Positions 1 to 64,000 of a stretch of DNA of 64,000 nt are shown here, one piece after another; the first letter of the stretch is position 1; each line of letters opens with the position of its first letter. The translations under genes and the position numbers were made by a program. The DNA comes from Bacteroidota bacterium (GTDB lineage Bacteria > Bacteroidota > Bacteroidia > Chitinophagales > LD1). Under the pieces are notes generated by a model. The model saw only the letters and a program-made list of their open reading frames with translations, did no database searches and was not told the origin of the DNA. Location: NCBI GenBank assembly GCA_026391075.1, contig JAPLES010000006.1:82173-146172 (forward strand), given 5' to 3'.

Positions 1-63
1 ACCGTATAAAACAAGCGCGGCTATAAAAAGCACAAAAAATCTTTTGCTAAGTAAATGTTTCAT
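1..63 (-). CDS. N-terminal fragment of a secreted or membrane protein
   Basis: This is an open frame on the minus strand that starts with ATG at 63-61 and runs off the left edge. The 21 visible residues begin MKHLLSKRFFVLFIAALVLY, a positive N-terminus followed by a hydrophobic stretch, as in a signal peptide or signal anchor. A good promoter lies upstream at 103-132, which supports a real gene start. The mature protein is outside the window, so no function can be given. Confidence 0.55.
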   Translation of the reverse strand, partial: MKHLLSKRFFVLFIAALVLYG

Positions 64-102
64 TGCTCTACTGATTTTTATTAGTGATTATTTTGAGGTG
101 GG

Positions 103-132
103 CAAACCTACACGAATTCCCATAAAATCAAA
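103..132 (-). promoter_or_regulatory. Bacteroidota-type promoter for the leftmost gene
   Basis: On the minus strand TTTG (132-129) is followed after 18 nt by TAGGTTTG (110-103), a full match to the known Bacteroidota -7 element TAnnTTTG. The predicted transcript start is near 97, giving a leader of about 35 nt before the ATG at 63. Spacing is one base shorter than in most other promoters found here. Confidence 0.55.
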
Positions 133-168
133 GCATTTGATTCGTGCCAGAAAATGAAATTTGCACCC

Positions 169-1089
169 ATGAAAAAAGTATTGATTACAGGAGCCAGCGG
201 ACTAGTAGGAACTAGACTAAGCGCCTTGCTTTTGGGGAAAGGATATGAGGTAAATACCTTAGGAAGAAAAGTCAATCGTCCGAAGTCCGAAGTCCGAAGC
301 CAGGCAAATTCATATGTCTGGAATCTAGAAAAAGGAGAGGTAGATGCGAAGGCATTCGAAGGAGTTTCTGCCGTAATCCATTTAGCAGGAGCAGGAGTAG
401 CCGACAAAAGATGGAGCGATGAACGCAAAAAGGAAATTGTAGAAAGCCGTGTACAAAGCGCGAAACTGATTTTCGATTTTTTGAAGAAGAATAAACACGA
501 AGTGAAAACTTTCATCAGCGCGAGTGCTGTAGGTTTCTATGGCGATTGCGGAGATGAAGTAGTGGCCGAAGAGCATAAAGCAGGCAAAGGATTTTTGGCA
601 GAAGTTTGTAAGCAATGGGAGCAAAGCGCTAAGCAATTTTCAAAATTAGAAATAAGAGAAGTGCGATGCCGAATTGGAATTGTATTGGCAAAAGATGGAG
701 GCGCGTTGCCTGAGCTTACGCGAACCATTCCTTTAGGGGTGGCTTCTTACTTCACTAAAAGCAAGCTCTATTATCCGTGGGTGCATATTGACGATGTGTG
801 CGGCATTGTCATTCATGCGTTGGAAAATGAAAAGGTAAGAGGCGCTTACAACACCACAGCACCACAACCATTGCTCATGAAAGATTTGATGAAGCAAATT
901 CTTGTTGCAAATAAATCGAAAGCTGTGCTTATGCCCGCACCAAGCTTTGCTATAAAACTGGCTATGGGCGAAATGAGTGAAATGCTTTTGAGTAGCCAGA
1001 AATGTTCTGCTGAAAAAATTTTAGAAACGGGCTACCCATTCAAATTCGGAGAGATAGAGAAAGCGTTAGCTGAAATTTATTCGAACTGA
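169..1089 (+). CDS. TIGR01777-family NAD(P)-dependent epimerase (YfcH/SDR39U1-like)
   Basis: This is an extended short-chain dehydrogenase of the TIGR01777 family. The Rossmann glycine motif TGASGLVG is at residues 7-14, LAGAGVADKRW follows in the cofactor-binding half, and the sequence contains SASAVGFYGD and the YPWVHIDD segment typical of the family. The likely start is the ATG at 169; the ATG at 154 adds only five residues (MKFAP) before the conserved MKKVLITG start. At about 306 residues the length is normal. The substrate of this family is not well established, so only the family is named. It is divergent from the leftmost gene and convergent with the gene at 1098-1646. Confidence 0.85.
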   Translation: MKKVLITGASGLVGTRLSALLLGKGYEVNTLGRKVNRPKSEVRSQANSYVWNLEKGEVDAKAFEGVSAVIHLAGAGVADKRWSDERKKEIVESRVQSAKLIFDFLKKNKHEVKTFISASAVGFYGDCGDEVVAEEHKAGKGFLAEVCKQWEQSAKQFSKLEIREVRCRIGIVLAKDGGALPELTRTIPLGVASYFTKSKLYYPWVHIDDVCGIVIHALENEKVRGAYNTTAPQPLLMKDLMKQILVANKSKAVLMPAPSFAIKLAMGEMSEMLLSSQKCSAEKILETGYPFKFGEIEKALAEIYSN

Positions 1090-1097
1090 CAGAGTCA

Positions 1098-1646
1098 TTA
1101 GTATTTCTCGTCCTCAATTCTCTTTTTTAGTTTTTCCCAAAAGGAAATTGCGTTGTAGTCTTTCTTGTCGCGGGCTTTATCAATTTGCACATTGAGCGCA
1201 CCCATATATTTCAGTTTAAGCGAACGACCATCTACCAGCATATTCATGGTGGCAATCAATTCTCTTTCTAAATTATAATACTGACCCCTGGCCACAAAAA
1301 GTTCGCGTGCAAAAGCAGTAAAATCTTTTTCACAAAAACGTTTGATAATATCGGTGTAAAGATTCTCCACCTTTTCTCCAGCACGTTGATGAATAGTTTC
1401 TAAGGCGGTGAGATATTTTTTATCTCCCGTTTTGAGATATAGGATACCGATTTTATCCAACAACATTTGACGGCAATCAAAAGTGTCGACAAAAATTCGA
1501 TACGCGTTCTGCTGAATGAATGGAAGTTTTACCTCCACACTATCCATTAAAAAACAAGGATGATAGATGGGTTTTTTCGCCTGCGCAAAAACTGTTGCAG
1601 ATAGAACAAGCGAGAAAATAAAAAGAAGAGTCGTTTGTTTTTTCAT
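1098..1646 (-). CDS. Hypothetical secreted protein, 182 aa
   Basis: I do not recognise this family. The N-terminus is a clear signal peptide (MKKQTTLLFIFSLVLSATVFAQA), so the product is probably exported to the periplasm. The mature part is charged and helical with no obvious catalytic motif, and it ends in a lysine-rich stretch. It starts only eight bases after a strong minus-strand hairpin terminator (1654-1677) that follows the DUF4476 gene, so it has almost no leader of its own. Expression would need read-through of that terminator or a promoter inside the upstream gene. I am sure it is coding, but unsure of its role. Confidence 0.7.
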   Translation of the reverse strand: MKKQTTLLFIFSLVLSATVFAQAKKPIYHPCFLMDSVEVKLPFIQQNAYRIFVDTFDCRQMLLDKIGILYLKTGDKKYLTALETIHQRAGEKVENLYTDIIKRFCEKDFTAFARELFVARGQYYNLERELIATMNMLVDGRSLKLKYMGALNVQIDKARDKKDYNAISFWEKLKKRIEDEKY

Positions 1647-1653
1647 AAAAAAA

Positions 1654-1677
1654 GAGGGCTGCCATTCGGCAGCCCTT
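1654..1677 (-). terminator. Intrinsic terminator after the DUF4476 gene
   Basis: GGGCTGCC (1656-1663) and GGCAGCCC (1668-1675) form a perfect 8-bp stem, extended by an A-T and a G-T pair, with the four-base loop ATTC. Read on the minus strand it is followed by a run of seven T. It lies between the stop at 1685 and the next minus-strand start at 1646. Confidence 0.85.
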
Positions 1678-1684
1678 TATGTTT

Positions 1685-2593
1685 TTATTGACGTCCCTGA
1701 ACATAGTCGTTCAGTTCATCGCTGCTTGAACTAAAGCTGAACACGTTGTTTATCTTGAAATAATTTTTGGGCTCAGTGCAATGGTCGTAAGCAAACTTGG
1801 CAAAGTCAAGTTTGGTTTCTTCAAAGCCAAACACTTTGCATATTTCCGAAATTTGGTTGGTGCTTAAACAATTGCTACCGGCAATTTGCTTAGCTGTTTT
1901 TAATTGTGTATCGGCAAAGCCTTGTCCTTTAATAGTAGAAAGTACATTCGAAAAATCTCCGCTGCTCATTGGGTATGCACCCACACAATCTACCTGAGCG
2001 GGTTGCTCGTGCACTACTTCTGTAGTGTGTGTGGTATGTGTAGTAGTAGTATGCGTAGTGGTTTGCAAAGTAGGATCGTTGATAGTTACGTTCATATTTA
2101 TTCCCGCTACGTTAACGTTAGCGTCAACTGTATTGGGAGTAGTATGCGTGGTAGTAGTTTGTGTAACTGTAGTAACCGGTGCAGGATTTCCGTAACGAAC
2201 CACAGTAACATTAGAAGCCGGTACATAATTTTGTTGCACAGGAATCATAGAGAAATAACGCAGTGTTACCTTGCCGTTGTTTTTGTCCTTTTTGATTTTA
2301 TAGGTTACATCCATCATAGCTCCGTTGGCATCGGCAAGTTGGAGGTAATTCTTGTTTATCTCGGGAATGGTTTTGTCTTCGAAAATAATTTTGGCGTTGT
2401 AGTAAGGCTGTGGCAAATCTTCTACGCGCAAATTAGTTTGCGCTACATTATTTTCGCGTTCGCCATTAAGCACTAGAAAAAATTTGTCACCATCTTCTGA
2501 AAAAATAGTGAGGTTGGCAACGGGTTGAGGTTGTGCTAGCGCAATAAAAGCAACGAACAAGATGCTGAGAGTGGGTAGTAGTTTCTTTATCAT
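1685..2593 (-). CDS. Secreted protein with C-terminal DUF4476 domain
   Basis: The protein (302 aa) has a signal peptide (MIKKLLPTLSILFVAFIALAQ), an N-terminal beta-rich region of about 120 residues, a low-complexity Thr/His linker (TTTHTTTTHTT and similar, roughly residues 145-200), and a C-terminal helical domain of about 95 residues starting near YPMSSGDFSNVLSTIKGQ. The last part matches DUF4476, common in secreted Bacteroidota proteins and of unknown function. A promoter at 2631-2661 and a terminator at 1654-1677 make this a well-defined transcription unit. The Thr/His linker is encoded by repetitive ACTAC/CAC-type codons. Confidence 0.8.
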   Translation of the reverse strand: MIKKLLPTLSILFVAFIALAQPQPVANLTIFSEDGDKFFLVLNGERENNVAQTNLRVEDLPQPYYNAKIIFEDKTIPEINKNYLQLADANGAMMDVTYKIKKDKNNGKVTLRYFSMIPVQQNYVPASNVTVVRYGNPAPVTTVTQTTTTHTTPNTVDANVNVAGINMNVTINDPTLQTTTHTTTTHTTHTTEVVHEQPAQVDCVGAYPMSSGDFSNVLSTIKGQGFADTQLKTAKQIAGSNCLSTNQISEICKVFGFEETKLDFAKFAYDHCTEPKNYFKINNVFSFSSSSDELNDYVQGRQ

Positions 2594-2630
2594 ATTATTT
2601 TGTTTGGGTGGCTTATTTCAAGAGCCGCGC

Positions 2631-2661
2631 CAAAGATGATTCAAAAAACTGTTTTTGCAAA
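2631..2661 (-). promoter_or_regulatory. Promoter of the DUF4476 gene
   Basis: On the minus strand TTTG (2661-2658) is separated by exactly 19 nt from CATCTTTG (2638-2631), one mismatch from TAnnTTTG. The predicted start is near 2625, about 32 nt before the ATG at 2593. Confidence 0.5.
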
Positions 2662-2713
2662 TTTTCGGAAACGGAACGAAACCCGTTTCTAAAATTTTTT
2701 GTTGGAAATACCA

Positions 2714-3034
2714 TTAGGAATAATAAAAGTGGAAGTCGTATTCCCACACGCCCATTACTTTTTCAATGTTGATATTAATCATGATGTTCTGCTTTTTATC
2801 GCCAGAGCCTTTATACATTTCAAAATAAATTGGAATGCCTCCTTTTTCAATAATTCCGCCACTGCTAAAATCGTGTCCGGTAAATATTTGTTCTTTCCCA
2901 TCTCCCATGTGCAAAGTGTAGGTGACCTTACATTCCTTCCTACCAATTGAGTTTTCAAGCTCTTTGATAAAATCGGCTGCAAAAAGAGTTGTGCCGGTCA
3001 ATAAAACAAATGCGGTTAAGAGTAAATTTTTCAT
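2714..3034 (-). CDS. Small secreted hypothetical protein, 106 aa
   Basis: The N-terminus MKNLLLTAFVLLTGTTLFAADF is a signal peptide ending in AxA-like FAA. The remaining 85 or so residues look like a small beta domain (YTLHMGDGKEQIFTGHDF, IPIYFEMYKG). I see no known motif. It stands alone between the DUF4476 gene and the divergent rluF-like gene. Coding is supported by the signal peptide and normal codon use; the function is unknown. Confidence 0.65.
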   Translation of the reverse strand: MKNLLLTAFVLLTGTTLFAADFIKELENSIGRKECKVTYTLHMGDGKEQIFTGHDFSSGGIIEKGGIPIYFEMYKGSGDKKQNIMININIEKVMGVWEYDFHFYYS

Positions 3035-3127
3035 GTGTGAGCTTATTAGGTGTTTTTGAATAGAAAATCTAAACGTAATGAAAATTCGGAATAATCAGAA
3101 AGTCTCCACTTGTTTTAAATTCACCGC

Positions 3128-3889
3128 GTGCAAAAACAACGGGAAGGAATTCAACTCAACAAATACATTAGCTCATCGGGCTTTTGCTCGCGCAGAGAAG
3201 CCGACAGATATATTGAAGAAGCGCGTGTAACTATCAACAACGAAATTGCTTTGATAGCAGCGCGCGTGCAGGCAGGCGATGTGGTAGCGGTGGATGGCGA
3301 GAAAATAAAAATAAGCCGCAAGCAAAGTTTGTATATAGCTTTTCATAAACCACAAGGTATTACATCAACTACCGACCCCACCGACCGCAGCAACATTATT
3401 TATTTCATCAATCATCCGAAACGGATTTTTCCGATTGGCAGATTAGATAAAGATTCAGAAGGATTAATTCTACTGACAAACGATGGCGACATCGTGAACA
3501 AAATTTTGCGCGCAGGAAACGAGCACGAAAAAGAATACATCGTTACGGTGAACAAAGCCATGACTTCAGAATTTATAAAACGCATGTCGAGTGGTGTGCC
3601 TGTGTTTGGCGAAAAAACAAAACCGTGTATCGTGAGGCAACTCAGCAACAGAAGTTTTAAAATAATTCTCACACAAGGCTTGAACAGGCAGATAAGACGC
3701 ATGTGTGAGTTTCTTGGTTACGATGTGCTTACCCTCAAACGCATTCGCATTATGAATATCAGCTTAGGAAATTTAGCTGTAGGTAAATGGCGCAATCTTT
3801 CTTTTCTCGAAACCGAAGAATTGAACAAAATGGTTTCGGGTTCCAGTAAAACGGAGGAGGCTTCGATAAGAAAAAAGAAGAAGAAATAA
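3128..3889 (+). CDS. rluF: Pseudouridine synthase, RluF/RsuA family
   Basis: This protein isomerises a uridine to pseudouridine in RNA, probably 23S rRNA. It has an N-terminal S4 RNA-binding domain (about residues 8-60) and the family II motif GRLDKDSEGL (104-113), with the catalytic Asp at about 107. The later GLNRQIRRMCEFLGYDV segment is typical of RsuA/RluB/RluE/RluF enzymes and points to RluF (23S rRNA U2604) rather than RluB. The start is GTG at 3128; no in-frame ATG lies before the S4 domain. The C-terminus is a Lys-rich tail (KKKKK) that may add RNA affinity. It abuts the convergent YdcF-like gene at 3890 with no spacer. Confidence 0.8.
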   Translation: MQKQREGIQLNKYISSSGFCSRREADRYIEEARVTINNEIALIAARVQAGDVVAVDGEKIKISRKQSLYIAFHKPQGITSTTDPTDRSNIIYFINHPKRIFPIGRLDKDSEGLILLTNDGDIVNKILRAGNEHEKEYIVTVNKAMTSEFIKRMSSGVPVFGEKTKPCIVRQLSNRSFKIILTQGLNRQIRRMCEFLGYDVLTLKRIRIMNISLGNLAVGKWRNLSFLETEELNKMVSGSSKTEEASIRKKKKK

Positions 3890-4540
3890 TTACTCCTTCG
3901 GCAAAGGTGGAAGGTTATTGAGGTTAGTATGTTTAATGCGCGTTAAAAAACTTTCACGTTTGTTCAGCGGAACAAAATCTTTCACAAAAGCAGGAGCGGC
4001 ATCAATTTTAGGCACAGGCAAATAAAATTTCTTCAACGAATCAACAGCTATTGGCAAAATACCCATATCGGGCAAATTGGTTTCAATAAATCCTTCGAGA
4101 AAAAACGCCTGATAAGGGTCTGCCGCTAACGCCACTTTTTTGAAACCAAGTTTTTGTGCCAGCAACCAACTGTAGTAAACATTTTCTTTTCCATGCTCGG
4201 CTTTTGTTTCGGAAAAAACATTTTGCGAAGGAACGCCCATAGCTTCGGCTATTAACTTCATTGCTTTCCCTTCTACATAAGGTGAGTAACAAGCCGCGCC
4301 AGAAAAAATAATATTCTTCGTTACACCGCGGTCGTAAAGAGTCTTCGCCCAAATTATGCGCGCATTAAATCCATTGGTTTGTTGTGTGGCAGTGTCATAA
4401 GCAATGCCCGGCACAATCACCACATCGTAAGGAGCATTTGGCAGATATTGTGCAGTCATGCGCTTAGCAATCTTAGTTACGTTGCAGGCACAAACTGAAA
4501 CAAGAAGTACAACTACCGTTAATATTCGAAGCATCTTCAT
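3890..4540 (-). CDS. YdcF/ElyC-like (DUF218) protein, probable lipoprotein
   Basis: The DUF218 fold is shown by DVVIVPGIAYD, KNIIFSGAACYSPYVEGKAM and KVALAADPYQAFF, arranged as in YdcF/SanA/ElyC proteins. Known members affect envelope integrity or bind nucleotides, but the reaction is not settled. The start chosen is the ATG at 4540, giving MKMLRILTVVVLLVSVCAC, a signal peptide ending in a possible lipobox with Cys. A longer start at 4582 would overlap the end of the upstream acetyltransferase gene and prefix the signal with extra residues. With the GNAT gene upstream it forms a minus-strand pair. Confidence 0.7.
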   Translation of the reverse strand: MKMLRILTVVVLLVSVCACNVTKIAKRMTAQYLPNAPYDVVIVPGIAYDTATQQTNGFNARIIWAKTLYDRGVTKNIIFSGAACYSPYVEGKAMKLIAEAMGVPSQNVFSETKAEHGKENVYYSWLLAQKLGFKKVALAADPYQAFFLEGFIETNLPDMGILPIAVDSLKKFYLPVPKIDAAPAFVKDFVPLNKRESFLTRIKHTNLNNLPPLPKE

Positions 4541-4566
4541 TTTTATTTTGTTCGCAAGAAATAAAA

Positions 4567-5019
4567 TTATTCGACTAACCATTCCCTATCAAAAACTTTT
4601 TCGTTTCGGTATTCCATGTGCCGGTCAGGATTTTTCAATGGTTCAAAACCGGAATATTGATAAAGCCCTTGTGCATCTTTAGTAGCTAAAATCCATCTAC
4701 GAAGGGTTTGTAAATCGGGATGCGCCATTACACAATTCATTAACCATTTCCCCAAACCATTTCTCTGATATTCGGGAAGCACATACACATCGCACAAATA
4801 AGCGAAGGTGGCGTAGTCAGTTATTAATCGTGCTAACCCCACTTGTTTTTTGTCTTCATACAAACCAAAACATAGGGAGTTAGCGCAGGCCGTCCTGATT
4901 TTTGTTTCTGAAATGTTTTTTGCCCAGTAACTTTCTTTCGAAAGATAATGATGCACGGCTTCGAAGTTGAGCAAAGTTTTGTCGGTCGAGATTTTGAATT
5001 TGTCTTTTGTCCATTCCAT
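4567..5019 (-). CDS. GNAT-family N-acetyltransferase
   Basis: The 150-aa product from the ATG at 5019 (MEWTKDKFKISTDK) is a compact GNAT domain. The beta4-alpha3 segment CDVYVLPEYQRNGLG carries the acetyl-CoA pyrophosphate loop QRNGLG at residues 85-90, and FEPLKNPDRHMEY closes the fold. Residues upstream of 5019 in the same frame are low-complexity and run into the opposite-strand gene at 5135, so the longer frame is rejected. The substrate is unknown. It lies 26 bp upstream of the YdcF-like gene and is likely cotranscribed. Confidence 0.8.
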   Translation of the reverse strand: MEWTKDKFKISTDKTLLNFEAVHHYLSKESYWAKNISETKIRTACANSLCFGLYEDKKQVGLARLITDYATFAYLCDVYVLPEYQRNGLGKWLMNCVMAHPDLQTLRRWILATKDAQGLYQYSGFEPLKNPDRHMEYRNEKVFDREWLVE

Positions 5020-5134
5020 AAAATGAAAAGTAAAATAGTTTTTGCGAAGCAATTTAAATTCCAAAATTTTTATTTGCCAGCGCATATACATTGCGTTCTG
5101 CGCAGTTACACTTGTATCATAAAAACAAAAAACT

Positions 5135-5950
5135 ATGATACCACAAGCACTTATAGCTAGGCATCCTGAGTTTGAACAAAAACTCAAAGAACTCGATTTG
5201 CTAAAAGCGGAATACGCCAACCAATGGAACAACCGACAGGTTTTAATGGAGTGGAGCAAACCGCATTTAGAAGCGCTCTACTACGCGCGTATTGGCGAAC
5301 TGCAAATTGAGCTGTTGCAACTTCAAGCAGAAACATTCGCAGCCAAGCGCAAATTAGAGATGATGCAGGCGGCTATTAATCGCAACGAAGAAATTAATCT
5401 GCCTTACATCGAATTGATGGTGGAATTAGAAATGCAGGAGCAATTGAAAAAAATTGACGAAGAGATTTCAAAACTTGGCAAGGCAAAAAATCTTCTCGCA
5501 AATCTTGATTCGCCTAAACGCAGTGCTGAGCTACGAAAAATATTCCGCGAAATGGCAAAGGAACTTCACCCCGATATAAATCCTGATTTATCGGGCAGTG
5601 CAAAAAATCTTTGGAATGCAGCCACCAAGGCATATGAAGATGGCGACCTCGAAAGTTTACGCGCTTTGCGTTTGCTGGTTAGCGATGTAAAAAACAAAAC
5701 AGAAGAGTTCACCAATGAAAATGTGTTGCTCACACAAATCAATTTACTGAAAGAAGGCATCAATCGCTTGTTAGAAGAAATCGAAAACATACGCACGGTG
5801 TTTCCATTCACTTTCGAAAAGCAAATAAATGATGATGCCTGGGTGAACGAACAACGAACAACTCTTAAAAAAGAAATGGAAGCCACTACACAACAAAAAC
5901 TGCAATACGAAAATTCTGTTTCACTCATGATTCAATCGCTCGACTTATGA
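5135..5950 (+). CDS. Coiled-coil protein with C-terminal J-like domain (HPD motif)
   Basis: The protein (271 aa) is almost all helical. Residues 1-125 are heptad-rich and likely coiled coil. Residues 130-180 resemble J-domain helices II-III: basic LRKIFREMAKEL, then HPD at 145-147, then NAATKAYEDGDLESLRALRLL. A second helical segment follows to the C-terminus. HPD is the residue triplet J proteins use to stimulate Hsp70 ATPase, so a DnaK cochaperone role is inferred. There is no zinc-finger or DnaJ C-terminal domain. Its stop overlaps the start of the HIRAN gene by 4 bp (ATGA), so the two are translated together. Confidence 0.65.
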   Translation: MIPQALIARHPEFEQKLKELDLLKAEYANQWNNRQVLMEWSKPHLEALYYARIGELQIELLQLQAETFAAKRKLEMMQAAINRNEEINLPYIELMVELEMQEQLKKIDEEISKLGKAKNLLANLDSPKRSAELRKIFREMAKELHPDINPDLSGSAKNLWNAATKAYEDGDLESLRALRLLVSDVKNKTEEFTNENVLLTQINLLKEGINRLLEEIENIRTVFPFTFEKQINDDAWVNEQRTTLKKEMEATTQQKLQYENSVSLMIQSLDL

Positions 5951-6336
5951 ATTACTTACCATCCATAATTCCCAACTCGGGTTTATCTTCATTGCTTGGC
6001 AAAAATGGTTTAGCCACAGCCAATTTTTTCAACCGCGAAATTTTAGTGCTGCAATGTTTAGTAGCAGGAACTTCGTTCCGCAACATTCATAAAGTAGAAA
6101 GCCAATTAGTGCCACAAACAAAATTTACACTGCAACGCGAACCTGAAAACAAACATGATGAACTCGCCATTAAAGTTTTGCTGGAGGATTACCTTATTGG
6201 GTACATTCCGCGCGATAGCAATGAAGTTGTTGCTCGACTGATGGATTCGGGAAAAAAATTTCAAGCGGTTTTAGCAAAAATAGAATGGCAAGGTGCATGG
6301 GCAAGAGTAGATGTGAATGTATTGATGGTTGATTAA
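5947..6336 (+). CDS. HIRAN-domain protein
   Basis: This is a 129-aa protein whose residues about 33-128 form a HIRAN domain. It shows [16 protein letters not shown] (62-77) and [13 protein letters not shown] (82-94), the two most conserved HIRAN segments. In SWI2/SNF2-type HLTF, HIRAN binds 3' ends of single-stranded DNA; stand-alone bacterial HIRAN proteins are less well understood. Its ATG overlaps the TGA of the J-domain gene in ATGA, an arrangement suggesting the products act together. A DNA-damage or damaged-fork role is only inferred. HutU follows 24 bp later. Confidence 0.75.
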
Positions 6337-6359
6337 TCGCGATTCATTTTATTTGCTTC

Positions 6360-8012
6360 ATGACAAATGAAACAAAGAGAATTCTCCAATCTCCACGAGG
6401 CCCTGAACTTACCTGCAAAGGATGGGTACAGGAAGCTGTATTAAGAATGTTGCACAACAACCTCGACCCCGAAGTAGCGGAACGTCCCGAAGATTTAATT
6501 GTGTATGGAGGAATAGGAAAAGCTGCGCGCAATTGGGAAGCCTTCGATAAAATTGTGGAATGCCTTCGCGATTTAGAAGAAGATGAAACGCTTATTGTGC
6601 AGAGCGGAAAACCTGTTGGTGTTTTGCGTTCGCACAAAGATGCTCCGCGTGTTTTGATTGCCAATTCTAATCTGGTTGGCAAGTGGGCAACATGGGAACA
6701 CTTCCGCGAATTGGAAAAGAAAGGATTGATAATGTACGGACAAATGACAGCGGGCTCCTGGATTTACATCGGCTCGCAAGGAATTGTGCAAGGCACTTAC
6801 GAAACGTACCTTTCATTAGCGAACCAGCATTACAACGGAACACTGAAAGGAAAACTAAATGTAACCGCAGGTCTTGGCGGAATGGGTGGCGCACAGCCGC
6901 TTTCTATTACTATGAATGAAGGAGTTTGTCTGGCTGCTGAAATGGAAGAGTGGCGAATCAAGAAGAGAATTGAAACGCGCTACCTTGACAAATACACCAA
7001 CAATATTGATGAAGCGATTGACTGGAGCTTAGATGCGAAACAAAAAGGCGAAGCCATTTCTATTGGTGTTTGTTGCAATGTGGTTGACCTCTTACAAAGA
7101 TTGCTCGACAGAAATATTACACCCGATACACTCACCGACCAAACTTCTGCACACGATGAATTGATTGGCTATTTCCCTGAAGGGCTTTCTGTAGAGGATG
7201 CAAAAGTTCTGCGCGAACAAAATCCTGATGAATATTGTAATCGTTCACTTGATACAATAGCAAAGCATGTTCGGCAAATGTTGGAACTGCAAAAGCGCGG
7301 AGCCATTACTTTTGATTACGGAAATAATTTACGCGGACAAGCAAAGGATAAACGCGGTGTGATGAATGCGTTTGATTTCCCGGGCTTTGTTCCTGCATAC
7401 ATACGTCCGCTTTTTTGCGAAGGCAAGGGACCTTTTCGTTTTGTTGCGTTGAGCGGAGAGGAGAATGACATTTTTGTTTGCGATGAAAAACTCAAAGAAC
7501 TTTTTTCAAACAATAAAGGTTTGTTGCGCTGGTTAGAAATGGCAAAAGAAAAAATTGCTTTTCAGGGATTGCCTGCCCGCATCTGTTGGCTCGGAATGGG
7601 TGATAGAGAAATTGCCGGTGTTGCTTTCAACGAATTAGTGAAAGAAGGAAAAGTAAAAGCACCTATTGTCATCGGTCGCGACCATTTGGATACAGGAAGT
7701 GTAGCTTCACCCAATCGCGAAACAGAAGCGATGATGGATGGCAGTGATGCAATTGCTGATTGGCCGATACTCAATGCGCTTATCAATACTGCCGGTGGTG
7801 CAAGTTGGGTTTCTTTTCATCACGGTGGCGGAGTAGGCATGGGTTATTCACTTCATGCTGGAATGGTGATTGTAGCCGATGGAACCGATGATGCCAAGCG
7901 CAGACTGAAAAGAGTTTTGCATAACGACCCTGCTATGGGTGTTATACGTCATGCCGATGCAGGATACGAAATCGCCAAAGCAACTTCAACCAAATTTGGT
8001 TTAGACTTGTAA
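6360..8012 (+). CDS. hutU: Urocanate hydratase
   Basis: This enzyme converts urocanate to imidazolone propionate in histidine degradation, using tightly bound NAD+. The 550-aa length fits the family. [10 protein letters not shown] (171-180) is the NAD-binding glycine-rich stretch. [16 protein letters not shown] (401-416) is the urocanase signature with the catalytic Cys at 409. [15 protein letters not shown] lies near the C-terminus. No hutH or hutI is in this window; the nearest related gene is the formimidoylglutamase-like gene at 13661-14830, 5.6 kb away on the other strand. The 8018 gene begins 5 bp downstream. Confidence 0.95.
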
Positions 8013-8017
8013 GTAAC

Positions 8018-8866
8018 ATGAGCCTCGTACACCAATTTATTTTCTGGCTGCAACAACGAAGACTTGTAAATCTGCTTTTCGTTTTCGCCTACTTCTTCTT
8101 TATACTTTTCATGCACAATCCTCTTGTGCTTGTTTCTATGTGGGTGGAGAAACAGCTTTCACTCGAAGTTTACAACACAGTTATTGCGGGAGTTTTTCTT
8201 ACACTGATTTTAGTGCTTGTTTTTTTTCTTCAAAAAAAACTGCGCGAAGAAACTGAAGACAGAAATTTAAAACTCGCTTATCTCTTCATCACTATCACCG
8301 CTATTCTTATCCACTCGCGCTTTATGTTCGATTCGAATATTGAGGTGATACATTCCTTTGAATATATCTTTCTCGTTTTTTTGATTTTCCCGTTCACGCG
8401 AAGATTCGGAGCAGCTATTTTATTTACACTTCCGTTTATGCTGTTCGATGAATGGTATCAGTGCTCTGTGCTTTATCCGTTCCTCGACTATTTTGATTTG
8501 AATGATATTATGATGGACACTTACGGTTGTGGATTTTCATTAACAGTGCTGATGATACTTGGTGTAAAAGGAGCAAGTAATGTGCAGCCGATTTGTAAGC
8601 GCCCAGAATTTATTTCACTCGTAAGTTTAGTGGTGCTGATTTTAATTGCAGTGAAACTTTGCTTCATTGCTTGTTATGCCAATGAAGTTTGTAGTAATAC
8701 TTTGTTAGTGATGAATAAACGAATGGTGAGCGAGCCATTTTTCAGATTACATCCAACTCACCATCTTTGGTTTCATGTTATGAAACCTGCGGAAGCATTT
8801 ATCTGCATTCCGCTGCTGCACATTTTTTATATGGGATTGGATTCTTTACGCAAGAACTCCGCGTGA
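8018..8866 (+). CDS. Polytopic membrane protein, VanZ-like
   Basis: The product (282 aa) has about six to seven hydrophobic helices. The segment with DSNIEVIHSFEYIFLVFLI followed by FMLFDEWYQ resembles the VanZ pattern of Glu/His before a helix and DE-xx-Q after the next, although spacing and flanks differ. VanZ relatives in glycopeptide resistance clusters lower teicoplanin sensitivity, but most genomic copies have no known job. It starts 5 bp after hutU. Its last 21 bp overlap the end of the convergent acyl-CoA dehydrogenase gene. Confidence 0.6.
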   Translation: MSLVHQFIFWLQQRRLVNLLFVFAYFFFILFMHNPLVLVSMWVEKQLSLEVYNTVIAGVFLTLILVLVFFLQKKLREETEDRNLKLAYLFITITAILIHSRFMFDSNIEVIHSFEYIFLVFLIFPFTRRFGAAILFTLPFMLFDEWYQCSVLYPFLDYFDLNDIMMDTYGCGFSLTVLMILGVKGASNVQPICKRPEFISLVSLVVLILIAVKLCFIACYANEVCSNTLLVMNKRMVSEPFFRLHPTHHLWFHVMKPAEAFICIPLLHIFYMGLDSLRKNSA

Positions 8867-9985
8867 AATTACAATACGTTGCACTTCACTCGTGCCTTCG
8901 TATATCTGTGTAATTTTTGCATCGCGCATTAAACGCTCTACATGATATTCTTTTACAAAGCCATATCCCCCGTGAACCTGCACCGCCTCAACTGTTGTCT
9001 TCATGGCCACTTCACTCGCAAAAACTTTTGCCATAGCACTTGCCATGTCGTAGTTTTTATGTTGGTCTTTTAGCAATGCCGCTTTATAAACGAGCAAACG
9101 AGCCGCTTCAATTTCAGTAGCCATATCAGCCAACTTGAACGCCACTGCCTGGTGATTGATAATTTCTGTTTTAAACGCTTTGCGAAGTTTTGAATAATCA
9201 ACCGCCAATTCATAAGCACCGCTGGCTATTCCAAGTGCCTGCGCGGCAATTCCTATTCTTCCGCCACTCAAAGTTTTCATCGCAAATTTAAAACCGAAAC
9301 CATCTTCACCAATGCGATTTTCCTTCGGCACTTTTACATCGTTAAATAAAAGTGTGTGCGTATCACTCGCGCGAATTCCGAGTTTGTCTTCTTTCTTACC
9401 TACGGTAAAACCAGGCATTCCTTTTTCAACAATTAAAACGTTGATGCCTTTGTGTCCTTTGGCTACATCGGTTTGCGCAATCACTAAATAGGTTGAAGCG
9501 CTGCCTCCATTTGTAATCCAGTTCTTGGTTCCATTCAACAAATAGTAATCACCCATATCAATGGCAGTAGTGCTTTGCGAAGTAGCATCGCTTCCTGCTT
9601 CGGGTTCGCTCAAACAAAATGCACCAATCTTTTCGCCCTTCGCCAACGGCACTAAATATTTTCTTTTCTGTTCTTCGGTGCCGAATGCTTCTAATCCCCA
9701 ACACACGAGTGAATTATTTACGCTCATTAATACCGAACACGAAGCATCTACTTTCGAAATTTCTTCCATTGCAATTACATAACTGATGGTATCCATTCCG
9801 CCACCGCCATATTCAGGAGAAACCATCATGCCGAGGAAACCAAGTTCGGCCATTTTCTTCACTTGTTCTGCCGGAAATTTCATGTTGGTGTCGCGTTCAA
9901 TTACACCGGGCTTGCATTCGTTTTGAGCAAAGTCGCGAGCCGCCTGGCGAATCATCAAGTGTTCTTCGGAGAGAGAAAAGTTCAT
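8846..9985 (-). CDS. Acyl-CoA dehydrogenase
   Basis: This FAD enzyme makes the alpha,beta double bond in acyl-CoA during beta-oxidation or branched-chain amino acid breakdown. The 379-aa sequence has FCLSEPEAGSDA and the ITNGG FAD/substrate motifs, RIGIAAQALG in the C-terminal helical domain, VQVHGGYGFVKEY, and the catalytic Glu363 in YEGTSEVQR. The Glu position is that of short/branched-chain and butyryl-CoA type enzymes rather than isovaleryl- or long-chain types; chain length cannot be fixed. A strong promoter is at 10005-10035. No electron-transfer flavoprotein genes are nearby. Confidence 0.92.
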   Translation of the reverse strand: MNFSLSEEHLMIRQAARDFAQNECKPGVIERDTNMKFPAEQVKKMAELGFLGMMVSPEYGGGGMDTISYVIAMEEISKVDASCSVLMSVNNSLVCWGLEAFGTEEQKRKYLVPLAKGEKIGAFCLSEPEAGSDATSQSTTAIDMGDYYLLNGTKNWITNGGSASTYLVIAQTDVAKGHKGINVLIVEKGMPGFTVGKKEDKLGIRASDTHTLLFNDVKVPKENRIGEDGFGFKFAMKTLSGGRIGIAAQALGIASGAYELAVDYSKLRKAFKTEIINHQAVAFKLADMATEIEAARLLVYKAALLKDQHKNYDMASAMAKVFASEVAMKTTVEAVQVHGGYGFVKEYHVERLMRDAKITQIYEGTSEVQRIVISRGVLA

Positions 9986-10004
9986 GTTTTAAATTTTGTG
10001 CGGG

Positions 10005-10035
10005 CGAAGATAGAAGAGAACAATTGACAGCCAAA
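10005..10035 (-). promoter_or_regulatory. Promoter of the acyl-CoA dehydrogenase gene
   Basis: On the minus strand TTTG (10035-10032) and TATCTTCG (10012-10005) are separated by exactly 19 nt. The -7 element differs from TAnnTTTG only by C for T at position 7, as in the his and ndk promoters here. The predicted start near 9999 gives a short leader of roughly 15 nt. Confidence 0.6.
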
Positions 10036-10136
10036 CGCATTCGCTTTCGGTAAAAAAGTACAACACACACACGAATGTTTTTTACAAGCAAGCCATGCCG
10101 TTAATAATGATTACCCTTGCCCCGCAAAACAATACC

Positions 10137-11174
10137 ATGAGTTCATTCAACAAAGAGCAAATGCTCGAAGATTTAAAAAACTGGAACACGATTATTCGCA
10201 AGTATCAAATGCCGAGTACGAAAGATGCGGTGATTCAACTCGCTAACAGTTTTAGCTTTTATATCGCGTTACTCATTCTGCAATTTTATTTGTACGATAA
10301 ATCCATTTTGCTTTCGGCAGCGGTTGCCATTCTAAACGGATTTATACTCGGCAGAATTTTTATTATTCAACACGATTGCGGTCACAGCTCGTTTACAAAA
10401 AGCAGAACTGCCAACGATATTATCGGAACTATTTGCAGCGTGTGCACCCTGATTCCTTATAAGTATTGGGCGAAAAATCACAGCTTTCATCACGCGCACA
10501 ACGGGCAATTGGAATTTAGTGATATTGGTGATATTGAGTGTCTTTCTACTGAACAATATGCAGCGCTGAATTGGAAAAAGAAGTTTGCCTACCGTATTTA
10601 CCGCAATCCGTTTTATCTGTTCACCATTGGCGGATTTATTTATGTTGTCATTTACAATCGCTTCGCTTTTATGAATACCGATTTTTTTAAGAAGGTGCGC
10701 AAGAGCGTAAACATCAGCAACGCTCTTTTTATTGCCTGCTATGCCGGCTTTGCTTATTTGCTCGGTCCCGGAAGATTTCTGATTGTGCAATTCATTAATC
10801 TGCTTTTTTTTGGTGCGTATGCGCTTTGGTTTTTTTATATCCAACATCAATACGAACACATTTATAAAAGCGGGAAGGAAAATTGGAACTACGTTGTAGC
10901 TGCCATGAAAGGGAGCACTTATTACAAACTTCCGTGGATTGGTCATTGGCTCACAGGCAATATTGGTTTTCATCACATTCACCATTTATCGCCTGCCATT
11001 CCTAATTACAATTTGCCGAAAGCACATCGCGAAAATCCGATTTTCGAAAAGCATACCAACACCATTACCTTCTGGCAAAGTTTGAAAACCGTGCAGGCAA
11101 ATTTGTGGGATGCACAGCGTCAGAAAATGGTTTCGTTTGGAGAATACAAACGCAACCGAAAGCAAAAGAGTTAG
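10137..11174 (+). CDS. Membrane fatty acid desaturase
   Basis: This is a di-iron membrane desaturase. The three histidine boxes are HDCGH (residues 79-83), HSFHH (115-119) and HHIHH (279-283), with paired hydrophobic segments between boxes two and three. The layout matches acyl-lipid delta-type desaturases (DesA/Des-like). The start is placed at the ATG at 10137 (MSSFNKEQ); the frame is open to 10095 but that stretch (MPLIMITLAPQNN) would be an atypical N-terminus. A role in membrane fluidity is inferred from the family. It is convergent with dtd, 10 bp apart. Confidence 0.85.
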   Translation: MSSFNKEQMLEDLKNWNTIIRKYQMPSTKDAVIQLANSFSFYIALLILQFYLYDKSILLSAAVAILNGFILGRIFIIQHDCGHSSFTKSRTANDIIGTICSVCTLIPYKYWAKNHSFHHAHNGQLEFSDIGDIECLSTEQYAALNWKKKFAYRIYRNPFYLFTIGGFIYVVIYNRFAFMNTDFFKKVRKSVNISNALFIACYAGFAYLLGPGRFLIVQFINLLFFGAYALWFFYIQHQYEHIYKSGKENWNYVVAAMKGSTYYKLPWIGHWLTGNIGFHHIHHLSPAIPNYNLPKAHRENPIFEKHTNTITFWQSLKTVQANLWDAQRQKMVSFGEYKRNRKQKS

Positions 11175-11184
11175 TAGCAACTAA

Positions 11185-11637
11185 CTACTCTCTGTTCCTG
11201 CTATCTATATTAATTGTTACCGGCCCATCATTTATCAAAGTCACTTTCATATCGGCACCAAATTCACCGGTGCCGATTTTCTTTTCTAAATCTTTCTCTA
11301 CTTGTAAAATAAATTTTTCATAAAGCGGAATTGCCACATCAGGTTTTGCTGCACGAATGAATGAAGGTCGGTTTCCCTTTTTAGTTAAGGCATGAAGTGT
11401 GAATTGTGAAACGAGGAGAATATCTCCAATAACATCTTTCACGCTTAAATTCATTTGCTCGTTCTCGTCCTGAAAAATTCGAAGGTTGACAATCTTCGCG
11501 CTCATCCATTCTAAATCTTCTTGCGCATCTGCTTCTTCAAAACCTGCGAGCACGAGTAGTCCTTTGCCGATGGAAGATTTTATTTTTCCGTCAATGGTTA
11601 CAGAAGCTTCAATTACGCGCTGTATTGTTGTTCGCAT
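11185..11637 (-). CDS. dtd: D-aminoacyl-tRNA deacylase
   Basis: This enzyme hydrolyses D-amino acids from tRNA as a quality-control step. The 150-aa length is standard. SQFTLHALTKKGNRPSF is the conserved active-site stretch, and NDGPVTI near the C-terminus is the Gly-cisPro-type motif that excludes L-aminoacyl substrates. It follows rsgA on the minus strand, separated by 48 bp that contain a palindromic repeat. Shared transcription with rsgA and the GGGPS gene is likely. Confidence 0.93.
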   Translation of the reverse strand: MRTTIQRVIEASVTIDGKIKSSIGKGLLVLAGFEEADAQEDLEWMSAKIVNLRIFQDENEQMNLSVKDVIGDILLVSQFTLHALTKKGNRPSFIRAAKPDVAIPLYEKFILQVEKDLEKKIGTGEFGADMKVTLINDGPVTINIDSRNRE

Positions 11638-11650
11638 TTTTGTATTTGTC

Positions 11651-11683
11651 TTTAAGCCCTCCTTCGGAGGGTTTGAGAGGGGC
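11651..11683 (+). repeat. Dispersed CT/GA-rich palindromic repeat (R2-like copy)
   Basis: The segment contains CCCTCC (11657-11662), a three-base loop and GGAGGG (11666-11671), followed by TTTGAGAGGGGCT. It resembles the larger copies at 24153-24190, 35082-35122 and the one inside hisC: a C/T-rich arm, its G/A-rich complement, then a GA-rich tail. It fills most of the rsgA-dtd spacer and could act as a weak hairpin in the transcript. Confidence 0.5.
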
Positions 11684-11685
11684 TG

Positions 11686-12618
11686 TTATTCCCAATGCTT
11701 ATAATTCCCTTTATACTCCAGCATAATGTTCAGATAATTTGAAAATCTTTCTTCCGAAATTTTTCTATCCTGATATGCCTGCTTTACCGCGCAACCGGGC
11801 TCATGTTCATGCAGACAATTGTTGAACTTGCAGTTGTTCAGCACTTCACGCATCTCTATATAATAGTGCGAAATCTCTTCGGGTTTAAAATCCATAATGC
11901 CGAACTCGCGGATGCCGGGTGTATCAATTACGCTTCCGCCAAAATCGAGTTCGTGCATTTCGGCAAAGGTGGTGGTGTGCATCCCTTTACCGGTAATGCG
12001 GGAAATTTTTTCTGTTCTCAAATGCAAACGCGGCTGAACAGCATTCATTAAAGTTGATTTGCCAACGCCTGAATGTCCGGCAATGAGCGATGTTTTATTT
12101 TTCATCATCGCTTTTACATCATCAACATGTTCGTTTTGCAAAGCGGAAACAAAAAGTGTTTTGTAACCGATGTTCTCGTAAATCTTGGAAACAAATTCCT
12201 GCTTCTTTTTTCCTTTCTCATCAAGCAAATCCTGCTTATTAAAAATGATGATGGTGGGAATGTGATAGGCTTCGGCAGTCAATAGAAATCTATCAATGAA
12301 TCCAGTTGATGTTCTCGGATTTCCCATGGTTACAATGAGCAATGCCTGGTCAATATTAGCGGCAAGAATTTGACGCGCACCTTTGTGCTTTGGCGAAGAG
12401 CGAACGATATAGTTTTCGCGCTCTTCAATTTCATCAATCACCCAACTATTATCTGCATCTTCTGAACTTACGGAAACCCTGTCGCCTACTGCAATCGGAT
12501 TGGTGTCTTTCGTTTCTTCTAAACGGAAAATTCCTTTCAGACGAACCTTGAGAACATCGCCATCTTCGGCTTTTACTTCATACCAACTGCCGGTAGATTT
12601 TACAACTACTCCTTTCAT
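11686..12618 (-). CDS. rsgA: Ribosome small-subunit-dependent GTPase
   Basis: This is a circularly permuted GTPase that matures the 30S subunit. The order is OB fold (1-75), G4 NKQD (127-130), P-loop GHSGVGKST (181-189), G3 DTPG, then the C-terminal zinc motif CKFNNCLHEHEPGC with Cys/Cys/His/Cys ligands. At 310 residues the length is normal. Its ATG overlaps the stop of the upstream GGGPS gene by 4 bp, so the two are translationally coupled. Dtd follows. Confidence 0.95.
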   Translation of the reverse strand: MKGVVVKSTGSWYEVKAEDGDVLKVRLKGIFRLEETKDTNPIAVGDRVSVSSEDADNSWVIDEIEERENYIVRSSPKHKGARQILAANIDQALLIVTMGNPRTSTGFIDRFLLTAEAYHIPTIIIFNKQDLLDEKGKKKQEFVSKIYENIGYKTLFVSALQNEHVDDVKAMMKNKTSLIAGHSGVGKSTLMNAVQPRLHLRTEKISRITGKGMHTTTFAEMHELDFGGSVIDTPGIREFGIMDFKPEEISHYYIEMREVLNNCKFNNCLHEHEPGCAVKQAYQDRKISEERFSNYLNIMLEYKGNYKHWE

Positions 12619-13352
12619 TCGGTTACTTTATTATTTGAATGAACGGCTAAAGAAATTTCCATCAGCAGCCCGGGTTCCTTTTCTAAAATATTTCCTACTA
12701 CTATAATATCTGCTCCGGCTTTGCAAATTTCTTCGGCTTGCTCGGCTGTGCGAATTCCTCCTCCAACAATCAGGGGAATGGAAATGTTTTTTTTCACTGC
12801 TTTAATCATTTCTGCGCTAACGGAATTTACGGCTCCGCTTCCCGCTTCTAAATAAATCAGTTTCATACCGAGCATTTCTCCGGCAAGTGCGGTTGCGACA
12901 GCAATGTCGGGTTTGTCGTTTGGAATGGGAACTGTTTGTGTGATATATGAGGTAGTAGAAATTCTTCCACCATCTATTAATAGATATCCCGTTGGAATGG
13001 TTTCGATGTTCGCTTCTTTAATAAGAGGTGCGGCAACCACATGTTGACCGATGAGGAATTCGGGGTTTCTGCCTGAAATTAAACTCAAAAATAAAATCGC
13101 ATCTGCCTTAGCACTTAGCTGATAATTATTGCCCGGAAAAATGATGACAGGAATTTTGGAGTTTGCTTTGATGGCTTGAATGGTTTCTTCAAAACTATTT
13201 TCTAACAATAAACTACCGCCTACGAAAAAAAAATCGACTCGTGCATTTTTGGCTAACTCAATTAAAAGTGACAAAGAACTTTTGTTCTGTTTATCAGGGT
13301 CGATAAGGACTGCGAGTTGTTTGCTGGTAGATTTCAGTTTAGTATAAAGCAT
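12615..13352 (-). CDS. Geranylgeranylglyceryl/heptaprenylglyceryl-phosphate synthase family (GGGPS/PcrB-like)
   Basis: This is a TIM-barrel prenyltransferase that joins a polyprenyl diphosphate to sn-glycerol-1-phosphate, forming an archaeal-type ether lipid bond. Seen motifs are LIDPDK near the N-terminus, FVGGS, KLIYLEAGSGA, IPLIVGGGIRT and AGADIIVVGNILE. Such genes occur in many Bacteroidota (GGGPS group II) and Firmicutes (PcrB); the chain length and end product here cannot be told. The start is placed at the ATG at 13352 (MLYTKLKS); the frame continues upstream to 13388 without similarity. It overlaps rsgA by 4 bp. Confidence 0.85.
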   Translation of the reverse strand: MLYTKLKSTSKQLAVLIDPDKQNKSSLSLLIELAKNARVDFFFVGGSLLLENSFEETIQAIKANSKIPVIIFPGNNYQLSAKADAILFLSLISGRNPEFLIGQHVVAAPLIKEANIETIPTGYLLIDGGRISTTSYITQTVPIPNDKPDIAVATALAGEMLGMKLIYLEAGSGAVNSVSAEMIKAVKKNISIPLIVGGGIRTAEQAEEICKAGADIIVVGNILEKEPGLLMEISLAVHSNNKVTE

Positions 13353-13504
13353 CACCGCAATAATACAAAAACTGTCACCCTTAACCACCCGAAAGAGGCG
13401 GCAGAGCCCTATACAAAAATAGATTGTCTCCCGCTATGCGCGATTTTTTTAGGTGTCCTGTAGAGACGATATTTTGGTAGTAGTAGAAATGAAAGAGAGA
13501 ATCG

Positions 13505-13547
13505 AAGCCCCTCCTGATAAAACATACGGGATGAAACAAGCGGGGCG
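13505..13547 (+). repeat. Dispersed repeat, CCCCTCC...GGGATGAAACAA...GGGG type (R3)
   Basis: The core GGGATGAAACAA (13528-13539) is shared with copies at 24073-24084 (one change), 33566-33579 and 42035-42048. Here it is flanked by GCCCCTCC and CGGGGC, which can pair. It lies in the 270-bp gap between the GGGPS and arginase-like genes, together with the R4 palindrome; no gene is visible in that gap. Confidence 0.5.
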
Positions 13548-13593
13548 ACATTAAAATTTATTCTGCTCGTTTTTATTAGCGATTGAAGATTAA

Positions 13594-13611
13594 TCCCGAT
13601 ATCTATCGGGA
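13594..13611. repeat. Short perfect palindrome TCCCGATA-TC-TATCGGGA (R4)
   Basis: The 8-bp arms are perfect around a 2-bp centre. Related TCCCGAT/ATCGGGA arms form the hairpin at 54239-54257, and shorter TTCGGGA/TCCCGAA arms flank a -7 element at 39239-39260. It lacks a T-run, so it is called a repeat rather than a terminator. Confidence 0.5.
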
Positions 13612-13660
13612 CAGAATGCAGATGTGAATACAGAAGATGTCCTTCTGCACGCGAATTCTC

Positions 13661-14830
13661 TTACACCAACTTCGTATAAGCCCTCATCCACCTGTCGGGC
13701 AGTTCGTTTTCAGTAGAAGCCAAATCGTAATCGCGCATAGAGCAAGGCACTATTTGCTGGCGACCAAAACGCTGCACATCACCAAACGGAAGTTCCATCC
13801 ACCAGCGCTCAGTCTTTTTACTCTTCCAGAAAATAAGTTCGTGATTGGTATCATTCAGGTGAACGGTAAATTTCAAATGCTCATCAAGCGTAAGCGGATA
13901 ATCACCCACACGGCTGTAGTATCCTTCAATAAAATACCAAATCATTTGCGCCACTAACTGAGTGGTTTGTCGGTTGTTGTCGTAGCCCGGGTTTACTTCA
14001 TAAAGCCCGAGCGAAGTGAGTTTGTCGCTCAAGCCCGCATAGCGTGTAATCTGGCAAAGTTCTTCACCTGTAAAACCGTTTGGCGAAGCGTGTGCATGAG
14101 CAGGTGCATCTGCCTGACGAACAGAGGAAATATCAATGGTGAGCATATCGGCATCGCGCAAAATAGGTTCTGCTTCTTCCATGTTTGCACGTAGCAAACC
14201 AAGGCGGTGACAATCAAAATTTAAACTCTCTAAAGTTTCAATTGCTTTTGAATCGTTGAGGTAAGTTTGAAAACCGAGGTGTGAATAATTGAAAAGGTAA
14301 TTAGGCGTGTGTGTAAAAATATTCATCACAAAATTAGAGCTGTCAATGTTTTTGCTTTCGCCTTCAATCATATCAATGCGCTCATCTACGTTCACTACAT
14401 TGATAAGAGTTTGCAGATTTTTGTAACCAAGATATTGTCCGAAACTCAAATCGTGACTTCCGCCAATGATAATGGGAATTACTTTATGCGTAATCAATTC
14501 TAACATGACCGATGCAAGCGCGAAATAAGTATCGCGTGAAGTTTCACCGGGAGTTATGTTTCCTAAATCGAGAAAACGAAACTCTCTTTCAATAGGGGGC
14601 ATATAGAGTTTGTAAAATTCTTTACGAATTAAATCGGGCGCCTTGGCAGAACCTGCGTTCGCTACGTTGCCGCGGTCGTCAGCCACGCCAATTAAGGCAA
14701 TGTTGAACTGGCTGAGGTCAAGTTCCTTTCCTTCGTAAATAAAAACGTAGTTGCCTAATTGTGCAGGATTCAGTTCTGCGCCTTCGAGCAGATTATCCTT
14801 GTCAATGGGAGTGAGGAATTCGTATAGCAT
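13661..14830 (-). CDS. Arginase/formimidoylglutamase-family protein with altered metal ligands
   Basis: The 389-aa protein has the ureohydrolase fold, shown by IIIGGSHDLSFG (GGSHD at 123-127), NVDERID (147-153) and MLTIDISSV (229-237). Bacteroidota homologues are usually labelled formimidoylglutamase, the hut step after imidazolonepropionase. Canonical enzymes bind two Mn ions with GGxHS/D, DAHxD and DxD. Here the second motif reads D-E-R-I-D, so the usual His is Arg. The third reads D-I-S, so the second Asp is Ser. These changes may be a clade feature rather than a defect. The C-terminal 120 residues extend beyond classical arginases. HutU lies 5.6 kb away. Confidence 0.75.
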   Translation of the reverse strand: MLYEFLTPIDKDNLLEGAELNPAQLGNYVFIYEGKELDLSQFNIALIGVADDRGNVANAGSAKAPDLIRKEFYKLYMPPIEREFRFLDLGNITPGETSRDTYFALASVMLELITHKVIPIIIGGSHDLSFGQYLGYKNLQTLINVVNVDERIDMIEGESKNIDSSNFVMNIFTHTPNYLFNYSHLGFQTYLNDSKAIETLESLNFDCHRLGLLRANMEEAEPILRDADMLTIDISSVRQADAPAHAHASPNGFTGEELCQITRYAGLSDKLTSLGLYEVNPGYDNNRQTTQLVAQMIWYFIEGYYSRVGDYPLTLDEHLKFTVHLNDTNHELIFWKSKKTERWWMELPFGDVQRFGRQQIVPCSMRDYDLASTENELPDRWMRAYTKLV

Positions 14831-14922
14831 GAAATGAAAGTAGAGAATTGAGTAGTGAGTATTAAGTATTGCGATGAATACAAATGCACAGGATTATTGT
14901 TGAGTGAAGATTTACAAGGACG

Positions 14923-14952
14923 TTGAATTCTATTTCAGGAAATCTACTTTCG
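14923..14952 (+). promoter_or_regulatory. Promoter of the RluA-type gene, predicted leaderless
   Basis: TTG (14923-14925) is followed after exactly 19 nt by TACTTTCG (14945-14952). Only four bases (CCTG) separate this -7 element from the ATG at 14957, so transcription should begin at or next to the start codon. Confidence 0.5.
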
Positions 14953-14956
14953 CCTG

Positions 14957-15640
14957 ATGGAATATACCGACCTCGAAATTTTGTATGAAGACAACCACAT
15001 TATAGCAGTGAACAAACCTGCCGGTGTTTTAGTACAGCCCGATAAAAAAGGCGATGCCGCACTTGAACAAATTTTGAAAGAATACATCGCGCATAAATTC
15101 GAAAAGCCCGGTGAAGTTTTTCTGGGCGTGTGTCACCGCATTGACAGACCCGTGAGCGGAGTTGTTTTGTTTGCGCGCACGAGTAAAGCGCTGGTTCGCT
15201 TAAACGAAATGTTCAAGAGTAAGGAAGTGAAAAAAACGTATTGGGCTGTGGTAGGCAACCGCCCCGAAAAGATGGAAGGGCACTTAGTTCACTGGCTGAA
15301 GAAAAACGAAAAGAAAAACATGTCACATGCGTATGATACCGAAGTGAAAGGCACTTTGAAATGCGAATTGGATTATAAATGGCTGAAGAGTATTGACAAT
15401 TATCATTTGCTCGAAATCAATCCGCTCACGGGTAGGCACCATCAAATTCGTTTGCAGCTTTCAAAAATGGAATGCCCTATAAAAGGCGATGTAAAATACG
15501 GAGCACGCAGAGGTAATGGCGATGGCTCTATTCATTTGCATGCGCGAAAGGTGGAGTTCATTCATCCGGTTAAAAAAGAAAAAATAGAAATTACTGCACC
15601 TGTTCCCGATGAAGTGGTGTGGAAGGCATTCGCGATGTAG
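14957..15640 (+). CDS. RluA-family pseudouridine synthase
   Basis: The catalytic motif HRIDRP is at residues 60-65, with the nucleophilic-type Asp at 63. INPLTGRHHQIRLQLS is the second conserved RluA-family segment. There is no S4 domain, and at 227 residues it is short, like RluC-type catalytic cores or TruC/RluA. The RNA target cannot be assigned. A promoter lies directly upstream. It is convergent with the membrane protein at 15644, with 3 bp between the stops. Confidence 0.88.
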   Translation: MEYTDLEILYEDNHIIAVNKPAGVLVQPDKKGDAALEQILKEYIAHKFEKPGEVFLGVCHRIDRPVSGVVLFARTSKALVRLNEMFKSKEVKKTYWAVVGNRPEKMEGHLVHWLKKNEKKNMSHAYDTEVKGTLKCELDYKWLKSIDNYHLLEINPLTGRHHQIRLQLSKMECPIKGDVKYGARRGNGDGSIHLHARKVEFIHPVKKEKIEITAPVPDEVVWKAFAM

Positions 15641-15643
15641 CAA

Positions 15644-16693
15644 TTATTTTGCCGAAATCTGTTTTGCCCAGCGCGGCAACACAATCATTCCAAGAATTAG
15701 ATAGAGGTAGTAGGAATATAGCCGCCACACCAAAGCAATAGCAGCAGATAAACCCACGGGCATAAACTCACAATTCAAAGCAATGAAAGAAAGTTCAGCC
15801 ACTCCGCTGGCTCCGGGTGTGGAAGGAATACTCGTAAAAATCCACAACACATACTGGCGCGAAAGCGCAGTTAGAAAACTGAAATCGGTCACCGCAAAAG
15901 CGTAGAACAAAGACACGGCTAAAAGATAACGGCTCACCCAATTGATAAGCGTGGCTATTGACATCTTCACCCAGAATGAAAAGGGTTTGTTTTTAAACTC
16001 CTTGGCGGTGAGTTCAATTTCATCACCTATAAAAATGATTTTGCTCTTAAAACGCTCAAGAAATTTTATTTCAGCTAATTGATGAAAGAGTTTTTTTGTT
16101 GCATGAGGAAGTATGAAAAGCGCGGTGCCTAAAAACACACAAGCCGAAAGAATAAGCATGTAACCAATCCAAGCATAGTCCGCAAAACTTCTGATGCCCT
16201 GCATAATTACGTGACCATCTAAATCGGCACAGTGCGGAGAGAGCGTGAGAATTTGATTTCCAAGAAAAAGATAGAGCACGCCAAACACCACCACAAAAGC
16301 GAGGTTGTCAAAAAAACCGTTCAGCATTAACACTGCCACACTTTTACCCGAACTCATGCCGCTTTTAAAAAACAAGTAAAGCACAAAAGGCGTTACACTT
16401 ATTTTAGGTGTAATGCAGGTGCCGAACTCCCACATGGTAATGGTCTGAAAAGTTTTGCGCCAGCTTAAAAAATTTCCGCTGCTCAATCGTATTTTATACA
16501 TGAAGGCTGCATCGCGGCTAACTACGGTAAGAGCCGCTAATAACAAACCAATGATTAGCTTTTGTGAAAAATGAACCGAATGAAGCGCTTCGAAATTAAG
16601 ATTGGTGGCGATGAGATAAATCGAAACGCTTACACCTATGGAAACCGGAAGCAGGATTTTCCATAAATTTATTTTCTGTTCGTTTTGGCTCAC
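15644..16693 (-). CDS. UPF0104/YbhN-like polytopic membrane protein (flippase-like domain)
   Basis: About eight hydrophobic helices are visible over 349 residues. PSTPGASGVAELSFIAL near the C-terminal third is the hallmark PxxPGxxG-E segment of the lysylphosphatidylglycerol synthetase/flippase-like (UPF0104) family. There is no synthase domain, so it is not a complete MprF. The start is GTG at 16693. The substrate is unknown; a lipid or glycan-lipid transport role is inferred. Confidence 0.75.
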   Translation of the reverse strand: MSQNEQKINLWKILLPVSIGVSVSIYLIATNLNFEALHSVHFSQKLIIGLLLAALTVVSRDAAFMYKIRLSSGNFLSWRKTFQTITMWEFGTCITPKISVTPFVLYLFFKSGMSSGKSVAVLMLNGFFDNLAFVVVFGVLYLFLGNQILTLSPHCADLDGHVIMQGIRSFADYAWIGYMLILSACVFLGTALFILPHATKKLFHQLAEIKFLERFKSKIIFIGDEIELTAKEFKNKPFSFWVKMSIATLINWVSRYLLAVSLFYAFAVTDFSFLTALSRQYVLWIFTSIPSTPGASGVAELSFIALNCEFMPVGLSAAIALVWRLYSYYLYLILGMIVLPRWAKQISAK

Positions 16694-16764
16694 GTGCTAA
16701 AAATAAAAAAGGATATGCCTTCCGCTAATCATCTAAAACAAATTCTCCGTTGAACGAAGCAGAG

Positions 16765-16899
16765 ATGGAACTCCTATGCTCATTACGTCAACTTGAAAAA
16801 AAATTACTGGTATACCGGATTGAAGATGATTTCGAAGCGCAGAAAATTATTAGCTCCCTGCTACACAAAATAAAGAACGCGAAATTTATTTCTTACTGA
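16765..16899 (+). CDS. Possible 44-aa ORF upstream of the his promoter
   Basis: The frame begins with ATG at 16765 and reads MELLCSLRQLEKKLLVYRIE and onward to FISY, a plausible amphipathic helical peptide with charged heptads. It stays open upstream through TTG at 16750. A second mini frame in another phase (MPSANHLKQILR, 16715-16753) precedes it, so this may be a decayed or frameshifted gene. It ends two bases before the -33 box of the his promoter. There is no homology that I recognise; confidence is low. Confidence 0.25.
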   Translation: MELLCSLRQLEKKLLVYRIEDDFEAQKIISSLLHKIKNAKFISY

Positions 16900-16901
16900 C
16901 C

Positions 16902-16932
16902 TTTGGTTTTATAAGCCGTGCTTTTATCTTCG
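16902..16932 (+). promoter_or_regulatory. Promoter of the histidine operon
   Basis: TTTG (16902-16905) and TATCTTCG (16925-16932) are separated by exactly 19 nt. The same arrangement and the same -7 octamer occur before the acyl-CoA dehydrogenase gene. The predicted start is near 16938, about 11 nt before the leader-peptide ATG. Confidence 0.65.
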
Positions 16933-16948
16933 GCACACAATTAAAAAC

Positions 16949-17002
16949 ATGATACGTATTGCACATCACCATCATTCAACAATAGCCCAGCGAAATAATT
17001 GA
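16949..17002 (+). CDS. hisL: Histidine operon leader peptide
   Basis: This 17-residue ORF reads MIRIAHHHHSTIAQRNN. The four consecutive His codons are CAT CAC CAT CAT at 16964-16975. It follows a good promoter by about 11 nt of leader, ends at TGA 17000-17002, and is followed by an intrinsic terminator (17030-17061) and hisG at 17073. This is the arrangement of a transcription attenuator in which ribosomes stall at His codons when charged tRNA-His is scarce. The sequence is unlike the E. coli HisL peptide apart from the His run. Nothing else nearby would explain a run of His codons in this position. Confidence 0.82.
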   Translation: MIRIAHHHHSTIAQRNN

Positions 17003-17050
17003 TGTTTTTGTGTAAGCAAAAAATAAATGAAAGCCCGCTGTAAACATCAG
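16999..17050 (+). promoter_or_regulatory. Candidate antiterminator helix of the his attenuator
   Basis: TTGATGTTT (16999-17007), which spans the leader stop codon, is complementary to AAACATCAG (17042-17050): eight Watson-Crick pairs plus one G-T. The 3' arm is the loop and the first three stem bases of the terminator. A ribosome at the stop codon would cover the 5' arm; a ribosome stalled on the His codons would leave it free. The overlap with the terminator stem is only 3 bp, so exclusivity is not proven. Confidence 0.45.
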
Positions 17051-17061
17051 CGGGCTTTTTT
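17030..17061 (+). terminator. his leader terminator (attenuator)
   Basis: AAGCCCGCTG (17031-17040) and CAGCGGGCTT (17048-17057) form a perfect 10-bp stem with loop TAAACAT, followed by a run of T to 17061. It lies 28 bp after the leader stop codon and 11 bp before the hisG start codon, so it can only act on the his transcript. Confidence 0.88.
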
Positions 17062-17072
17062 AATTCAAAAAT

Positions 17073-17936
17073 ATGACTGAGAAAAAATTACGAATAGCTA
17101 TTCAAAAATCGGGGAGACTGAATGAAGATTCGCTTAAACTGATTAAAGACTGCGGCATTGCCATCGATAATGGAGTTGACCAGTTGAAAGTAACGGCAAG
17201 AAATTTTCCATTAGAACTTTTCTTTTTGCGCAACAGCGATATTCCCCAATACATTGAAGATGGCGTGGCAGACATTGCCATTATTGGCGAGAACTTGCTG
17301 ATTGAAAAACCGCATGAAGTAAAAGTGATTCAACGTTTAGGCTTTAGTAAATGCAAGGTTTCGCTGGCTATACCTAAAAACGAAAACTACACCGGTTTGA
17401 ATTATTTTGATGGAAAGAAACTAGCTACTTCTTATCCTAATACGCTTCAACAGTTTTTGAAGAAGAATAACTTGAGTGCAGAGATTCATGAAATTTCAGG
17501 CTCGGTAGAAATTGCTCCCAACATTGGTTTGGCAGACGGCATCTGCGATATAGTAAGCACCGGTTCTACTCTTTTTAAAAATGGTTTGAAAGAAGTAGAA
17601 GTTTTGTTTCAGTCAGAAGCAGTTTTAATAACCGGCAAAATTTTAAGTGAAGAATCAAAGAACTTGTTCGATAAATTATTGTTTCGAATAAATGCGGTGT
17701 TGTCGGCACGCAATAACAAATACATTTTGTTGAATGCGCCCAACAATAAACTGCAGGAGATAATTGCTTTGCTGCCCGGAATGAAAAGCCCAACTATTCT
17801 TCCTTTAGCGGAAGAAGGCTGGAGTTCGATCCATTCGGTTATAAGTGAAAACGAGTTTTGGGATAAAATTGATGGCTTGAAAAAATTGGGTGCGCAAGGA
17901 ATTCTCGTAGTGCCTATAGAAAAAATGGTTTCCTGA
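17073..17936 (+). CDS. hisG: ATP phosphoribosyltransferase, long form
   Basis: This enzyme catalyses the first step of histidine synthesis, joining ATP and PRPP. The sequence begins with LRIAIQKSGRLNEDSLKLIKD and contains VADIAIIGENLL and ADGICDIVSTGSTLFKNGL, the PRPP-binding loop. At 287 residues it is the long, HisZ-independent type with a C-terminal regulatory domain (about 210-287), so feedback inhibition by histidine is expected from family knowledge. The TGA overlaps the hisD ATG by one base (TGATG). Expression is probably set by the leader at 16902-17061. Confidence 0.95.
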   Translation: MTEKKLRIAIQKSGRLNEDSLKLIKDCGIAIDNGVDQLKVTARNFPLELFFLRNSDIPQYIEDGVADIAIIGENLLIEKPHEVKVIQRLGFSKCKVSLAIPKNENYTGLNYFDGKKLATSYPNTLQQFLKKNNLSAEIHEISGSVEIAPNIGLADGICDIVSTGSTLFKNGLKEVEVLFQSEAVLITGKILSEESKNLFDKLLFRINAVLSARNNKYILLNAPNNKLQEIIALLPGMKSPTILPLAEEGWSSIHSVISENEFWDKIDGLKKLGAQGILVVPIEKMVS

Positions 17937-19225
17937 TGCAGATAATTAAATATCCAAAGCAAAAAGATTTAGAAAAATGGTTGAAGCGACCTTCGGCAGA
18001 TTTTGCTGCTATTGAAAAAACAGTGCAGCAAATTTTGAATGAAGTGAAGAAGAACGGAGATGCCGCTTTAAGAAAATATGCGCTGAAGTTTGATAAAACA
18101 ACAGTGAAAGAGTTGCGTGTTACAGAGAAAGAAATTAAAGAAGCAACAGGACTAGTTGATAAGAAATTAAAGAATGCAATTGAAGTTGCCTATCGCAACA
18201 TCAAAAAATTTCATAGAGCACAGAAGCTTGAAGAAGAAAAAATTGAAACTACTAAAGGCGTAGTTTGTTGGCGCGAAAGCAAAGCCGTACAAAACGTAGG
18301 TTTGTATATACCCGGAGGAACCGCACCTCTATTCTCAACCGTTTTAATGTTGGCTACCCCTGCAAGTATTGCGGGCTGCAAAAGAATTGTGCTGTGTACT
18401 CCACCTAATAAAGAAGGTAAGATTCATCCAGCTATTCTTTTTGCAAGTCAACTGTGCAACGTGCATGAAGTTTACAAAGTTGGTGGTGCGCAAGCTATTG
18501 CTGCAATGGCTTATGGAACAGAAAGAATTAATAAGGTTGACAAACTTTTCGGGCCGGGAAATCAATATGTAACGGTTGCCAAACAAATGGTTCAAAAAGA
18601 TGGAGTAGCTATAGATATGCCCGCAGGACCATCGGAAGTTTTGGTGGTGGGTGATGAAAGTTGCGAACCGTCATTCGTTGCGGCCGATTTACTTTCGCAG
18701 GCAGAACATGGACCAGATTCGCAGGTGATATTTGTTGCGCTGAAAGAGGGTTTGATTAACAGGATTCAAAAGGAGGTGGAGCAGCAGTTGAAGGATTTGC
18801 CACGAAAAGAAATTGCTGTAAAGGCATTGCAACATTCAAAAATAATTTTGGTGAACGACAAAAGCGAAGCTGTTGACATCATCAATCAATACGCTCCTGA
18901 ACATTTGATATTGGCGGTGAAGGATGAAAAGTATTTCATGAAAAATGTGGTGAATGCCGGTTCGGTTTTCATTGGCAATTATACCCCCGAAAGTGCGGGC
19001 GATTATGCCAGCGGCACCAACCATACTTTGCCAACTAATGGTTACGCAAGAGTGTATGGAGGCGTGTCGTTAGATTCTTTTGTAAAGAAAATTACATATC
19101 AGAAAATTTCACCGAAAGGAATTAAGAATATAGGAAGTGTGATTGAGGTAATGGCAGCGGCAGAAAATTTATCGGCACATAAAAACGCAGTGAGCATTCG
19201 TTTGAAAAAATTAAAGAAGAAGTAA
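17936..19225 (+). CDS. hisD: Histidinol dehydrogenase
   Basis: This zinc enzyme carries out the last two oxidations, histidinol to histidine, with NAD+. Recognisable segments are NVGLYIPGGTAPLFSTVLML, MPAGPSEVLV, SQAEHGPDSQV (with metal-binding Glu/His positions) and GTNHTLPTNGYARVYGG (with the active-site His). At 429 residues it is of standard length. Its start overlaps hisG by 1 bp and its TAA overlaps the hisC ATG by 1 bp. Confidence 0.96.
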   Translation: MQIIKYPKQKDLEKWLKRPSADFAAIEKTVQQILNEVKKNGDAALRKYALKFDKTTVKELRVTEKEIKEATGLVDKKLKNAIEVAYRNIKKFHRAQKLEEEKIETTKGVVCWRESKAVQNVGLYIPGGTAPLFSTVLMLATPASIAGCKRIVLCTPPNKEGKIHPAILFASQLCNVHEVYKVGGAQAIAAMAYGTERINKVDKLFGPGNQYVTVAKQMVQKDGVAIDMPAGPSEVLVVGDESCEPSFVAADLLSQAEHGPDSQVIFVALKEGLINRIQKEVEQQLKDLPRKEIAVKALQHSKIILVNDKSEAVDIINQYAPEHLILAVKDEKYFMKNVVNAGSVFIGNYTPESAGDYASGTNHTLPTNGYARVYGGVSLDSFVKKITYQKISPKGIKNIGSVIEVMAAAENLSAHKNAVSIRLKKLKKK

Positions 19226-20298
19226 TGTTTGATGTAGAAAGTATTATTCGTCAGAATGTTCTGAACTTAAAGCCTTATTCATCTGCCCGCGATGAATTTA
19301 AGGGTGAGGCTTCCGTTTTTTTGGATGCTAACGAAAACAGTTTTGGTTCTCCTGTTCCCCTCCCATTAGGGGAAGGGTTAGGGGTGGGGCTTAACCGTTA
19401 TCCTGACCCGTTGCAGAAAAAACTGAAAGAAAAAATCAGCAGTATAAAAGGTGTTCCACCTCAAAATATTTTTTTGGGCAATGGCAGCGATGAAGCTATT
19501 GATGTGTTGTTCCGAATTTTCTGCGAACCGAAAGTTGATCATGTAATTATCTGTCCACCTACTTACGGCATGTATGAAGTAAGCGCGAACATCAATGATG
19601 TAGAGGTTCGGAGAATAAACCTACTTCCATCTTTTGAGTTAGATGTAGAACGAATTTTAGAAAGCTTCGACAAACATTCAAAATTGCTTTTCATCTGTTC
19701 TCCCAATAATCCAACGGCTAATTCCTTTCATGCCGATGATGTGGAGTTGCTGATTCAAAAATTTGGGGGGATTGTGGTGATTGATGAAGCTTACATTAAT
19801 TACTCGCGGCAAAAATCAGCCATTCGACTTCTTACCGAATATGAAAACGTGGTGGTGTTGCAAACTTTTTCGAAAGCTTGGGGCTTGGCTGCTTTGCGGT
19901 TAGGTATGGCTTTCGCTCCGCAAATTATTATTGATTACATGAATAAGGTGAAGCCGCCTTACAACATCAATCAGGCAACGCAGCAACTTGCTATCGGAGC
20001 ACTTGATAATATTGATTGGGTGAATCAGCATATTCGCGAAACCATTGCCGGAAGGAAAAAGCTGGAAGATGCATTGCAACAAATTTCTTTAGTTCAAAAA
20101 ATTTATTCTTCCGATGCAAATTTCATTTTAGTAAAAGTGAAAGAGGCACAGGCTACTTATGACTATCTTGTTTCGCTGGGTATTATTGTGCGCGACCGAA
20201 GTAAAGTAGCCTTATGCGAAGGATGTTTAAGAATAACCGTAGGAACAGAATCTGAAAACCGCGCTTTACTAAACGCGCTAAATAAATTTCAAGCATGA
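19225..20298 (+). CDS. hisC: Histidinol-phosphate aminotransferase with a repeat-encoded insertion
   Basis: This PLP aminotransferase converts imidazole-acetol phosphate to histidinol phosphate. [38 protein letters not shown] and QTFSKAWG (PLP Lys about 217) are the family motifs. Residues 44-55 ([12 protein letters not shown]) are an unusual insert just before LNRYPDPLQ. The DNA encoding it (19357-19389) is a CCCCTCCC/GGGG-type element like the dispersed intergenic repeats here, inserted in frame. This loop lies near the substrate-binding N-terminal arm, so the enzyme tolerates it. The gene overlaps hisD by 1 bp and hisB by 4 bp. Confidence 0.94.
19357..19389 (+). repeat. Dispersed repeat copy inside hisC (R2 family)
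   Basis: A C/T-rich arm (CCCCTCCC, 19357-19364), then ATTA, then G/A-rich GGGGAAGGG and GGGGTGGGG. The same arm-loop-arm-tail pattern occurs between genes at 24153-24190 and 35082-35122. It is translated as part of [12 protein letters not shown]. Confidence 0.65.
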
Positions 20299-21428
20299 AA
20301 AAAGTTTTATTCATTGACCGTGACGGCACCTTAATTTTAGAAACCGATGATTTCAAAATTGAAAAATTTGAAAAGGTGGTTTTCTATCCGCAAGTATTTT
20401 ATTGGTTGGGCAAAATTGTCCGCGAGTTAGATTATGAGCTGGCGGTGGTCACCAATCAAGATGGTTTGGGAACTCCTGATTTTTTAGAGCAAGATTTTTG
20501 GCCGGTGCAGAATTTTATTGTCAAAACATTCCATGATGACGGCATTTCTTTCGCTGATGTATATATTGATAAATCTTTTCCTCACGAAAACCTATCTACA
20601 CGCAAACCGGGTACAGGTATGCTCACTAAATACTTTTCTACCGAATACGATTTGAAAAATTCATTTGTAATTGGTGATAGAATTACTGATGTGCAGTTGG
20701 CAAAAAATCTTGGTGCTAAATGTTTTTACCTAAACGATGGTCGAGGTCTTGGAGCTGCTGAAGTGAAAGACAATCAGGAAGAACTAAAAAAATCTATTGC
20801 TCTTGAAAGCCGAGACTGGGAGCAAATTTATAATTACTTAAAAGGCGGACCGCGACAAGCCACTCATTCAAGAAATACGAAAGAGACGCAAATAAATGTT
20901 GAACTGAATTTGGATGGAACCGGGAAGGCAGAAATCTCAACCGGTCTGAGTTTTTTAAACCATATGCTGGAACAAATTGCAAGGCACGGCAATATTGATT
21001 TGAAAATTTCTGCTAAAGGCGATTTGCAAATTGATGAACACCACACAATAGAAGACACCGCCATAACACTTGGTGAAGCGTTTGCATTTGCATTAGGAAA
21101 TAAAAAGGGGCTTGAACGTTATGGATTTTGTTTGCCAATGGATGATGCTTTAGCACAAGTGGCCATTGATTTTGGCGGAAGAAACTGGATTGAATGGAAG
21201 GCAGAATTCAAGCGAGAAAAAATTGGAGACGTTCCTACCGAAATGTTCTTTCATTTCTTTAAGTCGTTCAGCGATACTGCCAAATGCAATTTGAATATTA
21301 AAGCAGAAGGTGAAAACGAGCATCATAAAATAGAAGCCGTTTTTAAGGCATTTGCTAAGGCAATTAAAATGGCAGTAAAACGCGACTTGAACAACCTTCA
21401 ACTTCCCTCTACTAAAGGAGTGCTTTAA
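20295..21428 (+). CDS. hisB: Bifunctional histidinol-phosphatase / imidazoleglycerol-phosphate dehydratase
   Basis: The N-terminal half (1-165) is a HAD phosphatase with FIDRDGT (Asp8 and Asp10) and [12 protein letters not shown]. The C-terminal half (about 191-377) is the dehydratase, with [21 protein letters not shown] and DEHHTIEDT metal-binding His motifs and the PSTKGVL end. In E. coli HisB the phosphatase binds zinc through CxHx(6)CxC. Here the equivalent stretch (92-105, [14 protein letters not shown]) keeps one His but has no Cys and is about three residues shorter, so zinc is probably not bound. The gene overlaps hisC by 4 bp and hisH by 1 bp. Confidence 0.95.
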
Positions 21429-21979
21429 TGAAACTGGTTGTTATCAATTACGGTGCAGGTAATACGCAATCGGTAAAGTTTGCTTTTCAGCGGTTAGGCA
21501 TTACTCCTGTTTTATCGGATAGTAGAGAAGAAATTCTTTCAGCCGATAAAATTATTTTCCCGGGAGTTGGTCATGCAAAAGCGGCAATGGAAGTGTTGCG
21601 AGAAAAGGGTTTGCATGTTTTAATTCCACAATTAAAGCAACCGGTGCTTGGAATTTGTTTAGGTATGCAGTTGATGTGTAAGTTTAGTGAAGAAGGCAAT
21701 GTAGATTGTCTGGGTATCTTCAATGAAAGTGTAAAGCTATTTGAACCAAAGTTGAAAGTACCGCATATAGGCTGGAACAAAACAGATGGCAATGATGACT
21801 GGTATTATTTTGTTCACAGCTATTATGTGCCTCAAAATGAATTCACCACATTGAGCTGCAACTACATCACCCAATTTTCTGCGGCTATTCAAAAAGAGAA
21901 TTTTTCTGCGGTTCAATTTCATCCTGAAAAAAGTGGCCAGGCCGGAGAAGATTTTTTGAAAAAATTTATTGAAGCGTAA
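21428..21979 (+). CDS. hisH: Imidazole glycerol phosphate synthase, glutamine amidotransferase subunit
   Basis: This class I amidotransferase feeds ammonia to HisF. The triad is visible: Cys77 in GICLGMQ, and His165 and Glu167 in [17 protein letters not shown] and [11 protein letters not shown] are family segments. At 183 residues it is slightly short but complete. Starts and stops overlap neighbours by one base on both sides, which favours equal synthesis with hisF partners. Confidence 0.95.
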
Positions 21980-22695
21980 TGGAAATAATTCCTGCCATAG
22001 ACATTATAGACGGAAAATGTGTGCGCCTTTCACAGGGCGATTACGCGCAGAAGATCATTTACAATGAGAATCCATTGGAGGTTGCCAAACAATTTGAAGC
22101 AGCCGGTTTACAACGATTGCACTTGGTAGATTTAGACGGAGCAAAGGCAAGTCATATTGTTAACTATAAAACTTTGCAAACAATCAGTTCGCAAACAAAA
22201 CTCAAGATAGATTTTGGTGGAGGAATAAAAACCGATGAGGATATAAAAATCGCTTTCGATTCAGGTGCACAACAAATTACTGCGGGAAGTATTGCTGTTA
22301 AATCGCGCTACACTGTTTTGCGTTGGCTAGATAAATACGGAGCAGAAAAAATTATTCTGGGAGCCGATGTAAAAGATGAAATGATAGCAGTGAGTGGATG
22401 GCAGGAAAACAGCAACATCAATCTCTTCGGATTTTTGAAAGATTATGTGGCTCATGGAATTCAGTATGTCATCTGCACCGACATAGCAAAAGATGGAATG
22501 TTGCAAGGCTCTTCGATTTCTCTCTATAAAAAAATTCTTCAACAATTTCCATCTCTAAAATTAATTGCAAGTGGTGGAGTAAGTGATTTAAATGAATTGA
22601 ATGTTTTGAGCGAAACCGGTTTACACGGAGCAATTATCGGGAAGGCGATTTATGAAGGGAGAATTTCATTGGTAGATTTGTCAAAATTTAATTGA
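21979..22695 (+). CDS. hisA: ProFAR isomerase
   Basis: This half-barrel duplicated TIM-barrel enzyme performs an Amadori rearrangement in histidine synthesis. [18 protein letters not shown] carries the first catalytic Asp, and [10 protein letters not shown] carries the second. [10 protein letters not shown] and [11 protein letters not shown] are the two phosphate-binding loops. At 238 residues it is of normal length. HisF begins with GTG in the base immediately after its stop. Confidence 0.95.
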
Positions 22696-23448
22696 GTGTT
22701 AGCCAAACGAATTATTCCATGCTTAGATATTAAAGACGGGCGCACCGTAAAGGGTGTGAACTTTGAAAACCTGCGCGATGCCGGTGACCCGGTGGAGCTT
22801 TCAAAAATATATACAGATGAAGGGGCAGACGAGTTAGTGTTTTTGGATATTACGGCTACACACGAAAAAAGAAAAACGCTTGTTGCTTTAGTGGAACGGA
22901 TAGCTGCCACCATCAATATTCCCTTTACTGTTGGCGGTGGAATTTCGACTGTAGAAGACGTCTATGCTTTACTTCAAAGTGGGGCAGATAAAATTTCTTT
23001 GAATTCGGCAGCAGTCCGAAATCCGAAATTGATTTCGGACATTGCTGAGAAATTTGGGAGTCAATGTTTGGTGTTGGCTATAGACGCGAAACAAACAACG
23101 AATTGGAAAGTGTATTTAAACGGAGGAAGATTAGAAACTGAACTAGTTTTGTTTGAATGGGCAAAAGAAGGAGAGCAACGCGGAGCTGGTGAAATTCTCT
23201 TTACTTCTATGAACCATGATGGAACAAAAAATGGTTTTGCGAATGAAGCTTTGCAGCAACTTTCAGAAACGGTCAATATACCGGTTATTGCTTCTGGTGG
23301 CGCTGGAACGATGGAGCATTTCTATAATACGTTTACCTATGGAAAAGCAGATGCGGCTTTAGCTGCCAGCATTTTTCATTTTAAAGAAATCGGAATCAAC
23401 AATTTGAAAAACTATTTACATCAAAAAGGAATAACAGTAAGATTATGA
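22696..23448 (+). CDS. hisF: Imidazole glycerol phosphate synthase, cyclase subunit
   Basis: It makes imidazole glycerol phosphate and AICAR from PRFAR, using ammonia from His[20 protein letters not shown] has the catalytic Asp near 11, VLAIDAK the second Asp, and VGGGIST and [11 protein letters not shown] the phosphate loops. The start is GTG at 22696, placed directly after the hisA stop; the sequence [12 protein letters not shown] confirms it because the family begins there. The stop overlaps the hisIE ATG by 4 bp. Confidence 0.95.
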
Positions 23449-24041
23449 AGATAGATTTTGCCAAAGGGAACGGACTCGTTCCTGCCATTATTCAAGATGC
23501 TATAACCAATAAAGTTTTGATGTTGGGCTTTATGAACGAAGAAGCTTTTCAGAAGACACAGAACGAAAAGTGCATTACTTTTTTCAGCCGAACAAAAAAT
23601 CGTTTATGGACGAAGGGCGAAGAAAGCGGCAACTATCTGAATGTAGTTTCTATGCACATAGATTGCGACAATGACACGCTTCTCATTAAGGTAAATCCGG
23701 TTGGTGCAGTTTGCCATACTGGTGCTGAAACATGCTGGAATGAAAAAAATGGAAAGGATGAATTGCGTTTTCTTTTGGAGTTAGAGCAAACTATTGAAAT
23801 TCGGAAAAATTCTCCTGCTCAAGACTCATATACTTCAAAGCTCTTTGCAGAAGGCATTAATAAGGTTGCGCAAAAAGTTGGTGAAGAGGCAATAGAAATG
23901 GTTATAGAATCGAAAGACAGCAACAATGATTTATTTCTAAATGAATCGGCAGACTTACTCTTTCATTACTTGATATTAATTCAAGCAAAAGGCTTCAAGT
24001 TGCAAGATGTAATTGCGAAACTTGAAGGCCGGAAAAAGTAA
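23445..24041 (+). CDS. hisI: Bifunctional phosphoribosyl-AMP cyclohydrolase / phosphoribosyl-ATP pyrophosphatase
   Basis: Residues 1-105 form the HisI cyclohydrolase, with [26 protein letters not shown] and the [10 protein letters not shown] zinc segment. Residues 112-198 form the HisE pyrophosphohydrolase, with [12 protein letters not shown] and [13 protein letters not shown]. The fusion is common (hisIE). It is the last gene of the operon; a strong terminator follows at 24117-24150. The complete order G-D-C-B-H-A-F-IE equals the enterobacterial order. Confidence 0.95.
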
Positions 24042-24049
24042 ACGAGTAA

Positions 24050-24095
24050 ATCCCCTTTCCGCTGAAACAGACGGAATGAAACAAAAAAAAAGGGG
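24050..24095 (+). repeat. Dispersed repeat after hisIE (R3 family)
   Basis: The core GGAATGAAACAA (24073-24084) differs by one base from the R3 core elsewhere. The flanks ATCCCCTTT and AAAGGGGAC are complementary and would form a hairpin enclosing the core. It lies just after the hisIE stop and before the main terminator. Confidence 0.5.
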
Positions 24096-24116
24096 ACTTT
24101 AGTGGCCAATACAAAA

Positions 24117-24150
24117 TACAAACAGCCCATTTTCTAGTGGGCTGTTTGTA
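24117..24150. terminator. Strong bidirectional terminator between hisIE and the FKBP gene
   Basis: TACAAACAGCCCA (24117-24129) and TGGGCTGTTTGTA (24138-24150) form a perfect 13-bp stem with an eight-base loop (TTTTCTAG). Downstream TTTAAAG on the plus strand and TTTTG on the minus strand give short T tracts both ways. It sits between convergent genes. Confidence 0.85.
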
Positions 24151-24152
24151 TT

Positions 24153-24190
24153 TAAAGTCCTCTCCTTGGGAGAGGATTTAGGAGAGGTGA
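24153..24190 (+). repeat. Dispersed repeat AAAGTCCTCTCC...GGATTTAGG type (R2)
   Basis: AAAGTCCTCTCC, then TTGGGAGAGGATTTAGGAGAGG. The pair CCTCTCC/GGAGAGG makes a small hairpin. A near copy with CTTCTCC/GGAGAAGG is at 35082-35122. It immediately follows the terminator and stops 3 bp before the FKBP stop codon. Confidence 0.6.
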
Positions 24191-24192
24191 TT

Positions 24193-24699
24193 TCAATGAT
24201 GACTATGGTCGCCATGTTCGTGAACATGACCATGTTCTAATTCTACCTGATGTGCTTCGCGTACTTCAACAATCTCTCCGCTGAATAAAAGCGGTTTGCC
24301 TGCAAATGGATGGTTTAAGTCAACGGTTACTTTATCGAGAATGATATTTACGATTCGTCCTTGAAAAGGATTTCCGTTTTGATCCTGCAATGGAACTACG
24401 TTGCCAACGAATAACATTTCATCCTGCACTATTCCATCAACGGCAAAAACATTTTTGTCTAATTGAATTACGGCCTGCTCATCATATTCACCATAACCAT
24501 CTTCGGCATTCAATTGAAAGTTGAATTGGTTTCCGGCAATTAAACCTTCGAGGTTTTTTTCAAATTTATCTAACACATTTCCGTGACCGAATAAAAACGC
24601 AAACGGATTCTCTTTGTCCGTTGCATCTACTACTTGTCCGTTTGGTTCGTTTCTTAATTCATAGGTCAATTTAACCACAGTATTTGGCGCTGCTTTCAT
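24193..24699 (-). CDS. FKBP-type peptidyl-prolyl isomerase, SlyD-like
   Basis: The 168-aa protein begins with VVKLTYELRNEPNGQVVDAT, continues with FLFGHGNVLDKFEKNLEGL (isomerase core) and has an insert-in-flap region LNAEDGYGEYDEQAVIQLDK, as in SlyD. DLNHPFAGKPLLFSGEIV completes the FKBP fold. The C-terminus is His-rich (HGHVHEHGDHSHH), as in SlyD metal-binding tails, so nickel or zinc handling is possible. Chaperone and prolyl isomerase roles follow from the family. A promoter with TTTG-N18-TACTTTTG lies upstream at 24784-24813. Confidence 0.9.
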   Translation of the reverse strand: MKAAPNTVVKLTYELRNEPNGQVVDATDKENPFAFLFGHGNVLDKFEKNLEGLIAGNQFNFQLNAEDGYGEYDEQAVIQLDKNVFAVDGIVQDEMLFVGNVVPLQDQNGNPFQGRIVNIILDKVTVDLNHPFAGKPLLFSGEIVEVREAHQVELEHGHVHEHGDHSHH

Positions 24700-24783
24700 C
24701 TTTATGTTTTGTTTTTTGAGTGAGGAAATTTGTATGAGGCGGGAAGATTTCAGCAGTGAAAACGTTCGGTTCTCTTACAAAAT

Positions 24784-24813
24784 CAAAAGTAGAATTATTC
24801 TTTAGAAATCAAA
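24784..24813 (-). promoter_or_regulatory. Promoter of the FKBP gene
   Basis: On the minus strand TTTG (24813-24810) is followed after 18 nt by TACTTTTG (24791-24784), a full match to TAnnTTTG. The predicted start near 24777 gives a leader of about 78 nt. The -33 box is only 6 bp downstream of the SDR gene's stop codon. Confidence 0.55.
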
Positions 24814-24818
24814 TTGCG

Positions 24819-25661
24819 CTATGCAATCGGGCACAACTCTTCACTCTTCTGCCAGAGCTGTTTGCCGAGTTCTTTATCTAATGCTAGCGCAGCGGCTTTT
24901 TTCACTTTGCACTTATCGAAGTAATTTCCCGTAACGCCTTTTACTTCCGGTGATGAGGCGAGATACACTGAAGTCTTTGCGCCATCTTCAACACTTATTG
25001 CTCCTAAGGTTACAATTGACCAGAACAAACCGGAATACCAAGAAGCATTTTTATTTCCAATTTGTGTTTTCACAAAACCCGGATGCAAACTATTTACAGT
25101 TACGTTAGTCCCTTTTAATCGCTCCGCCAATTCATTGGTGAATAGAACATTGGCGAGTTTGCTTTGCCCATAAGCCTTCATTACGAAATAGCTTTTGTTC
25201 TTAGTGAACGATTCAAAATCTATTTTGCCTTGGTAGTGCGAACCCGAAGCTACGTTTACTATTCGTGCGTAGTCAGATTTCTTGATTGAATCAAGCAAAA
25301 GATTGGTGAGCAAAAAATAAGCGAAGTGATTAGTGGCAATGGTCATTTCCAAACCATCTTCACTCAATGTAAAATCAGAAAAAGTTCCGCCTGCGTTGTT
25401 GATAAGCACATCAATTACACTCATTTCGTTTTTGATTTCAGAAGCCAATTGCCGAATTGACTTTTGCGAAGAAAGATTAGCTACAAAATATTTGATGTTC
25501 TTGTTTCCGCTTTCAGCAACAATTGTTTTTACCGCTTCTTCTGCTTTGTCTTTTCCGCGCGATACGAAATAGACATTCGCTCCTTGTTTTGCCAACGCAA
25601 TAGAAGTTGCTAATCCTATTCCCGCGTTTCCTCCTGTAATAATTACGTTTCTGTTCTTCAT
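24819..25661 (-). CDS. Short-chain dehydrogenase/reductase, retinol-dehydrogenase-like
   Basis: A classical SDR with the NAD(P) motif TGGNAGIG near residues 10-17, LINNAGG, the catalytic Ser in VNVASGSHYQG and the Tyr-xxx-Lys of AYGQSK. At 280 residues it is of RDH/WWOX-like length with a longer C-terminus. The substrate is unknown. Its start overlaps the selD stop by 4 bp, so it is coupled to selD, though no functional link is known to me. Confidence 0.85.
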   Translation of the reverse strand: MKNRNVIITGGNAGIGLATSIALAKQGANVYFVSRGKDKAEEAVKTIVAESGNKNIKYFVANLSSQKSIRQLASEIKNEMSVIDVLINNAGGTFSDFTLSEDGLEMTIATNHFAYFLLTNLLLDSIKKSDYARIVNVASGSHYQGKIDFESFTKNKSYFVMKAYGQSKLANVLFTNELAERLKGTNVTVNSLHPGFVKTQIGNKNASWYSGLFWSIVTLGAISVEDGAKTSVYLASSPEVKGVTGNYFDKCKVKKAAALALDKELGKQLWQKSEELCPIA

Positions 25662-26689
25662 AAAATGGATATGAGTTTTTCTTTTGGTGAAATAAATTTG
25701 CCTATGCTTTCTAACTGAAAATTGTTTTTTGCCGCCAGCGAAAGAAATTCTTTTTCGCTCTGTGCATCAACAGCAATCAAAAGTCCTCCGCTCGTTTGCG
25801 GGTCGCAAAGAGTGAGTAATGATTCACTTCCTATTCCCTGCACTTTGCTTTCGTAAGCTTTCCAGTTTCGCATCGTATTGTCAGCGTAGACGAACTTGGC
25901 GCACAAATCTTTTACGCCATTCATCAAAGGAACTTTTGCGTAATCAATTTCAGCAGAGAGATTTGCGCCCTCGCACATTTCAATTAAGTGACCGAGCAAA
26001 CCGAAACCTGTAACATCGGTAAGTGCATGAACGAATTCTTGCTTGCCTAATTCCTCGCCAAATGTGTTGAGCGCACACATGGAATCAACCGCATGCTGAA
26101 TTTCATTTTCAGAAAGTATTTCTCTTTTCAACGCAGTGGCCAACATTCCTGTGCCGAGTGGTTTGGTAAGAAAAAGCAAATCGCGTTCGCGCGCAGTAGA
26201 ATTCTGTTTCAGATTTTTTACAGGAACAATTCCGTTAACTGCTAAACCAAAAAACGGTTCGGGCGAATCAATGGTATGTCCGCCCGCGAGAACAACTCCT
26301 GCCTGCGCACAAATACTTTTTCCTCCTGCAATAATTTGTTGCGCAATGGATGCAGAAATTTTTTCTGTCGGAAAACCAAGAATAGCAATGGCAAGAAATG
26401 GTTTGCCTCCCATAGCATATACATCACTCAACGCATTTGTTGCAGCAATTTTTCCGTAGGTAAAAGCATCGTTTACAATGGGCGTAAAAAAATCAACTGT
26501 GCTAATGAGTGCGGTGCTGTTTCCTAAATCATAAACAGCTGCATCGTCTTTTGTTTCGTTACCCACGAGCAAGTTTTCTGACTGAAAATTTTCTCCGGTA
26601 TTCTTTAATATTTCTTCAAGAATAGCTGGAGCAACTTTACATCCGCATCCGCTGCCGCGACTGAATTGTGTGAGTTTTACTTCGTTCAT
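25658..26689 (-). CDS. selD: Selenide, water dikinase
   Basis: It makes selenophosphate from selenide and ATP. The N-terminal GSGCGCK motif has Cys15 in the position of the essential E. coli Cys17, with Lys18 after it, so this is a Cys rather than a Sec form. AAVYDLGNSTALISTVDFFTP, ATNALSDVYAMGG, LAGGHTIDSPEP and ALTDVTGFGLLGH are typical ATP/Mg-binding segments. At 343 residues it is complete. SelA, selB, selC or mnmH are not in the window, so whether selenophosphate feeds selenocysteine or 2-selenouridine is open. Confidence 0.95.
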   Translation of the reverse strand: MNEVKLTQFSRGSGCGCKVAPAILEEILKNTGENFQSENLLVGNETKDDAAVYDLGNSTALISTVDFFTPIVNDAFTYGKIAATNALSDVYAMGGKPFLAIAILGFPTEKISASIAQQIIAGGKSICAQAGVVLAGGHTIDSPEPFFGLAVNGIVPVKNLKQNSTARERDLLFLTKPLGTGMLATALKREILSENEIQHAVDSMCALNTFGEELGKQEFVHALTDVTGFGLLGHLIEMCEGANLSAEIDYAKVPLMNGVKDLCAKFVYADNTMRNWKAYESKVQGIGSESLLTLCDPQTSGGLLIAVDAQSEKEFLSLAAKNNFQLESIGKFISPKEKLISIL

Positions 26690-26808
26690 TTATAAAAACG
26701 AAAGTGTGTTTTTCTTTTTGCATTGTTCAATTGTCATTGAATTGTAAAAAGATGAAGATTTTTGAAAAAAATGACAATTCTATGACAACAAGTTGGTGCC
26801 GTTGCCTG

Positions 26809-26907
26809 TATGTTTGACCTAAGGTTAGGTTCCTTAAAAAACAATCAGCTTTGAACTAATGAAAACACGGTTGGTTGTACTCCCGCTCGAAAGAGCGGGA
26901 GTTTTTT
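26809..26907 (+). ncRNA. Candidate small RNA with strong terminator
   Basis: A perfect -7 element TATGTTTG (26809-26816) precedes a segment with a small hairpin around AAGG...CCTT and ends with an intrinsic terminator: CTCCCGCTC (26880-26888), loop GAAA, GAGCGGGAG (26893-26901), then TTTTTT. No convincing -33 TTTG stands 19 nt upstream. No plus-strand gene needs this terminator, because selD and the MORN gene both lie on the minus strand. A transcript of about 85 nt is inferred; homology to known RNAs is not seen. Confidence 0.35.
26880..26907 (+). terminator. Intrinsic terminator with GAAA tetraloop
   Basis: A perfect 9-bp GC-rich stem with a GAAA loop is followed by six T on the plus strand. 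It could also end read-through antisense to selD; the minus-strand side has no T tract after the hairpin, so it is not the MORN gene's terminator. Confidence 0.75.
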
Positions 26908-26924
26908 ATAAAACGATTTGTAAT

Positions 26925-27737
26925 TTATTTCCCGCTATTCTCCGTCAACGTTTTCTCTCCATCATCATTTGCCTGCGTGCGCGCTTCGCGGTTGCAAACA
27001 TTATAACTCCATGTGCCTTTGTAGTTTCCACCATTTGCCCAGGTATAAACGCCCGAGCCGTGCATCATGCCGTTTAAAAAATCGCCTTCGTATTTATCAC
27101 CCTTCGCTAAAATAAAAGTGCCTTTGCCCGTGCGGTTGTTGTTTGCGAACTCACCTATGTAAACATCGCCATTGGCAAAACTAAATTTTCCGAAACCTTC
27201 TTTTTTATCACTCGCAAAATAGCCTTCAAAAAGATTTCCATTGCGGTAAGTGTATTTGCCTTTTCCAACTTTTGATCCGTTAATCAAATTGCCTTCGTAC
27301 ACATCTCCATTGGCATAAAAAAGCTTTCCGCTGCCTGTCATTTTATCGTGTACAAACTCACCTATTAATCTATTCCCGTTCGCATAGGTATAAGTGCCTT
27401 GCCCGTGCATTTCGTTATTGATAAACGCTCCTGAATATTTATCGCCATTCACAAATTCGTAAATGCCTGTGCCGTGCATGCGGTCATCCTTCCAATCGCC
27501 ATAATAAGCCGAGCCATCGCGAAACCCGCCTCTGCCTGTACCGTTGCGTTGGTCGTTTTTCCAATAGCCCGTGTAAATAGAACCATCATTCATTTGCGCT
27601 TTTCCATAGCCATCCATCTTCCCGTCTTTCCAATCGCCTTCATAGGTTCCGTTTAAAATTATTATAGAGGAATTTTGAGCCGATAAACCAAGCGACAAAA
27701 AAAGTAGAAGTGAAATTGTGTGGTAAATTTTTTTCAT
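26925..27737 (-). CDS. Secreted MORN-repeat protein
   Basis: After a signal peptide (MKKIYHTISLLLFLSLGLSAQ) come about nine to ten MORN repeats of 23 residues each, with the pattern Y-x-G-x-(W/F)-xx-(G/D)-xx-x-G-x-G, such as YEGDWKDGKMDGYGKAQMND and YTGYWKNDQRNGTGRGGF. The repeats fill residues 30 to about 245. MORN repeats form extended beta hairpins that bind lipid or protein in eukaryotes; in bacteria the role is not known. The C-terminal 25 residues are hydrophilic and lack a recognised sorting domain. Confidence 0.88.
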   Translation of the reverse strand: MKKIYHTISLLLFLSLGLSAQNSSIIILNGTYEGDWKDGKMDGYGKAQMNDGSIYTGYWKNDQRNGTGRGGFRDGSAYYGDWKDDRMHGTGIYEFVNGDKYSGAFINNEMHGQGTYTYANGNRLIGEFVHDKMTGSGKLFYANGDVYEGNLINGSKVGKGKYTYRNGNLFEGYFASDKKEGFGKFSFANGDVYIGEFANNNRTGKGTFILAKGDKYEGDFLNGMMHGSGVYTWANGGNYKGTWSYNVCNREARTQANDDGEKTLTENSGK

Positions 27738-27919
27738 AGTCCCTATACAAACGCAACTTTAAAACCGGTTGTTTCGCCAATAGTGACGCATACAAAAAGC
27801 ACCATGGAAAGTATATGTTGTAGCTTGTGTAAAATGAAATGCATTACTCTCTTTTATCTTTTGCCGATGCGCGAATTTTTATTTTAGCGCACTTCAAATA
27901 ATTATTCGAAACGCAAATT

Positions 27920-28996
27920 ATGTTCAGTCAGTTAGAAAACTTAAAGGGAAAATTTATGGAGTTGGGCAAAACGCTCAGCGACCCTGCTGCCATGGCCGAT
28001 ATGAAACGCTATGCACAACTCAACAAAGAATATCGCGAGTTAGAAAAAGTGGTGAACATGTATGAGCAGTATCAAATGGTGCAAGGCAATATTGACACCA
28101 ACAAACAAATCATCAATACAGAAAGCGATGAAGAGTTTCGCGACTTGGCAAAAAATGATTTAGCGCAATTGGAAACGGAGAAAGAAAAGATAGAGGAAAA
28201 CTTAAAACAATTATTGGTTCCTAAAGAACCCGAAGACGAGCGCAATGTGTTGTTGGAAATTCGCGCAGGAACAGGTGGTGATGAGGCCTGTATTTTTGTA
28301 GGCGACCTCACGCGCATGTACACCCGCTATTGCGAAACGCTCGGTTGGCAGGTGGTAACCGCAAGTGCGAGTGATAGCGATACCGGTGGCTACAAAGAAA
28401 TTGTGATGGAGATAACCGGTGAAAATGTTTATGGCAAATTAAAATTTGAAAGTGGTGTGCATCGCGTGCAGCGCATACCGTTGACCGAAGCTAAAGGGCG
28501 CGTGCACACATCGGCAGTTACGGTGGCGGTATTGCCCGAAGCCGATGAAGTGGAAGTGTATATTAACCCTGCCGACATTCACATGGATGTGTTTCGTGCA
28601 TCGGGCGCGGGCGGCCAGCACGTAAACAGAACAGAGAGTGCCGTGCGTTTAACGCATTTACCCACGAACACAATCGTAGCATGTCAGCAGGAACGTTCGC
28701 AACACAAAAACCGGGAACATGCCATGAAGATGCTAAAGACAAAAATTTATGAAAGCGCAGTGCGCAAACATGAAGATGAAATTGCTGCGCGCAGAAAAAC
28801 GCTAGTGAGCACAGGCGACCGTTCTGCAAAAATTCGTACGTATAATTATCCGCAGGGAAGAATTACCGACCACCGCATTAACGTAAGCGTTTACCACCTC
28901 GATGCTTTTATGAATGGTGAAATTGGCGAAATGATAGACGGGCTTGCAGTAGCCGAACAAACAGAAAAGCTGAAAGACAGCAACGTGATGGTGTAA
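27920..28996 (+). CDS. prfA: Peptide chain release factor 1
   Basis: This protein recognises UAA and UAG and triggers peptide release. The PxT anticodon-like tripeptide is PLT at 187-189, and the catalytic GGQ is at 231-233 in GAGGQHVNRTESAVRLTH. ASDSDTGGYKE and RIPLTEAKGRVHTSAV are RF1-type; RF2 would show SPF. No frameshift is present. At 358 residues it is of standard length. The Gln of GGQ would be methylated by PrmC, whose gene is not in the window. Confidence 0.95.
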   Translation: MFSQLENLKGKFMELGKTLSDPAAMADMKRYAQLNKEYRELEKVVNMYEQYQMVQGNIDTNKQIINTESDEEFRDLAKNDLAQLETEKEKIEENLKQLLVPKEPEDERNVLLEIRAGTGGDEACIFVGDLTRMYTRYCETLGWQVVTASASDSDTGGYKEIVMEITGENVYGKLKFESGVHRVQRIPLTEAKGRVHTSAVTVAVLPEADEVEVYINPADIHMDVFRASGAGGQHVNRTESAVRLTHLPTNTIVACQQERSQHKNREHAMKMLKTKIYESAVRKHEDEIAARRKTLVSTGDRSAKIRTYNYPQGRITDHRINVSVYHLDAFMNGEIGEMIDGLAVAEQTEKLKDSNVMV

Positions 28997-29047
28997 GTGT
29001 GCTTTGCGCAGATTCAAATCTTCTTTTCCTTCTCAAATAATTTTACG

Positions 29048-30178
29048 ATGCGCTTGCTTACAATAATCTTCTGCCTTTTTGCTTTTACTGTGAATGCACA
29101 GGATGGAAACAAATTTCACCTCAATCAAATTCAAACCATAGGCAGCCACAATAGCTACAAGAAAAAACCCGATGAAAAAGTTTTTTCATTTCTTCTAAAA
29201 TTTAAAAAACGGTTGGGTAATGATTTAAATCCCGAAGGAATTGATTACGGACATTTGCCTTTCGATTCGCAGTTCAATTATTATCCTGTCCGTGGTTTAG
29301 AAATTGATATTTATAACGACCCGAAAGGCGGCAGTTTTTATAAGCGTAGAATAAATGCTTTTGTGCATGGGGTTAAACAAAAATCGGGTATTGAAGAATT
29401 GAAAAAACCCGGCTTTAAGGTGCTGCATATAAAAGATGTAGACTATCAAACCAACTACTACAGTTTCAAACAAGCCTTAACCGCTGTAAAAAAATGGAGC
29501 GATGAACATCCTAAGCACCTTCCACTTTTTATCAATGTAGAAACTAAAGGTGATGGACCAGGAGATGTCAGCGGCTTGCTTCGCTTTTTCGGATTTAAGC
29601 GAAGTATAAAATTTGATGCCGCAGCTTGTGATTCGATAGATGCAGAAATTAAATCTGTTTTCGGAAACGATTTGAAAAGCATTCTAACCCCCGATAAAAT
29701 TCGCGGCAATTATTCTTCGCTCAACGAAATGGCAATTCATAACGATTGGCCATTACTTGATAGTTGTAGAGGCAAAATCATTTTTATAATGGAGGGCGAT
29801 GCAGAAAAAACTTATCCGGTTGGTCATCCTTCGCTACAAGGCAGGGCCATGTTTTATTATGCTGAACCCGGAAAACCCGAATGCGCCTTTGTAATTAGGA
29901 ATGGCGCAAAAAGCGAAAAACAAGAAATAAAAGAGTTGGTGAAAAAGGGATATATCGTTCGCACCCGTGCCGATGGCGATACCCGCGAAGCACGAGAGAA
30001 CGATAGTACTTCGCGTGATGCTGCTTTTGAAAGTGGGGCTCAAATCATTTCTACCGACTATTATAAACCAGAATTACGCTGGAGTAATTATAGGGTTAGT
30101 TTTCCTGCCGGTAAAATTGTACGGTCTAATCCGGTGAATGCTCCCATTGGTGTAAAAGAATTTGAAATAAAGGAGTAG
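29048..30178 (+). CDS. Secreted phosphatidylinositol-specific phospholipase C-like protein
   Basis: A signal peptide (MRLLTIIFCLFAFTVNAQ) precedes a TIM-barrel PI-PLC-like domain. IQTIGSHNSYKK has the first catalytic-type His, VRGLEIDIYNDP the Glu-Asp metal ligands, and FVHGV may supply the second His. LPLFINVETKGDGPG continues the barrel. These features fit the Ca2+-dependent PI-PLC-like family. The start is the ATG at 29048; the open frame reaches into the prfA end but lacks a signal there. It probably acts on phosphodiester lipids outside the cytoplasm; the substrate is not proven. It is 51 bp after prfA on the same strand. Confidence 0.8.
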   Translation: MRLLTIIFCLFAFTVNAQDGNKFHLNQIQTIGSHNSYKKKPDEKVFSFLLKFKKRLGNDLNPEGIDYGHLPFDSQFNYYPVRGLEIDIYNDPKGGSFYKRRINAFVHGVKQKSGIEELKKPGFKVLHIKDVDYQTNYYSFKQALTAVKKWSDEHPKHLPLFINVETKGDGPGDVSGLLRFFGFKRSIKFDAAACDSIDAEIKSVFGNDLKSILTPDKIRGNYSSLNEMAIHNDWPLLDSCRGKIIFIMEGDAEKTYPVGHPSLQGRAMFYYAEPGKPECAFVIRNGAKSEKQEIKELVKKGYIVRTRADGDTREARENDSTSRDAAFESGAQIISTDYYKPELRWSNYRVSFPAGKIVRSNPVNAPIGVKEFEIKE

Positions 30179-30278
30179 ATAGCTCCACATACGAAAATAT
30201 TCCCATCTTATTTTTGCCCGCGAAAGAATTCTATAAAATTGAAACTGCACCTTATCTTCGGATACAATTCAAACCACT

Positions 30279-30968
30279 ATGAAAAAGAATTTACTCCAAT
30301 TTAACATTGCGCTAACTGTTGCGCTATTTGCTTTGCTTGCTGTGAGTAGCTGCAAAAAAGAAACCACTCCTACTACTACAACCAATACAACAACTGCTAC
30401 CACAGCGGAATATTTTTTACAGGGAACTTTTGATGGCGCACCCGTAACATTAGAGGGAACGCCTGAAGCATTTACTACTTCGCTTGATTATGTAGAGCAC
30501 GAAGCAGAACACCACGGCCACGATGCAGATGGTGATGGTGATGATGACGATGATGACGATAATGAAAACACACCGCTGGTAACAGGAACTAGGTGGACAA
30601 CAACCGATGGCGCAAATGCAGTAAGAACACACGGTTCCATAGAAGTTCGAAAAGTGGTGATTCGAGTTTTTATTGCTCCAATGCCTACCAACCAATTGCA
30701 TTTCGATATGCTTACACCAAGGACCTTCTCGTTTTTTGATGGTGTTACAAATACCGATGGTGCCTATATAACTTTTCGCGATGGCAGTGGTGTTCTTTGG
30801 ACTTCAACTGGCGATCAAACAGGAAGCACCATTACTATTAATTCGCGTGGTGAACTCGTAGGCACGTCCACAAAGTTTGCAGGAACTTTTACGGCTAAAA
30901 TGTATGATGGAAATGGAAACGCTAAGGTGTTGAGCAATGTAAGCTTTGCCGGATTAGCAGGTTTATAA
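30279..30968 (+). CDS. Lipoprotein with Asp-rich segment
   Basis: The N-terminus has a signal peptide ending in LLAVSSCKK, a lipobox with Cys25, followed by a Thr-rich linker (TTPTTTTNTTTATT). At about 80-95 is a run of aspartates (DADGDGDDDDDDDNENTP) that may bind calcium. The remaining 130 residues look like a beta sandwich with no family that I recognise. A -7-like TATCTTCG lies about 35 bp upstream of the ATG, but no -33 TTTG at the usual distance. Confidence 0.7.
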   Translation: MKKNLLQFNIALTVALFALLAVSSCKKETTPTTTTNTTTATTAEYFLQGTFDGAPVTLEGTPEAFTTSLDYVEHEAEHHGHDADGDGDDDDDDDNENTPLVTGTRWTTTDGANAVRTHGSIEVRKVVIRVFIAPMPTNQLHFDMLTPRTFSFFDGVTNTDGAYITFRDGSGVLWTSTGDQTGSTITINSRGELVGTSTKFAGTFTAKMYDGNGNAKVLSNVSFAGLAGL

Positions 30969-31166
30969 ATTTCATTGACAAATAATATTGAAAGGACATT
31001 GGCTCCTTTTAATTTTTAGGAAAGCGAAACTATTTTTTTCATGCCCCGTAAACCAAAGCACCTTCAATCCAAACGCGTATGAAAAACATCGACCCAACCC
31101 TAGTGCCCCACTGGCCTATAGACGAAAAAAAATAACGATTGCCTAAAGCAATTAGAACTCTCAATT

Positions 31167-31211
31167 ACCCGCGTAAGAGCCGTAACTCTTAGTGCGGGTT
31201 TTGGATTTTTA
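31167..31211. terminator. Hairpin terminator between convergent genes
   Basis: ACCCGCGTAAGAG (31167-31179) pairs with CTCTTAGTGCGGGT (31186-31199) with one small bulge, around CCGTAA. On the plus strand it is followed by TTTTGGATTTTT. It serves the lipoprotein gene and may also limit the minus-strand MFS transcript, whose stop lies at its edge. The 240-bp gap otherwise shows only two mini frames (31041-31135) of doubtful value. Confidence 0.7.
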
Positions 31212-32483
31212 TAGGGTAAGCTTTTCTTTATTTAGCCTGTCTTGAATGTTCCAAAGAATAAATGCTCCTGCAAAACAAATAGCGGACATAAGCGCAACGG
31301 TGTAAATTATATTGTCGCCTTTATGAAAAAACGGGAGTGTGAAAAGACCGATTAAACAGAGCCGAAGAAAAACGTTGATCACAAAAAAAATACTCCCTGC
31401 CCTTCCAATTACAAAATTGGGCACATGGTGAAACAAGTACGTAATGCGTTGAATTCTAACAGCGGCATTACAACTACCTATCACAAAGTTGGCAAGAAAA
31501 AACAGTAGCAATATTTTGTTGAACACCATTACAGAATACATTAATCCTGCAACCACACTTAACACTATTATGCCGCGCACCGCATTCTTCTCTCCAAAAA
31601 TTTTTGTGGTAAGAAATCCAGCAAGCAATGCACCAAATGAAAAAGCCATATCGCCAAAGGCATAAACATCACCGCCTTGTTTAAGAAATGTATTGACATA
31701 AACAGGCTGCACATACGTACCGAAAATAAGAATGGTCAAAAACACAAGCAGCGAAGAATTTCCAAAATGAAAAATAGCTGGGTGTTTTTTTAGAAATCCC
31801 AATCCCACCTTAATTCTTTCACGCAAGCCGGTCGTATCAACTTTAATTTCTGCAACTGAAAAAGATCTAATGTTATAGATAATGACAAAGGCAATTAAAT
31901 AGGTAATTGCATCAATGGCAAAGATTTCGTGAATTTTCCAGGCGCTAAAGCTAAACGGCAGTGAAATATTAAAACCAAAAAAATTGACTTGATGGTCAAT
32001 GCCGGTTAAAAGAATGGCGGCAAGAGCACCGGAAATGGTGAAGGTAAGTTGCCCTTGAATTTCGAGAAGCGAAGTAATGCGTTGATAGTTTTCTTTCGAA
32101 GTTATTTGCTGCGCATAAGCATACAGATTTGGAAAGTGAATGTTGTAAATGAAAGCCGTTGTAGCAAAAACACTTACCACTAAAAACCAAGGCAACGAAT
32201 TGTTTTGAAACCCAATCAATGCAATACTCGACAGAATAAACAGACCAACGATATTCATAACCAGAAAAATTTTCCTGCGGTTGTATTTGTCAATGAGTGT
32301 GCCTGCATACAAACCCCAGACCAACGAAATAGCTGTAATAACAAAATACGCTTTGCCGAAAAGTTCTTCGCTGTGAATAATGCTGGTGAAGTACCAGGGA
32401 ATGGCCAGCATAGAAATGCCCTGCGAAATTCCGGAGATGGAGTTTGCGAGAAGCAGAAGATAAATGGCGCGTGAGTTTTTCAA
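31209..32483 (-). CDS. MFS transporter
   Basis: The 424-aa protein has 12 predicted hydrophobic helices. The motif-A-like loop GTLIDKYNRRKIFLVMN between helices 2 and 3 and the smaller repeat GFLTTKIFGEKNAVRG in the second half are typical of the major facilitator superfamily; the pattern is close to MFS_3/enterobactin-exporter or macrolide-efflux-like members. The start is TTG at 32483 (KNSRAIYLLLLANSISG). The substrate is not identifiable. The 5' side is next to an R1 repeat. Confidence 0.8.
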   Translation of the reverse strand: MKNSRAIYLLLLANSISGISQGISMLAIPWYFTSIIHSEELFGKAYFVITAISLVWGLYAGTLIDKYNRRKIFLVMNIVGLFILSSIALIGFQNNSLPWFLVVSVFATTAFIYNIHFPNLYAYAQQITSKENYQRITSLLEIQGQLTFTISGALAAILLTGIDHQVNFFGFNISLPFSFSAWKIHEIFAIDAITYLIAFVIIYNIRSFSVAEIKVDTTGLRERIKVGLGFLKKHPAIFHFGNSSLLVFLTILIFGTYVQPVYVNTFLKQGGDVYAFGDMAFSFGALLAGFLTTKIFGEKNAVRGIIVLSVVAGLMYSVMVFNKILLLFFLANFVIGSCNAAVRIQRITYLFHHVPNFVIGRAGSIFFVINVFLRLCLIGLFTLPFFHKGDNIIYTVALMSAICFAGAFILWNIQDRLNKEKLTL

Positions 32484-32528
32484 TTGCTATTTTCGAAAGG
32501 CGTGAAGCTAAAAGAAATTGAAAGCCGA

Positions 32529-32578
32529 TGTCGCGCTGAGCTTGTCGAAGCGCATCCTTTGACAAGCTCAGGATGACA
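32529..32578. repeat. Palindromic repeat with CTGAGCTTGTCGAAG / CTTTGACAAGCTCAG arms (R1)
   Basis: The left arm GCTGAGCTTGTCGAAG (32535-32550) and right arm CTTTGACAAGCTCAG (32557-32571) are inverted copies, and the right end reads GGATGACA. A second copy lies at 56552-56612. Repeats of this sequence are widespread in bacterial genomes and resemble REP elements linked to RAYT transposases; no such transposase is in the window. The GGATGACA end creates a false ATG in frame with recX. Confidence 0.8.
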
Positions 32579-32602
32579 AACTTCTTTATTCGCCAAACAA
32601 AT

Positions 32603-33064
32603 ATGACTTCAGAAGAAAAAGAAATTTACGAAAAGCTGTGCAGTTTTTGCGCGTATCAGGAACGATGCGTGCATGATGTGCAGCAGAAATTGTTTAAGCT
32701 GAAAATTGACAAAGCTGATTTTGAAAAATATTTAGTTCAACTACAGGATGACAATTTTTTGAATGAAGACCGATTTGCAAAAGCGTTTGTTTCGGCTCAT
32801 TCAAAAAAGAAATGGGGGAAGGCGAAAATAAAATCGGCATTGTATACAAAACGCATAGGCGCAGTGGTTATTAAAAAGTATCTCGATGATTTGGATGAAG
32901 GTGATTATCGGGCGCAAATAAAAACTGCCGCAGAAAAAAAGTGGCGAAGCATTAAAGGCAAAACCGAGCGCGACAGAAAAACAAAACTGCTTCGGTTTTT
33001 ATTGAGCAAGGGTTATGAAATGGGTTTGGCTTCGGAAGCCGTGAAAGAGGTGGCGGGGAAGTAA
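32603..33064 (+). CDS. recX: RecX-like regulator of RecA
   Basis: RecX proteins bind RecA filaments and dampen their activity. The product shows the three-helix repeat pattern: CSFCAYQERCVHDVQQKL, then LQDDNFLNEDRFAKAFVSAHSKKKWGKAKIKSAL, then KTKLLRFLLSKGYEMGLASEAVKEV. From ATG 32603 (MTSEEKEIYEK) it has 153 residues, typical of the family. The longer start at 32573 would take its first codons from the R1 repeat and is rejected. RecA is not in the window. Confidence 0.85.
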   Translation: MTSEEKEIYEKLCSFCAYQERCVHDVQQKLFKLKIDKADFEKYLVQLQDDNFLNEDRFAKAFVSAHSKKKWGKAKIKSALYTKRIGAVVIKKYLDDLDEGDYRAQIKTAAEKKWRSIKGKTERDRKTKLLRFLLSKGYEMGLASEAVKEVAGK

Positions 33065-33081
33065 ATAAAACTTACTTGGCC

Positions 33082-33585
33082 TTATTTCTCAGTTTCTTTT
33101 TTTATAAAAATTGCGCTAAAGAAACTTCCTGCAACTGCACCGCACGCATTAGCTAGCGCATCTAATATATCGAAGTGGCGGTCGGTGGTAAATAATTCCT
33201 GCATTACTTCTACCGCAAAACCATAGACGGAAGTGAGGAGTAGAATTTTCAATAGCACTTTGGAATGCAGAAACGGAAATGATTTTTTTTTTCGCCAGCC
33301 GTAAACCATAAGCACCGAAAGAATAAGATACACACCAAAATGACCAATCTTATCAAACTCCCAAATAGTGAGGCTCGGAAGTTCGCGGCCCGGCATAAGA
33401 CACAAGACCAAAATAAAAACCGCCCAAAGTATGGACGGTGTATTGTATTTGAAGAAGGAAGCCAATTCGGAAATTTGAAAATTTGAAAATTCGGAAATCG
33501 AATACAATGCTATTCGTGAGCTATCGAAAATTTCATTTTTCAAATTTCCGCCTCGTTGAGAAAGCGGGATGAAACAAATTCTCAC
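33082..33585 (-). CDS. VanZ-family membrane protein with repeat-derived 5' end
   Basis: Four hydrophobic helices are visible, with FDKIGHFGVYLILSVLMVYGW and YGFAVEVMQELFTTDRHFDILDALANACGA, the core VanZ motifs (D-K-x-x-H and E-xx-Q-xx-x-x-R-x-x-D-xx-D). The first 20 codons (MRICFIPLSQRGG and following) are the reverse complement of the R3 repeat, and the next stretch is an AAATTTGAAAATTTG-type low-complexity run. The native start may therefore be lost or lie near residues 40-45 at a TTG. The function is unknown. Confidence 0.75.
   Translation of the reverse strand: MRICFIPLSQRGGNLKNEIFDSSRIALYSISEFSNFQISELASFFKYNTPSILWAVFILVLCLMPGRELPSLTIWEFDKIGHFGVYLILSVLMVYGWRKKKSFPFLHSKVLLKILLLTSVYGFAVEVMQELFTTDRHFDILDALANACGAVAGSFFSAIFIKKETEK
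33543..33579 (+). repeat. R3 repeat copy at the 5' end of the VanZ gene
   Basis: AAATTTCCGCCTCGTTGAG then AAAGCGGGATGAAACAAAT. CCGC and GCGG arms pair, and the core GGGATGAAACAAAT (33566-33579) is identical to the copy at 42035-42048. On the opposite strand it is read as the first codons of the VanZ ORF. Confidence 0.6.
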
Positions 33586-33600
33586 ATTCTCGAATTGAAT

Positions 33601-33981
33601 TTACGCGCCTATGTGTTTCTTATATGCTTCAACATCCATCAATCCATCTAAGTCCGCAGGGTTGGTAAATTCAATTTTCACCATCCAGCCGCTGTTGTAA
33701 GGGTCTTTGTTTACACTTTCCGGATTATCGTTTAGTGCAGTGTTTTGCTCCAACACTTTTCCGCTTACGGGCATAAACAAATCGCTCACTGTCTTTACGG
33801 CTTCTACTGTTCCGAAAACTGCCTCTTTAGCTACGGTTTCACCAATGGTATTAATATCTATATAAACAATATCGCCCAATTCTTTTTGTGCAAAATCGGT
33901 AATGCCGATAGTGCCGGTGTTACCTTCTACTTTTAACCATTCGTGCTCTTTGCTGTATTTTAATTCTGCCGGAAAATTCAT
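33601..33981 (-). CDS. gcvH: Glycine cleavage system H protein
   Basis: This lipoylated carrier shuttles the aminomethyl group between GcvP and GcvT. The 126-aa sequence has [20 protein letters not shown] at the start, the lipoyl-lysine segment [16 protein letters not shown] (Lys about 62) and [14 protein letters not shown]. The gene is alone; gcvT and gcvP are not in the window. The usual ESVK is EAVK here, which is common and keeps the modified Lys. Confidence 0.95.
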
Positions 33982-34116
33982 GCTGCTGTTTTTATTTTTT
34001 TGAATGGACGAAAGTATAAAATCGTAGAGGTTTTAAAAATGCAAGACTTTGTTACGTGGAATGAAGTATCCCTAGCTTCAAAAAAATTTAGCAGCTGCTG
34101 TTGCTAGCGGAAAAAT

Positions 34117-35034
34117 CTATTTCACTCCCTTCAAAAAATCGCGAATGTCGAAATATGATTGCATGGAAATGGGGGCAACACCAGGCAAATTGAAAAAACC
34201 ATGGAACAAATTTTTGTACTCTTTGTAAACACCGCCATTGCCGCCAGCTTCTAATTGCTTGAAATATTTGTAGCCATCATCAACCAGCGGATCAAATTCG
34301 GCAGTGAGTATAAAAGCAGGAGCAAGGTTTGCAAAATCTGTTTCGTAACAAGGCGAAACAGCGGGATGGCATTGGTCTTCTTTGCGCGGAGTGTATTGGC
34401 TTTGAAACCAAAACATAGTTTCTTTCTCCAGCAAGTAGCCATGTCCCTTTCTGTCAATAGAAGGATTGTTCAACTTACCATCAATCCACGGATAAATTAA
34501 AACCTGCGCTTTAAGCGGCACGTTTTCTTTTTTGCAACAATGCGCCATGCAGGCAGAAAGATTTCCCCCTGCACTATCACCTGCCACAACTAAGTCATCA
34601 GGATTGCCGCCATAGATTGAAATGTTTTTCCGCACCCATTGAATGGCAGTAAAGGCATCGATATGCGAATGAGGGAAAGAAAATTCTGGAGCTAAACGAT
34701 AATCAACGGCTACCACAATGCAATTGTTGGTCTTGCATAATCTTCGACAAACATTATCGTGGCTCGTTAAACCATAAAGAACAAAACCGCCACCGTGGTA
34801 GTAAATGATAACGCGCTGATTGGCTGAGTCGTTGTTTTGATAAATGCGAATTGGAACGCCATCGGCATTTGCATCAGTAACTTTTTTTACCGCTACGTGC
34901 TTATCGAAAAGCAATGTGCCTAACCAGGCAGCACGTTCTGCCTTTTTGCGAAGCGATTCTATAGAATCATTTTCGGGGTCAATGGGTTTGCGCAACTTGC
35001 CGAAAAGCAAAACGAGTTTAATTTTCCAGTTCAT
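34117..35034 (-). CDS. Alpha/beta hydrolase, HSL-type esterase
   Basis: The hormone-sensitive-lipase family oxyanion motif HGGGF is present in VIIYYHGGGFVLYG, and the nucleophile elbow is GDSAGGN. EFDPLVDDGYKYFKQL carries the acid and NLFHGFFNLPG the His. At 305 residues with a short N-terminal cap it resembles bacterial acyl esterases such as Aes-like enzymes. The physiological substrate is unknown. The end of an R2 repeat lies about 50 bp upstream of the start. Confidence 0.88.
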   Translation of the reverse strand: MNWKIKLVLLFGKLRKPIDPENDSIESLRKKAERAAWLGTLLFDKHVAVKKVTDANADGVPIRIYQNNDSANQRVIIYYHGGGFVLYGLTSHDNVCRRLCKTNNCIVVAVDYRLAPEFSFPHSHIDAFTAIQWVRKNISIYGGNPDDLVVAGDSAGGNLSACMAHCCKKENVPLKAQVLIYPWIDGKLNNPSIDRKGHGYLLEKETMFWFQSQYTPRKEDQCHPAVSPCYETDFANLAPAFILTAEFDPLVDDGYKYFKQLEAGGNGGVYKEYKNLFHGFFNLPGVAPISMQSYFDIRDFLKGVK

Positions 35035-35081
35035 AGAAATGAAAGTAACAATTGGCTTTATTGAACCCAGAGTGTCGGCTG

Positions 35082-35122
35082 TTAAAGTCCTTCTCCTTTT
35101 GGAGAAGGATTTAGGATGAGGA
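35082..35122 (+). repeat. R2 repeat copy, AAAGTCCTTCTCC type
   Basis: AAAGTCCTTCTCC then TTTTGGAGAAGGATTTAGGATGAGG. CCTTCTCC and GGAGAAGG pair perfectly around TTTT. It is a variant of the copy at 24153-24190. It lies in the 222-bp gap between two divergent genes, which otherwise shows no gene. Confidence 0.6.
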
Positions 35123-35256
35123 TAAAAGAATGCCTTTGCTTAGCAGTCACTATTTTCAGCCGTCTATAATCGTAGAATGCACACAACATTATGTATATAC
35201 CTTACGTTAGATTATGGACAGCGTGTGAATAAGTTAGCGGTCGGTAAACTATTGCC

Positions 35257-36543
35257 ATGAAAACAAACCTGACATCTCTTTTCATTTTACTTTTTGTAGC
35301 CACGGTTTCTGCTCAGCAAAAGCAGGATATCATCAACTATGTGGAGCGATATAAGCAAGCGGCTATTGACGAAATGGTACGCTCGAAGGTGCCTGCCAGC
35401 ATTACCCTGGCACAAGGTATTCTCGAATCAAGCGCGGGCACTTCGGTGCTTTCAAAAAATTCGAATAATCATTTTGGTATTAAGTGCAAAGAAGAATGGA
35501 CAGGTGAAAAGTATTACCACGATGATGATCGCCCGCAAGAATGTTTCCGTGTGTATCAACATGCCGAAGCTTCGTATGCCGACCACTCCGATTTTTTATT
35601 GACCCGGCCGCGTTATGCGCCATTGTTTCAGTTGCCGGTTACAAGTTACAAGTATTGGGCTTATGGCTTAAAAGAAGCAGGCTATGCTACTAACCCAAAG
35701 TATGCACCTATGCTTATAGCTTACATAGAGGATTACAAATTGTATGAGTTCGATAAGGTTGGAGTAGCCATGATTGAAGAGAAGGAAAAGATGATGAAAC
35801 AACCCGAAGTAACCGAACCGTTACTGGCAAAAGCAGAATCAAGAATTGTGGTGACCGATGTGAAGAACAAAGAACATCATCACCAACTAATTACCGAAGC
35901 AAAAAGCGCAGAAGAAGGCCGACAGGAATTTGTGGTGAATGGCGTTCGTGCCATAAAAGCTATGGGAAATGAGGACCCTTTTAAAGTGGCTTACGAATAC
36001 AATATTGATTACTCCTACATCATGACTTTTAACGACCTGAACACAGGCGACCGTTTTAAAGAGGGGGAATTTGTTTTTTTGCAACCCAAAAAAATAAGAG
36101 GTAATGAGGCTACTTACCTTGTTTTAGCAGGAGAAAGTATGCGCGATGTATCACAAAAAACAGGTGTGAGACTGCGCGAGCTTTATGCAAAAAATTTGAT
36201 GAAAATGAATGAGCAAGCCTATGCCGGTGAGCCCCTTTCGTTACAGGAAAAGAAAACCGCGCCACCTCATGTGATGTCGTATGCGGAGTATTTGAAAGAG
36301 CAAACGCGTTTGACGCAAGCGCAAAATAAAATTCCTGCAAATTCAACGGCATCAAGCAATAACGATGTTCCTGCTTTGCCCGACAATCGAATTCAGTTGA
36401 ATGCACAATATCAAGTGCAACAAAGCGATACGCTTTATTCTATTGCCAGAAAGTTCAACACTTCGGTAGAAGCACTGAAACAAATAAACCAACTCGAAAG
36501 CACAGATGTAAAGGCGGGGCAAACGCTCGTTGTGAGCAAGTAG
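35257..36543 (+). CDS. Secreted glucosaminidase with two LysM-type domains
   Basis: A signal peptide (MKTNLTSLFILLFVATVSAQ) precedes a FlgJ-type glucosaminidase domain (about 25-165), with the catalytic Glu in ITLAQGILESSAG and the segment NNHFGIKCKEEW. Residues about 285-335 resemble a degenerate LysM, and the C-terminal YQVQQSDTLYSIARKFNTSV (about 383-428) is a clear LysM for peptidoglycan binding. A role in wall cleavage during growth or separation is expected. A terminator follows at 36577-36598. Confidence 0.9.
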   Translation: MKTNLTSLFILLFVATVSAQQKQDIINYVERYKQAAIDEMVRSKVPASITLAQGILESSAGTSVLSKNSNNHFGIKCKEEWTGEKYYHDDDRPQECFRVYQHAEASYADHSDFLLTRPRYAPLFQLPVTSYKYWAYGLKEAGYATNPKYAPMLIAYIEDYKLYEFDKVGVAMIEEKEKMMKQPEVTEPLLAKAESRIVVTDVKNKEHHHQLITEAKSAEEGRQEFVVNGVRAIKAMGNEDPFKVAYEYNIDYSYIMTFNDLNTGDRFKEGEFVFLQPKKIRGNEATYLVLAGESMRDVSQKTGVRLRELYAKNLMKMNEQAYAGEPLSLQEKKTAPPHVMSYAEYLKEQTRLTQAQNKIPANSTASSNNDVPALPDNRIQLNAQYQVQQSDTLYSIARKFNTSVEALKQINQLESTDVKAGQTLVVSK

Positions 36544-36576
36544 AGCAAAACCATTATTCGTTAATAGAACATAAAG

Positions 36577-36598
36577 AACCCTCCAAAGGGGTTTTTTA
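36577..36598 (+). terminator. Small intrinsic terminator
   Basis: AACCC (36577-36581) pairs with GGGTT (36589-36593) around TCCAAAG, followed by TTTT and ATTTTG. It closes the glucosaminidase transcript. The stem is short, so efficiency may be modest. Confidence 0.55.
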
Positions 36599-36650
36599 TT
36601 TTGAACCTTGTAAGGAGAATCTTCTTCTACCGACAAAACAAGAAACAAAT

Positions 36651-37322
36651 ATGCGCAACACTACTTCGGGATTTTTCTTCGCTCTTTTTATTTTGGCTTC
36701 GCTTAATTCGTGCGCGCAAAAAAATAACTCGGCAAAAAATTCTACTACAAAAAATAATTCAACTACTACTATGGATGCAAATGCAAAACTTGATACCATC
36801 ACCTTTGGTGGTGGATGTTTCTGGTGCACAGAAGCAATTTTTCAACGGCTCAACGGAGTTATATCGGTAGAGTCGGGGTATAGTGGTGGCAGAGTGAAAA
36901 ATCCTTCATACAAAGAAGTTTGCACAGGCACTACCGGTCATGCCGAGTGCACGCAGATTGTTTACGATGCCAATAAAATTCCGCTCGCAGAAATATTGCA
37001 AGTATTTTTTAAAACGCATGACCCCACAACCCTGAATAGACAAGGCGGTGATGAAGGCACACAATACCGCTCAGTAATTTTTTACAGAAACGATGAGCAA
37101 AAGAAAATTGCAACTGACATTAAGAACGGATTAGACAAAAGCGGTGCTTTCAACGAGCCGATTGTAACTGAAGTTACTGCCTTCGATGTTTTTTACAAAG
37201 CCGAAGACTATCACCAGAACTATTACAACCTGAATAAGGAAAAAAACTCTTACTGCACGTATGTAATAGTGCCTAAGGTAGAGAAGTTTGAAAAATACTT
37301 TGCAGACAAACTCAAGAAGTAA
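36651..37322 (+). CDS. msrA: Peptide-methionine (S)-S-oxide reductase, lipoprotein form
   Basis: MsrA reduces methionine sulfoxide in damaged proteins. GGCFWCTEAIF places the catalytic Cys at 56 and a second Cys at 59; GYSGGRVKNPSYKEVCTGTTGHAE and EDYHQNYY are standard. The first 21 residues end in LASLNSC, a lipobox, followed by a Ser/Asn/Thr-rich spacer, so the enzyme is probably attached to a membrane outside the cytoplasm. The usual MsrB partner is not adjacent. Confidence 0.93.
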   Translation: MRNTTSGFFFALFILASLNSCAQKNNSAKNSTTKNNSTTTMDANAKLDTITFGGGCFWCTEAIFQRLNGVISVESGYSGGRVKNPSYKEVCTGTTGHAECTQIVYDANKIPLAEILQVFFKTHDPTTLNRQGGDEGTQYRSVIFYRNDEQKKIATDIKNGLDKSGAFNEPIVTEVTAFDVFYKAEDYHQNYYNLNKEKNSYCTYVIVPKVEKFEKYFADKLKK

Positions 37323-37332
37323 ATAGCAGCCG

Positions 37333-37383
37333 GTAGATAGTAATTAGACCGAACTGATTTTGTCTAACTACTATCTACTTTTT
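37333..37383 (+). terminator. Long-stem terminator after msrA
   Basis: GTAGATAGTAATTAGAC (37333-37349) pairs with GTCTAACTACTATCTAC (37362-37378) over 17 positions with one G-T-like mismatch, loop CGAACTGATTTT, followed by five T. The arms are an AT-rich TAGATAG/CTATCTA type also seen near the VWA genes. Confidence 0.75.
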
Positions 37384-37424
37384 ACTTACTACATAATTTT
37401 TCATATTTGGCGAAACCAAGATGA

Positions 37425-37967
37425 ATGGAAAAGCTCGTTAGGCTTCACGATAAAAATTTCAGATTATATAAAAGCGAAAGTGAAATACTTTCGGCTGTAC
37501 GCGATGTGGCGCATCAAATCAATGAAGACTATATTGGCAAAAGACCGCTGCTGGTTCCTATTCTAAACGGGTCATTCATGTTTGCGAGCGACTTGATTAA
37601 GGAGTTGATGCTCGACTGCGAACTCAGTTTTGTAAAAGCAGTTTCATATCAGGGCACCCAGTCAAACGGAAGTTTGAACACCCTCATTGGCTTGAACGAA
37701 AATATTGAAGGCCGACACATCATCATTATTGAAGACATTGTAGATACCGGTCATACTCTTTCTAAAATTCTTCCGGTGTTTCAGGAAAAAAATCCGGCTT
37801 CTATCAAAATTGCTTCACTGCTTTTTAAACCCAACGCCCTCCAAGTGCCTATGAAAATTGATTATGTGGGCATGGAAATTCCAAACGAATTTATTGTAGG
37901 CTATGGTTTAGACTATGATGGATTGGGCAGAAACCTAAGAGACATTTATCAGGTGTACGAAGAATAA
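37425..37967 (+). CDS. hpt: Hypoxanthine phosphoribosyltransferase
   Basis: It salvages hypoxanthine (and possibly guanine) with PRPP. The PRPP-binding signature IIIIEDIVDTGHTL is complete. VPILNGSFMFASDLIKEL is the N-terminal conserved stretch, and DYVGMEIPNEFIVGYGLDYDGLGRN the C-terminal base-binding region. At 180 residues it is standard. A short CCCC-TAAA-GGGG inverted repeat just after the stop has no T tract. Confidence 0.94.
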   Translation: MEKLVRLHDKNFRLYKSESEILSAVRDVAHQINEDYIGKRPLLVPILNGSFMFASDLIKELMLDCELSFVKAVSYQGTQSNGSLNTLIGLNENIEGRHIIIIEDIVDTGHTLSKILPVFQEKNPASIKIASLLFKPNALQVPMKIDYVGMEIPNEFIVGYGLDYDGLGRNLRDIYQVYEE

Positions 37968-37993
37968 AACCCCTAAAGGGGATTTCAATACAG

Positions 37994-39205
37994 TTGAAAA
38001 ACATTATCATCATAGGCGGGGGCGCAGCGGGGTTTTTTGCCGCTATTAACTGTGCGCAGAAAAATCCTGACTACAAAGTTACCATCCTCGAAAAATCTTC
38101 TTCGGTTTTAAACAAAGTAAAAATTAGCGGTGGCGGAAGGTGTAATGTTACGCATGCCTGTTTCGATGCTAAAGAATTAGCGAAGCATTATCCACGAGGC
38201 GAAAAACAATTGCTTGGTGCGTTTACCAAATTCAATCCTTCGCATACCCTAGATTGGTTTGAGCAGCGGGGTGTAGAAATTAAAAAAGAAGAGGACGGAA
38301 GAATGTTTCCGGTTTCTGATTCCAGCCAAACAATTATTGATTGCTTTTTGAGCGAAGCGAAAAAAGCAGGTGTAGTGGTAAAAATGCAAACAGGGGTAGA
38401 GAAATTACAAATTACGAATCACAAATTACTAGTTAATACAAGCACCAACGAAACGCTCGAAGCAGATGCCGTTATCATTACCACGGGTTCATCGCACAAC
38501 GTTTGGAAAATGCTGGAAACGCTCGGTCACAAAATAGTTCAACCCGTGCCTTCGCTTTTTACTTTCAATATTAATGACGAAAGAATTAAAGGCTTGCAAG
38601 GTTTAGCGGTTCAAGAGGCAGTGGTCAAAATCTGTAATTCAAAATCAGCATTCAGTATTCCTCCTTCAGCATTATTAATAACGCACACGGGTATGAGTGG
38701 TCCTGCTATTCTTCGACTAAGTGCATGGGGTGCGCGCGAACTTGCGGTAGTTAATCATCAATTTGAAATTGAAGTAAACTGGGTGAACAAAGATTTGAAT
38801 GCGGTGAAAGAAACATTCAAACTCTTTCGTCAAAATCATCCAAAGAAAAACGTTGCTGTAAATCCTTTGTTCGGTATTCCAAAAAGACTATGGGAGAGAA
38901 TTACAACCCGCAACCCGCAACCCGTAACCTTAAACTATGCTGATTTATCGAATCAACAGATTGAATTTATTGCCCACGAACTAAGTTCAGCTACTTATAA
39001 AGTAAGCGGAAAAAGTACTTTTAAGGATGAATTTGTAACTGCCGGGGGAGTAGATTTGGCAGAGATTGATTTTAGAACCATGCAAAGCAAAATTGTTCCC
39101 AACCTTTATTTTGCGGGCGAAGTTCTTGATGTTGACGCTATTACGGGGGGCTTTAACTTTCAAGCCGCCTGGACCACTGCATTCATAGCATCACAGACTA
39201 TTTGA
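37994..39205 (+). CDS. BaiN/HI0933-type FAD-dependent oxidoreductase
   Basis: A Rossmann FAD-binding start (IIIIGGGAAGFFAAINCA), KISGGGRCNVTH, ITTGSSHN, THTGMSGPAILRLSAWGAREL and the C-terminal VTAGGVDLAEID and GEVLDVDAITGGFNFQAAWTTAF define the HI0933-like/BaiN family. Some members reduce bile-acid rings; most have unknown substrates. The start is TTG at 37994 (27 bp after hpt), the first codon in frame before the Rossmann start. At 403 residues it is of normal length. Confidence 0.9.
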   Translation: MKNIIIIGGGAAGFFAAINCAQKNPDYKVTILEKSSSVLNKVKISGGGRCNVTHACFDAKELAKHYPRGEKQLLGAFTKFNPSHTLDWFEQRGVEIKKEEDGRMFPVSDSSQTIIDCFLSEAKKAGVVVKMQTGVEKLQITNHKLLVNTSTNETLEADAVIITTGSSHNVWKMLETLGHKIVQPVPSLFTFNINDERIKGLQGLAVQEAVVKICNSKSAFSIPPSALLITHTGMSGPAILRLSAWGARELAVVNHQFEIEVNWVNKDLNAVKETFKLFRQNHPKKNVAVNPLFGIPKRLWERITTRNPQPVTLNYADLSNQQIEFIAHELSSATYKVSGKSTFKDEFVTAGGVDLAEIDFRTMQSKIVPNLYFAGEVLDVDAITGGFNFQAAWTTAFIASQTI

Positions 39206-39238
39206 CACGCGTGGAAAAGTGCAAACGCTCACCTGCTG

Positions 39239-39260
39239 TTCGGGATAGTTTTGTCCCGAA
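39239..39260 (+). promoter_or_regulatory. Inverted repeat enclosing a -7 element before the small glucosaminidase gene
   Basis: TTCGGGA (39239-39245), TAGTTTTG (39246-39253), TCCCGAA (39254-39260). The 8-nt spacer is a perfect TAnnTTTG -7 element, and the right arm ends with the A of the ATG. No clear TTTG lies 19 nt upstream. The arms could bind a dimeric regulator, or the whole could be an R4-like repeat by chance. Confidence 0.35.
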
Positions 39261-39664
39261 TGAAAACTAGTTTTACTAAAAAGTTTCTACGAGCTGTAAT
39301 ACTTTCGACTGCCGTTTTAAGTGGTGTTACCGCACAAGCGCAGTTTAGAGATAGTGTGTATTCGTATATAGTTTCCTGCGGTATTCAACACCCTGCTATT
39401 GTTATGCAGCAAGTGATGCTTGAAACCGGAAGGTTGGCAACTCCTTACTTGATGAAGCGCAACAATCTTTTTGCATTTCGAATTACCGAAGAATACATGC
39501 ATTTCGAAACTTGGAAACAATCAGTTGAATATTACAAACGCTGGCAAGACCGCCACTACAAAAATCCTACAGAAGATTACTATTCGTTTCTTCAACGAAT
39601 AAAATATTCGGGCTCGGCAGATTACGTGAGTGTGCTGAAGCGAGTAAGTATTAAAAAGGATTAG
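39260..39664 (+). CDS. Small secreted glucosaminidase-domain protein
   Basis: After a signal peptide (MKTSFTKKFLRAVILSTAVL to QAQ) comes a compact FlgJ/glucosaminidase-like domain: HPAIVMQQVMLETGRLATPY with a Glu in the catalytic position, KRNNLFAFRI in place of NNLFGIK, and YYSFLQRIKYSGSADYVSVLKR. At about 134 residues it is a minimal version without LysM. The Ala replacing Gly in LFAF is notable. The start is the ATG at 39260, not TTG at 39251. Confidence 0.8.
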   Translation: MKTSFTKKFLRAVILSTAVLSGVTAQAQFRDSVYSYIVSCGIQHPAIVMQQVMLETGRLATPYLMKRNNLFAFRITEEYMHFETWKQSVEYYKRWQDRHYKNPTEDYYSFLQRIKYSGSADYVSVLKRVSIKKD

Positions 39665-39675
39665 GAAGTTAGCAG

Positions 39676-40179
39676 CTACTTTTTTCTTCGTACAAATAAA
39701 TTTACGCTGAATATTTTTGGAGCGAGATTGACTACCGCTACAGTTAATATCAAATCTCTGCATTCGATTTTTGTTTCAATAAGCTCATGGAAAAAAACCG
39801 TAGTTGAATCATCGCCTTTGGTTTCGTGCCATTTGTTCCATTGCAAAGAATCAAGACAAAAGCCAACCGAAGTTTTTAGTTCATCCATTTTTTTAATTGC
39901 GGAAAGTGAATCGAGATTTTCATTTGTTTTGCCTACAAAGCGATGGTCCTTATCGACATAAGTAATAGGAAACAAATCGAGTTTAATACTGTAACCAGGA
40001 ACGGGAAGAAAAGGACTTTGTTTCACCATTGTTCCATCGTAAGAATCAAAATTGTCTTGCCTGCCTAGTTCAAAAACCTTGTTTAGGTTTTTGCAAATAG
40101 ATTCTTGTGGTGTTAAATGCGTTTGTGCTGAAGCGTTAAACAAGAGCAAAACACAAAGACAGGGAAAAAAATATTTCAT
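39676..40179 (-). CDS. Secreted hypothetical protein, 167 aa
   Basis: The signal peptide is MKYFFPCLCVLLLFNASAQ. The mature 148 residues include two Cys (SICKNL, VGFCLDSL) that may form a disulfide, a mixed alpha/beta pattern and no known motif. A TTG-N20-CAACTTCG promoter-like pair lies directly upstream (40184-40215), placing the predicted start at or near the ATG. I do not recognise the family. Confidence 0.6.
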   Translation of the reverse strand: MKYFFPCLCVLLLFNASAQTHLTPQESICKNLNKVFELGRQDNFDSYDGTMVKQSPFLPVPGYSIKLDLFPITYVDKDHRFVGKTNENLDSLSAIKKMDELKTSVGFCLDSLQWNKWHETKGDDSTTVFFHELIETKIECRDLILTVAVVNLAPKIFSVNLFVRRKK

Positions 40180-40183
40180 GTTT

Positions 40184-40215
40184 CGAAGTTGAAAGATTCA
40201 GCGGAATTTAGCAAT
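40184..40215 (-). promoter_or_regulatory. Promoter-like element of the 167-aa protein gene
   Basis: On the minus strand ATTG (40215-40212) is followed after 20 nt by CAACTTCG (40191-40184), one mismatch from TAnnTTCG. Only four bases separate it from the ATG at 40179, so a leaderless transcript is predicted. Confidence 0.35.
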
Positions 40216-40276
40216 GCATTAGGAGAAAATAACAGGAGCTATTTGCAGAATGTTCAACAGTTACAGTTCTGTTTTT

Positions 40277-41911
40277 TCAAAATGCAAAAACATATTTCCC
40301 CTGCTCATCTTTATAAACGTAATTGACCACGCGTGGCCAAAGTGGTTTGATGAGTTCGTTTTCCCAATCATCTAAATTTTTCAGAAGTTCATTAGCTACT
40401 TCGGGTTTTGCCGAGTAGAGATTATGTTGCTCGGTGCTATCGGTTTTTAGATTGTATAACTGATTGACGTTGTCAAATTCATTTACTATCAATTTCCAAT
40501 CTCCTTTGCGAACAGCTTTGTTGAAATCACTTCGCCAAAAAAGTTCTTCGTGCGGGGCAGATTTTTTTTCATGATTCGCATAAGGAATCAAATTCACCCC
40601 GTCAAATTTTCTATCAGTCGGTAAATCAATTCCAATTGCAGAAGCCACTGTTGCAAAAATGTCGAGCGAAATAACCGGCTCTTTAAAAACAGTTCCTGCA
40701 TTTATTTTTCCTTTCCACTTCATCATAAAAGGAATTTTAATTCCGCCTTCAAAGTTCGTGAGTTTGCCACCGCGGTAAGGAGTATTATCGGTTGTGCCGT
40801 TGTAAATCGCGCCACCGTTATCGCTCAAAAAAACAACGATGGTATTTTCTGCCATGCCCAAACTGTCAAGGTGTTGCATCAGCCGCCCAACCTGGTCATC
40901 AAGGTTTTTAATCATAGCAGCATAGATGCGTTTCACAGGGTCTTTGATGTGTGCAAGCTGCGCGTAGTATTTTTTAGGAACCTGTAAAGGCGCGTGTGGC
41001 GCGTTGTAAGGCAAATACAAAAAGAAAGGATTGCGCGCGTTCTTATCTACAAACGAAATGGCTTCGTCAGTCAACTTATCGGTGAGGTATTTATCTTCCT
41101 GCGCGCACTCACTGCAATTGCGCAAAATGGCGCAGTTGCCCGTTCGCCCCACAGCTGTTTTCCATTCGTGAACATCCATATAATCTTCTTTCACGCGCTT
41201 ACTCACAATGGTGGTGTCGCGCTCATCAGCATACATCGTAAACGCTTCGTAAAAGCCATATTGCTCATCGAAACCACGCGCACATGGTTGTGCAAAATCA
41301 GCCGCGCCCAAATGCCATTTGCCAATAATGGCGGTGGAATAATCATACTTTTTCAGCAACTCCGCCAATGTAATTTCAGAAGGGGGAAGACCTTGACGCA
41401 ATCTATCTTCGGTGCTAGGAACTTCTTTTGATTTAAGCGGAGTAAGCGGACGAAACCTTGGCAATGTTTTAAAACCGAAATACTCCAACATGTTTTTTAA
41501 GTACCGATGATTAGGCTGAAACTCGTGACCAAAACGCTGCTGATATCTACCGGTCAAAATTCCTGCACGAGATGGCGAACAAACAGGAGAAGAAATATAT
41601 CCTTCCATAAAAGTTGCGCCTTCTTTGCCTATGGCATCAATGTTTGGAGTAGAAACCATTTTGTTTCCATACAGCGAAATATCAGTTTGCCCCAAATCAT
41701 CGGCAAGAATTAAAATAATGTTCGGGCGATTATGTTTTGAGAGGTCGCTGACTTTTTCTTCGAGAAATTTTTTCTTGCCAGCAATCAGTTTTTCATCGAA
41801 ATAAATTTTGAATTTATCGCTGGTAGTGGTACGCAACAAAAAAGCAGAGCAGACAAATACCATTGCCGCTGCACCAAACACAACACCTATTTTTTTGTGG
41901 ACAGTCATCAC
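40277..41911 (-). CDS. Secreted sulfatase, type I Cys form
   Basis: NRPNIILILADDLGQTDISLYG carries the metal-binding Asp pair and SSPVCSPSRAGILTGR (Cys111) the CxPSR signature converted to formylglycine by a maturase. GKWHLG, FLSDNGG and the C-terminal NLKTDSTEQHNL tail complete the family. At 544 residues with an N-terminal hydrophobic segment it is exported or membrane-anchored. It resembles arylsulfatase A-like enzymes; the sulfated substrate is unknown. No anSME maturase or SusCD pair is in the window. Confidence 0.92.
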   Translation of the reverse strand: MMTVHKKIGVVFGAAAMVFVCSAFLLRTTTSDKFKIYFDEKLIAGKKKFLEEKVSDLSKHNRPNIILILADDLGQTDISLYGNKMVSTPNIDAIGKEGATFMEGYISSPVCSPSRAGILTGRYQQRFGHEFQPNHRYLKNMLEYFGFKTLPRFRPLTPLKSKEVPSTEDRLRQGLPPSEITLAELLKKYDYSTAIIGKWHLGAADFAQPCARGFDEQYGFYEAFTMYADERDTTIVSKRVKEDYMDVHEWKTAVGRTGNCAILRNCSECAQEDKYLTDKLTDEAISFVDKNARNPFFLYLPYNAPHAPLQVPKKYYAQLAHIKDPVKRIYAAMIKNLDDQVGRLMQHLDSLGMAENTIVVFLSDNGGAIYNGTTDNTPYRGGKLTNFEGGIKIPFMMKWKGKINAGTVFKEPVISLDIFATVASAIGIDLPTDRKFDGVNLIPYANHEKKSAPHEELFWRSDFNKAVRKGDWKLIVNEFDNVNQLYNLKTDSTEQHNLYSAKPEVANELLKNLDDWENELIKPLWPRVVNYVYKDEQGKYVFAF

Positions 41912-42007
41912 ACGATAATACTATAAGTTGTGTAAATGAACTTGGCGGTCTTCCAATAAACTCATTTACATTCCGTTTAGAAACAGACCATGTATTCCAT
42001 CTTCAAT

Positions 42008-42048
42008 CATCAATCTTCCCCCGCTAAAGAAGGCGGGATGAAACAAAT
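42008..42048 (+). repeat. R3 repeat copy supplying the VWA start codon
   Basis: CCCCCGCTAAAGAAGGCGGG then ATGAAACAAAT. CCCCGC/GCGGG arms pair around TAAAGAAG. The core GGGATGAAACAAAT (42035-42048) is identical to the copy at 33566-33579. The ATG in it (42038) is the best start of the VWA gene. Confidence 0.6.
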
Positions 42049-43432
42049 CTTCAAATCGGCTGCTGTCTTATGTCTATTGTCTATCGTCTATAGTCTTTCA
42101 TCCGCTCAACAAACTCAAGTTTACAAACCCAATATCAACCGTGTTTTATTTGTGCTCGATGTTTCGGGAAGCATGAAAGAAAAATGGGGTGAGAAAACAA
42201 AATTTGAAACAGCGAAAGAACTTCTATTCAAAATTATTGATTCGGTAGAAAAGAAAAATCCGAATGTGGAATTTGCCGTGCGCGCTTTTGGCTTTCAGTT
42301 TTCTAAAACAGAAAGAAATTGTAAAGACAGTAAACTCCTTGTTCCCTTCGCAAAAGGCAATGCCGAAAAAATAAAAGTGGCACTCGAAAAAATTTCTCCG
42401 CAAGGGATGACTCCCATTGCTTATTCGCTGGCACAAGCAGCTAACGATTTTCCGCCCGATGAAAAAAGTTTGAACTCTATATTAATTATTACTGACGGCA
42501 ACGAAAACTGCGATGGGAATCCATGTTCGGCTTCGCAAAAATTATTGGATAAACGAGTTTCGCTGCGTCCGTTTATTGTGGGCATGAATGGCGGAGAAAA
42601 TTTTGTGAAGCAATTGAGTTGCATAGGAACTGTGCTTGATACAAAAGACGAAGCTGCGCTTTATAATACGGTTGGTGTAATTATTAAACAAACACTTAAC
42701 ACCACCACCACACAGGTAAATCTGCTCGACCAAAATGGGAATCCAACCGTCACCAATATTCCGTTTACGCTTTACGACCACGCCAGCGGAAAAATTCTTT
42801 ACAACTTCGTTCATACGCTCAATGAAAAGGGAAATCCCGATACACTTTTTCTTGACCCCGTTGGCGTTTACGATTTGGAGTTGCATACTATTCCTACTAT
42901 TCGAAAAGACAATATTGAACTCACCGCGGGCAAGCACAACATTATTGCATTAGATGTTCCCGCAGGAAAACTGAATGTGGAATGCTTACAGGCAAATTAT
43001 GCGAACAACGATGCGCAAATTGTGGTGCGCGAAAAAAACGAGAAACGCGAAATTTTAGACGTGCAGGATTTGAATGCCCCTGAAAATTATTTGCAAGGCA
43101 ATTACGAACTGGAAATTCTTACGAATCCGGAAATGAATCCTGACACTACTGTCCTTGCCATGAACGAAACAAAAGTAGTGTTGAAGAACTACGGCACAGT
43201 TTCTTTAATGGCAGAAGAAAATTTACTGGCAAGTATTTATCAGTGGAAAAACAGAAAGTTGGAAACGGTTGACCGCTGGGAAATGAAAACCAAAACGGAG
43301 AACCGAAAACTTCAACCAGGAAATTATTGGCTCGTTTATAAACCTATGAGTAGTTATGAAAGTGAATCAACACGTACACAAAAATTTGCGGTGGTTGAAG
43401 GTGATGTGGTCGTTTTAAATTTGGTGAAATGA
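42038..43432 (+). CDS. Secreted von Willebrand factor A-domain protein
   Basis: From ATG 42038 the product has 464 residues: signal peptide (MKQIFKSAAVLCLLSIVYSL to SAQ), a VWA domain (about 33-215) with the MIDAS motif DVSGSM (41-46) and ITDGNENCD, then a C-terminal region with beta-rich repeats (IPFTLYDHASGKILYNF, HTIPTIRKDNIELTAGKHN) that may be carboxypeptidase-regulatory-like. Cation-dependent protein binding outside the cytoplasm is inferred. Its stop overlaps the start of a paralogue by 4 bp. The frame is also open from 41990, but the extra residues come from repeat DNA. Confidence 0.8.
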   Translation: MKQIFKSAAVLCLLSIVYSLSSAQQTQVYKPNINRVLFVLDVSGSMKEKWGEKTKFETAKELLFKIIDSVEKKNPNVEFAVRAFGFQFSKTERNCKDSKLLVPFAKGNAEKIKVALEKISPQGMTPIAYSLAQAANDFPPDEKSLNSILIITDGNENCDGNPCSASQKLLDKRVSLRPFIVGMNGGENFVKQLSCIGTVLDTKDEAALYNTVGVIIKQTLNTTTTQVNLLDQNGNPTVTNIPFTLYDHASGKILYNFVHTLNEKGNPDTLFLDPVGVYDLELHTIPTIRKDNIELTAGKHNIIALDVPAGKLNVECLQANYANNDAQIVVREKNEKREILDVQDLNAPENYLQGNYELEILTNPEMNPDTTVLAMNETKVVLKNYGTVSLMAEENLLASIYQWKNRKLETVDRWEMKTKTENRKLQPGNYWLVYKPMSSYESESTRTQKFAVVEGDVVVLNLVK

Positions 43433-44835
43433 AAGCGAGAACAACAGACAGCGGACGACAGACTACAGTGAATGCAAGAAGACTCTTCTGTATTTCTATT
43501 ATCTATTGTCTAACATCTATCGTCTGCTTTTCGCAAGAGAGAACGCGCATTCTCTTCCTTCTCGATGCTTCGCTCAGTATGAAGAACGAGTGGAAAGGTG
43601 GTAGTAAATGGAATGTAGCTACCTCTTCGTTGTTAGAAATTGCTGACAGCATTTCTAAAATTCCGAACATAGAAATGGGTTTGCGTGTGTTTGGTGATTT
43701 GTATCCCGAGCCCGATAAAAATTGCAGAGACTCGCGTTTAGCAATTCCTTTTGATACAAATAATGTTTCCAAGTTCAGGAGAAAATTGGAAGAGCTGCGA
43801 CCAAAAGGAATTACGCCTTTAGTTTACTCTATTGAAAAAGCGGCACTTGATTTTGGCGATGAAGGCAGAAAAAACATTCTCATCATTATTACCGATGGTG
43901 AAGATGCCTGCGACCGCGACCCGTGTTCGGTTGGTTTAATTCTTCAACAACACAATGTTATTCTTCGTCCCTTTATCATAGGCATGAGTTTACAGGCAAA
44001 TATTTTTTCTAAAATGAACTGCATGGGGCAACTCTTCAACACGAGCAACCGCGCAGAATTCTCCAATGCGTTAAACACTGCTGTTCTTGAATCCATTGCT
44101 AAAACTACTTTGCAGATAAATTTGAACGATGCCAATGGAAAGCCAACGGAGAGCGCAGTGAACATGACCTTCTATGATATCGCCTCCAACGAACCCAAAT
44201 ACAATTTCTATCACACGCTTAACGCCCGTGGCTTGCCCGATACCATTTCTGTTTCGCACACTTTTCAATATCGCTTGCAGGTGCATACCATTCCTCCAAT
44301 TTTCAAAGACAGTATTGTTCTGCAAAGAAACACGCACAACATTATTTCGTTACAAGCACCACAAGGATTTCTGAATTTTAGTTTGCAGGGAACTACCTCA
44401 CAGGTACATGCTACTGACCGTATCAAATGCATTGTTCATCTTAAAGGCAAAAATGAAACGCTGAATGTTCAACGCATTAATTCAAAAGAAAAATATTTGT
44501 GCGGCACCTACGAGTTAGAAGTACTCACCCTTCCACGATTGACCGTGAAGAATGTAAAGATCGACCAAAGCAAAACCACCGATGTGCAAATTCCTGCGCC
44601 TGGTATTCTCACCATTAATAAAGGTTTTGAAGCCTATGGCGGAATTTTTATTGTGGAGAAAGGCGCTATGAAAAAAATCTACGAATTACATTTGAAAGAC
44701 AAGCAGGAAACCCTTGCTCTACAACCCGGCAAATACCGTTTAGTGTACCGCTCCAAAAACGCCCGCACAATCCACACCAGTGTAGATAAAGAGTTTGAGA
44801 TAGTGAGTGGCGGAAGTTTAAGTTTGAAATTGTAA
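43429..44835 (+). CDS. Secreted VWA-domain protein, paralogue of the preceding gene
   Basis: The 468-aa protein has a hydrophobic segment at about 19-35, VWA MIDAS DASLSM (46-51), ITDGEDACDRDPCS and the same order of C-terminal segments (FHTLNARGLPDTISV, HTIPPIFKDSIVLQRNTHN) as its neighbour. The CDxxPCS pair is conserved in both, suggesting a disulfide. They are translated in tandem through an ATGA overlap. The first 18 residues are encoded by a low-complexity ACAGACAGCGGACGACAG-type stretch, so the exact start is uncertain. Confidence 0.8.
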   Translation: MKARTTDSGRQTTVNARRLFCISIIYCLTSIVCFSQERTRILFLLDASLSMKNEWKGGSKWNVATSSLLEIADSISKIPNIEMGLRVFGDLYPEPDKNCRDSRLAIPFDTNNVSKFRRKLEELRPKGITPLVYSIEKAALDFGDEGRKNILIIITDGEDACDRDPCSVGLILQQHNVILRPFIIGMSLQANIFSKMNCMGQLFNTSNRAEFSNALNTAVLESIAKTTLQINLNDANGKPTESAVNMTFYDIASNEPKYNFYHTLNARGLPDTISVSHTFQYRLQVHTIPPIFKDSIVLQRNTHNIISLQAPQGFLNFSLQGTTSQVHATDRIKCIVHLKGKNETLNVQRINSKEKYLCGTYELEVLTLPRLTVKNVKIDQSKTTDVQIPAPGILTINKGFEAYGGIFIVEKGAMKKIYELHLKDKQETLALQPGKYRLVYRSKNARTIHTSVDKEFEIVSGGSLSLKL

Positions 44836-44844
44836 ATTTGCGGT

Positions 44845-45102
44845 ATGGACTTTCAATACATCATTGATGAAAAGGGCAGAAAGAGTTCTGTAATAGTTCC
44901 TATCAAAGAATGGGAGCGTAGGGAACGTTTGTTGGAAAAGAAAAAGCCAGCTAAACCAAAGCCTAAAATTTCTGATGAGTATGTGCCTCGAACTAAACAG
45001 GAAATTTTGGATGGAATAAGCAGAGCAGTAGAAGAAGTGAAGTTAGCGAGGGCAGGCAAACTCAAATTGAAAACGTGGGATGAAATAAAAGATGAGCTAT
45101 AA
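44845..45102 (+). CDS. Antitoxin of a RelE/ParE-type module
   Basis: This is an 85-aa basic protein starting MDFQYIIDEKGRKSSVIVPI, then KEWERRERLLEKKK, and ending EVKLARAGKLKLKTWDEIKD. This N-terminal beta-hairpin plus helix pattern is common in Bacteroidota antitoxins placed before RelE toxins. Its last 11 bp overlap the toxin gene. It starts 9 bp after the second VWA gene, so expression may also come by read-through. Confidence 0.75.
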   Translation: MDFQYIIDEKGRKSSVIVPIKEWERRERLLEKKKPAKPKPKISDEYVPRTKQEILDGISRAVEEVKLARAGKLKLKTWDEIKDEL

Positions 45103-45421
45103 AATTTTACCTACCCTTGATTTTATAAAGGAATTTAAACCTCTCAAGAAGAAGTATCCTTCTATACAAGAAGAAATTGACTCGCAATTTCAAGCATTAA
45201 AAGAAAACCCATTTCAAGGAGATTCTCTTGGCAACGATTGCTACAAAATTCGGGTTGCAATAAAATCAAAAGGCAAAGGTAAAAGTGGTGGAGCAAGATT
45301 AATTATTCATGTTGTTGTAAAGAATAAAGAAGTTTATCCGCTTTCTATCTACGATAAATCCAACCATGCATCTATTTCAAAAGAAGAAATTAAGCAACGC
45401 ATAAAAACACTAACCCAATAA
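45092..45421 (+). CDS. RelE/ParE-family toxin
   Basis: The 109-aa sequence has YKILPTLDFIKEFKPLKKKYPS at the start, a two-helix hairpin (QEEIDSQFQALKENPFQGDSLG), CYKIRVAIKSKGKGKSGGARLIIHVV and YPLSIYDKSNHASI at the end, the usual RelE/ParE fold order. Some RelE toxins cut mRNA on the ribosome; others poison gyrase, so the target is not assigned. The stop TAA shares one base with the ATG of the transketolase gene (TAATG). Confidence 0.8.
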   Translation: MSYKILPTLDFIKEFKPLKKKYPSIQEEIDSQFQALKENPFQGDSLGNDCYKIRVAIKSKGKGKSGGARLIIHVVVKNKEVYPLSIYDKSNHASISKEEIKQRIKTLTQ

Positions 45422-46377
45422 TGGCATTACAAGATTACATTTCAACAGGAAAGAAGGACACTCGCTCAGGTTTTGGTGCGGGCATTTTAGAAGCAGGCAG
45501 AAAAAATGCAAACGTTGTAGCACTTTGTGCCGACCTGGTTGGTTCACTGAAGCTCGATGATTTTATTAAGGAATTTCCCGAACGCTTTGTTCAGTGCGGA
45601 GTAGCAGAAGCAAACATGATTGGTATTGCAGCAGGTATGACCATTGGCGGCAAAATTCCTTTTGCTACAACGTTTGCGAATTTCGCAACAGGCAGAGTGT
45701 ATGACCAAATTCGTCAAAGCGTTGCTTACAGTGGAAAGAACGTAAAGATTGGCGCTTCACACGCGGGGCTTACACTTGGCGAAGACGGAGCCACACATCA
45801 AATTCTAGAAGACATTGGCTTAATGCAAATGCTGCCGGGTATGGTGGTTATTAATCCATGCGATTACAACCAAACTAAAGAAGCAACCATTGCTGCAGCT
45901 GAATATGTGGGTCCGGTTTATTTGCGTTTCGGCAGACCAGCTTGGCCCATCTTTATGCCCGAAGGAAGTTTCAAACTCGGAAAAGCAATTGTGATGAACG
46001 AGGGGAAAGATGTAACAATTTTTGCCACCGGTCACTTAGTTTGGAAAGCAGTGGAAGCAGCAAAGCAATTGGAAGCAGAAGGACTTTCGGTGGAACTGAT
46101 AAACATTCACACCATAAAACCGTTGGATGCTGAAGCAATTTTGAAATCAGTTTCAAAAACAAAATGCGCAGTGGTTTGCGAAGAGCATAATCGCATTGGC
46201 GGACTCGGCTCATCTATAGCTTCGCTTCTTGCACAGGAATTTCCTACTCCCTTAGAATATGTGGCAGTAAACGATTCATTCGGAGAAAGCGGAACGCCTG
46301 ACCAGCTTTTAGCTAAGTATGGCTTGGATACCCCGGATGTAATAGCTGCGGTAAAGAAAGTTTTGAAAAGAAAATAG
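45421..46377 (+). CDS. Transketolase, C-terminal subunit
   Basis: The 318-aa product corresponds to the pyrimidine-binding and C-terminal domains of a transketolase that is split into two chains. QCGVAEANMIGIAAGM contains the TPP-activating Glu, GASHAGLTLGEDGATHQ the phosphate-binding His region and VVCEEHNRIGGLG the C-terminal domain. The N-terminal TPP-diphosphate half is not in the window. Its start overlaps the toxin stop by 1 bp, so it may be translated by termination-reinitiation. A pentose-phosphate role is expected if the other half is elsewhere. Confidence 0.9.
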   Translation: MALQDYISTGKKDTRSGFGAGILEAGRKNANVVALCADLVGSLKLDDFIKEFPERFVQCGVAEANMIGIAAGMTIGGKIPFATTFANFATGRVYDQIRQSVAYSGKNVKIGASHAGLTLGEDGATHQILEDIGLMQMLPGMVVINPCDYNQTKEATIAAAEYVGPVYLRFGRPAWPIFMPEGSFKLGKAIVMNEGKDVTIFATGHLVWKAVEAAKQLEAEGLSVELINIHTIKPLDAEAILKSVSKTKCAVVCEEHNRIGGLGSSIASLLAQEFPTPLEYVAVNDSFGESGTPDQLLAKYGLDTPDVIAAVKKVLKRK

Positions 46378-46438
46378 ATAACAAATTTCTGTTTCTGCTT
46401 TTGGCAAACTGTTTGAAATTCTTTTATCAAAAAAATTT

Positions 46439-46798
46439 ATGAAGAAGCTAATTGCAATAATAGCGGTAGTGTTTTTTGTGTTTACCACAAAGGCACAGGA
46501 TTGGAGTTTTGGTTACGACCGCACTATTACCAATGTGAAAGGAGTAATTCATTTTTTAAACGATAAAGAACTCGTTGTTATTATTCCTGATGATAATCCT
46601 AATCAACGTTACATCGCGAGTAACTTGCCTGAAGAATACAAAAAAGAAGGTTTGCATGTGACCTTGACTGGTGATGTAGGAAAAATTCCACCCAACGTGC
46701 GCATGATGGGAACTCCTTTAAAACTCAAATGCATTTGCATTTCAAAAACCGAGCAGAAAAAACTTAAGTTGAAGAAGAGGAAATATTCTTTCAAATAA
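46439..46798 (+). CDS. Secreted hypothetical protein, 119 aa
   Basis: The signal peptide is MKKLIAIIAVVFFVFTTKAQ. The mature part looks like a small beta domain (TNVKGVIHFLNDKELVVII, LHVTLTGDVGKIPPN), with one CIC pair near the end and a Lys-rich tail (KKLKLKKRKYSFK). I do not recognise the family. It stands between the transketolase half and gldA. Confidence 0.65.
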   Translation: MKKLIAIIAVVFFVFTTKAQDWSFGYDRTITNVKGVIHFLNDKELVVIIPDDNPNQRYIASNLPEEYKKEGLHVTLTGDVGKIPPNVRMMGTPLKLKCICISKTEQKKLKLKKRKYSFK

Positions 46799-46860
46799 AG
46801 CTTAACAGATTTGCAATCCTCGTTCTGTATTTCATTCTTCGTGATAAGTAATCACAAACC

Positions 46861-47769
46861 ATGAGCGTTAAAGTATCTTCTCTTTCAAAAATATACGGCA
46901 CACAAAAAGCGGTTGACGAAATTTCATTTGAAGTAAACAAAGGTGAAGTGCTTGGTTTCCTCGGACCAAACGGTGCTGGTAAAAGCACCACCATGAAAAT
47001 TCTAACTTGTTTTATTCCTCAATCTTCGGGTACAGCGACTGTTTGTGGTTACGATACCATTGCAGAACCATTAGAGGTGACAAAAAAAATCGGCTACCTG
47101 CCCGAGAGTAATCCGCTATATATGGATATGTATGTGCGTGAGTATTTAGAGTTTATGGCGGGCTTACATAAACTCGGCAAAATAACCTCTAAGCGAATTG
47201 ATGAAATGCTCGAAGTAACGGGGTTGATTGCCGAGCGAAAGAAAAAAGTTGGGCAACTTTCAAAAGGGTACAAACAGCGAGTTGGTTTAGCGCAAGCCAT
47301 GTTGCACGACCCCGAAGTTTTAATTTTAGATGAACCCACTTCTGGACTCGACCCCAATCAATTGGTGGAAATTCGTTCGCTGATTAAACAGTTGGGCAAA
47401 AACAAAACAGTAATTTTTTCCTCGCATATTATGCAGGAGGTGCAGGCGGTGGCAGACCGTGTTATCATCATCAACAAAGGAAAAATTGTTGCCAATGACT
47501 CTACGGCAAATTTACAAAACCTGATTGTCAATGAAATCATCATCACCGCAGAATTTAAACAAAACGTTGAGCGCTCGCTGCTGGGAAACATTCGCGGAAT
47601 AAAATCATTTGAGCAATCGAAAGATGGCAAATGGAAAATTGTTTCCGAAAACCAGAAAGACCTGCGTGAAGAAATTTTCAATTTCGCTAAGGCAAAAGAC
47701 TTGACCTTGATTTCTCTCTATAAAGAAGAGTCGAGTCTGGAAGATGTGTTCAAGCAGCTGACCAAGTAA
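46861..47769 (+). CDS. gldA: Gliding motility-associated ABC transporter ATPase GldA
   Basis: Walker A is GPNGAGKST, the signature [15 protein letters not shown] and Walker [14 protein letters not shown]. The 302-aa length, [30 protein letters not shown] and the C-terminal [12 protein letters not shown]-like end match GldA. In Flavobacterium johnsoniae GldA works with membrane proteins GldF and GldG, which are not in this window. Presence of gldA does not prove gliding; many non-gliding Bacteroidota carry it. Confidence 0.85.
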
Positions 47770-47800
47770 TTCCCGGGCAAAACCCAAAACAAAAAATTGT

Positions 47801-47831
47801 TTTGAAAAATCGCTCTGTGCGCATACATTCG
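47801..47831 (+). promoter_or_regulatory. Promoter of ndk
   Basis: TTTG (47801-47804) and TACATTCG (47824-47831) are separated by exactly 19 nt. The predicted start is near 47837, about 28 nt before the ATG at 47865. The upstream frame to 47802 would put the promoter inside the gene, supporting the shorter start. Confidence 0.6.
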
Positions 47832-47864
47832 CCCCCGTTTAAAAAAATAAAACAACAGAAAACA

Positions 47865-48278
47865 ATGGCAATTACGCTCACCATGCTTAAACCCGATGCA
47901 GTAGCAGACGGACACACCGGAAAAATTATTGACATGATTATTGGCGCAGGTTATAAGATTCAGGCAATGAAACTTACTCGCCTTTCAAAAGAAAAAGCAG
48001 AAGAGTTTTATTCAATTCACAAGGAGCGTTCGTTCTTTGGCGAACTGATTGCTTTTATGACCGAAGGCCCAATCGTAGCTGCTATTCTTGAAAAAGATAA
48101 TGCAGTAGAAGATTTTAGAAAATTGATTGGCGCTACCAATCCCGAAAAAGCAGAAGAAGGAACTATCCGCAAATTATTTGCTGCCAACATTGAACGTAAC
48201 GCCATTCATGGAAGTGATAGTGATGCGAATGCAGAACTTGAAGCAAAGTTTCATTTCAGCGGATTGGAGAGATTTTAA
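47865..48278 (+). CDS. ndk: Nucleoside diphosphate kinase
   Basis: It balances nucleoside triphosphates by phosphate transfer. [10 protein letters not shown] is the family start, and [15 protein letters not shown] contains the active-site His115. The 137-residue length from ATG 47865 is typical, while the 21 residues upstream have no similarity and lie over the promoter. The gene is alone with its own promoter. Confidence 0.94.
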
Positions 48279-48298
48279 TATTTGGATCAGAGATAACA

Positions 48299-48353
48299 TT
48301 GCCCCATGTGGCTGATGGGGAGGCAACTCCTTTGACCTACTTGGAATAGTAGG
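48299..48353. other. Two adjacent hairpins in the ndk-ligA gap
   Basis: Hairpin 1: CCCCAT (48302-48307) and ATGGGG (48315-48320), with flanking TTGC/GCAA arms separated by a 2-nt bulge. Hairpin 2: CCTAC (48336-48340) and GTAGG (48349-48353) around TTGGAATA. They lie between convergent genes without T tracts, so a normal intrinsic terminator is not shown. A factor-dependent end or small RNA is possible. Confidence 0.3.
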
Positions 48354-48369
48354 CAAACAACGGTTAGTG

Positions 48370-50469
48370 CTACTCCACTATTTTCAAAAACTCTTCTTCG
48401 GTTAAAACAACAATCGAAGGAATTTTCTTGGCCTTGGCCAGTTTGCTTCCCGCATCTTCACCTACTACCAGGTAATTGAGGTTAGCAGAAACACCGCTCA
48501 ATAATTTTCCTCCGTTTTCTTCTACTAATTGCTTGGCGCGGTCGCGCGTAAACTGTTGCAGCGAACCAGTGAAGAGAAAAGTCTTGCCTTCGAGTTTATT
48601 GTTTTTTGAAAGAGAATCCTCTGGACGGTTTTCTGTATTCACACCAAAGTTTTTCAACTCCATCAGCAGATAAATATTGCTTTGGTTTTGAAAGAAATCG
48701 AAAATGCTCTGCGCAACTTTGGGGCCAATGCCTTCAATATTCGTCAAATCTTCCACACTCATTTTCTCCAAATCAAAAATGGTTTGAATGTGCTGTGCAA
48801 TATATTTTGAAGTAGTAACACCAACATGACGAATACCCAACGCATTCAGCAATCGCCACAGTGGACGGTTCTTTGAATCTTCAATTCCCGCTTTAAGATT
48901 GCTTAAACTTTTTTCTTTCCAACCTTCCAGCTTCAAAATTTCATCATAAGGCAACCGGTATAGGTCTTCGATGTTTTTAATAAAGCCTCGCTGAATAAAT
49001 TCGATGATGGTGGAACTTCCACAGCCGTCAATATCCATCGCATCTTTCGAAACAAAATGAATAACGCGCTCTTCGGTTTGCGCAGGGCAGTCTACATTGT
49101 CGCAACGCCAAATGGCGTCTTCTTCCGGCTTCACTAATGGCGAATTACACGAAGGACAATTTCGGGGAAAATCAATTTTAATTTCTGAACCGTTTCGTAA
49201 ATCAGGAACGGAGCCAACTATATAAGGAATGACTTCACCGGCACGTTCCACAATAACAGTATCACCAAGCAGAAGATTTTTTTCGAGAATAAATTCTTCG
49301 TTGTGCAATGAAATAGAAGAGATGGTTACACCTGCCAGAGGCACAGGTTCAATTTTTGCCACCGGTGTAACCGCACCGGTACGCCCCACTTGAAATTCTA
49401 CTTTCAGCAATTTGCTCTGCGCTTGTTTAGCGGCAAATTTATAGGCAATTGCCCAACGCGGATGATGCGAAGTACTGCCACATTGCTGTTGCATTTTCAG
49501 TGAGTTTACTTTCACCACCATGCCGTCAGTTTCGATATTAAACGTCAAACGTTTTGCATCCCAGGTGTTGATGAAGTCATCCACTACCTTTGTGCTGTTG
49601 CACACTTTTAATTCTTTAAGCGGAGTTTTGAAACCGCAGTTGTAAAGCATTTCAATAACGGAATAATGCGAGAGTAGTTTTTCTGCAATCAAATTTTTTC
49701 CGTTCGCATCTTCTGCAAAACTTACGTGATAAAGGATGGCTTCGAGTCCGCGTTGGGCTACTTCGTTCGGGGCTTTCATGCGCAATGAACCGGAGGCTGT
49801 GTTGCGCGAGTTCTGAAAGCTTTTTTCGCCTTTGGCAATGCGCTCGGCATTTTTCTTTTCGAAAATTTCTTTGGTAATAATTACCTCTCCGCGAATTTCA
49901 ATTTTATAGATACCGAATTTTGAAAACGGAGCAGAAAGCGGAATGGAAGGAATTGCTTTAGCGTTATTGGTGATGTCCTCGCCCACAGTTCCATCGCCAC
50001 GCGTTGCTGCGCGAACGAGCATATCATTTTCATATACCAAAGCAATACTTGCGCCATCAAATTTCGGCTCTACGCAGTATTCAATTTCTGCAGAGTTAGT
50101 CAGCCCTGTTACTCTTTTATGAAACTCTTCAATGTCTTCCAGATTATAAGAGTTCTCGAGCGAAAGCATCGAAGCTAAGTGAGAGACTGATTCGAATTCA
50201 TTGGTCAATGAGCGGGCAACTCTTTGTGTTGGTGAATCTTCGGTAACCAGATTCGGATATTGTGCTTCGAGTTGTTTGAGTTGTTTGAAAAGTAAATCGT
50301 AGTCAAAATCAGTAATCACCGGTTCACTTAAAACATAATAACGCCAGTCGTGGTAGATGATGACTTTGCGAAGAGAAATTGTTTTTTCTTCTTCAGAAAA
50401 ACTACTTTCTGATTTAAGGAGTTGTTCAGATAGTTGATTGAGTTCGGCTACTTGTTCTTTCGAATACAT
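48370..50469 (-). CDS. ligA: NAD+-dependent DNA ligase
   Basis: The 699-aa enzyme seals nicks in replication and repair using NAD+. Order: Ia domain (YYVLSEPVITDFDYD), adenylation domain with EPKFDGAS (Lys136), OB fold, a four-Cys zinc finger (CPSCNSPLVK and CDNVDCPAQ), helix-hairpin-helix repeats (LEGWKEKSL, IEGIGPKVAQSI) and a C-terminal BRCT (KTFLFTGSLQQFTRDRAKQLV). All parts are intact. It is divergent from the ribosomal operon. Confidence 0.97.
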   Translation of the reverse strand: MYSKEQVAELNQLSEQLLKSESSFSEEEKTISLRKVIIYHDWRYYVLSEPVITDFDYDLLFKQLKQLEAQYPNLVTEDSPTQRVARSLTNEFESVSHLASMLSLENSYNLEDIEEFHKRVTGLTNSAEIEYCVEPKFDGASIALVYENDMLVRAATRGDGTVGEDITNNAKAIPSIPLSAPFSKFGIYKIEIRGEVIITKEIFEKKNAERIAKGEKSFQNSRNTASGSLRMKAPNEVAQRGLEAILYHVSFAEDANGKNLIAEKLLSHYSVIEMLYNCGFKTPLKELKVCNSTKVVDDFINTWDAKRLTFNIETDGMVVKVNSLKMQQQCGSTSHHPRWAIAYKFAAKQAQSKLLKVEFQVGRTGAVTPVAKIEPVPLAGVTISSISLHNEEFILEKNLLLGDTVIVERAGEVIPYIVGSVPDLRNGSEIKIDFPRNCPSCNSPLVKPEEDAIWRCDNVDCPAQTEERVIHFVSKDAMDIDGCGSSTIIEFIQRGFIKNIEDLYRLPYDEILKLEGWKEKSLSNLKAGIEDSKNRPLWRLLNALGIRHVGVTTSKYIAQHIQTIFDLEKMSVEDLTNIEGIGPKVAQSIFDFFQNQSNIYLLMELKNFGVNTENRPEDSLSKNNKLEGKTFLFTGSLQQFTRDRAKQLVEENGGKLLSGVSANLNYLVVGEDAGSKLAKAKKIPSIVVLTEEEFLKIVE

Positions 50470-50571
50470 ATTATGAGTGCAATGATACTACTTAGCTTAA
50501 ATTTTCTGAGTCGGCAATATTCGCCTTTCTGCGGGTTTGCAATACCTAAGTAAACTTTTTTCCACTGAATG

Positions 50572-50602
50572 TTTGGAACTATGCTTTCAAATTCTACTTT
50601 TG
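50572..50602 (+). promoter_or_regulatory. Promoter of the rplE ribosomal operon
   Basis: TTTG (50572-50575) and TACTTTTG (50595-50602) are separated by exactly 19 nt, the best promoter match in the window. The predicted start near 50608 leaves a leader of about 45 nt before the rplE ATG at 50654. It explains how this partial operon is transcribed without an upstream S10 operon. Confidence 0.7.
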
Positions 50603-50653
50603 CGTTCCCTTTTTAAAAACAGTACGGTTGGGAATCGTACAAAACAGTTAAAA

Positions 50654-51232
50654 ATGAGCAATACAAAATATACTCCGCGCTTCGCGAAGCGCTTTCAGGA
50701 CGATATAGTTCCTGCATTGGTAAAAAAGTTCAACTACACCTCAGTAATGCAGGTGCCACGTTTGAAAAAAATCTGTTTAAATCAAGGTGTTAATGGAGCT
50801 ACTTCTGACAAGAAATTGGTGGATATAGCAGTTAATGAAATGACTGCAATCGCAGGACAAAAGGCGGTTGCCTCTCGTGCTCGTATGGCCATTTCAAACT
50901 TTAAATTGCGTGAAGGTATGCCTATTGGTTGCCGCGTTACTCTTCGTAACGAGCGTATGTTTGAATTTTTGGATCGTTTGGTTTCTGTGTCTTTGCCGCG
51001 TGTTCGCGATTTTAAAGGCATTAACCCAAAAGGATTTGATGGTCGTGGTAATTATACCATGGGTATTAAAGAGCAAATCATTTTCCCTGAAATGGAAATT
51101 GATAAAGTGACTAACATTAATGGTATGGATATCACTTTTGTTACCAGTGCACAAACAGATGAAGAAGCTTATGCGCTGCTCGAAGCCTTGGGAATGCCGT
51201 TTAAGAAAGACATCAAATCAGAAACAAAATAA
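50654..51232 (+). CDS. rplE: 50S ribosomal protein L5
   Basis: L5 binds 5S rRNA and the central protuberance. The 192-aa product begins [57 protein letters not shown] and [22 protein letters not shown] are family segments. The start at 50654 is chosen because the frame further upstream (to 50537) passes through the promoter. It is unusual as a first gene: rplN and rplX normally precede it. Confidence 0.96.
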
Positions 51233-51290
51233 ATCAACCATAATAGATAGAACTGTATTGTCTCAATACTAACTACTCAACACTAAAAAC

Positions 51291-51560
51291 ATGGCAAAGA
51301 AATCAGTAGAAGCTCGTCAGCGTAAAAGAGAAAGACTCGTAAAAAAGTATGCCGCTAAACGCGAAGAACTAAAAGCAGCAGGCGAATGGTTATTGTTGGA
51401 TAAACTTCCGAAGAATTCTTCGAAGGTTAGACTTCGCAACCGTTGCGCATTGACAGGAAGAGGAAGAGGGTATGTGCGTATGTTCGGTGTATCGCGTATC
51501 AAGTTCCGCGACCTGGCTACTGAAGGAAAAATTCCGGGAGTGACTAAATCATCTTGGTAG
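51291..51560 (+). CDS. rpsN: 30S ribosomal protein S14
   Basis: The 89-aa protein is the zinc-independent (C-) form: it has [28 protein letters not shown] without the CxxC pairs. [21 protein letters not shown] is the basic N-terminus that lies in 16S rRNA. It is the second gene of the partial spc operon, 58 bp after rplE. Confidence 0.96.
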
Positions 51561-51601
51561 AAACAATTTTAAATTAACTATTCACCATAACTATAGAAAT
51601 A

Positions 51602-52000
51602 ATGACTGATCCAATTTCAGATTATTTGACAAGATTAAGAAACGCTCAACAGGCAGGTCATCGCTTGGTGGAGATTCCTGCTTCGAAAATGAAAAAGAGA
51701 ATAACCGAGATTTTATACAATCACGGCTATATCCTCAAATACAAATTTGAAGATACCGAAGACAATCAAGGCGTAATCAAAATCGCTTTGAAGTATGATG
51801 CGGCTACTAAAACTCCTACTATTAAGAGTTTGGTTCGTATCTCGACTCCGGGATTGCGTCAATACAAAGGCAAATCAGAATTGCCACGCGTATTGAGCGG
51901 TTTGGGAATTGCAATTGTTTCTACTTCGAAAGGAGTAATGACAGAAAAAGAAGCAAGAACGCAGGGAATTGGCGGTGAAGTATTATGTGAAATTTTCTAA
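51602..52000 (+). CDS. rpsH: 30S ribosomal protein S8
   Basis: The 132-aa sequence begins TDPISDYLTRLRNAQQAGH and ends with the conserved ISTPGLR ... LPRVLSGLGIAIVSTSKGVMTEKEA ... GGEVLCEIF. S8 binds the central 16S domain and in other bacteria represses spc-operon translation; an S8 target before rplE is not obvious here. Confidence 0.96.
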   Translation: MTDPISDYLTRLRNAQQAGHRLVEIPASKMKKRITEILYNHGYILKYKFEDTEDNQGVIKIALKYDAATKTPTIKSLVRISTPGLRQYKGKSELPRVLSGLGIAIVSTSKGVMTEKEARTQGIGGEVLCEIF

Positions 52001-52034
52001 GAGCAATAAGTAATAACCATTAATACAATACAAT

Positions 52035-52592
52035 ATGTCACGTATAGGTAAAGCACCCATTGAACTTCCAAAGAATGTTACTGTAGAAGTAGCAGCTGGA
52101 AATATGGTGAAAGTGAAAGGACCAAAAGGAGAATTGTTTCAGGCAGTTGATCCGGATATCATAGTTAAAGTTGAAAACGGTACGTTGACCGTAACTCGCC
52201 CTACAGAGCAAAAAAGACACAAGGCACTTCATGGTACTTACCGTGCATTGTTGAGTAGCTTGGTTAAAGGAGTTTCCGATGGTTACAAATCTGAATTAGA
52301 ATTAGTAGGTGTAGGTTACCGTGCCGATGTAGCTAAACAAGTGCTTACACTTTCAGTAGGATACTCTCACCCGGTGGTGGTTTTATTGCCCACCGAAATT
52401 AAAGCATCTGCTAAACAAGATAAAGGACAAAATCCAATTGTAACTTTGGAATGCACCGATAAAGATTTGTTGGGTTTGGTTTGTGCTAAAATCCGCACAA
52501 TTCGTAAACCGGAACCATACAAGGGTAAGGGTATCAAATTTGTAGGCGAAATATTGAGAAGAAAAGCAGGTAAATCAGCCGCTAAGAAATAA
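52035..52592 (+). CDS. rplF: 50S ribosomal protein L6
   Basis: The 185-aa protein has SRIGKAPIELPKNVTVEV at the start and the family signature KPEPYKGKGIKFVGE near the C-terminus. A double L6 fold is indicated by ELVGVGYRADVAKQVLTLSVGYSHPV. It lies 34 bp after rpsH. Confidence 0.96.
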   Translation: MSRIGKAPIELPKNVTVEVAAGNMVKVKGPKGELFQAVDPDIIVKVENGTLTVTRPTEQKRHKALHGTYRALLSSLVKGVSDGYKSELELVGVGYRADVAKQVLTLSVGYSHPVVVLLPTEIKASAKQDKGQNPIVTLECTDKDLLGLVCAKIRTIRKPEPYKGKGIKFVGEILRRKAGKSAAKK

Positions 52593-52623
52593 TAATAAGT
52601 AGTTCATCGTAAAACCGAAAGTC

Positions 52624-52977
52624 ATGGCAGTAACTAAAGAAGCAAGAAGAAAAAAAATTAGAGGTCGTATTCGCAGTAAAATTACGGGTACGGCAGAGCG
52701 TCCACGTTTAGCAGTGTTTCGCAGCAACAGAGATATTTATGTTCAGCTAATTAATGATGCTGCCGGAAGTACTTTAGCTGCTGCCTCTACTCGCGATAAA
52801 GGTTTTACGCGTGTAGGAAACAAATCTGAGCAAGGTAAAAACGTTGGTGTTGCCATTGCTAAGAAAGCGGCAGAAAAAGGAATTTCTTCTGTAGTATTTG
52901 ACCGTGGCGGTTATTTATACCACGGCAGGGTGAAAGCATTGGCTGAAGGTGCACGTGAAGGCGGACTTAAATTTTAA
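52624..52977 (+). CDS. rplR: 50S ribosomal protein L18
   Basis: The 117-aa protein has the basic N-terminal [31 protein letters not shown] and the C-terminal [27 protein letters not shown]18 helps place 5S rRNA together with L5. It lies 31 bp after rplF. Confidence 0.96.
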
Positions 52978-53004
52978 TTTGATTATAAAGATTATACAAA
53001 CAAA

Positions 53005-53523
53005 ATGGCAAGACTCAACGTTCAAAAATTGAAAGCGAGCGAACTCGAATTGAAAGAGAAAGTGGTGAACATTCGCAGAGTAACTAAGGTTACTAAAGGA
53101 GGTCGTACTTTTACTTTTTCAGCAACAGTAGTTGTTGGTAACGGCAATGGCATTGTAGGCGAAGGACTAGGAAAAGCACGCGAAGTTCAGGAAGCAATTC
53201 AAAAAGGAATTGATGACGCTAAGAAAAACTTAGTGAGTGTTCCTGTTTTCAAAGGAACAATTCCTCACGTTCAGTTTGGTAAATTTGGTGCAGCACGAGT
53301 TATGCTTCGCCCGGCTTCTCACGGAACAGGCGTTATTGCCGGAGGTTCTATGCGTGCAGTATTAGAGAGCGTTGGTATTAAAGATGTGTTGGCAAAATCG
53401 CAAGGTGGTGCTAACCCGGCAAACGTTATCAAGGCAACTTTGGATGCGTTGAGCAAATTGCGCGACCCTTATACAGTTTCTAAGAACAGAGGAGTGGCAA
53501 TGGAAAAAGTTTTCAAAGGATAA
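53005..53523 (+). CDS. rpsE: 30S ribosomal protein S5
   Basis: The 172-aa protein has [38 protein letters not shown], the conserved double-stranded RNA-binding-like N-terminal domain, and [39 protein letters not shown]5 takes part in decoding accuracy. It lies 27 bp after rplR. Confidence 0.96.
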
Positions 53524-53553
53524 TTTTAAAGACGTCAGATAAATTCAAATACA

Positions 53554-53733
53554 ATGGCAAAGGTTAGAGTTACAAAAACAAAGAGCACCATCGAAAAAGA
53601 TGAGCGTCAAAAAAGAACTATCAGAGCGTTAGGACTGAACAAAATCAGTTCAAGCAATGAATTGGAAAACACTCCCGCAGTAGCCGGAATGATTCGCAAA
53701 GTTCTGCATTTAATTAAGGTAGAAAATATTTAA
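53554..53733 (+). CDS. rpmD: 50S ribosomal protein L30
   Basis: This 59-aa gene is shorter than ordinary ORF cut-offs. From ATG 53554 it reads MAKVRVTKTKSTIEKDERQK, continues TIRALGLNKISSSNELENTP, and ends RKVLHLIKVENI at TAA 53731. The RALGL and VLHLIKVE segments are conserved L30 positions, and its place between rpsE and rplO is the standard one. Confidence 0.95.
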   Translation: MAKVRVTKTKSTIEKDERQKRTIRALGLNKISSSNELENTPAVAGMIRKVLHLIKVENI

Positions 53734-53764
53734 TTGTTTAAAGACAACGGTAAATACAATTACA

Positions 53765-54220
53765 ATGGAATTACATAATCTAACACCTGCAAAAGGTTCA
53801 ATAGGAAGAGCGAAAAAAAGATTAGGAAGAGGACAAGGCTCTACCGATGGTGGAACTTCTTCAAGAGGTCACAAAGGTGCGAAGTCACGTTCGGGCTATA
53901 CCCAGAAACTTGGATTTGAAGGAGGTCAAATGCCTTTACAAAGAAGAATGCCGAAAGTAGGGTTCAAAAATTTCCATCGTGTATCTTTCGTTGGATTGAA
54001 TCTTGAAAAAATTCAGCACTTGATTGACAATCGTGGATTGACAGAAGTAACTGTAGAAGGATTGCGCGAAAACGGATTGTTAGGCAAAACCAAATTGGTA
54101 AAAATACTTGCCAGCGGTGAATTGAAAACCAAAGTGAACGTTTCTGTTCATGCCATCAGCGAAGCTGCAAAGGCAAAAATTGAAGCACTAGGGGGAACAG
54201 TAACCATTGCGAAATACTAA
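53765..54220 (+). CDS. rplO: 50S ribosomal protein L15
   Basis: The 151-aa sequence begins ELHNLTPAKGSIGRAKKRLGRGQGSTDGGTSSRGHKG, a basic extension in 23S rRNA, followed by GFEGGQMPLQRRMPKVGFKN and a C-terminal globular domain ending EALGGTVTIAKY. A hairpin terminator follows, before secY. Confidence 0.96.
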   Translation: MELHNLTPAKGSIGRAKKRLGRGQGSTDGGTSSRGHKGAKSRSGYTQKLGFEGGQMPLQRRMPKVGFKNFHRVSFVGLNLEKIQHLIDNRGLTEVTVEGLRENGLLGKTKLVKILASGELKTKVNVSVHAISEAAKAKIEALGGTVTIAKY

Positions 54221-54238
54221 TTCTAAAAAAATGGAGAG

Positions 54239-54262
54239 TCCCGATTTGTTATCGGGATTTTT
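54239..54262 (+). terminator. Terminator-like hairpin between rplO and secY (R4 arms)
   Basis: TCCCGAT (54239-54245) and ATCGGGA (54251-54257) with loop TTGTT, then TTTTT. The 7-bp arms match the R4 palindrome at 13594-13611. As it lies inside the operon it would lower secY and map relative to the ribosomal genes, or be a repeat that happens to terminate. Confidence 0.65.
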
Positions 54263-54310
54263 CAATTAGCATTGCTCCCAGACCTTTTTTAAAAAACAGA
54301 ATATAACCGG

Positions 54311-55663
54311 ATGAAACTTTTTCAGAAATTAAGAGAGATATGGAGCATAGAAGAGTTGCGTTCACGCATCCTTCTCACTCTCGGCTTAGTGCTTATTTAC
54401 CGTTTAGGAACTTATATCACACTTCCGGGAATTGACCCAACGGCACTTGATAATGTGAAGTCGCAGGGGGCTAGCGGTATACTAGGACTTGTTAACTTAT
54501 TTGCCGGAGGTGCGTTTGCACGTGCTTCGGTTTTTGCGTTAGGAATTATGCCTTATATCTCGGCATCTATTGCTATTCAATTATTGACACTTGCAATTCC
54601 ATATTTTCAGAAATTGCAAAAGGAAGGAGAAAGCGGTAGAAGAGAATTGAACCAATGGACGCGCATCTTAACTATTGCTGTTACTGCTTTTCAGGGAGCG
54701 GGCTATGTTGTTTATTTACGCAATGCAGATGCGGCTGCGGTTCTCCCGAATCTGTCTCCGTTCTTGTTTTCAATTTCAACCATCGTTACCCTCACAGCAG
54801 GAACGTTGTTTGTCATGTGGATGGGAGAAAAAATTACCGATAAAGGAATTGGCAATGGAATTTCACTGATTATTATGGTAGGAATCTTGGCACGTTTCCC
54901 TTCTTCTATACTCGAAGAGTTTTCTTCGCGTATTGTAAAAGGAGGAGTTATGTCATTTGTTATTGAGATTGCATTTTTAGTAGTGGTTATTGGGGCCTGT
55001 ATTCTTCTTATTCAGGGAACGCGTAGAATTCCGGTTCAGTATGCAAAAAGAAATATTGTACAAGGCGGCAAAATGATGCAAGCGGGTGGCATGCGTCAAT
55101 ATCTTCCTTTGAAATTAAATGCATCGGGAGTTATGCCTATCATCTTTGCACAAGCAATCATGTTCCTTCCAGCAACGGTCGCTCAGTTTATTCCGGGCTT
55201 CGACCGCAACGGAAGTTTTTTGATTGCGTTCAATGATATTACTTCATTGGCGTACAACTTAACTTACTTTCTTCTCATTGTGGCGTTCACTTATTTCTAT
55301 ACTGCGTTGATTGTAAATCCTACCCAAATTGCTGACGATTTGAAGCGTAACAGTGGATTTATTCCAGGAGTAAAACCCGGCAAGAAGACGGAAGAATTCA
55401 TTGATGCTGTTATTTCAAGAATCACCTTGCCCGGTGCAATATTTTTAGGATTCGTAGCTATTATGCCAGCCATTGTTATGTTGTTTGATGTGAACCGCAG
55501 CTTTGCACTTTTCTTTGGAGGCAGTTCAATTCTTATTATGGTTGGCGTGGTGCTTGATACTTTAGCAACTATTGAAACGTATTTGTTGAACCGCCATTAC
55601 GATGGTCTTACTTCTTCGGGAAGAATTAAGGGAAGACAAGGTATGGCAACTGCCAGCATGTAA
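54311..55663 (+). CDS. secY: Protein translocase subunit SecY
   Basis: Ten hydrophobic segments over 450 residues form the core of the Sec channel. RILLTLGLVLIYRLGTYITLPGID, NLFAGGAFARASVFALGIMPYI, GNGISLIIMVGI and KLNASGVMPIIFAQAI are family-conserved. The C-terminal cytoplasmic loop RGRxx-type GRIKGRQGMATAS is present. Terminator hairpins lie on both sides (54239-54262 and 55671-55703). Confidence 0.97.
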   Translation: MKLFQKLREIWSIEELRSRILLTLGLVLIYRLGTYITLPGIDPTALDNVKSQGASGILGLVNLFAGGAFARASVFALGIMPYISASIAIQLLTLAIPYFQKLQKEGESGRRELNQWTRILTIAVTAFQGAGYVVYLRNADAAAVLPNLSPFLFSISTIVTLTAGTLFVMWMGEKITDKGIGNGISLIIMVGILARFPSSILEEFSSRIVKGGVMSFVIEIAFLVVVIGACILLIQGTRRIPVQYAKRNIVQGGKMMQAGGMRQYLPLKLNASGVMPIIFAQAIMFLPATVAQFIPGFDRNGSFLIAFNDITSLAYNLTYFLLIVAFTYFYTALIVNPTQIADDLKRNSGFIPGVKPGKKTEEFIDAVISRITLPGAIFLGFVAIMPAIVMLFDVNRSFALFFGGSSILIMVGVVLDTLATIETYLLNRHYDGLTSSGRIKGRQGMATASM

Positions 55664-55670
55664 GAAAAAG

Positions 55671-55703
55671 AAAAACCCTTCTCCAAAACGAGAAGGGTTT
55701 TTT
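55671..55703 (+). terminator. Intrinsic terminator after secY
   Basis: AAAAACCCTTCTC (55671-55683) and GAGAAGGGTTTTT (55690-55702) form a 13-bp stem with loop CAAAAC, with six T from 55698. Map starts 33 bp further, so map needs read-through or its own promoter; none is obvious in that short gap. Confidence 0.85.
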
Positions 55704-55735
55704 GTTACTATTGAAAATCAACTATTGAGGCAACG

Positions 55736-56536
55736 ATGGCAATCAAAATAAAAACACAGGCGGAGATTGAATTGATTCGGAAAAGTTCCGATGTGCTTTC
55801 GCGGGTGATGGGAGAAATTGCCAAAGCAGTTAGAGCAGGAACAAACGGATTAGCTCTTGATAAATTAGCCGAAGAGTTTATAGCTGACCATGGTGGCACT
55901 CCTTCTTTTAAAGGGTATCAGCGTTTTCCTGCAGCACTTTGTATTTCGGTGAATGATGAAGTGGTGCATGGTATTCCTACAGCTAAAGAATATAAAGATG
56001 GAGATATTATTTCGGTGGACTGTGGTGTTTTTCTGAACGGCTATCATGGCGATATGGCTTATACTTTTGGTATAGGAAATGTGAAATCCGAAACGTTGAA
56101 GTTGATGCAAGTGACGAAAGAGTCTCTATATTTAGGAATTCAATTTGCTGTTGTAGGAAAACGCACAGGCGATATTGGTTTTGCGGTGCAGGATTTTTGT
56201 GAGCGACAAAATCCTTATAAATGTGTGCGCGAATTAGTGGGGCACGGAGTTGGAAAAACTTTGCACGAAGACCCGCAGGTGCCTAACTACGGAAGAAAAG
56301 GAGATGGGGCAAAGTTACCGGAGAATTGTGTGATTGCTATTGAGCCCATGGTGAATTTAGGCAAGCGCGAAGTTTACACCAAACGAGATAACTGGACCAT
56401 TGCTACACAAGACGGCACACCATCTGTTCACTTTGAGCATACGGTTGTTGTGAAATCCGGCAAGGCAGAAATACTTACCACTTTTGATTTTATAGAAGAT
56501 GCTGTAAATGCCAATGCAGAGCTAGTGAAGGTGTAG
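55736..56536 (+). CDS. map: Methionine aminopeptidase, type I
   Basis: It removes the initiator Met from nascent proteins. Metal ligands are in SVDCGVFLNGYHGDMAYTF (two Asp), ELVGHGVGKTLHEDP (His) and the later AIEPM (Glu) and FEHTVVV (Glu). At 266 residues without an N-terminal SH3 or zinc extension it is the short bacterial type Ia. It is the last gene of the usual spc set here; infA, rpmJ, rpsM, rpsK, rpsD, rpoA and rplQ do not follow. Confidence 0.96.
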   Translation: MAIKIKTQAEIELIRKSSDVLSRVMGEIAKAVRAGTNGLALDKLAEEFIADHGGTPSFKGYQRFPAALCISVNDEVVHGIPTAKEYKDGDIISVDCGVFLNGYHGDMAYTFGIGNVKSETLKLMQVTKESLYLGIQFAVVGKRTGDIGFAVQDFCERQNPYKCVRELVGHGVGKTLHEDPQVPNYGRKGDGAKLPENCVIAIEPMVNLGKREVYTKRDNWTIATQDGTPSVHFEHTVVVKSGKAEILTTFDFIEDAVNANAELVKV

Positions 56537-56551
56537 GTGTTTAAATAGAGC

Positions 56552-56612
56552 TGTCACGCTGAGCTTGTCGAAGCGTATTAGTTCAGTATCCTTCGACAAG
56601 CTCAGGATGACA
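56552..56612. repeat. R1 repeat copy with CTGAGCTTGTCGAAG / CTTCGACAAGCTCAG arms
   Basis: GCTGAGCTTGTCGAAG and CTTCGACAAGCTCAG are perfect inverted arms 20 bp apart, bounded by TGTCACGC and GGATGACA. It is the complete version of the element at 32529-32578. Read as protein it gives SFDKLRMT, which explains a spurious 5' extension of the next ORF. Confidence 0.85.
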
Positions 56613-56639
56613 TTTCTCTTTTTCTTCCAAAAATATTTC

Positions 56640-58058
56640 ATGCAAAAAATATTTCGTTGGGTTTTTATTTCACTCGCAACTCTTGCGGTGTTGCTGCTTT
56701 TCATTGGAGTCGTTTGTTTCAAAACCCTGGACAAAACACCTTACGAGCAAACTGAATTTTATAAAAAAGAACTTGGTGCGATTGATTCAATCGCAGAAAT
56801 AAAAAATCCAAATTCTGATTCAGCTGTTCAGGTGGGTTGGGCACGTGTTAATCTTCTTCCGCCATTTACAACCCCTATCGCAATTGACGCGCACCGGGGC
56901 GGAAAACATTTTGAGGGTGTGCATGATTCTATTTATGTGCGTGCCTTTGTTTTTAAACAGGGCAATCAAAAAATTGCTTTCATTTCTGCTGACCTGTTGA
57001 TTATTCCTCCAACGGTATCAAAACTGTTCGACACTATTTTAAAGCAGGAAGGATTTGATGCTTCGAATATTTTTTTCACGGCTACGCACACACATACAAG
57101 CGTTGGTGCGTGGTATCAAAGTTATGTAGGAGAAATTTTTGCGGGCAAATACGATGAGCGTGTTCCAAAATTTATTGCGGCTCAAATTTCAAAAGCCATC
57201 AAAGAGGCAGAGAAGAATTGTTCAGTTGCTAAAATAGGGTATGCTGCTTTTCCTACGCGCAAAATGGTTTTCAATCGTCTGGTTACACAAATGGCGCATT
57301 TGCCCGATTCGCTTGGAACAGTGGATTCAATGTTGCGCATTGTGAAAATTGAAAAAGAAAACGGAGAGCGAGCAAGCATCATCACGTTCGCAGCGCACAA
57401 TACGGTGTTTCACGAAAACCTGATGAAACTTTCTGCCGATTGGTGTGGTTTGGTGATGAAGAAGTTGAACGAGAGCGGGAAAATAAATTTCAGTTCGTTT
57501 AGTGCAGGTGCTGTGGGAAGCCACGGTCCGTTTGAGTTTTCGAAAGAGCAGGAAACGGAAGCCAAATACATGGCTGATGGAATTGCGAAAATCGTTTTAC
57601 AAAATTTCGACAGTATTAAAACGGAATTTGTTTACCGGATGCGCATGATTCATTTGCCTTTGTATTTGCGCGAATCAAATTTGAGAGTAACCGAAAACAT
57701 AGTTGTTCGCCCCGGGCTTTTTAAAAAATTACTTGGCGATGAAAATTCGTTCATCAACACGTTTCAAATAGGCAATGTGTTTTTTGCCGGCATGCCTTGC
57801 GATTACAGTGGCGAGTTGGTGAACGAAATGGATTCGGTAGCAAACAGAAAAAACTTGAATCTGGTGGTCACCAGTTTCAATGGTGGTTACATTGGTTATA
57901 TCACGCATAGTAAAAGATATTTACTAAACACTTACGAAACCAAAACCATGGGTTGGTTTGGTTATAGAAATGGAAATTATATGAATGAGGTGGTGATGAG
58001 GATGATGAAGCTTTCATTTACGCAGGGTTCGAAAAGAAACCCTGTTGAGACAAAATAA
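56640..58058 (+). CDS. Neutral/alkaline ceramidase-family protein
   Basis: From ATG 56640 the 472-aa product has a signal anchor (MQKIFRWVFISLATLAVLLL) then a ceramidase N-domain-like sequence: VGWARVNLLPPFTTPIAIDAHRGGKHFEGVHD, IAFISADLLIIPP, FFTATHTHTSVGAWYQ (a metal-binding His-x-His pair) and the later SAGAVGSHGPFEFS. Its closest known class is secreted neutral ceramidase, which cuts the amide of ceramide; a related amidase is possible. The C-terminal Ig-like domain of full ceramidases is absent or short. The 25 residues upstream of this ATG derive from the R1 repeat. Confidence 0.75.
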   Translation: MQKIFRWVFISLATLAVLLLFIGVVCFKTLDKTPYEQTEFYKKELGAIDSIAEIKNPNSDSAVQVGWARVNLLPPFTTPIAIDAHRGGKHFEGVHDSIYVRAFVFKQGNQKIAFISADLLIIPPTVSKLFDTILKQEGFDASNIFFTATHTHTSVGAWYQSYVGEIFAGKYDERVPKFIAAQISKAIKEAEKNCSVAKIGYAAFPTRKMVFNRLVTQMAHLPDSLGTVDSMLRIVKIEKENGERASIITFAAHNTVFHENLMKLSADWCGLVMKKLNESGKINFSSFSAGAVGSHGPFEFSKEQETEAKYMADGIAKIVLQNFDSIKTEFVYRMRMIHLPLYLRESNLRVTENIVVRPGLFKKLLGDENSFINTFQIGNVFFAGMPCDYSGELVNEMDSVANRKNLNLVVTSFNGGYIGYITHSKRYLLNTYETKTMGWFGYRNGNYMNEVVMRMMKLSFTQGSKRNPVETK

Positions 58059-58060
58059 AA

Positions 58061-59788
58061 CTACAACTCCGAAATTTGTTTCTGTAAAAATGTGGTGAGT
58101 TCGGTTATGTAAGGTTTCGAGAAATCAAATTTTGCTCCTAGTGTTTCGTAAAAAACAGGAATTGATTTGGTGTAACCGAGTTGAAGTGCTTTCTTATAAT
58201 TTGCAATAGCTGTTTTGCGGTCGTTGATAAACAAACGCCACAAGGCAATGGAACCAAGTTCTGCAAAAGCATATTCTATATAGTAGAACGGCACAATGTA
58301 GAAATGCAAAATGTTTTGGTAGCTCGTTTCCTGAAAATCTTCTGAGCCGGTCCAATCAATATTTGCGGCAGTAAATTTTTTAACCAGTTCAAACCACTTT
58401 GCTCGTCTCTCCTCTTTTGTATGTGTTGGATTGTTGTAAAGCCAAAACTGAAACGCATCGCCTAAACAGGTTTTTGAAAGCACTCCCAAAATATACTGCA
58501 AATGATTTTTTCGCGCACGTTTTAAATCATCAGTATCGGCATAAAAAATATCCCAGTGCTGCATAGTCATCAACTCCATTCCCATAGAAGCCACTTCTGC
58601 AACTTCAGAAGTGGTTGCTTTAAACACCTGCAGTTCTAAATCGTGTGTAAGGAAAGTATGCACCGCATGACCGCCTTCGTGCACCATAATAATTAAGTCC
58701 TGTTCTGAATTTGTGGAGTTCATGAAAATAAAGGGTACGCCTATTTCATCCATGCCCATGTTATAACCACCATTGCTTTTATGCATGCGCGAATCGAGGT
58801 CGAGATATTTCATCTGCTTCATAATTTCAATACGCTCGCCAAAATAAGGATCGAGATGATTGAAACAGTCAATGGTTTTTTGAATGAGTTCGTCTGTGTT
58901 ATTGCATGGTTTGAGTGCAGGCTTACCACTTGTATCTACCTCTTTGTCCCATAATTTTAGCGACTCGTACCCCAATAATTTTTTGCGCTCTTCTGAAAGT
59001 TGATGAACCAATGGCATAATAACTTCCTCAACCGATTCATGAAACTGAAGACAGTCTGCCGGTGTGTAATCAAATCTGCCTAGCTCTTCAAAACGGAACT
59101 CGATATAATTTTCAAAGCCGGCAGTCAATGCAATTTGATGACGCAGACGAATCAAGTCGCTTAGCAAATCATCGAGCTTATCGGCATCCTGTAATTTTCT
59201 TTCGGTAATCAATTTGAAAACTTCTTCACGCTCTGCGCGATTAGTGCTGCGCATAAAACTTTCTGCCTGTTTAATGGTGAGTTCGTTTCCTTTGTAATGC
59301 ATGCTTTGCGCACCCATTAGTTGGTCATAACCATTTTGCTTCACCTGCATTTCTGTAGTAAGCGGAATATTTTCTTCGCGAAAAAGCGCCACCGATTTTT
59401 TAATTCTGCGAATGGTGGTGAAAAATAAATTAGGATCTAATTCTTCTACAAAAGGACAGTCAACAAATTTCTGTTTCAATTGCTGGTCAGCCACAGACAT
59501 TTTAGGATAAACGTTTGCGTATAGATTGATTAAATCTGCTTTTGCTTTTTCATCGCTAGTATCAATGGTGGTGCGCACATATATCCAACGACCATGCTCG
59601 CTTAGTGCACCATCTAGTTCGCTGCTATCGCGCAACCATTTGCGCAAATCTGCCACCGAATTTATTTCGCGGCTTTGTAAATTGTTATAGTATGGCTCTG
59701 TAATTTCCCACGAAACAGGTTCAAAATCTTCGGATAAAAAAATTCTTTGTTTCCGTTTCGGAATTTCAACTGCTGCAACTTCACTCAT
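58061..59788 (-). CDS. M3-family oligoendopeptidase
   Basis: The zinc motif HEGGH is in LIIMVHEGGHAVHTFL, near residue 370, and TSEVAEVASMGMELM has the third ligand Glu about 25 residues later. IEYRFEELGRFDYT and FNHLDPYFGER also fit the M3B (PepF-like) group. At 575 residues it is standard. It degrades medium-length peptides in the cytoplasm. The DUF5606 gene precedes it by 4 bp on the minus strand. Confidence 0.92.
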   Translation of the reverse strand: MSEVAAVEIPKRKQRIFLSEDFEPVSWEITEPYYNNLQSREINSVADLRKWLRDSSELDGALSEHGRWIYVRTTIDTSDEKAKADLINLYANVYPKMSVADQQLKQKFVDCPFVEELDPNLFFTTIRRIKKSVALFREENIPLTTEMQVKQNGYDQLMGAQSMHYKGNELTIKQAESFMRSTNRAEREEVFKLITERKLQDADKLDDLLSDLIRLRHQIALTAGFENYIEFRFEELGRFDYTPADCLQFHESVEEVIMPLVHQLSEERKKLLGYESLKLWDKEVDTSGKPALKPCNNTDELIQKTIDCFNHLDPYFGERIEIMKQMKYLDLDSRMHKSNGGYNMGMDEIGVPFIFMNSTNSEQDLIIMVHEGGHAVHTFLTHDLELQVFKATTSEVAEVASMGMELMTMQHWDIFYADTDDLKRARKNHLQYILGVLSKTCLGDAFQFWLYNNPTHTKEERRAKWFELVKKFTAANIDWTGSEDFQETSYQNILHFYIVPFYYIEYAFAELGSIALWRLFINDRKTAIANYKKALQLGYTKSIPVFYETLGAKFDFSKPYITELTTFLQKQISEL

Positions 59789-59792
59789 AATA

Positions 59793-60338
59793 CTACGATG
59801 CTTTGCGCGGTGTGGTAATCTTTTTTACAGGAGCGGGTTTGGTATGCGCCTTGGTGGAATGGTCAACCTTGTTGGTTGTTTTGGGTTTGCTTTCCTTTTT
59901 AGTATCACCAGAAAGTTCTTCTTTACCTTCTTCGCTTACTGCTTTTTCGGCAGTTAATTCCTCAATCAAATTTTTTGAATTGAGTAGTGTGTACCACTTC
60001 GCTAATTTTTTCATGTCGCTTACGTGTACTCTTTCTTTGTCGTAAGTAGGCAATACCACTTCGAGCCATGCTTTTAAAGCCGCTTCATTTTTTACATCGG
60101 GAACCGGAGTAGCCTCTTCATTTTTTTTGATGGAAGCCAATACTTCTTTTAGAGTTGCAGGTTCATCGGTAGTGTAAAGTGTTATATCGTTCAGTGTAGA
60201 AAACAAATTTGTTCTACCCGAAACGAATTGCGTTTTGTCGTCTACCATTGAAGTAAGAATTAATCCATCGGCTCTGCGGCCGACAATTTTGAATAAGCCC
60301 GGCATGCCGCTTATTCCTGTAATTTCTGATAAGTCCAT
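59793..60338 (-). CDS. DUF5606 protein
   Basis: The N-terminal 125 residues (MDLSEITGISGMPGLFKIVG to KWYTLLNSKNL) match DUF5606, a conserved Bacteroidota family of unknown function. An acidic-basic low-complexity tail (EELSGDTKKESKPKTTNKVD and PAPVKKITTPRKAS) follows. It lies 4 bp upstream of the oligoendopeptidase and is likely cotranscribed. It has no signal peptide, so it is cytoplasmic. Confidence 0.85.
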   Translation of the reverse strand: MDLSEITGISGMPGLFKIVGRRADGLILTSMVDDKTQFVSGRTNLFSTLNDITLYTTDEPATLKEVLASIKKNEEATPVPDVKNEAALKAWLEVVLPTYDKERVHVSDMKKLAKWYTLLNSKNLIEELTAEKAVSEEGKEELSGDTKKESKPKTTNKVDHSTKAHTKPAPVKKITTPRKAS

Positions 60339-60408
60339 ATTGATTTTTTAGGGAGGCTAAAATAGAAACTTAGCGTAAAGTATTGCAGTGAAGGTTAAGG
60401 GAGAAAAT

Positions 60409-60442
60409 AAAAAAGCTTCTGATTTTTTAAAACCTCAGAAGC
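60409..60442 (-). terminator. Terminator of the M16 protease gene
   Basis: On the minus strand GCTTCTGA (60442-60435) pairs with TCAGAAGC (60422-60415) around GGTTTTAAAAAA, followed by TTTTTTATT. It lies 48 bp after the M16 stop codon and before the DUF5606 gene. Confidence 0.85.
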
Positions 60443-60489
60443 CTTTCCATTTTATTTGTTTCTAGAATTTCCTGTTTTATGTTTTTCGC

Positions 60490-63400
60490 TTAATATCCAA
60501 ACAACTCTTTAGTGCTTAATTCCTGCACTGGTCCTATGGCTTTAAGCGCATCTAATTTGATGTCTTCCTTTTTCCCAATTACCAGATAAGTGAATTTTTT
60601 TCCTTTCACATGCAGGTTGAAAAAGTTGTGCACGTCAGTCAGTGACATGGTTTTTGCTTTTTCATAAATCACTTTGCGCACATCGTAACTTAAGCCGCGT
60701 TTTTTAGCGCGGTCATAAGCACCATAAATATCACTGCGCGTAATCCAATCGCTTTCTAACGTTTTTACCACACTTGAACGCGCACCCTCAAACTGTTGTT
60801 TTACCTCGGGCATATCGTTGAGCAGTTTGTTCATTTCGCTTAAGGCAGTTTTCATTTTATCGGCTTGTGTGCCTACATACGAAGTTAAGTAGTGCGATTC
60901 ATTAGCGCGTGAAGGCACACCAAAGTTGCTATAAACCGAATAAGCCAAGGCTTGTTTTTCACGAATTTCCTGAAACATGATAGAGGATAAACCCGAACCA
61001 TAGTAATCGTTATAGAGATAGGCGTAAGGAAACAAATCTTTGTTGAACAAAACATCTTTACCTAACATCACAATTTCGGCTTGTTTCATAGGGTAGTAGC
61101 ACACATAAACTTTTTTTTCTGCCAAAGGCAATTCAGGATATTTTTTAGCTGCCGGATAATCTTTAAGCGTAGCCCCAACTGTATGCATTTTGTTAAACAC
61201 ACTCAAAACATCATTTGCTTCTCGGTTTCCGTAGTAGAAAATAGTATGCTTATAATTACGCAAGCCTTTGATCAATTGCACAAGTTTGTTTGGATCTTCT
61301 TTTTGCAATTCTTCTTCGCTTACAATATTGTTGAAAGGATTCAGAGGTCCGTACTTGGCGTAATTAACTAAGCCACCACTCAAAATATTTCCTTTTTTCT
61401 TTTTTGCGTTTTCGCGTTGTTGTTGTATATCCATCACCATAGATTGATACACGGTGGTATCGGCTTTTACATTCGCCAATACATGCTCAAATAGCGCCAC
61501 ACCTTTTTCTAAATTTTCTTCGAGCCCCGAAAGCGAAACTGTAACCCGGTCTCTGCTACTGTTTACACTAAACTTTAAACCCAGTTTAAAAAATTCTTTT
61601 TTCAAATCTTCTGCGGAATATTTATCGGTGCCTAAATATTCGAGATAGCCTATGGCTAAACCTATATCGCGTACATTATCGGTGCCCATATCAAAAATGT
61701 AATTGAGTCCAAAAGTTTGGTTCACATCGTTCTTGATATAATCAAACGGCACCGTGCCATTGGCAAGTTTCAAATGCGTAATGTCTTTTTGAAAATCGAG
61801 AAACCTAGGAGTAAGCGAAGGCTGTGGCATGGCATCCCACTTTGTTTTGAAACCCGAAGCATCTTCTTTATTCATTACTACCGAAGTAATTTTTGGTTTT
61901 TCTACCTTATGTAGATTGGCATCGCCCTGGCGTTTGTAACATACCGCATAAGCATTTGTGTAATGGGCATTGGCAAAATTGACAACGTCTGCTTTATCAA
62001 TTTTTTCTAGCTCGGCAATTTCGTTCACCCAATTTTTCCATTCTATGTTATGTACAAAAGTGCCCATCATGGTAAAGGCTCTGCCGTCATTAGTTTCAGT
62101 GGCCTTCATTCTTTCTAACTTCATGTTTTGAATAATTGCCGGAATTACCCAATCTCCGAAGTCGCCTTTTTTCAATTTGTTTACTTCACCCAATAACAAA
62201 TCTTTTACTTCCTCCAACGATTGACCTTGTTTAGGCTCGCCATAAAATTTATGAAAACAAAAATCGTTGTTGTCATCTACAGTAGAATAGCCCTGCAATA
62301 TTTTTTGCTGTTGCACTAAATCTAAATCAATTAACCCTGCTTCACCGTTGGAAAGTATGCGATCGGTAAGTTGCAGCATGAGTGCATCGTGAGAATTTGC
62401 TCCGTCAAACAGATACCCCATAATAACATGTTCGGGTTGTGGTCCTTTATATTCACGCACAATTGGCGAACCATACATCGGTCGGTCACCGGTGCTAAAC
62501 CCTGGTTGGTTGCCCGGCATCCAATCACCAAAATAAGCTTCCACCATTTTGATTGTAGCTTCAGGATCAAGATCGCCAACTAAAATAACAGCCATATTGT
62601 TTGGGCGGTAATACGAGTTATAGTACTCTTGAATATTAATCATGGAAGGGTTTTTCAAATGTTCGCCCAACCCAATAGTGGTTTGTGTTCCATAAGGGTG
62701 ATTTGGCAGCAAAGCATTTTCAATAGCATGGTTGCTCCATACTCGGTCGTTATCGTGATTGCGATTAAATTCTTCGTAAACAGTTTCCAGTTCTGTATGA
62801 AATAAACGAAGTACCAACGTTTTGAAACGATTGCTCTCGAGTTGCAAAAACTTGTCTAAGGCGTTCGAAGGAACATCGTTTTGATAAACGGTCATATCGG
62901 TTGAAGTAAACGCATTGGTACCTTGTGCACCAATAGAAGAAGTCATTTTGTCGTACTCATTGGCTATTGCCCACTTTGAAGCTTCGTAACTAAACGAATC
63001 AATATGCGCGTAAATCAATTTTTTCTTGGCTTCATCTTTTTCGTTTTTGTGGTACTCAAAATTGGCGGATACTGAATCGAGCAATACACTTTCCTTTGCC
63101 CAATCTTTTGTTCCAAAATCGTGTGAGCCTTTGAACATCATGTGCTCGAGATAATGGGCTAGGCCTGTGGTATAAGGCGGGTCAAATTTTGAACCCGCTT
63201 TTACAGCAAACAAAGTTTGAATACGTGGCGCATCTTTGTTTACACTGATGTAAACCTTCAATCCGTTTTTAAGTGTGTAGATAAAAGTATTGAATGGGTC
63301 GTTTGTAATGGTTAAAGGAGTAGGGTTTTCCGTTTGTGGTCTAGCAGCTATTGGTTGCGCTTTCCCAAATGTTTCAGAGGAAGGAAGCGCAATTGTAACC

Positions 63401-63618
63401 ACCGGAGCAATAGTCAATTGTTTGGTTTGCGCATCGCCCGTTTTTACAGGATACTTATTGGCGGCATTGTTCATTCCGCCTGTCACAGGAGCAGGAGGAT
63501 ACTGGTTTGCAGGCGAGGTTTGCAATTTTACTTCACCGGCAGTATTTGTTTGTTGTGCTGCTAAATTGCTGCTAAAAAAAAGAAACCAGATAAAAAGAAA
63601 AGGGAAGGAAAACTTCAT
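60490..63618 (-). CDS. Large two-domain M16 (insulinase-like) metalloprotease
   Basis: From ATG 63618 the 1042-aa product has a signal peptide (MKFSFPFLFIWFLFFSSNLA), a Pro/Thr-rich linker and then M16 domains. The inverted zinc motif HxxEH is HYLEH in GLAHYLEHMMFKGSHDFGTK (about 155-159), with the distal Glu in LETVYEEFNRNHDNDR. The second half (about 600-1020) resembles the inactive M16 domain that closes the chamber. It is probably periplasmic. Two in-frame ATGs upstream (63651, 63669) fall in or next to the preceding gene's end and are less likely. Confidence 0.9.
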   Translation of the reverse strand: MKFSFPFLFIWFLFFSSNLAAQQTNTAGEVKLQTSPANQYPPAPVTGGMNNAANKYPVKTGDAQTKQLTIAPVVTIALPSSETFGKAQPIAARPQTENPTPLTITNDPFNTFIYTLKNGLKVYISVNKDAPRIQTLFAVKAGSKFDPPYTTGLAHYLEHMMFKGSHDFGTKDWAKESVLLDSVSANFEYHKNEKDEAKKKLIYAHIDSFSYEASKWAIANEYDKMTSSIGAQGTNAFTSTDMTVYQNDVPSNALDKFLQLESNRFKTLVLRLFHTELETVYEEFNRNHDNDRVWSNHAIENALLPNHPYGTQTTIGLGEHLKNPSMINIQEYYNSYYRPNNMAVILVGDLDPEATIKMVEAYFGDWMPGNQPGFSTGDRPMYGSPIVREYKGPQPEHVIMGYLFDGANSHDALMLQLTDRILSNGEAGLIDLDLVQQQKILQGYSTVDDNNDFCFHKFYGEPKQGQSLEEVKDLLLGEVNKLKKGDFGDWVIPAIIQNMKLERMKATETNDGRAFTMMGTFVHNIEWKNWVNEIAELEKIDKADVVNFANAHYTNAYAVCYKRQGDANLHKVEKPKITSVVMNKEDASGFKTKWDAMPQPSLTPRFLDFQKDITHLKLANGTVPFDYIKNDVNQTFGLNYIFDMGTDNVRDIGLAIGYLEYLGTDKYSAEDLKKEFFKLGLKFSVNSSRDRVTVSLSGLEENLEKGVALFEHVLANVKADTTVYQSMVMDIQQQRENAKKKKGNILSGGLVNYAKYGPLNPFNNIVSEEELQKEDPNKLVQLIKGLRNYKHTIFYYGNREANDVLSVFNKMHTVGATLKDYPAAKKYPELPLAEKKVYVCYYPMKQAEIVMLGKDVLFNKDLFPYAYLYNDYYGSGLSSIMFQEIREKQALAYSVYSNFGVPSRANESHYLTSYVGTQADKMKTALSEMNKLLNDMPEVKQQFEGARSSVVKTLESDWITRSDIYGAYDRAKKRGLSYDVRKVIYEKAKTMSLTDVHNFFNLHVKGKKFTYLVIGKKEDIKLDALKAIGPVQELSTKELFGY

Positions 63619-63643
63619 AAAAATGGATTGTGGTTTTAAATGT

Positions 63644-64000
63644 TTAATCATAATCGAGTTCAAGGCCAAATTGCTGCTGCATTTTTTTTATGGCAGGATT
63701 TTTTTCAATCAGTCGTTCAAATTTTTCTTTTGGGGTGTAGGGTTTGGCTCCGCTGTCAACTTGTTTATCCGCCAGCACTTCCAATTCAAGATTTACTCCT
63801 GTTCGTTTCGAAAAAAAATGTTGAACACCCATGCGCACCTCATCAAACTGTTTTTTCTGAATATCGCTTTTTACCGAGAGCGAAACTTTATTCAAATTCA
63901 CTTCGTCAAGAACTGGTTGATACAAACTGAAACTTATCTTCAGTCCCTTTTTTTCTTCCGAAATTTTGGAAGCGTATTCATTCCACAGTTGCAAAATGTT
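63644..64000 (-). CDS. dnaX: C-terminal part of probable DNA polymerase III subunit gamma/tau
   Basis: The frame is open across the right edge, so this is a 3' fragment of about 118 residues. LQLWNEYASKISEEKKGLKI and the end KEKFERLIEKNPAIKKMQQQFGLELDYD resemble the Bacteroidota-specific DnaX C-terminal tail, which binds the polymerase alpha subunit in other bacteria. The ATPase part is outside the window, so the assignment rests on the tail alone. It ends 26 bp before the M16 start, so the two may be cotranscribed. Confidence 0.55.
   Translation of the reverse strand, partial: NILQLWNEYASKISEEKKGLKISFSLYQPVLDEVNLNKVSLSVKSDIQKKQFDEVRMGVQHFFSKRTGVNLELEVLADKQVDSGAKPYTPKEKFERLIEKNPAIKKMQQQFGLELDYD

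Follow-up and report, generated by a model that had tools for sequence, protein, structure and literature searches.

What controls the complete histidine operon carried by this stretch of Bacteroidota DNA (the window, 64,000 nucleotides in all)? The operon hisG-hisD-hisC-hisB(NB)-hisH-hisA-hisF-hisIE was assigned to the forward strand at 17073–24041 from open reading frames and NCBIfam matches. All eight genes exceeded the NCBIfam cut-off, and the operon was complete and nearly gap-free. The hisG ATG lies at 17073, and 380 bp, with the leader region inside, separate the operon from an opposite-strand gene at 15644–16693. Judged from sequence and comparison, this leader is in all likelihood a ribosome-mediated transcription attenuator, a switch that would very probably restrict expression of the his genes to times of histidine shortage.

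Putative promoter, leader ORF and terminator

A putative promoter of the Bacteroidota sigma type was located on the forward strand at 16902–16932 (TTTG at 16902–16905, N19, TATCTTCG at 16925–16932), with the transcript start predicted near 16938–16940. Loci L002, L004 and L005 retain TATCTTCG. Scanning for sigma-70 promoters gave none on the forward strand, as expected for Bacteroidota. The leader ORF (MIRIAHHHHSTIAQRNN*, 17 codons, forward strand, 16949–17002) runs from an ATG at 16949 to a TGA at 17000–17002, and four of its 17 codons are consecutive His codons (CAT CAC CAT CAT, 16964–16975). The TTTG-N19-TATCTTCG promoter and the 17-codon ORF with its His run had been described in a first-pass annotation of this DNA, and both are present in the sequence.

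The terminator before hisG, also described there, was confirmed from the sequence as GAAAGCCCGCTG-TAAACAT-CAGCGGGCTTTT, 17029–17059, a helix of 12 bp with one G-U at its base, followed by TT. Its 5′ arm (segment 3, GAAAGCCCGCTG, 17029–17040) and its 3′ arm with U-tract (segment 4, CAGCGGGCTTTT, 17048–17061), both on the forward strand, were delimited from sequence, comparison and folds. The complete leader RNA folded at z −5.1 relative to dinucleotide shuffles. In the 64-kb window, terminators preceded by a short ORF that contains an amino-acid run were sought; the scan returned the his locus, an unrelated Pro match and two antisense reads of the his hairpin. Genome-wide, the His-codon pattern by itself was too frequent to discriminate; a second leader copy was looked for in the genome and not found.

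Conservation across Bacteroidota

Upstream regions were collected from 177 distinct hisG loci, comprising close relatives, 80 named genome records and a phylum-wide sample. To count as a His leader, an ORF had to start with ATG, span 6–40 codons, have three or more His among seven residues and lie no more than 270 nt from hisG. The search of relatives for short ORFs with at least three His codons before hisG, suggested in the first-pass annotation, was positive in 163 of the 177 unique regions; the same ORF rule gave 24 for the next residue, Leu, and 0–4 in dinucleotide-shuffled sequences. A set of 167 leaders was obtained with a looser start rule than that behind the 177-locus count. Median leader length in this set was 18 codons, and 164/167 began with ATG. 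The Bacteroidota −7 element TAnnTTTG was found within 70 nt 5′ of the leader ATG at 89/167 loci, against 7.5 expected from shuffles, and a strong terminator followed 141/167 leaders, against 1.2% in shuffles.

These counts bear on whether the hairpin could be the ordinary terminator of an upstream transcript, with the His-rich ORF a coincidence. Intrinsic terminators are common, and four His codons may fall in a short ORF by chance. However, the upstream gene at 15644–16693 points the other way, and ORF and terminator recur jointly before hisG in most of the sampled phylum. The comparative data already contradict coincidence, whose probability we regard as negligible.

A further 46 genomes were examined. 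None of 33 loci with a HisG 22–34% identical (one without any match) had a His leader, and 8 of 13 loci with a HisG 40–46% identical did. Since the leader is absent with divergent HisG, the element tracks one HisG lineage and is not a search artefact. Doubt had been expressed earlier about how often such leaders occur in Bacteroidota; the element proved very common with window-like HisG, and a structured element 5′ of hisG is reported in the main text of a published study (PMC9723704).

Control could instead be translational or mixed, the hairpin limiting hisG initiation besides, or in place of, ending transcription. In the window the hairpin ends 13 nt 5′ of the hisG ATG, which would suit such a role. 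Among relatives, however, this distance varies from about 8 to 80 nt, and the U-tract after the hairpin would be superfluous for a translational block. We consider this reading very improbable, and transcription attenuation is followed below.

Antiterminator

Pairing was scored at the 141 loci with a good terminator by comparing the stretch from the second His codon to the terminator with each terminator arm. The score with the 5′ arm was 19.3 versus 12.8 in shuffled sequences, and with the 3′ arm 12.75 versus 13.5. In 125/141 loci the best 5′-arm partner began 1–20 nt ahead of the leader stop codon. In the window this partner is segment 2 (CAGCG, 16988–16992, forward strand), which lies in the last leader codons and can pair with CGCTG at 17036–17040 in segment 3; it was assigned from the pairing scores, the partner-swap test and covariation in alignment A1, as given below. 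Segment 2 reads CAGCGAGGT in L002 and CAGCGAGG in L005; the window has CAGCGAAAT where its relatives have CAGCGAGGT. Typical of Flavobacteriaceae is CTCAAGCG-a-GGT with ACC-CGTTTGAG; elsewhere CTCAGGTG pairs with CATCTGA, CCGGTAGGCT with GGCTTACCG and TTGGCAGGCT with AGGCCTGCCA. The pairing is kept although both strands vary among lineages.

Alignment A1 (46 sequences, MAFFT) was used to count double-sided changes, and these counts do not remove relatedness. The terminator helix was paired in 96.7% of cells with 42 such changes, and the antiterminator helix in 86.7% with 22, versus 3.0 shuffled; one antiterminator pair switches from A-U to G-C in 17 sequences. Compensating changes in the two hairpins, which the first-pass annotation had named as a check, are therefore present in relatives, with the antiterminator being that of segment 2 and not the pair drawn at first. 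Because the A1 counts keep relatedness, a partner-swap test was added for 71 non-redundant loci. Segment 2 with the 5′ arm scored 15.4 versus 12.0 for swapped partners (z 11.4, 0/2000). Over the same loci, segment 2 with the 3′ arm gave z 1.5, and strand B (see below) with either arm, or strand A with the 5′ arm, gave no significant result. The predicted conserved antiterminator is segment 2, 16988–16992, with 17036–17040. In the window AGCCCAGC can also pair with GCGGGCT of the terminator 3′ arm (duplex −11.4); as a candidate antiterminator this was rejected, there being no 3′-arm excess across loci.

The antiterminator of the window is only 5 bp, short compared with relatives, because the GG of the relatives’ CAGCGAGGT is AA here. 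This weakness is the main soft spot of the attenuator reading in the window. Duplex energies were −8.4 kcal/mol for CAGCG:CGCTG and −20.8 kcal/mol for the complete terminator; the latter is far more stable, so antitermination must be kinetic.

Hairpin of the His codons and the leader stop

A second helix was predicted from minimum free energy (MFE) folds and the swap test. Its 5′ strand A (TTGCACATCACCATCA, 16959–16974, forward strand) covers codons 4–9 including His codons, and its 3′ strand B (TGATGTTTTTGTGTAA, 17000–17015, forward strand) starts at the leader stop codon. Segment 2 is enclosed in the loop of this A:B hairpin. The region is AT-rich and aligns poorly in A1, and a per-locus swap test therefore replaced the column-wise test; A with B gave z 5.1 (0/2000, 71 non-redundant loci). 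Across loci strand A takes in the leader start and the His codons; examples are TTTATTCAATCACATCATCA with TGATTATGTATTGAATAAA (L069), TTTATGCATCATCATCAT with ATGATATTGTGCATAAA (L090) and TAACGCACTACATCATCA with TGAAGATGTTGTGCTTTA (L047).

Strand B bears on the antiterminator first drawn for this locus, a complement of 16999–17007 with 17042–17050, the latter being the loop and the start of the terminator 3′ arm. The 9-bp match exists (eight Watson-Crick pairs and one U-G), and its duplex of −8.3 kcal/mol equals the conserved alternative. The window and L004 alone have the whole pairing (TTGATGTTT:AAACATCAG); L002 keeps part of it, and L005, like all other members of the family, lacks it. Across 74 loci of the phylum it showed no excess over swapped partners (own 8.70 versus swapped 8.36, 173/2000), and it was never the MFE structure in the stalled-ribosome fold. 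Its 5′ arm is the first half of B, since B spans 17000–17015, and that strand co-varies with the His-codon strand instead. In the window and L004 genomes, and only there, the helix could reinforce the weakened segment 2; as the antiterminator proper it is very improbable. The first-pass annotation had itself remarked that its antiterminator takes only three terminator stem bases. This was a real warning, the pairing not being conserved. Its attenuation reading stands as to an E. coli-type his attenuator, which the comparison strongly supports, and falls as to the antiterminator arm, which was misassigned.

On this basis a Bacteroidota hisG leader group is defined here by a His-rich leader, an antiterminator strand at the ORF end complementary to the terminator 5′ arm, and the A:B hairpin, all found in the window. 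The parts, their conservation and the co-variation of segments 2/3, 3/4 and A/B were computed directly from the sequences.

Folding and proposed mechanism

RNAs of the window were folded for each ribosome position. The free full-length RNA formed the A:B hairpin and the terminator (MFE). For RNA from 16979 on, the part exposed when the ribosome stalls in the His run, the MFE structure was CAGCG 16988–16992:CGCTG 17036–17040 around a small hairpin, and it stayed so only until the terminator 3′ arm emerged. The small hairpin (approximately TTTTTGT-GTAA-GCAAAAA, 17005–17022, forward strand), taken from MFE folds of exposed RNA, lies between segment 2 and the terminator and forms once strand A is occupied; similar sequence is kept in L002, L004 and L005. 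For a ribosome positioned on the stop codon, the terminator alone was left.

The sequence of events inferred from these structures, from initiation of the transcript through leader translation and ribosome stalling to termination and its dependence on histidine, is as follows. RNA polymerase would start near 16938, and a ribosome would translate the 17-codon leader. With sufficient His-tRNA the ribosome would reach the stop codon and cover segment 2, as the size of its footprint suggests, so that the terminator at 17029–17059 would form and transcription would stop before hisG. With low His-tRNA it would stall on the His codons and occupy strand A. Segment 2, left free, would then pair with the terminator 5′ arm (CAGCG:CGCTG, with the small hairpin between), the terminator would not form, and hisG-hisIE would be transcribed. 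Without translation, A would pair with B and the terminator would be favoured; as segment 2 lies inside the A:B loop, it should be trapped in an untranslated leader, and transcription should end. It is conceivable that the untranslated leader forms a pseudoknot with the opposite result, read-through.

The leader thus has a short predicted ORF in which codons for the regulated amino acid abound and which is presumably translated, and a predicted intrinsic terminator between this leader and the first structural gene. Its antiterminator, mutually exclusive with the terminator according to the co-variation, would be masked at the stop and free on a His stall.

Relation to known attenuators

The his attenuator of E. 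coli and Salmonella has a leader peptide with His codons and a terminator just before hisG. Its antiterminator strand in E. coli has the 5′ arm of the terminator as partner, and one hairpin includes the His codons. The window shares with this system (RF00514) the His leader, the terminator, the 5′-arm antiterminator and the His-codon hairpin; it differs in a shorter leader and in having no sequence-family match. Segment 2 is inside the leader ORF and the A:B loop, whereas the corresponding element of E. coli his is a strand of an A:B/C:D series. In the E. coli trp attenuator strands 2:3 form against 3:4, and a ribosome at the stop codon masks strand 2. The window leader follows the same 2:3 versus 3:4 logic, but the partner of its strand 1 (A) is a separate post-stop strand, B, and not strand 2. 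More tentatively, and with doubt slightly outweighing belief, the Bacteroidota his leader may form a separate architecture, A-2-B-3-4. Its antiterminator strand would lie in the last leader codons, in the loop of a hairpin between the His codons and the stop region, and the untranslated leader would trap that strand or let it join the terminator arm in an H-type pseudoknot. In Bacteroidia this leader, which Rfam lacks, would be the ancestral his-operon regulator.

No Rfam family reached threshold in the window, and none of the Rfam amino-acid leader families gave a gathering match in the window or 20 relatives. His_leader (RF00514) scored 27.0 bits on the window against a gathering threshold of 49, below membership. 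Thr_leader scored higher (28.2 bits), and the His_leader score therefore stems from a generic terminator. At a permissive threshold 74 weak matches were obtained, mostly terminator-driven.

As to precedence, Lopatovskaya et al. in 2010 are said to have perhaps listed Bacteroidetes attenuators and could have priority for the general idea. According to its main text, a transcriptome study of Flavobacterium psychrophilum (2021; PMC9723704) found strong clues that leader peptides attenuate amino-acid operons, and upstream of hisG a structured 5′ element that has no Rfam match and is conserved among other genera of Flavobacteriaceae; on the strength of these reports priority for the general idea lies there. 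The same gene and phylum are concerned; that main text gives no anatomy of the element and covers Flavobacteriaceae only. Leader peptides were described as known only in Proteobacteria and Actinobacteria, besides the authors’ own from Firmicutes (Naville and Gautheret, 2010; PMC2965389). The latter include hisS/hisZ leaders (PMC2965389), and Firmicutes histidine leaders were extended in 2022 (PMC9413887). By their descriptions these likewise have a His-rich leader with comparatively predicted terminator and antiterminator, in another phylum (PMC9413887, PMC2965389). The present analysis adds the anatomy of the leader, shows how far it extends through Bacteroidia and into some neighbouring families, and corrects the antiterminator assignment. 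The attenuator is ordinary in kind, in a phylum where such elements are thinly described. Throughout Bacteroidia, a group with hardly any described leaders of this sort and no Rfam family for them, the results indicate that hisG is usually preceded by a control of the classical amino-acid attenuation type. The leader model can be used for a covariance family, for re-annotating His-rich mini-ORFs and for tests of ribosome-polymerase coupling in Bacteroidota.

Variant leaders and neighbouring features

Loci L003 and L026, from metagenome assemblies, have a hisG 97% identical to that of the window and no leader; their upstream region is unrelated, and hisG sits behind a ribonuclease-G-like gene. 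The missing leader reflects loss, rearrangement or misassembly. In L006, also a metagenome assembly, the leader is degraded, without ATG and with only His-Cys-His. It still has segment 2 (TAGCGAGG), strand B and the terminator, and is perhaps a leader losing its sensor. Both cases count against the attenuator reading. No hisG was found in 14 of 30 genomes of the window’s family, many of them >95% complete, a sign of patchy histidine prototrophy.

Two complete tandem His attenuators, about 360 and 175 nt before hisG, were seen in L043, L061 and L094 (Ancylomarina and a Marinifilaceae metagenome-assembled genome). Each unit has its own His leader, a CAGGTGAG/CAGGTGAA antiterminator strand and a CCAACCTG/CAGGTTGG-type terminator. 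Longer leaders with up to about 10 scattered His and GTG starts, such as MKRTKLHISHPHHDVHHLHQGHHHA, occur in L198, L199, L201 and L206 from other Bacteroidota families and are possibly a second leader type. Near a Cloacibacterium hisG locus a Flavo-1 RNA (RF01705, 46 bits) was matched at L103:529–614 on the reverse strand. In the window, a SlyD-like peptidyl-prolyl isomerase with a His-rich tail (HGHVHEHGDHSHH) is encoded at 24193–24699 on the reverse strand, convergent with the his operon.
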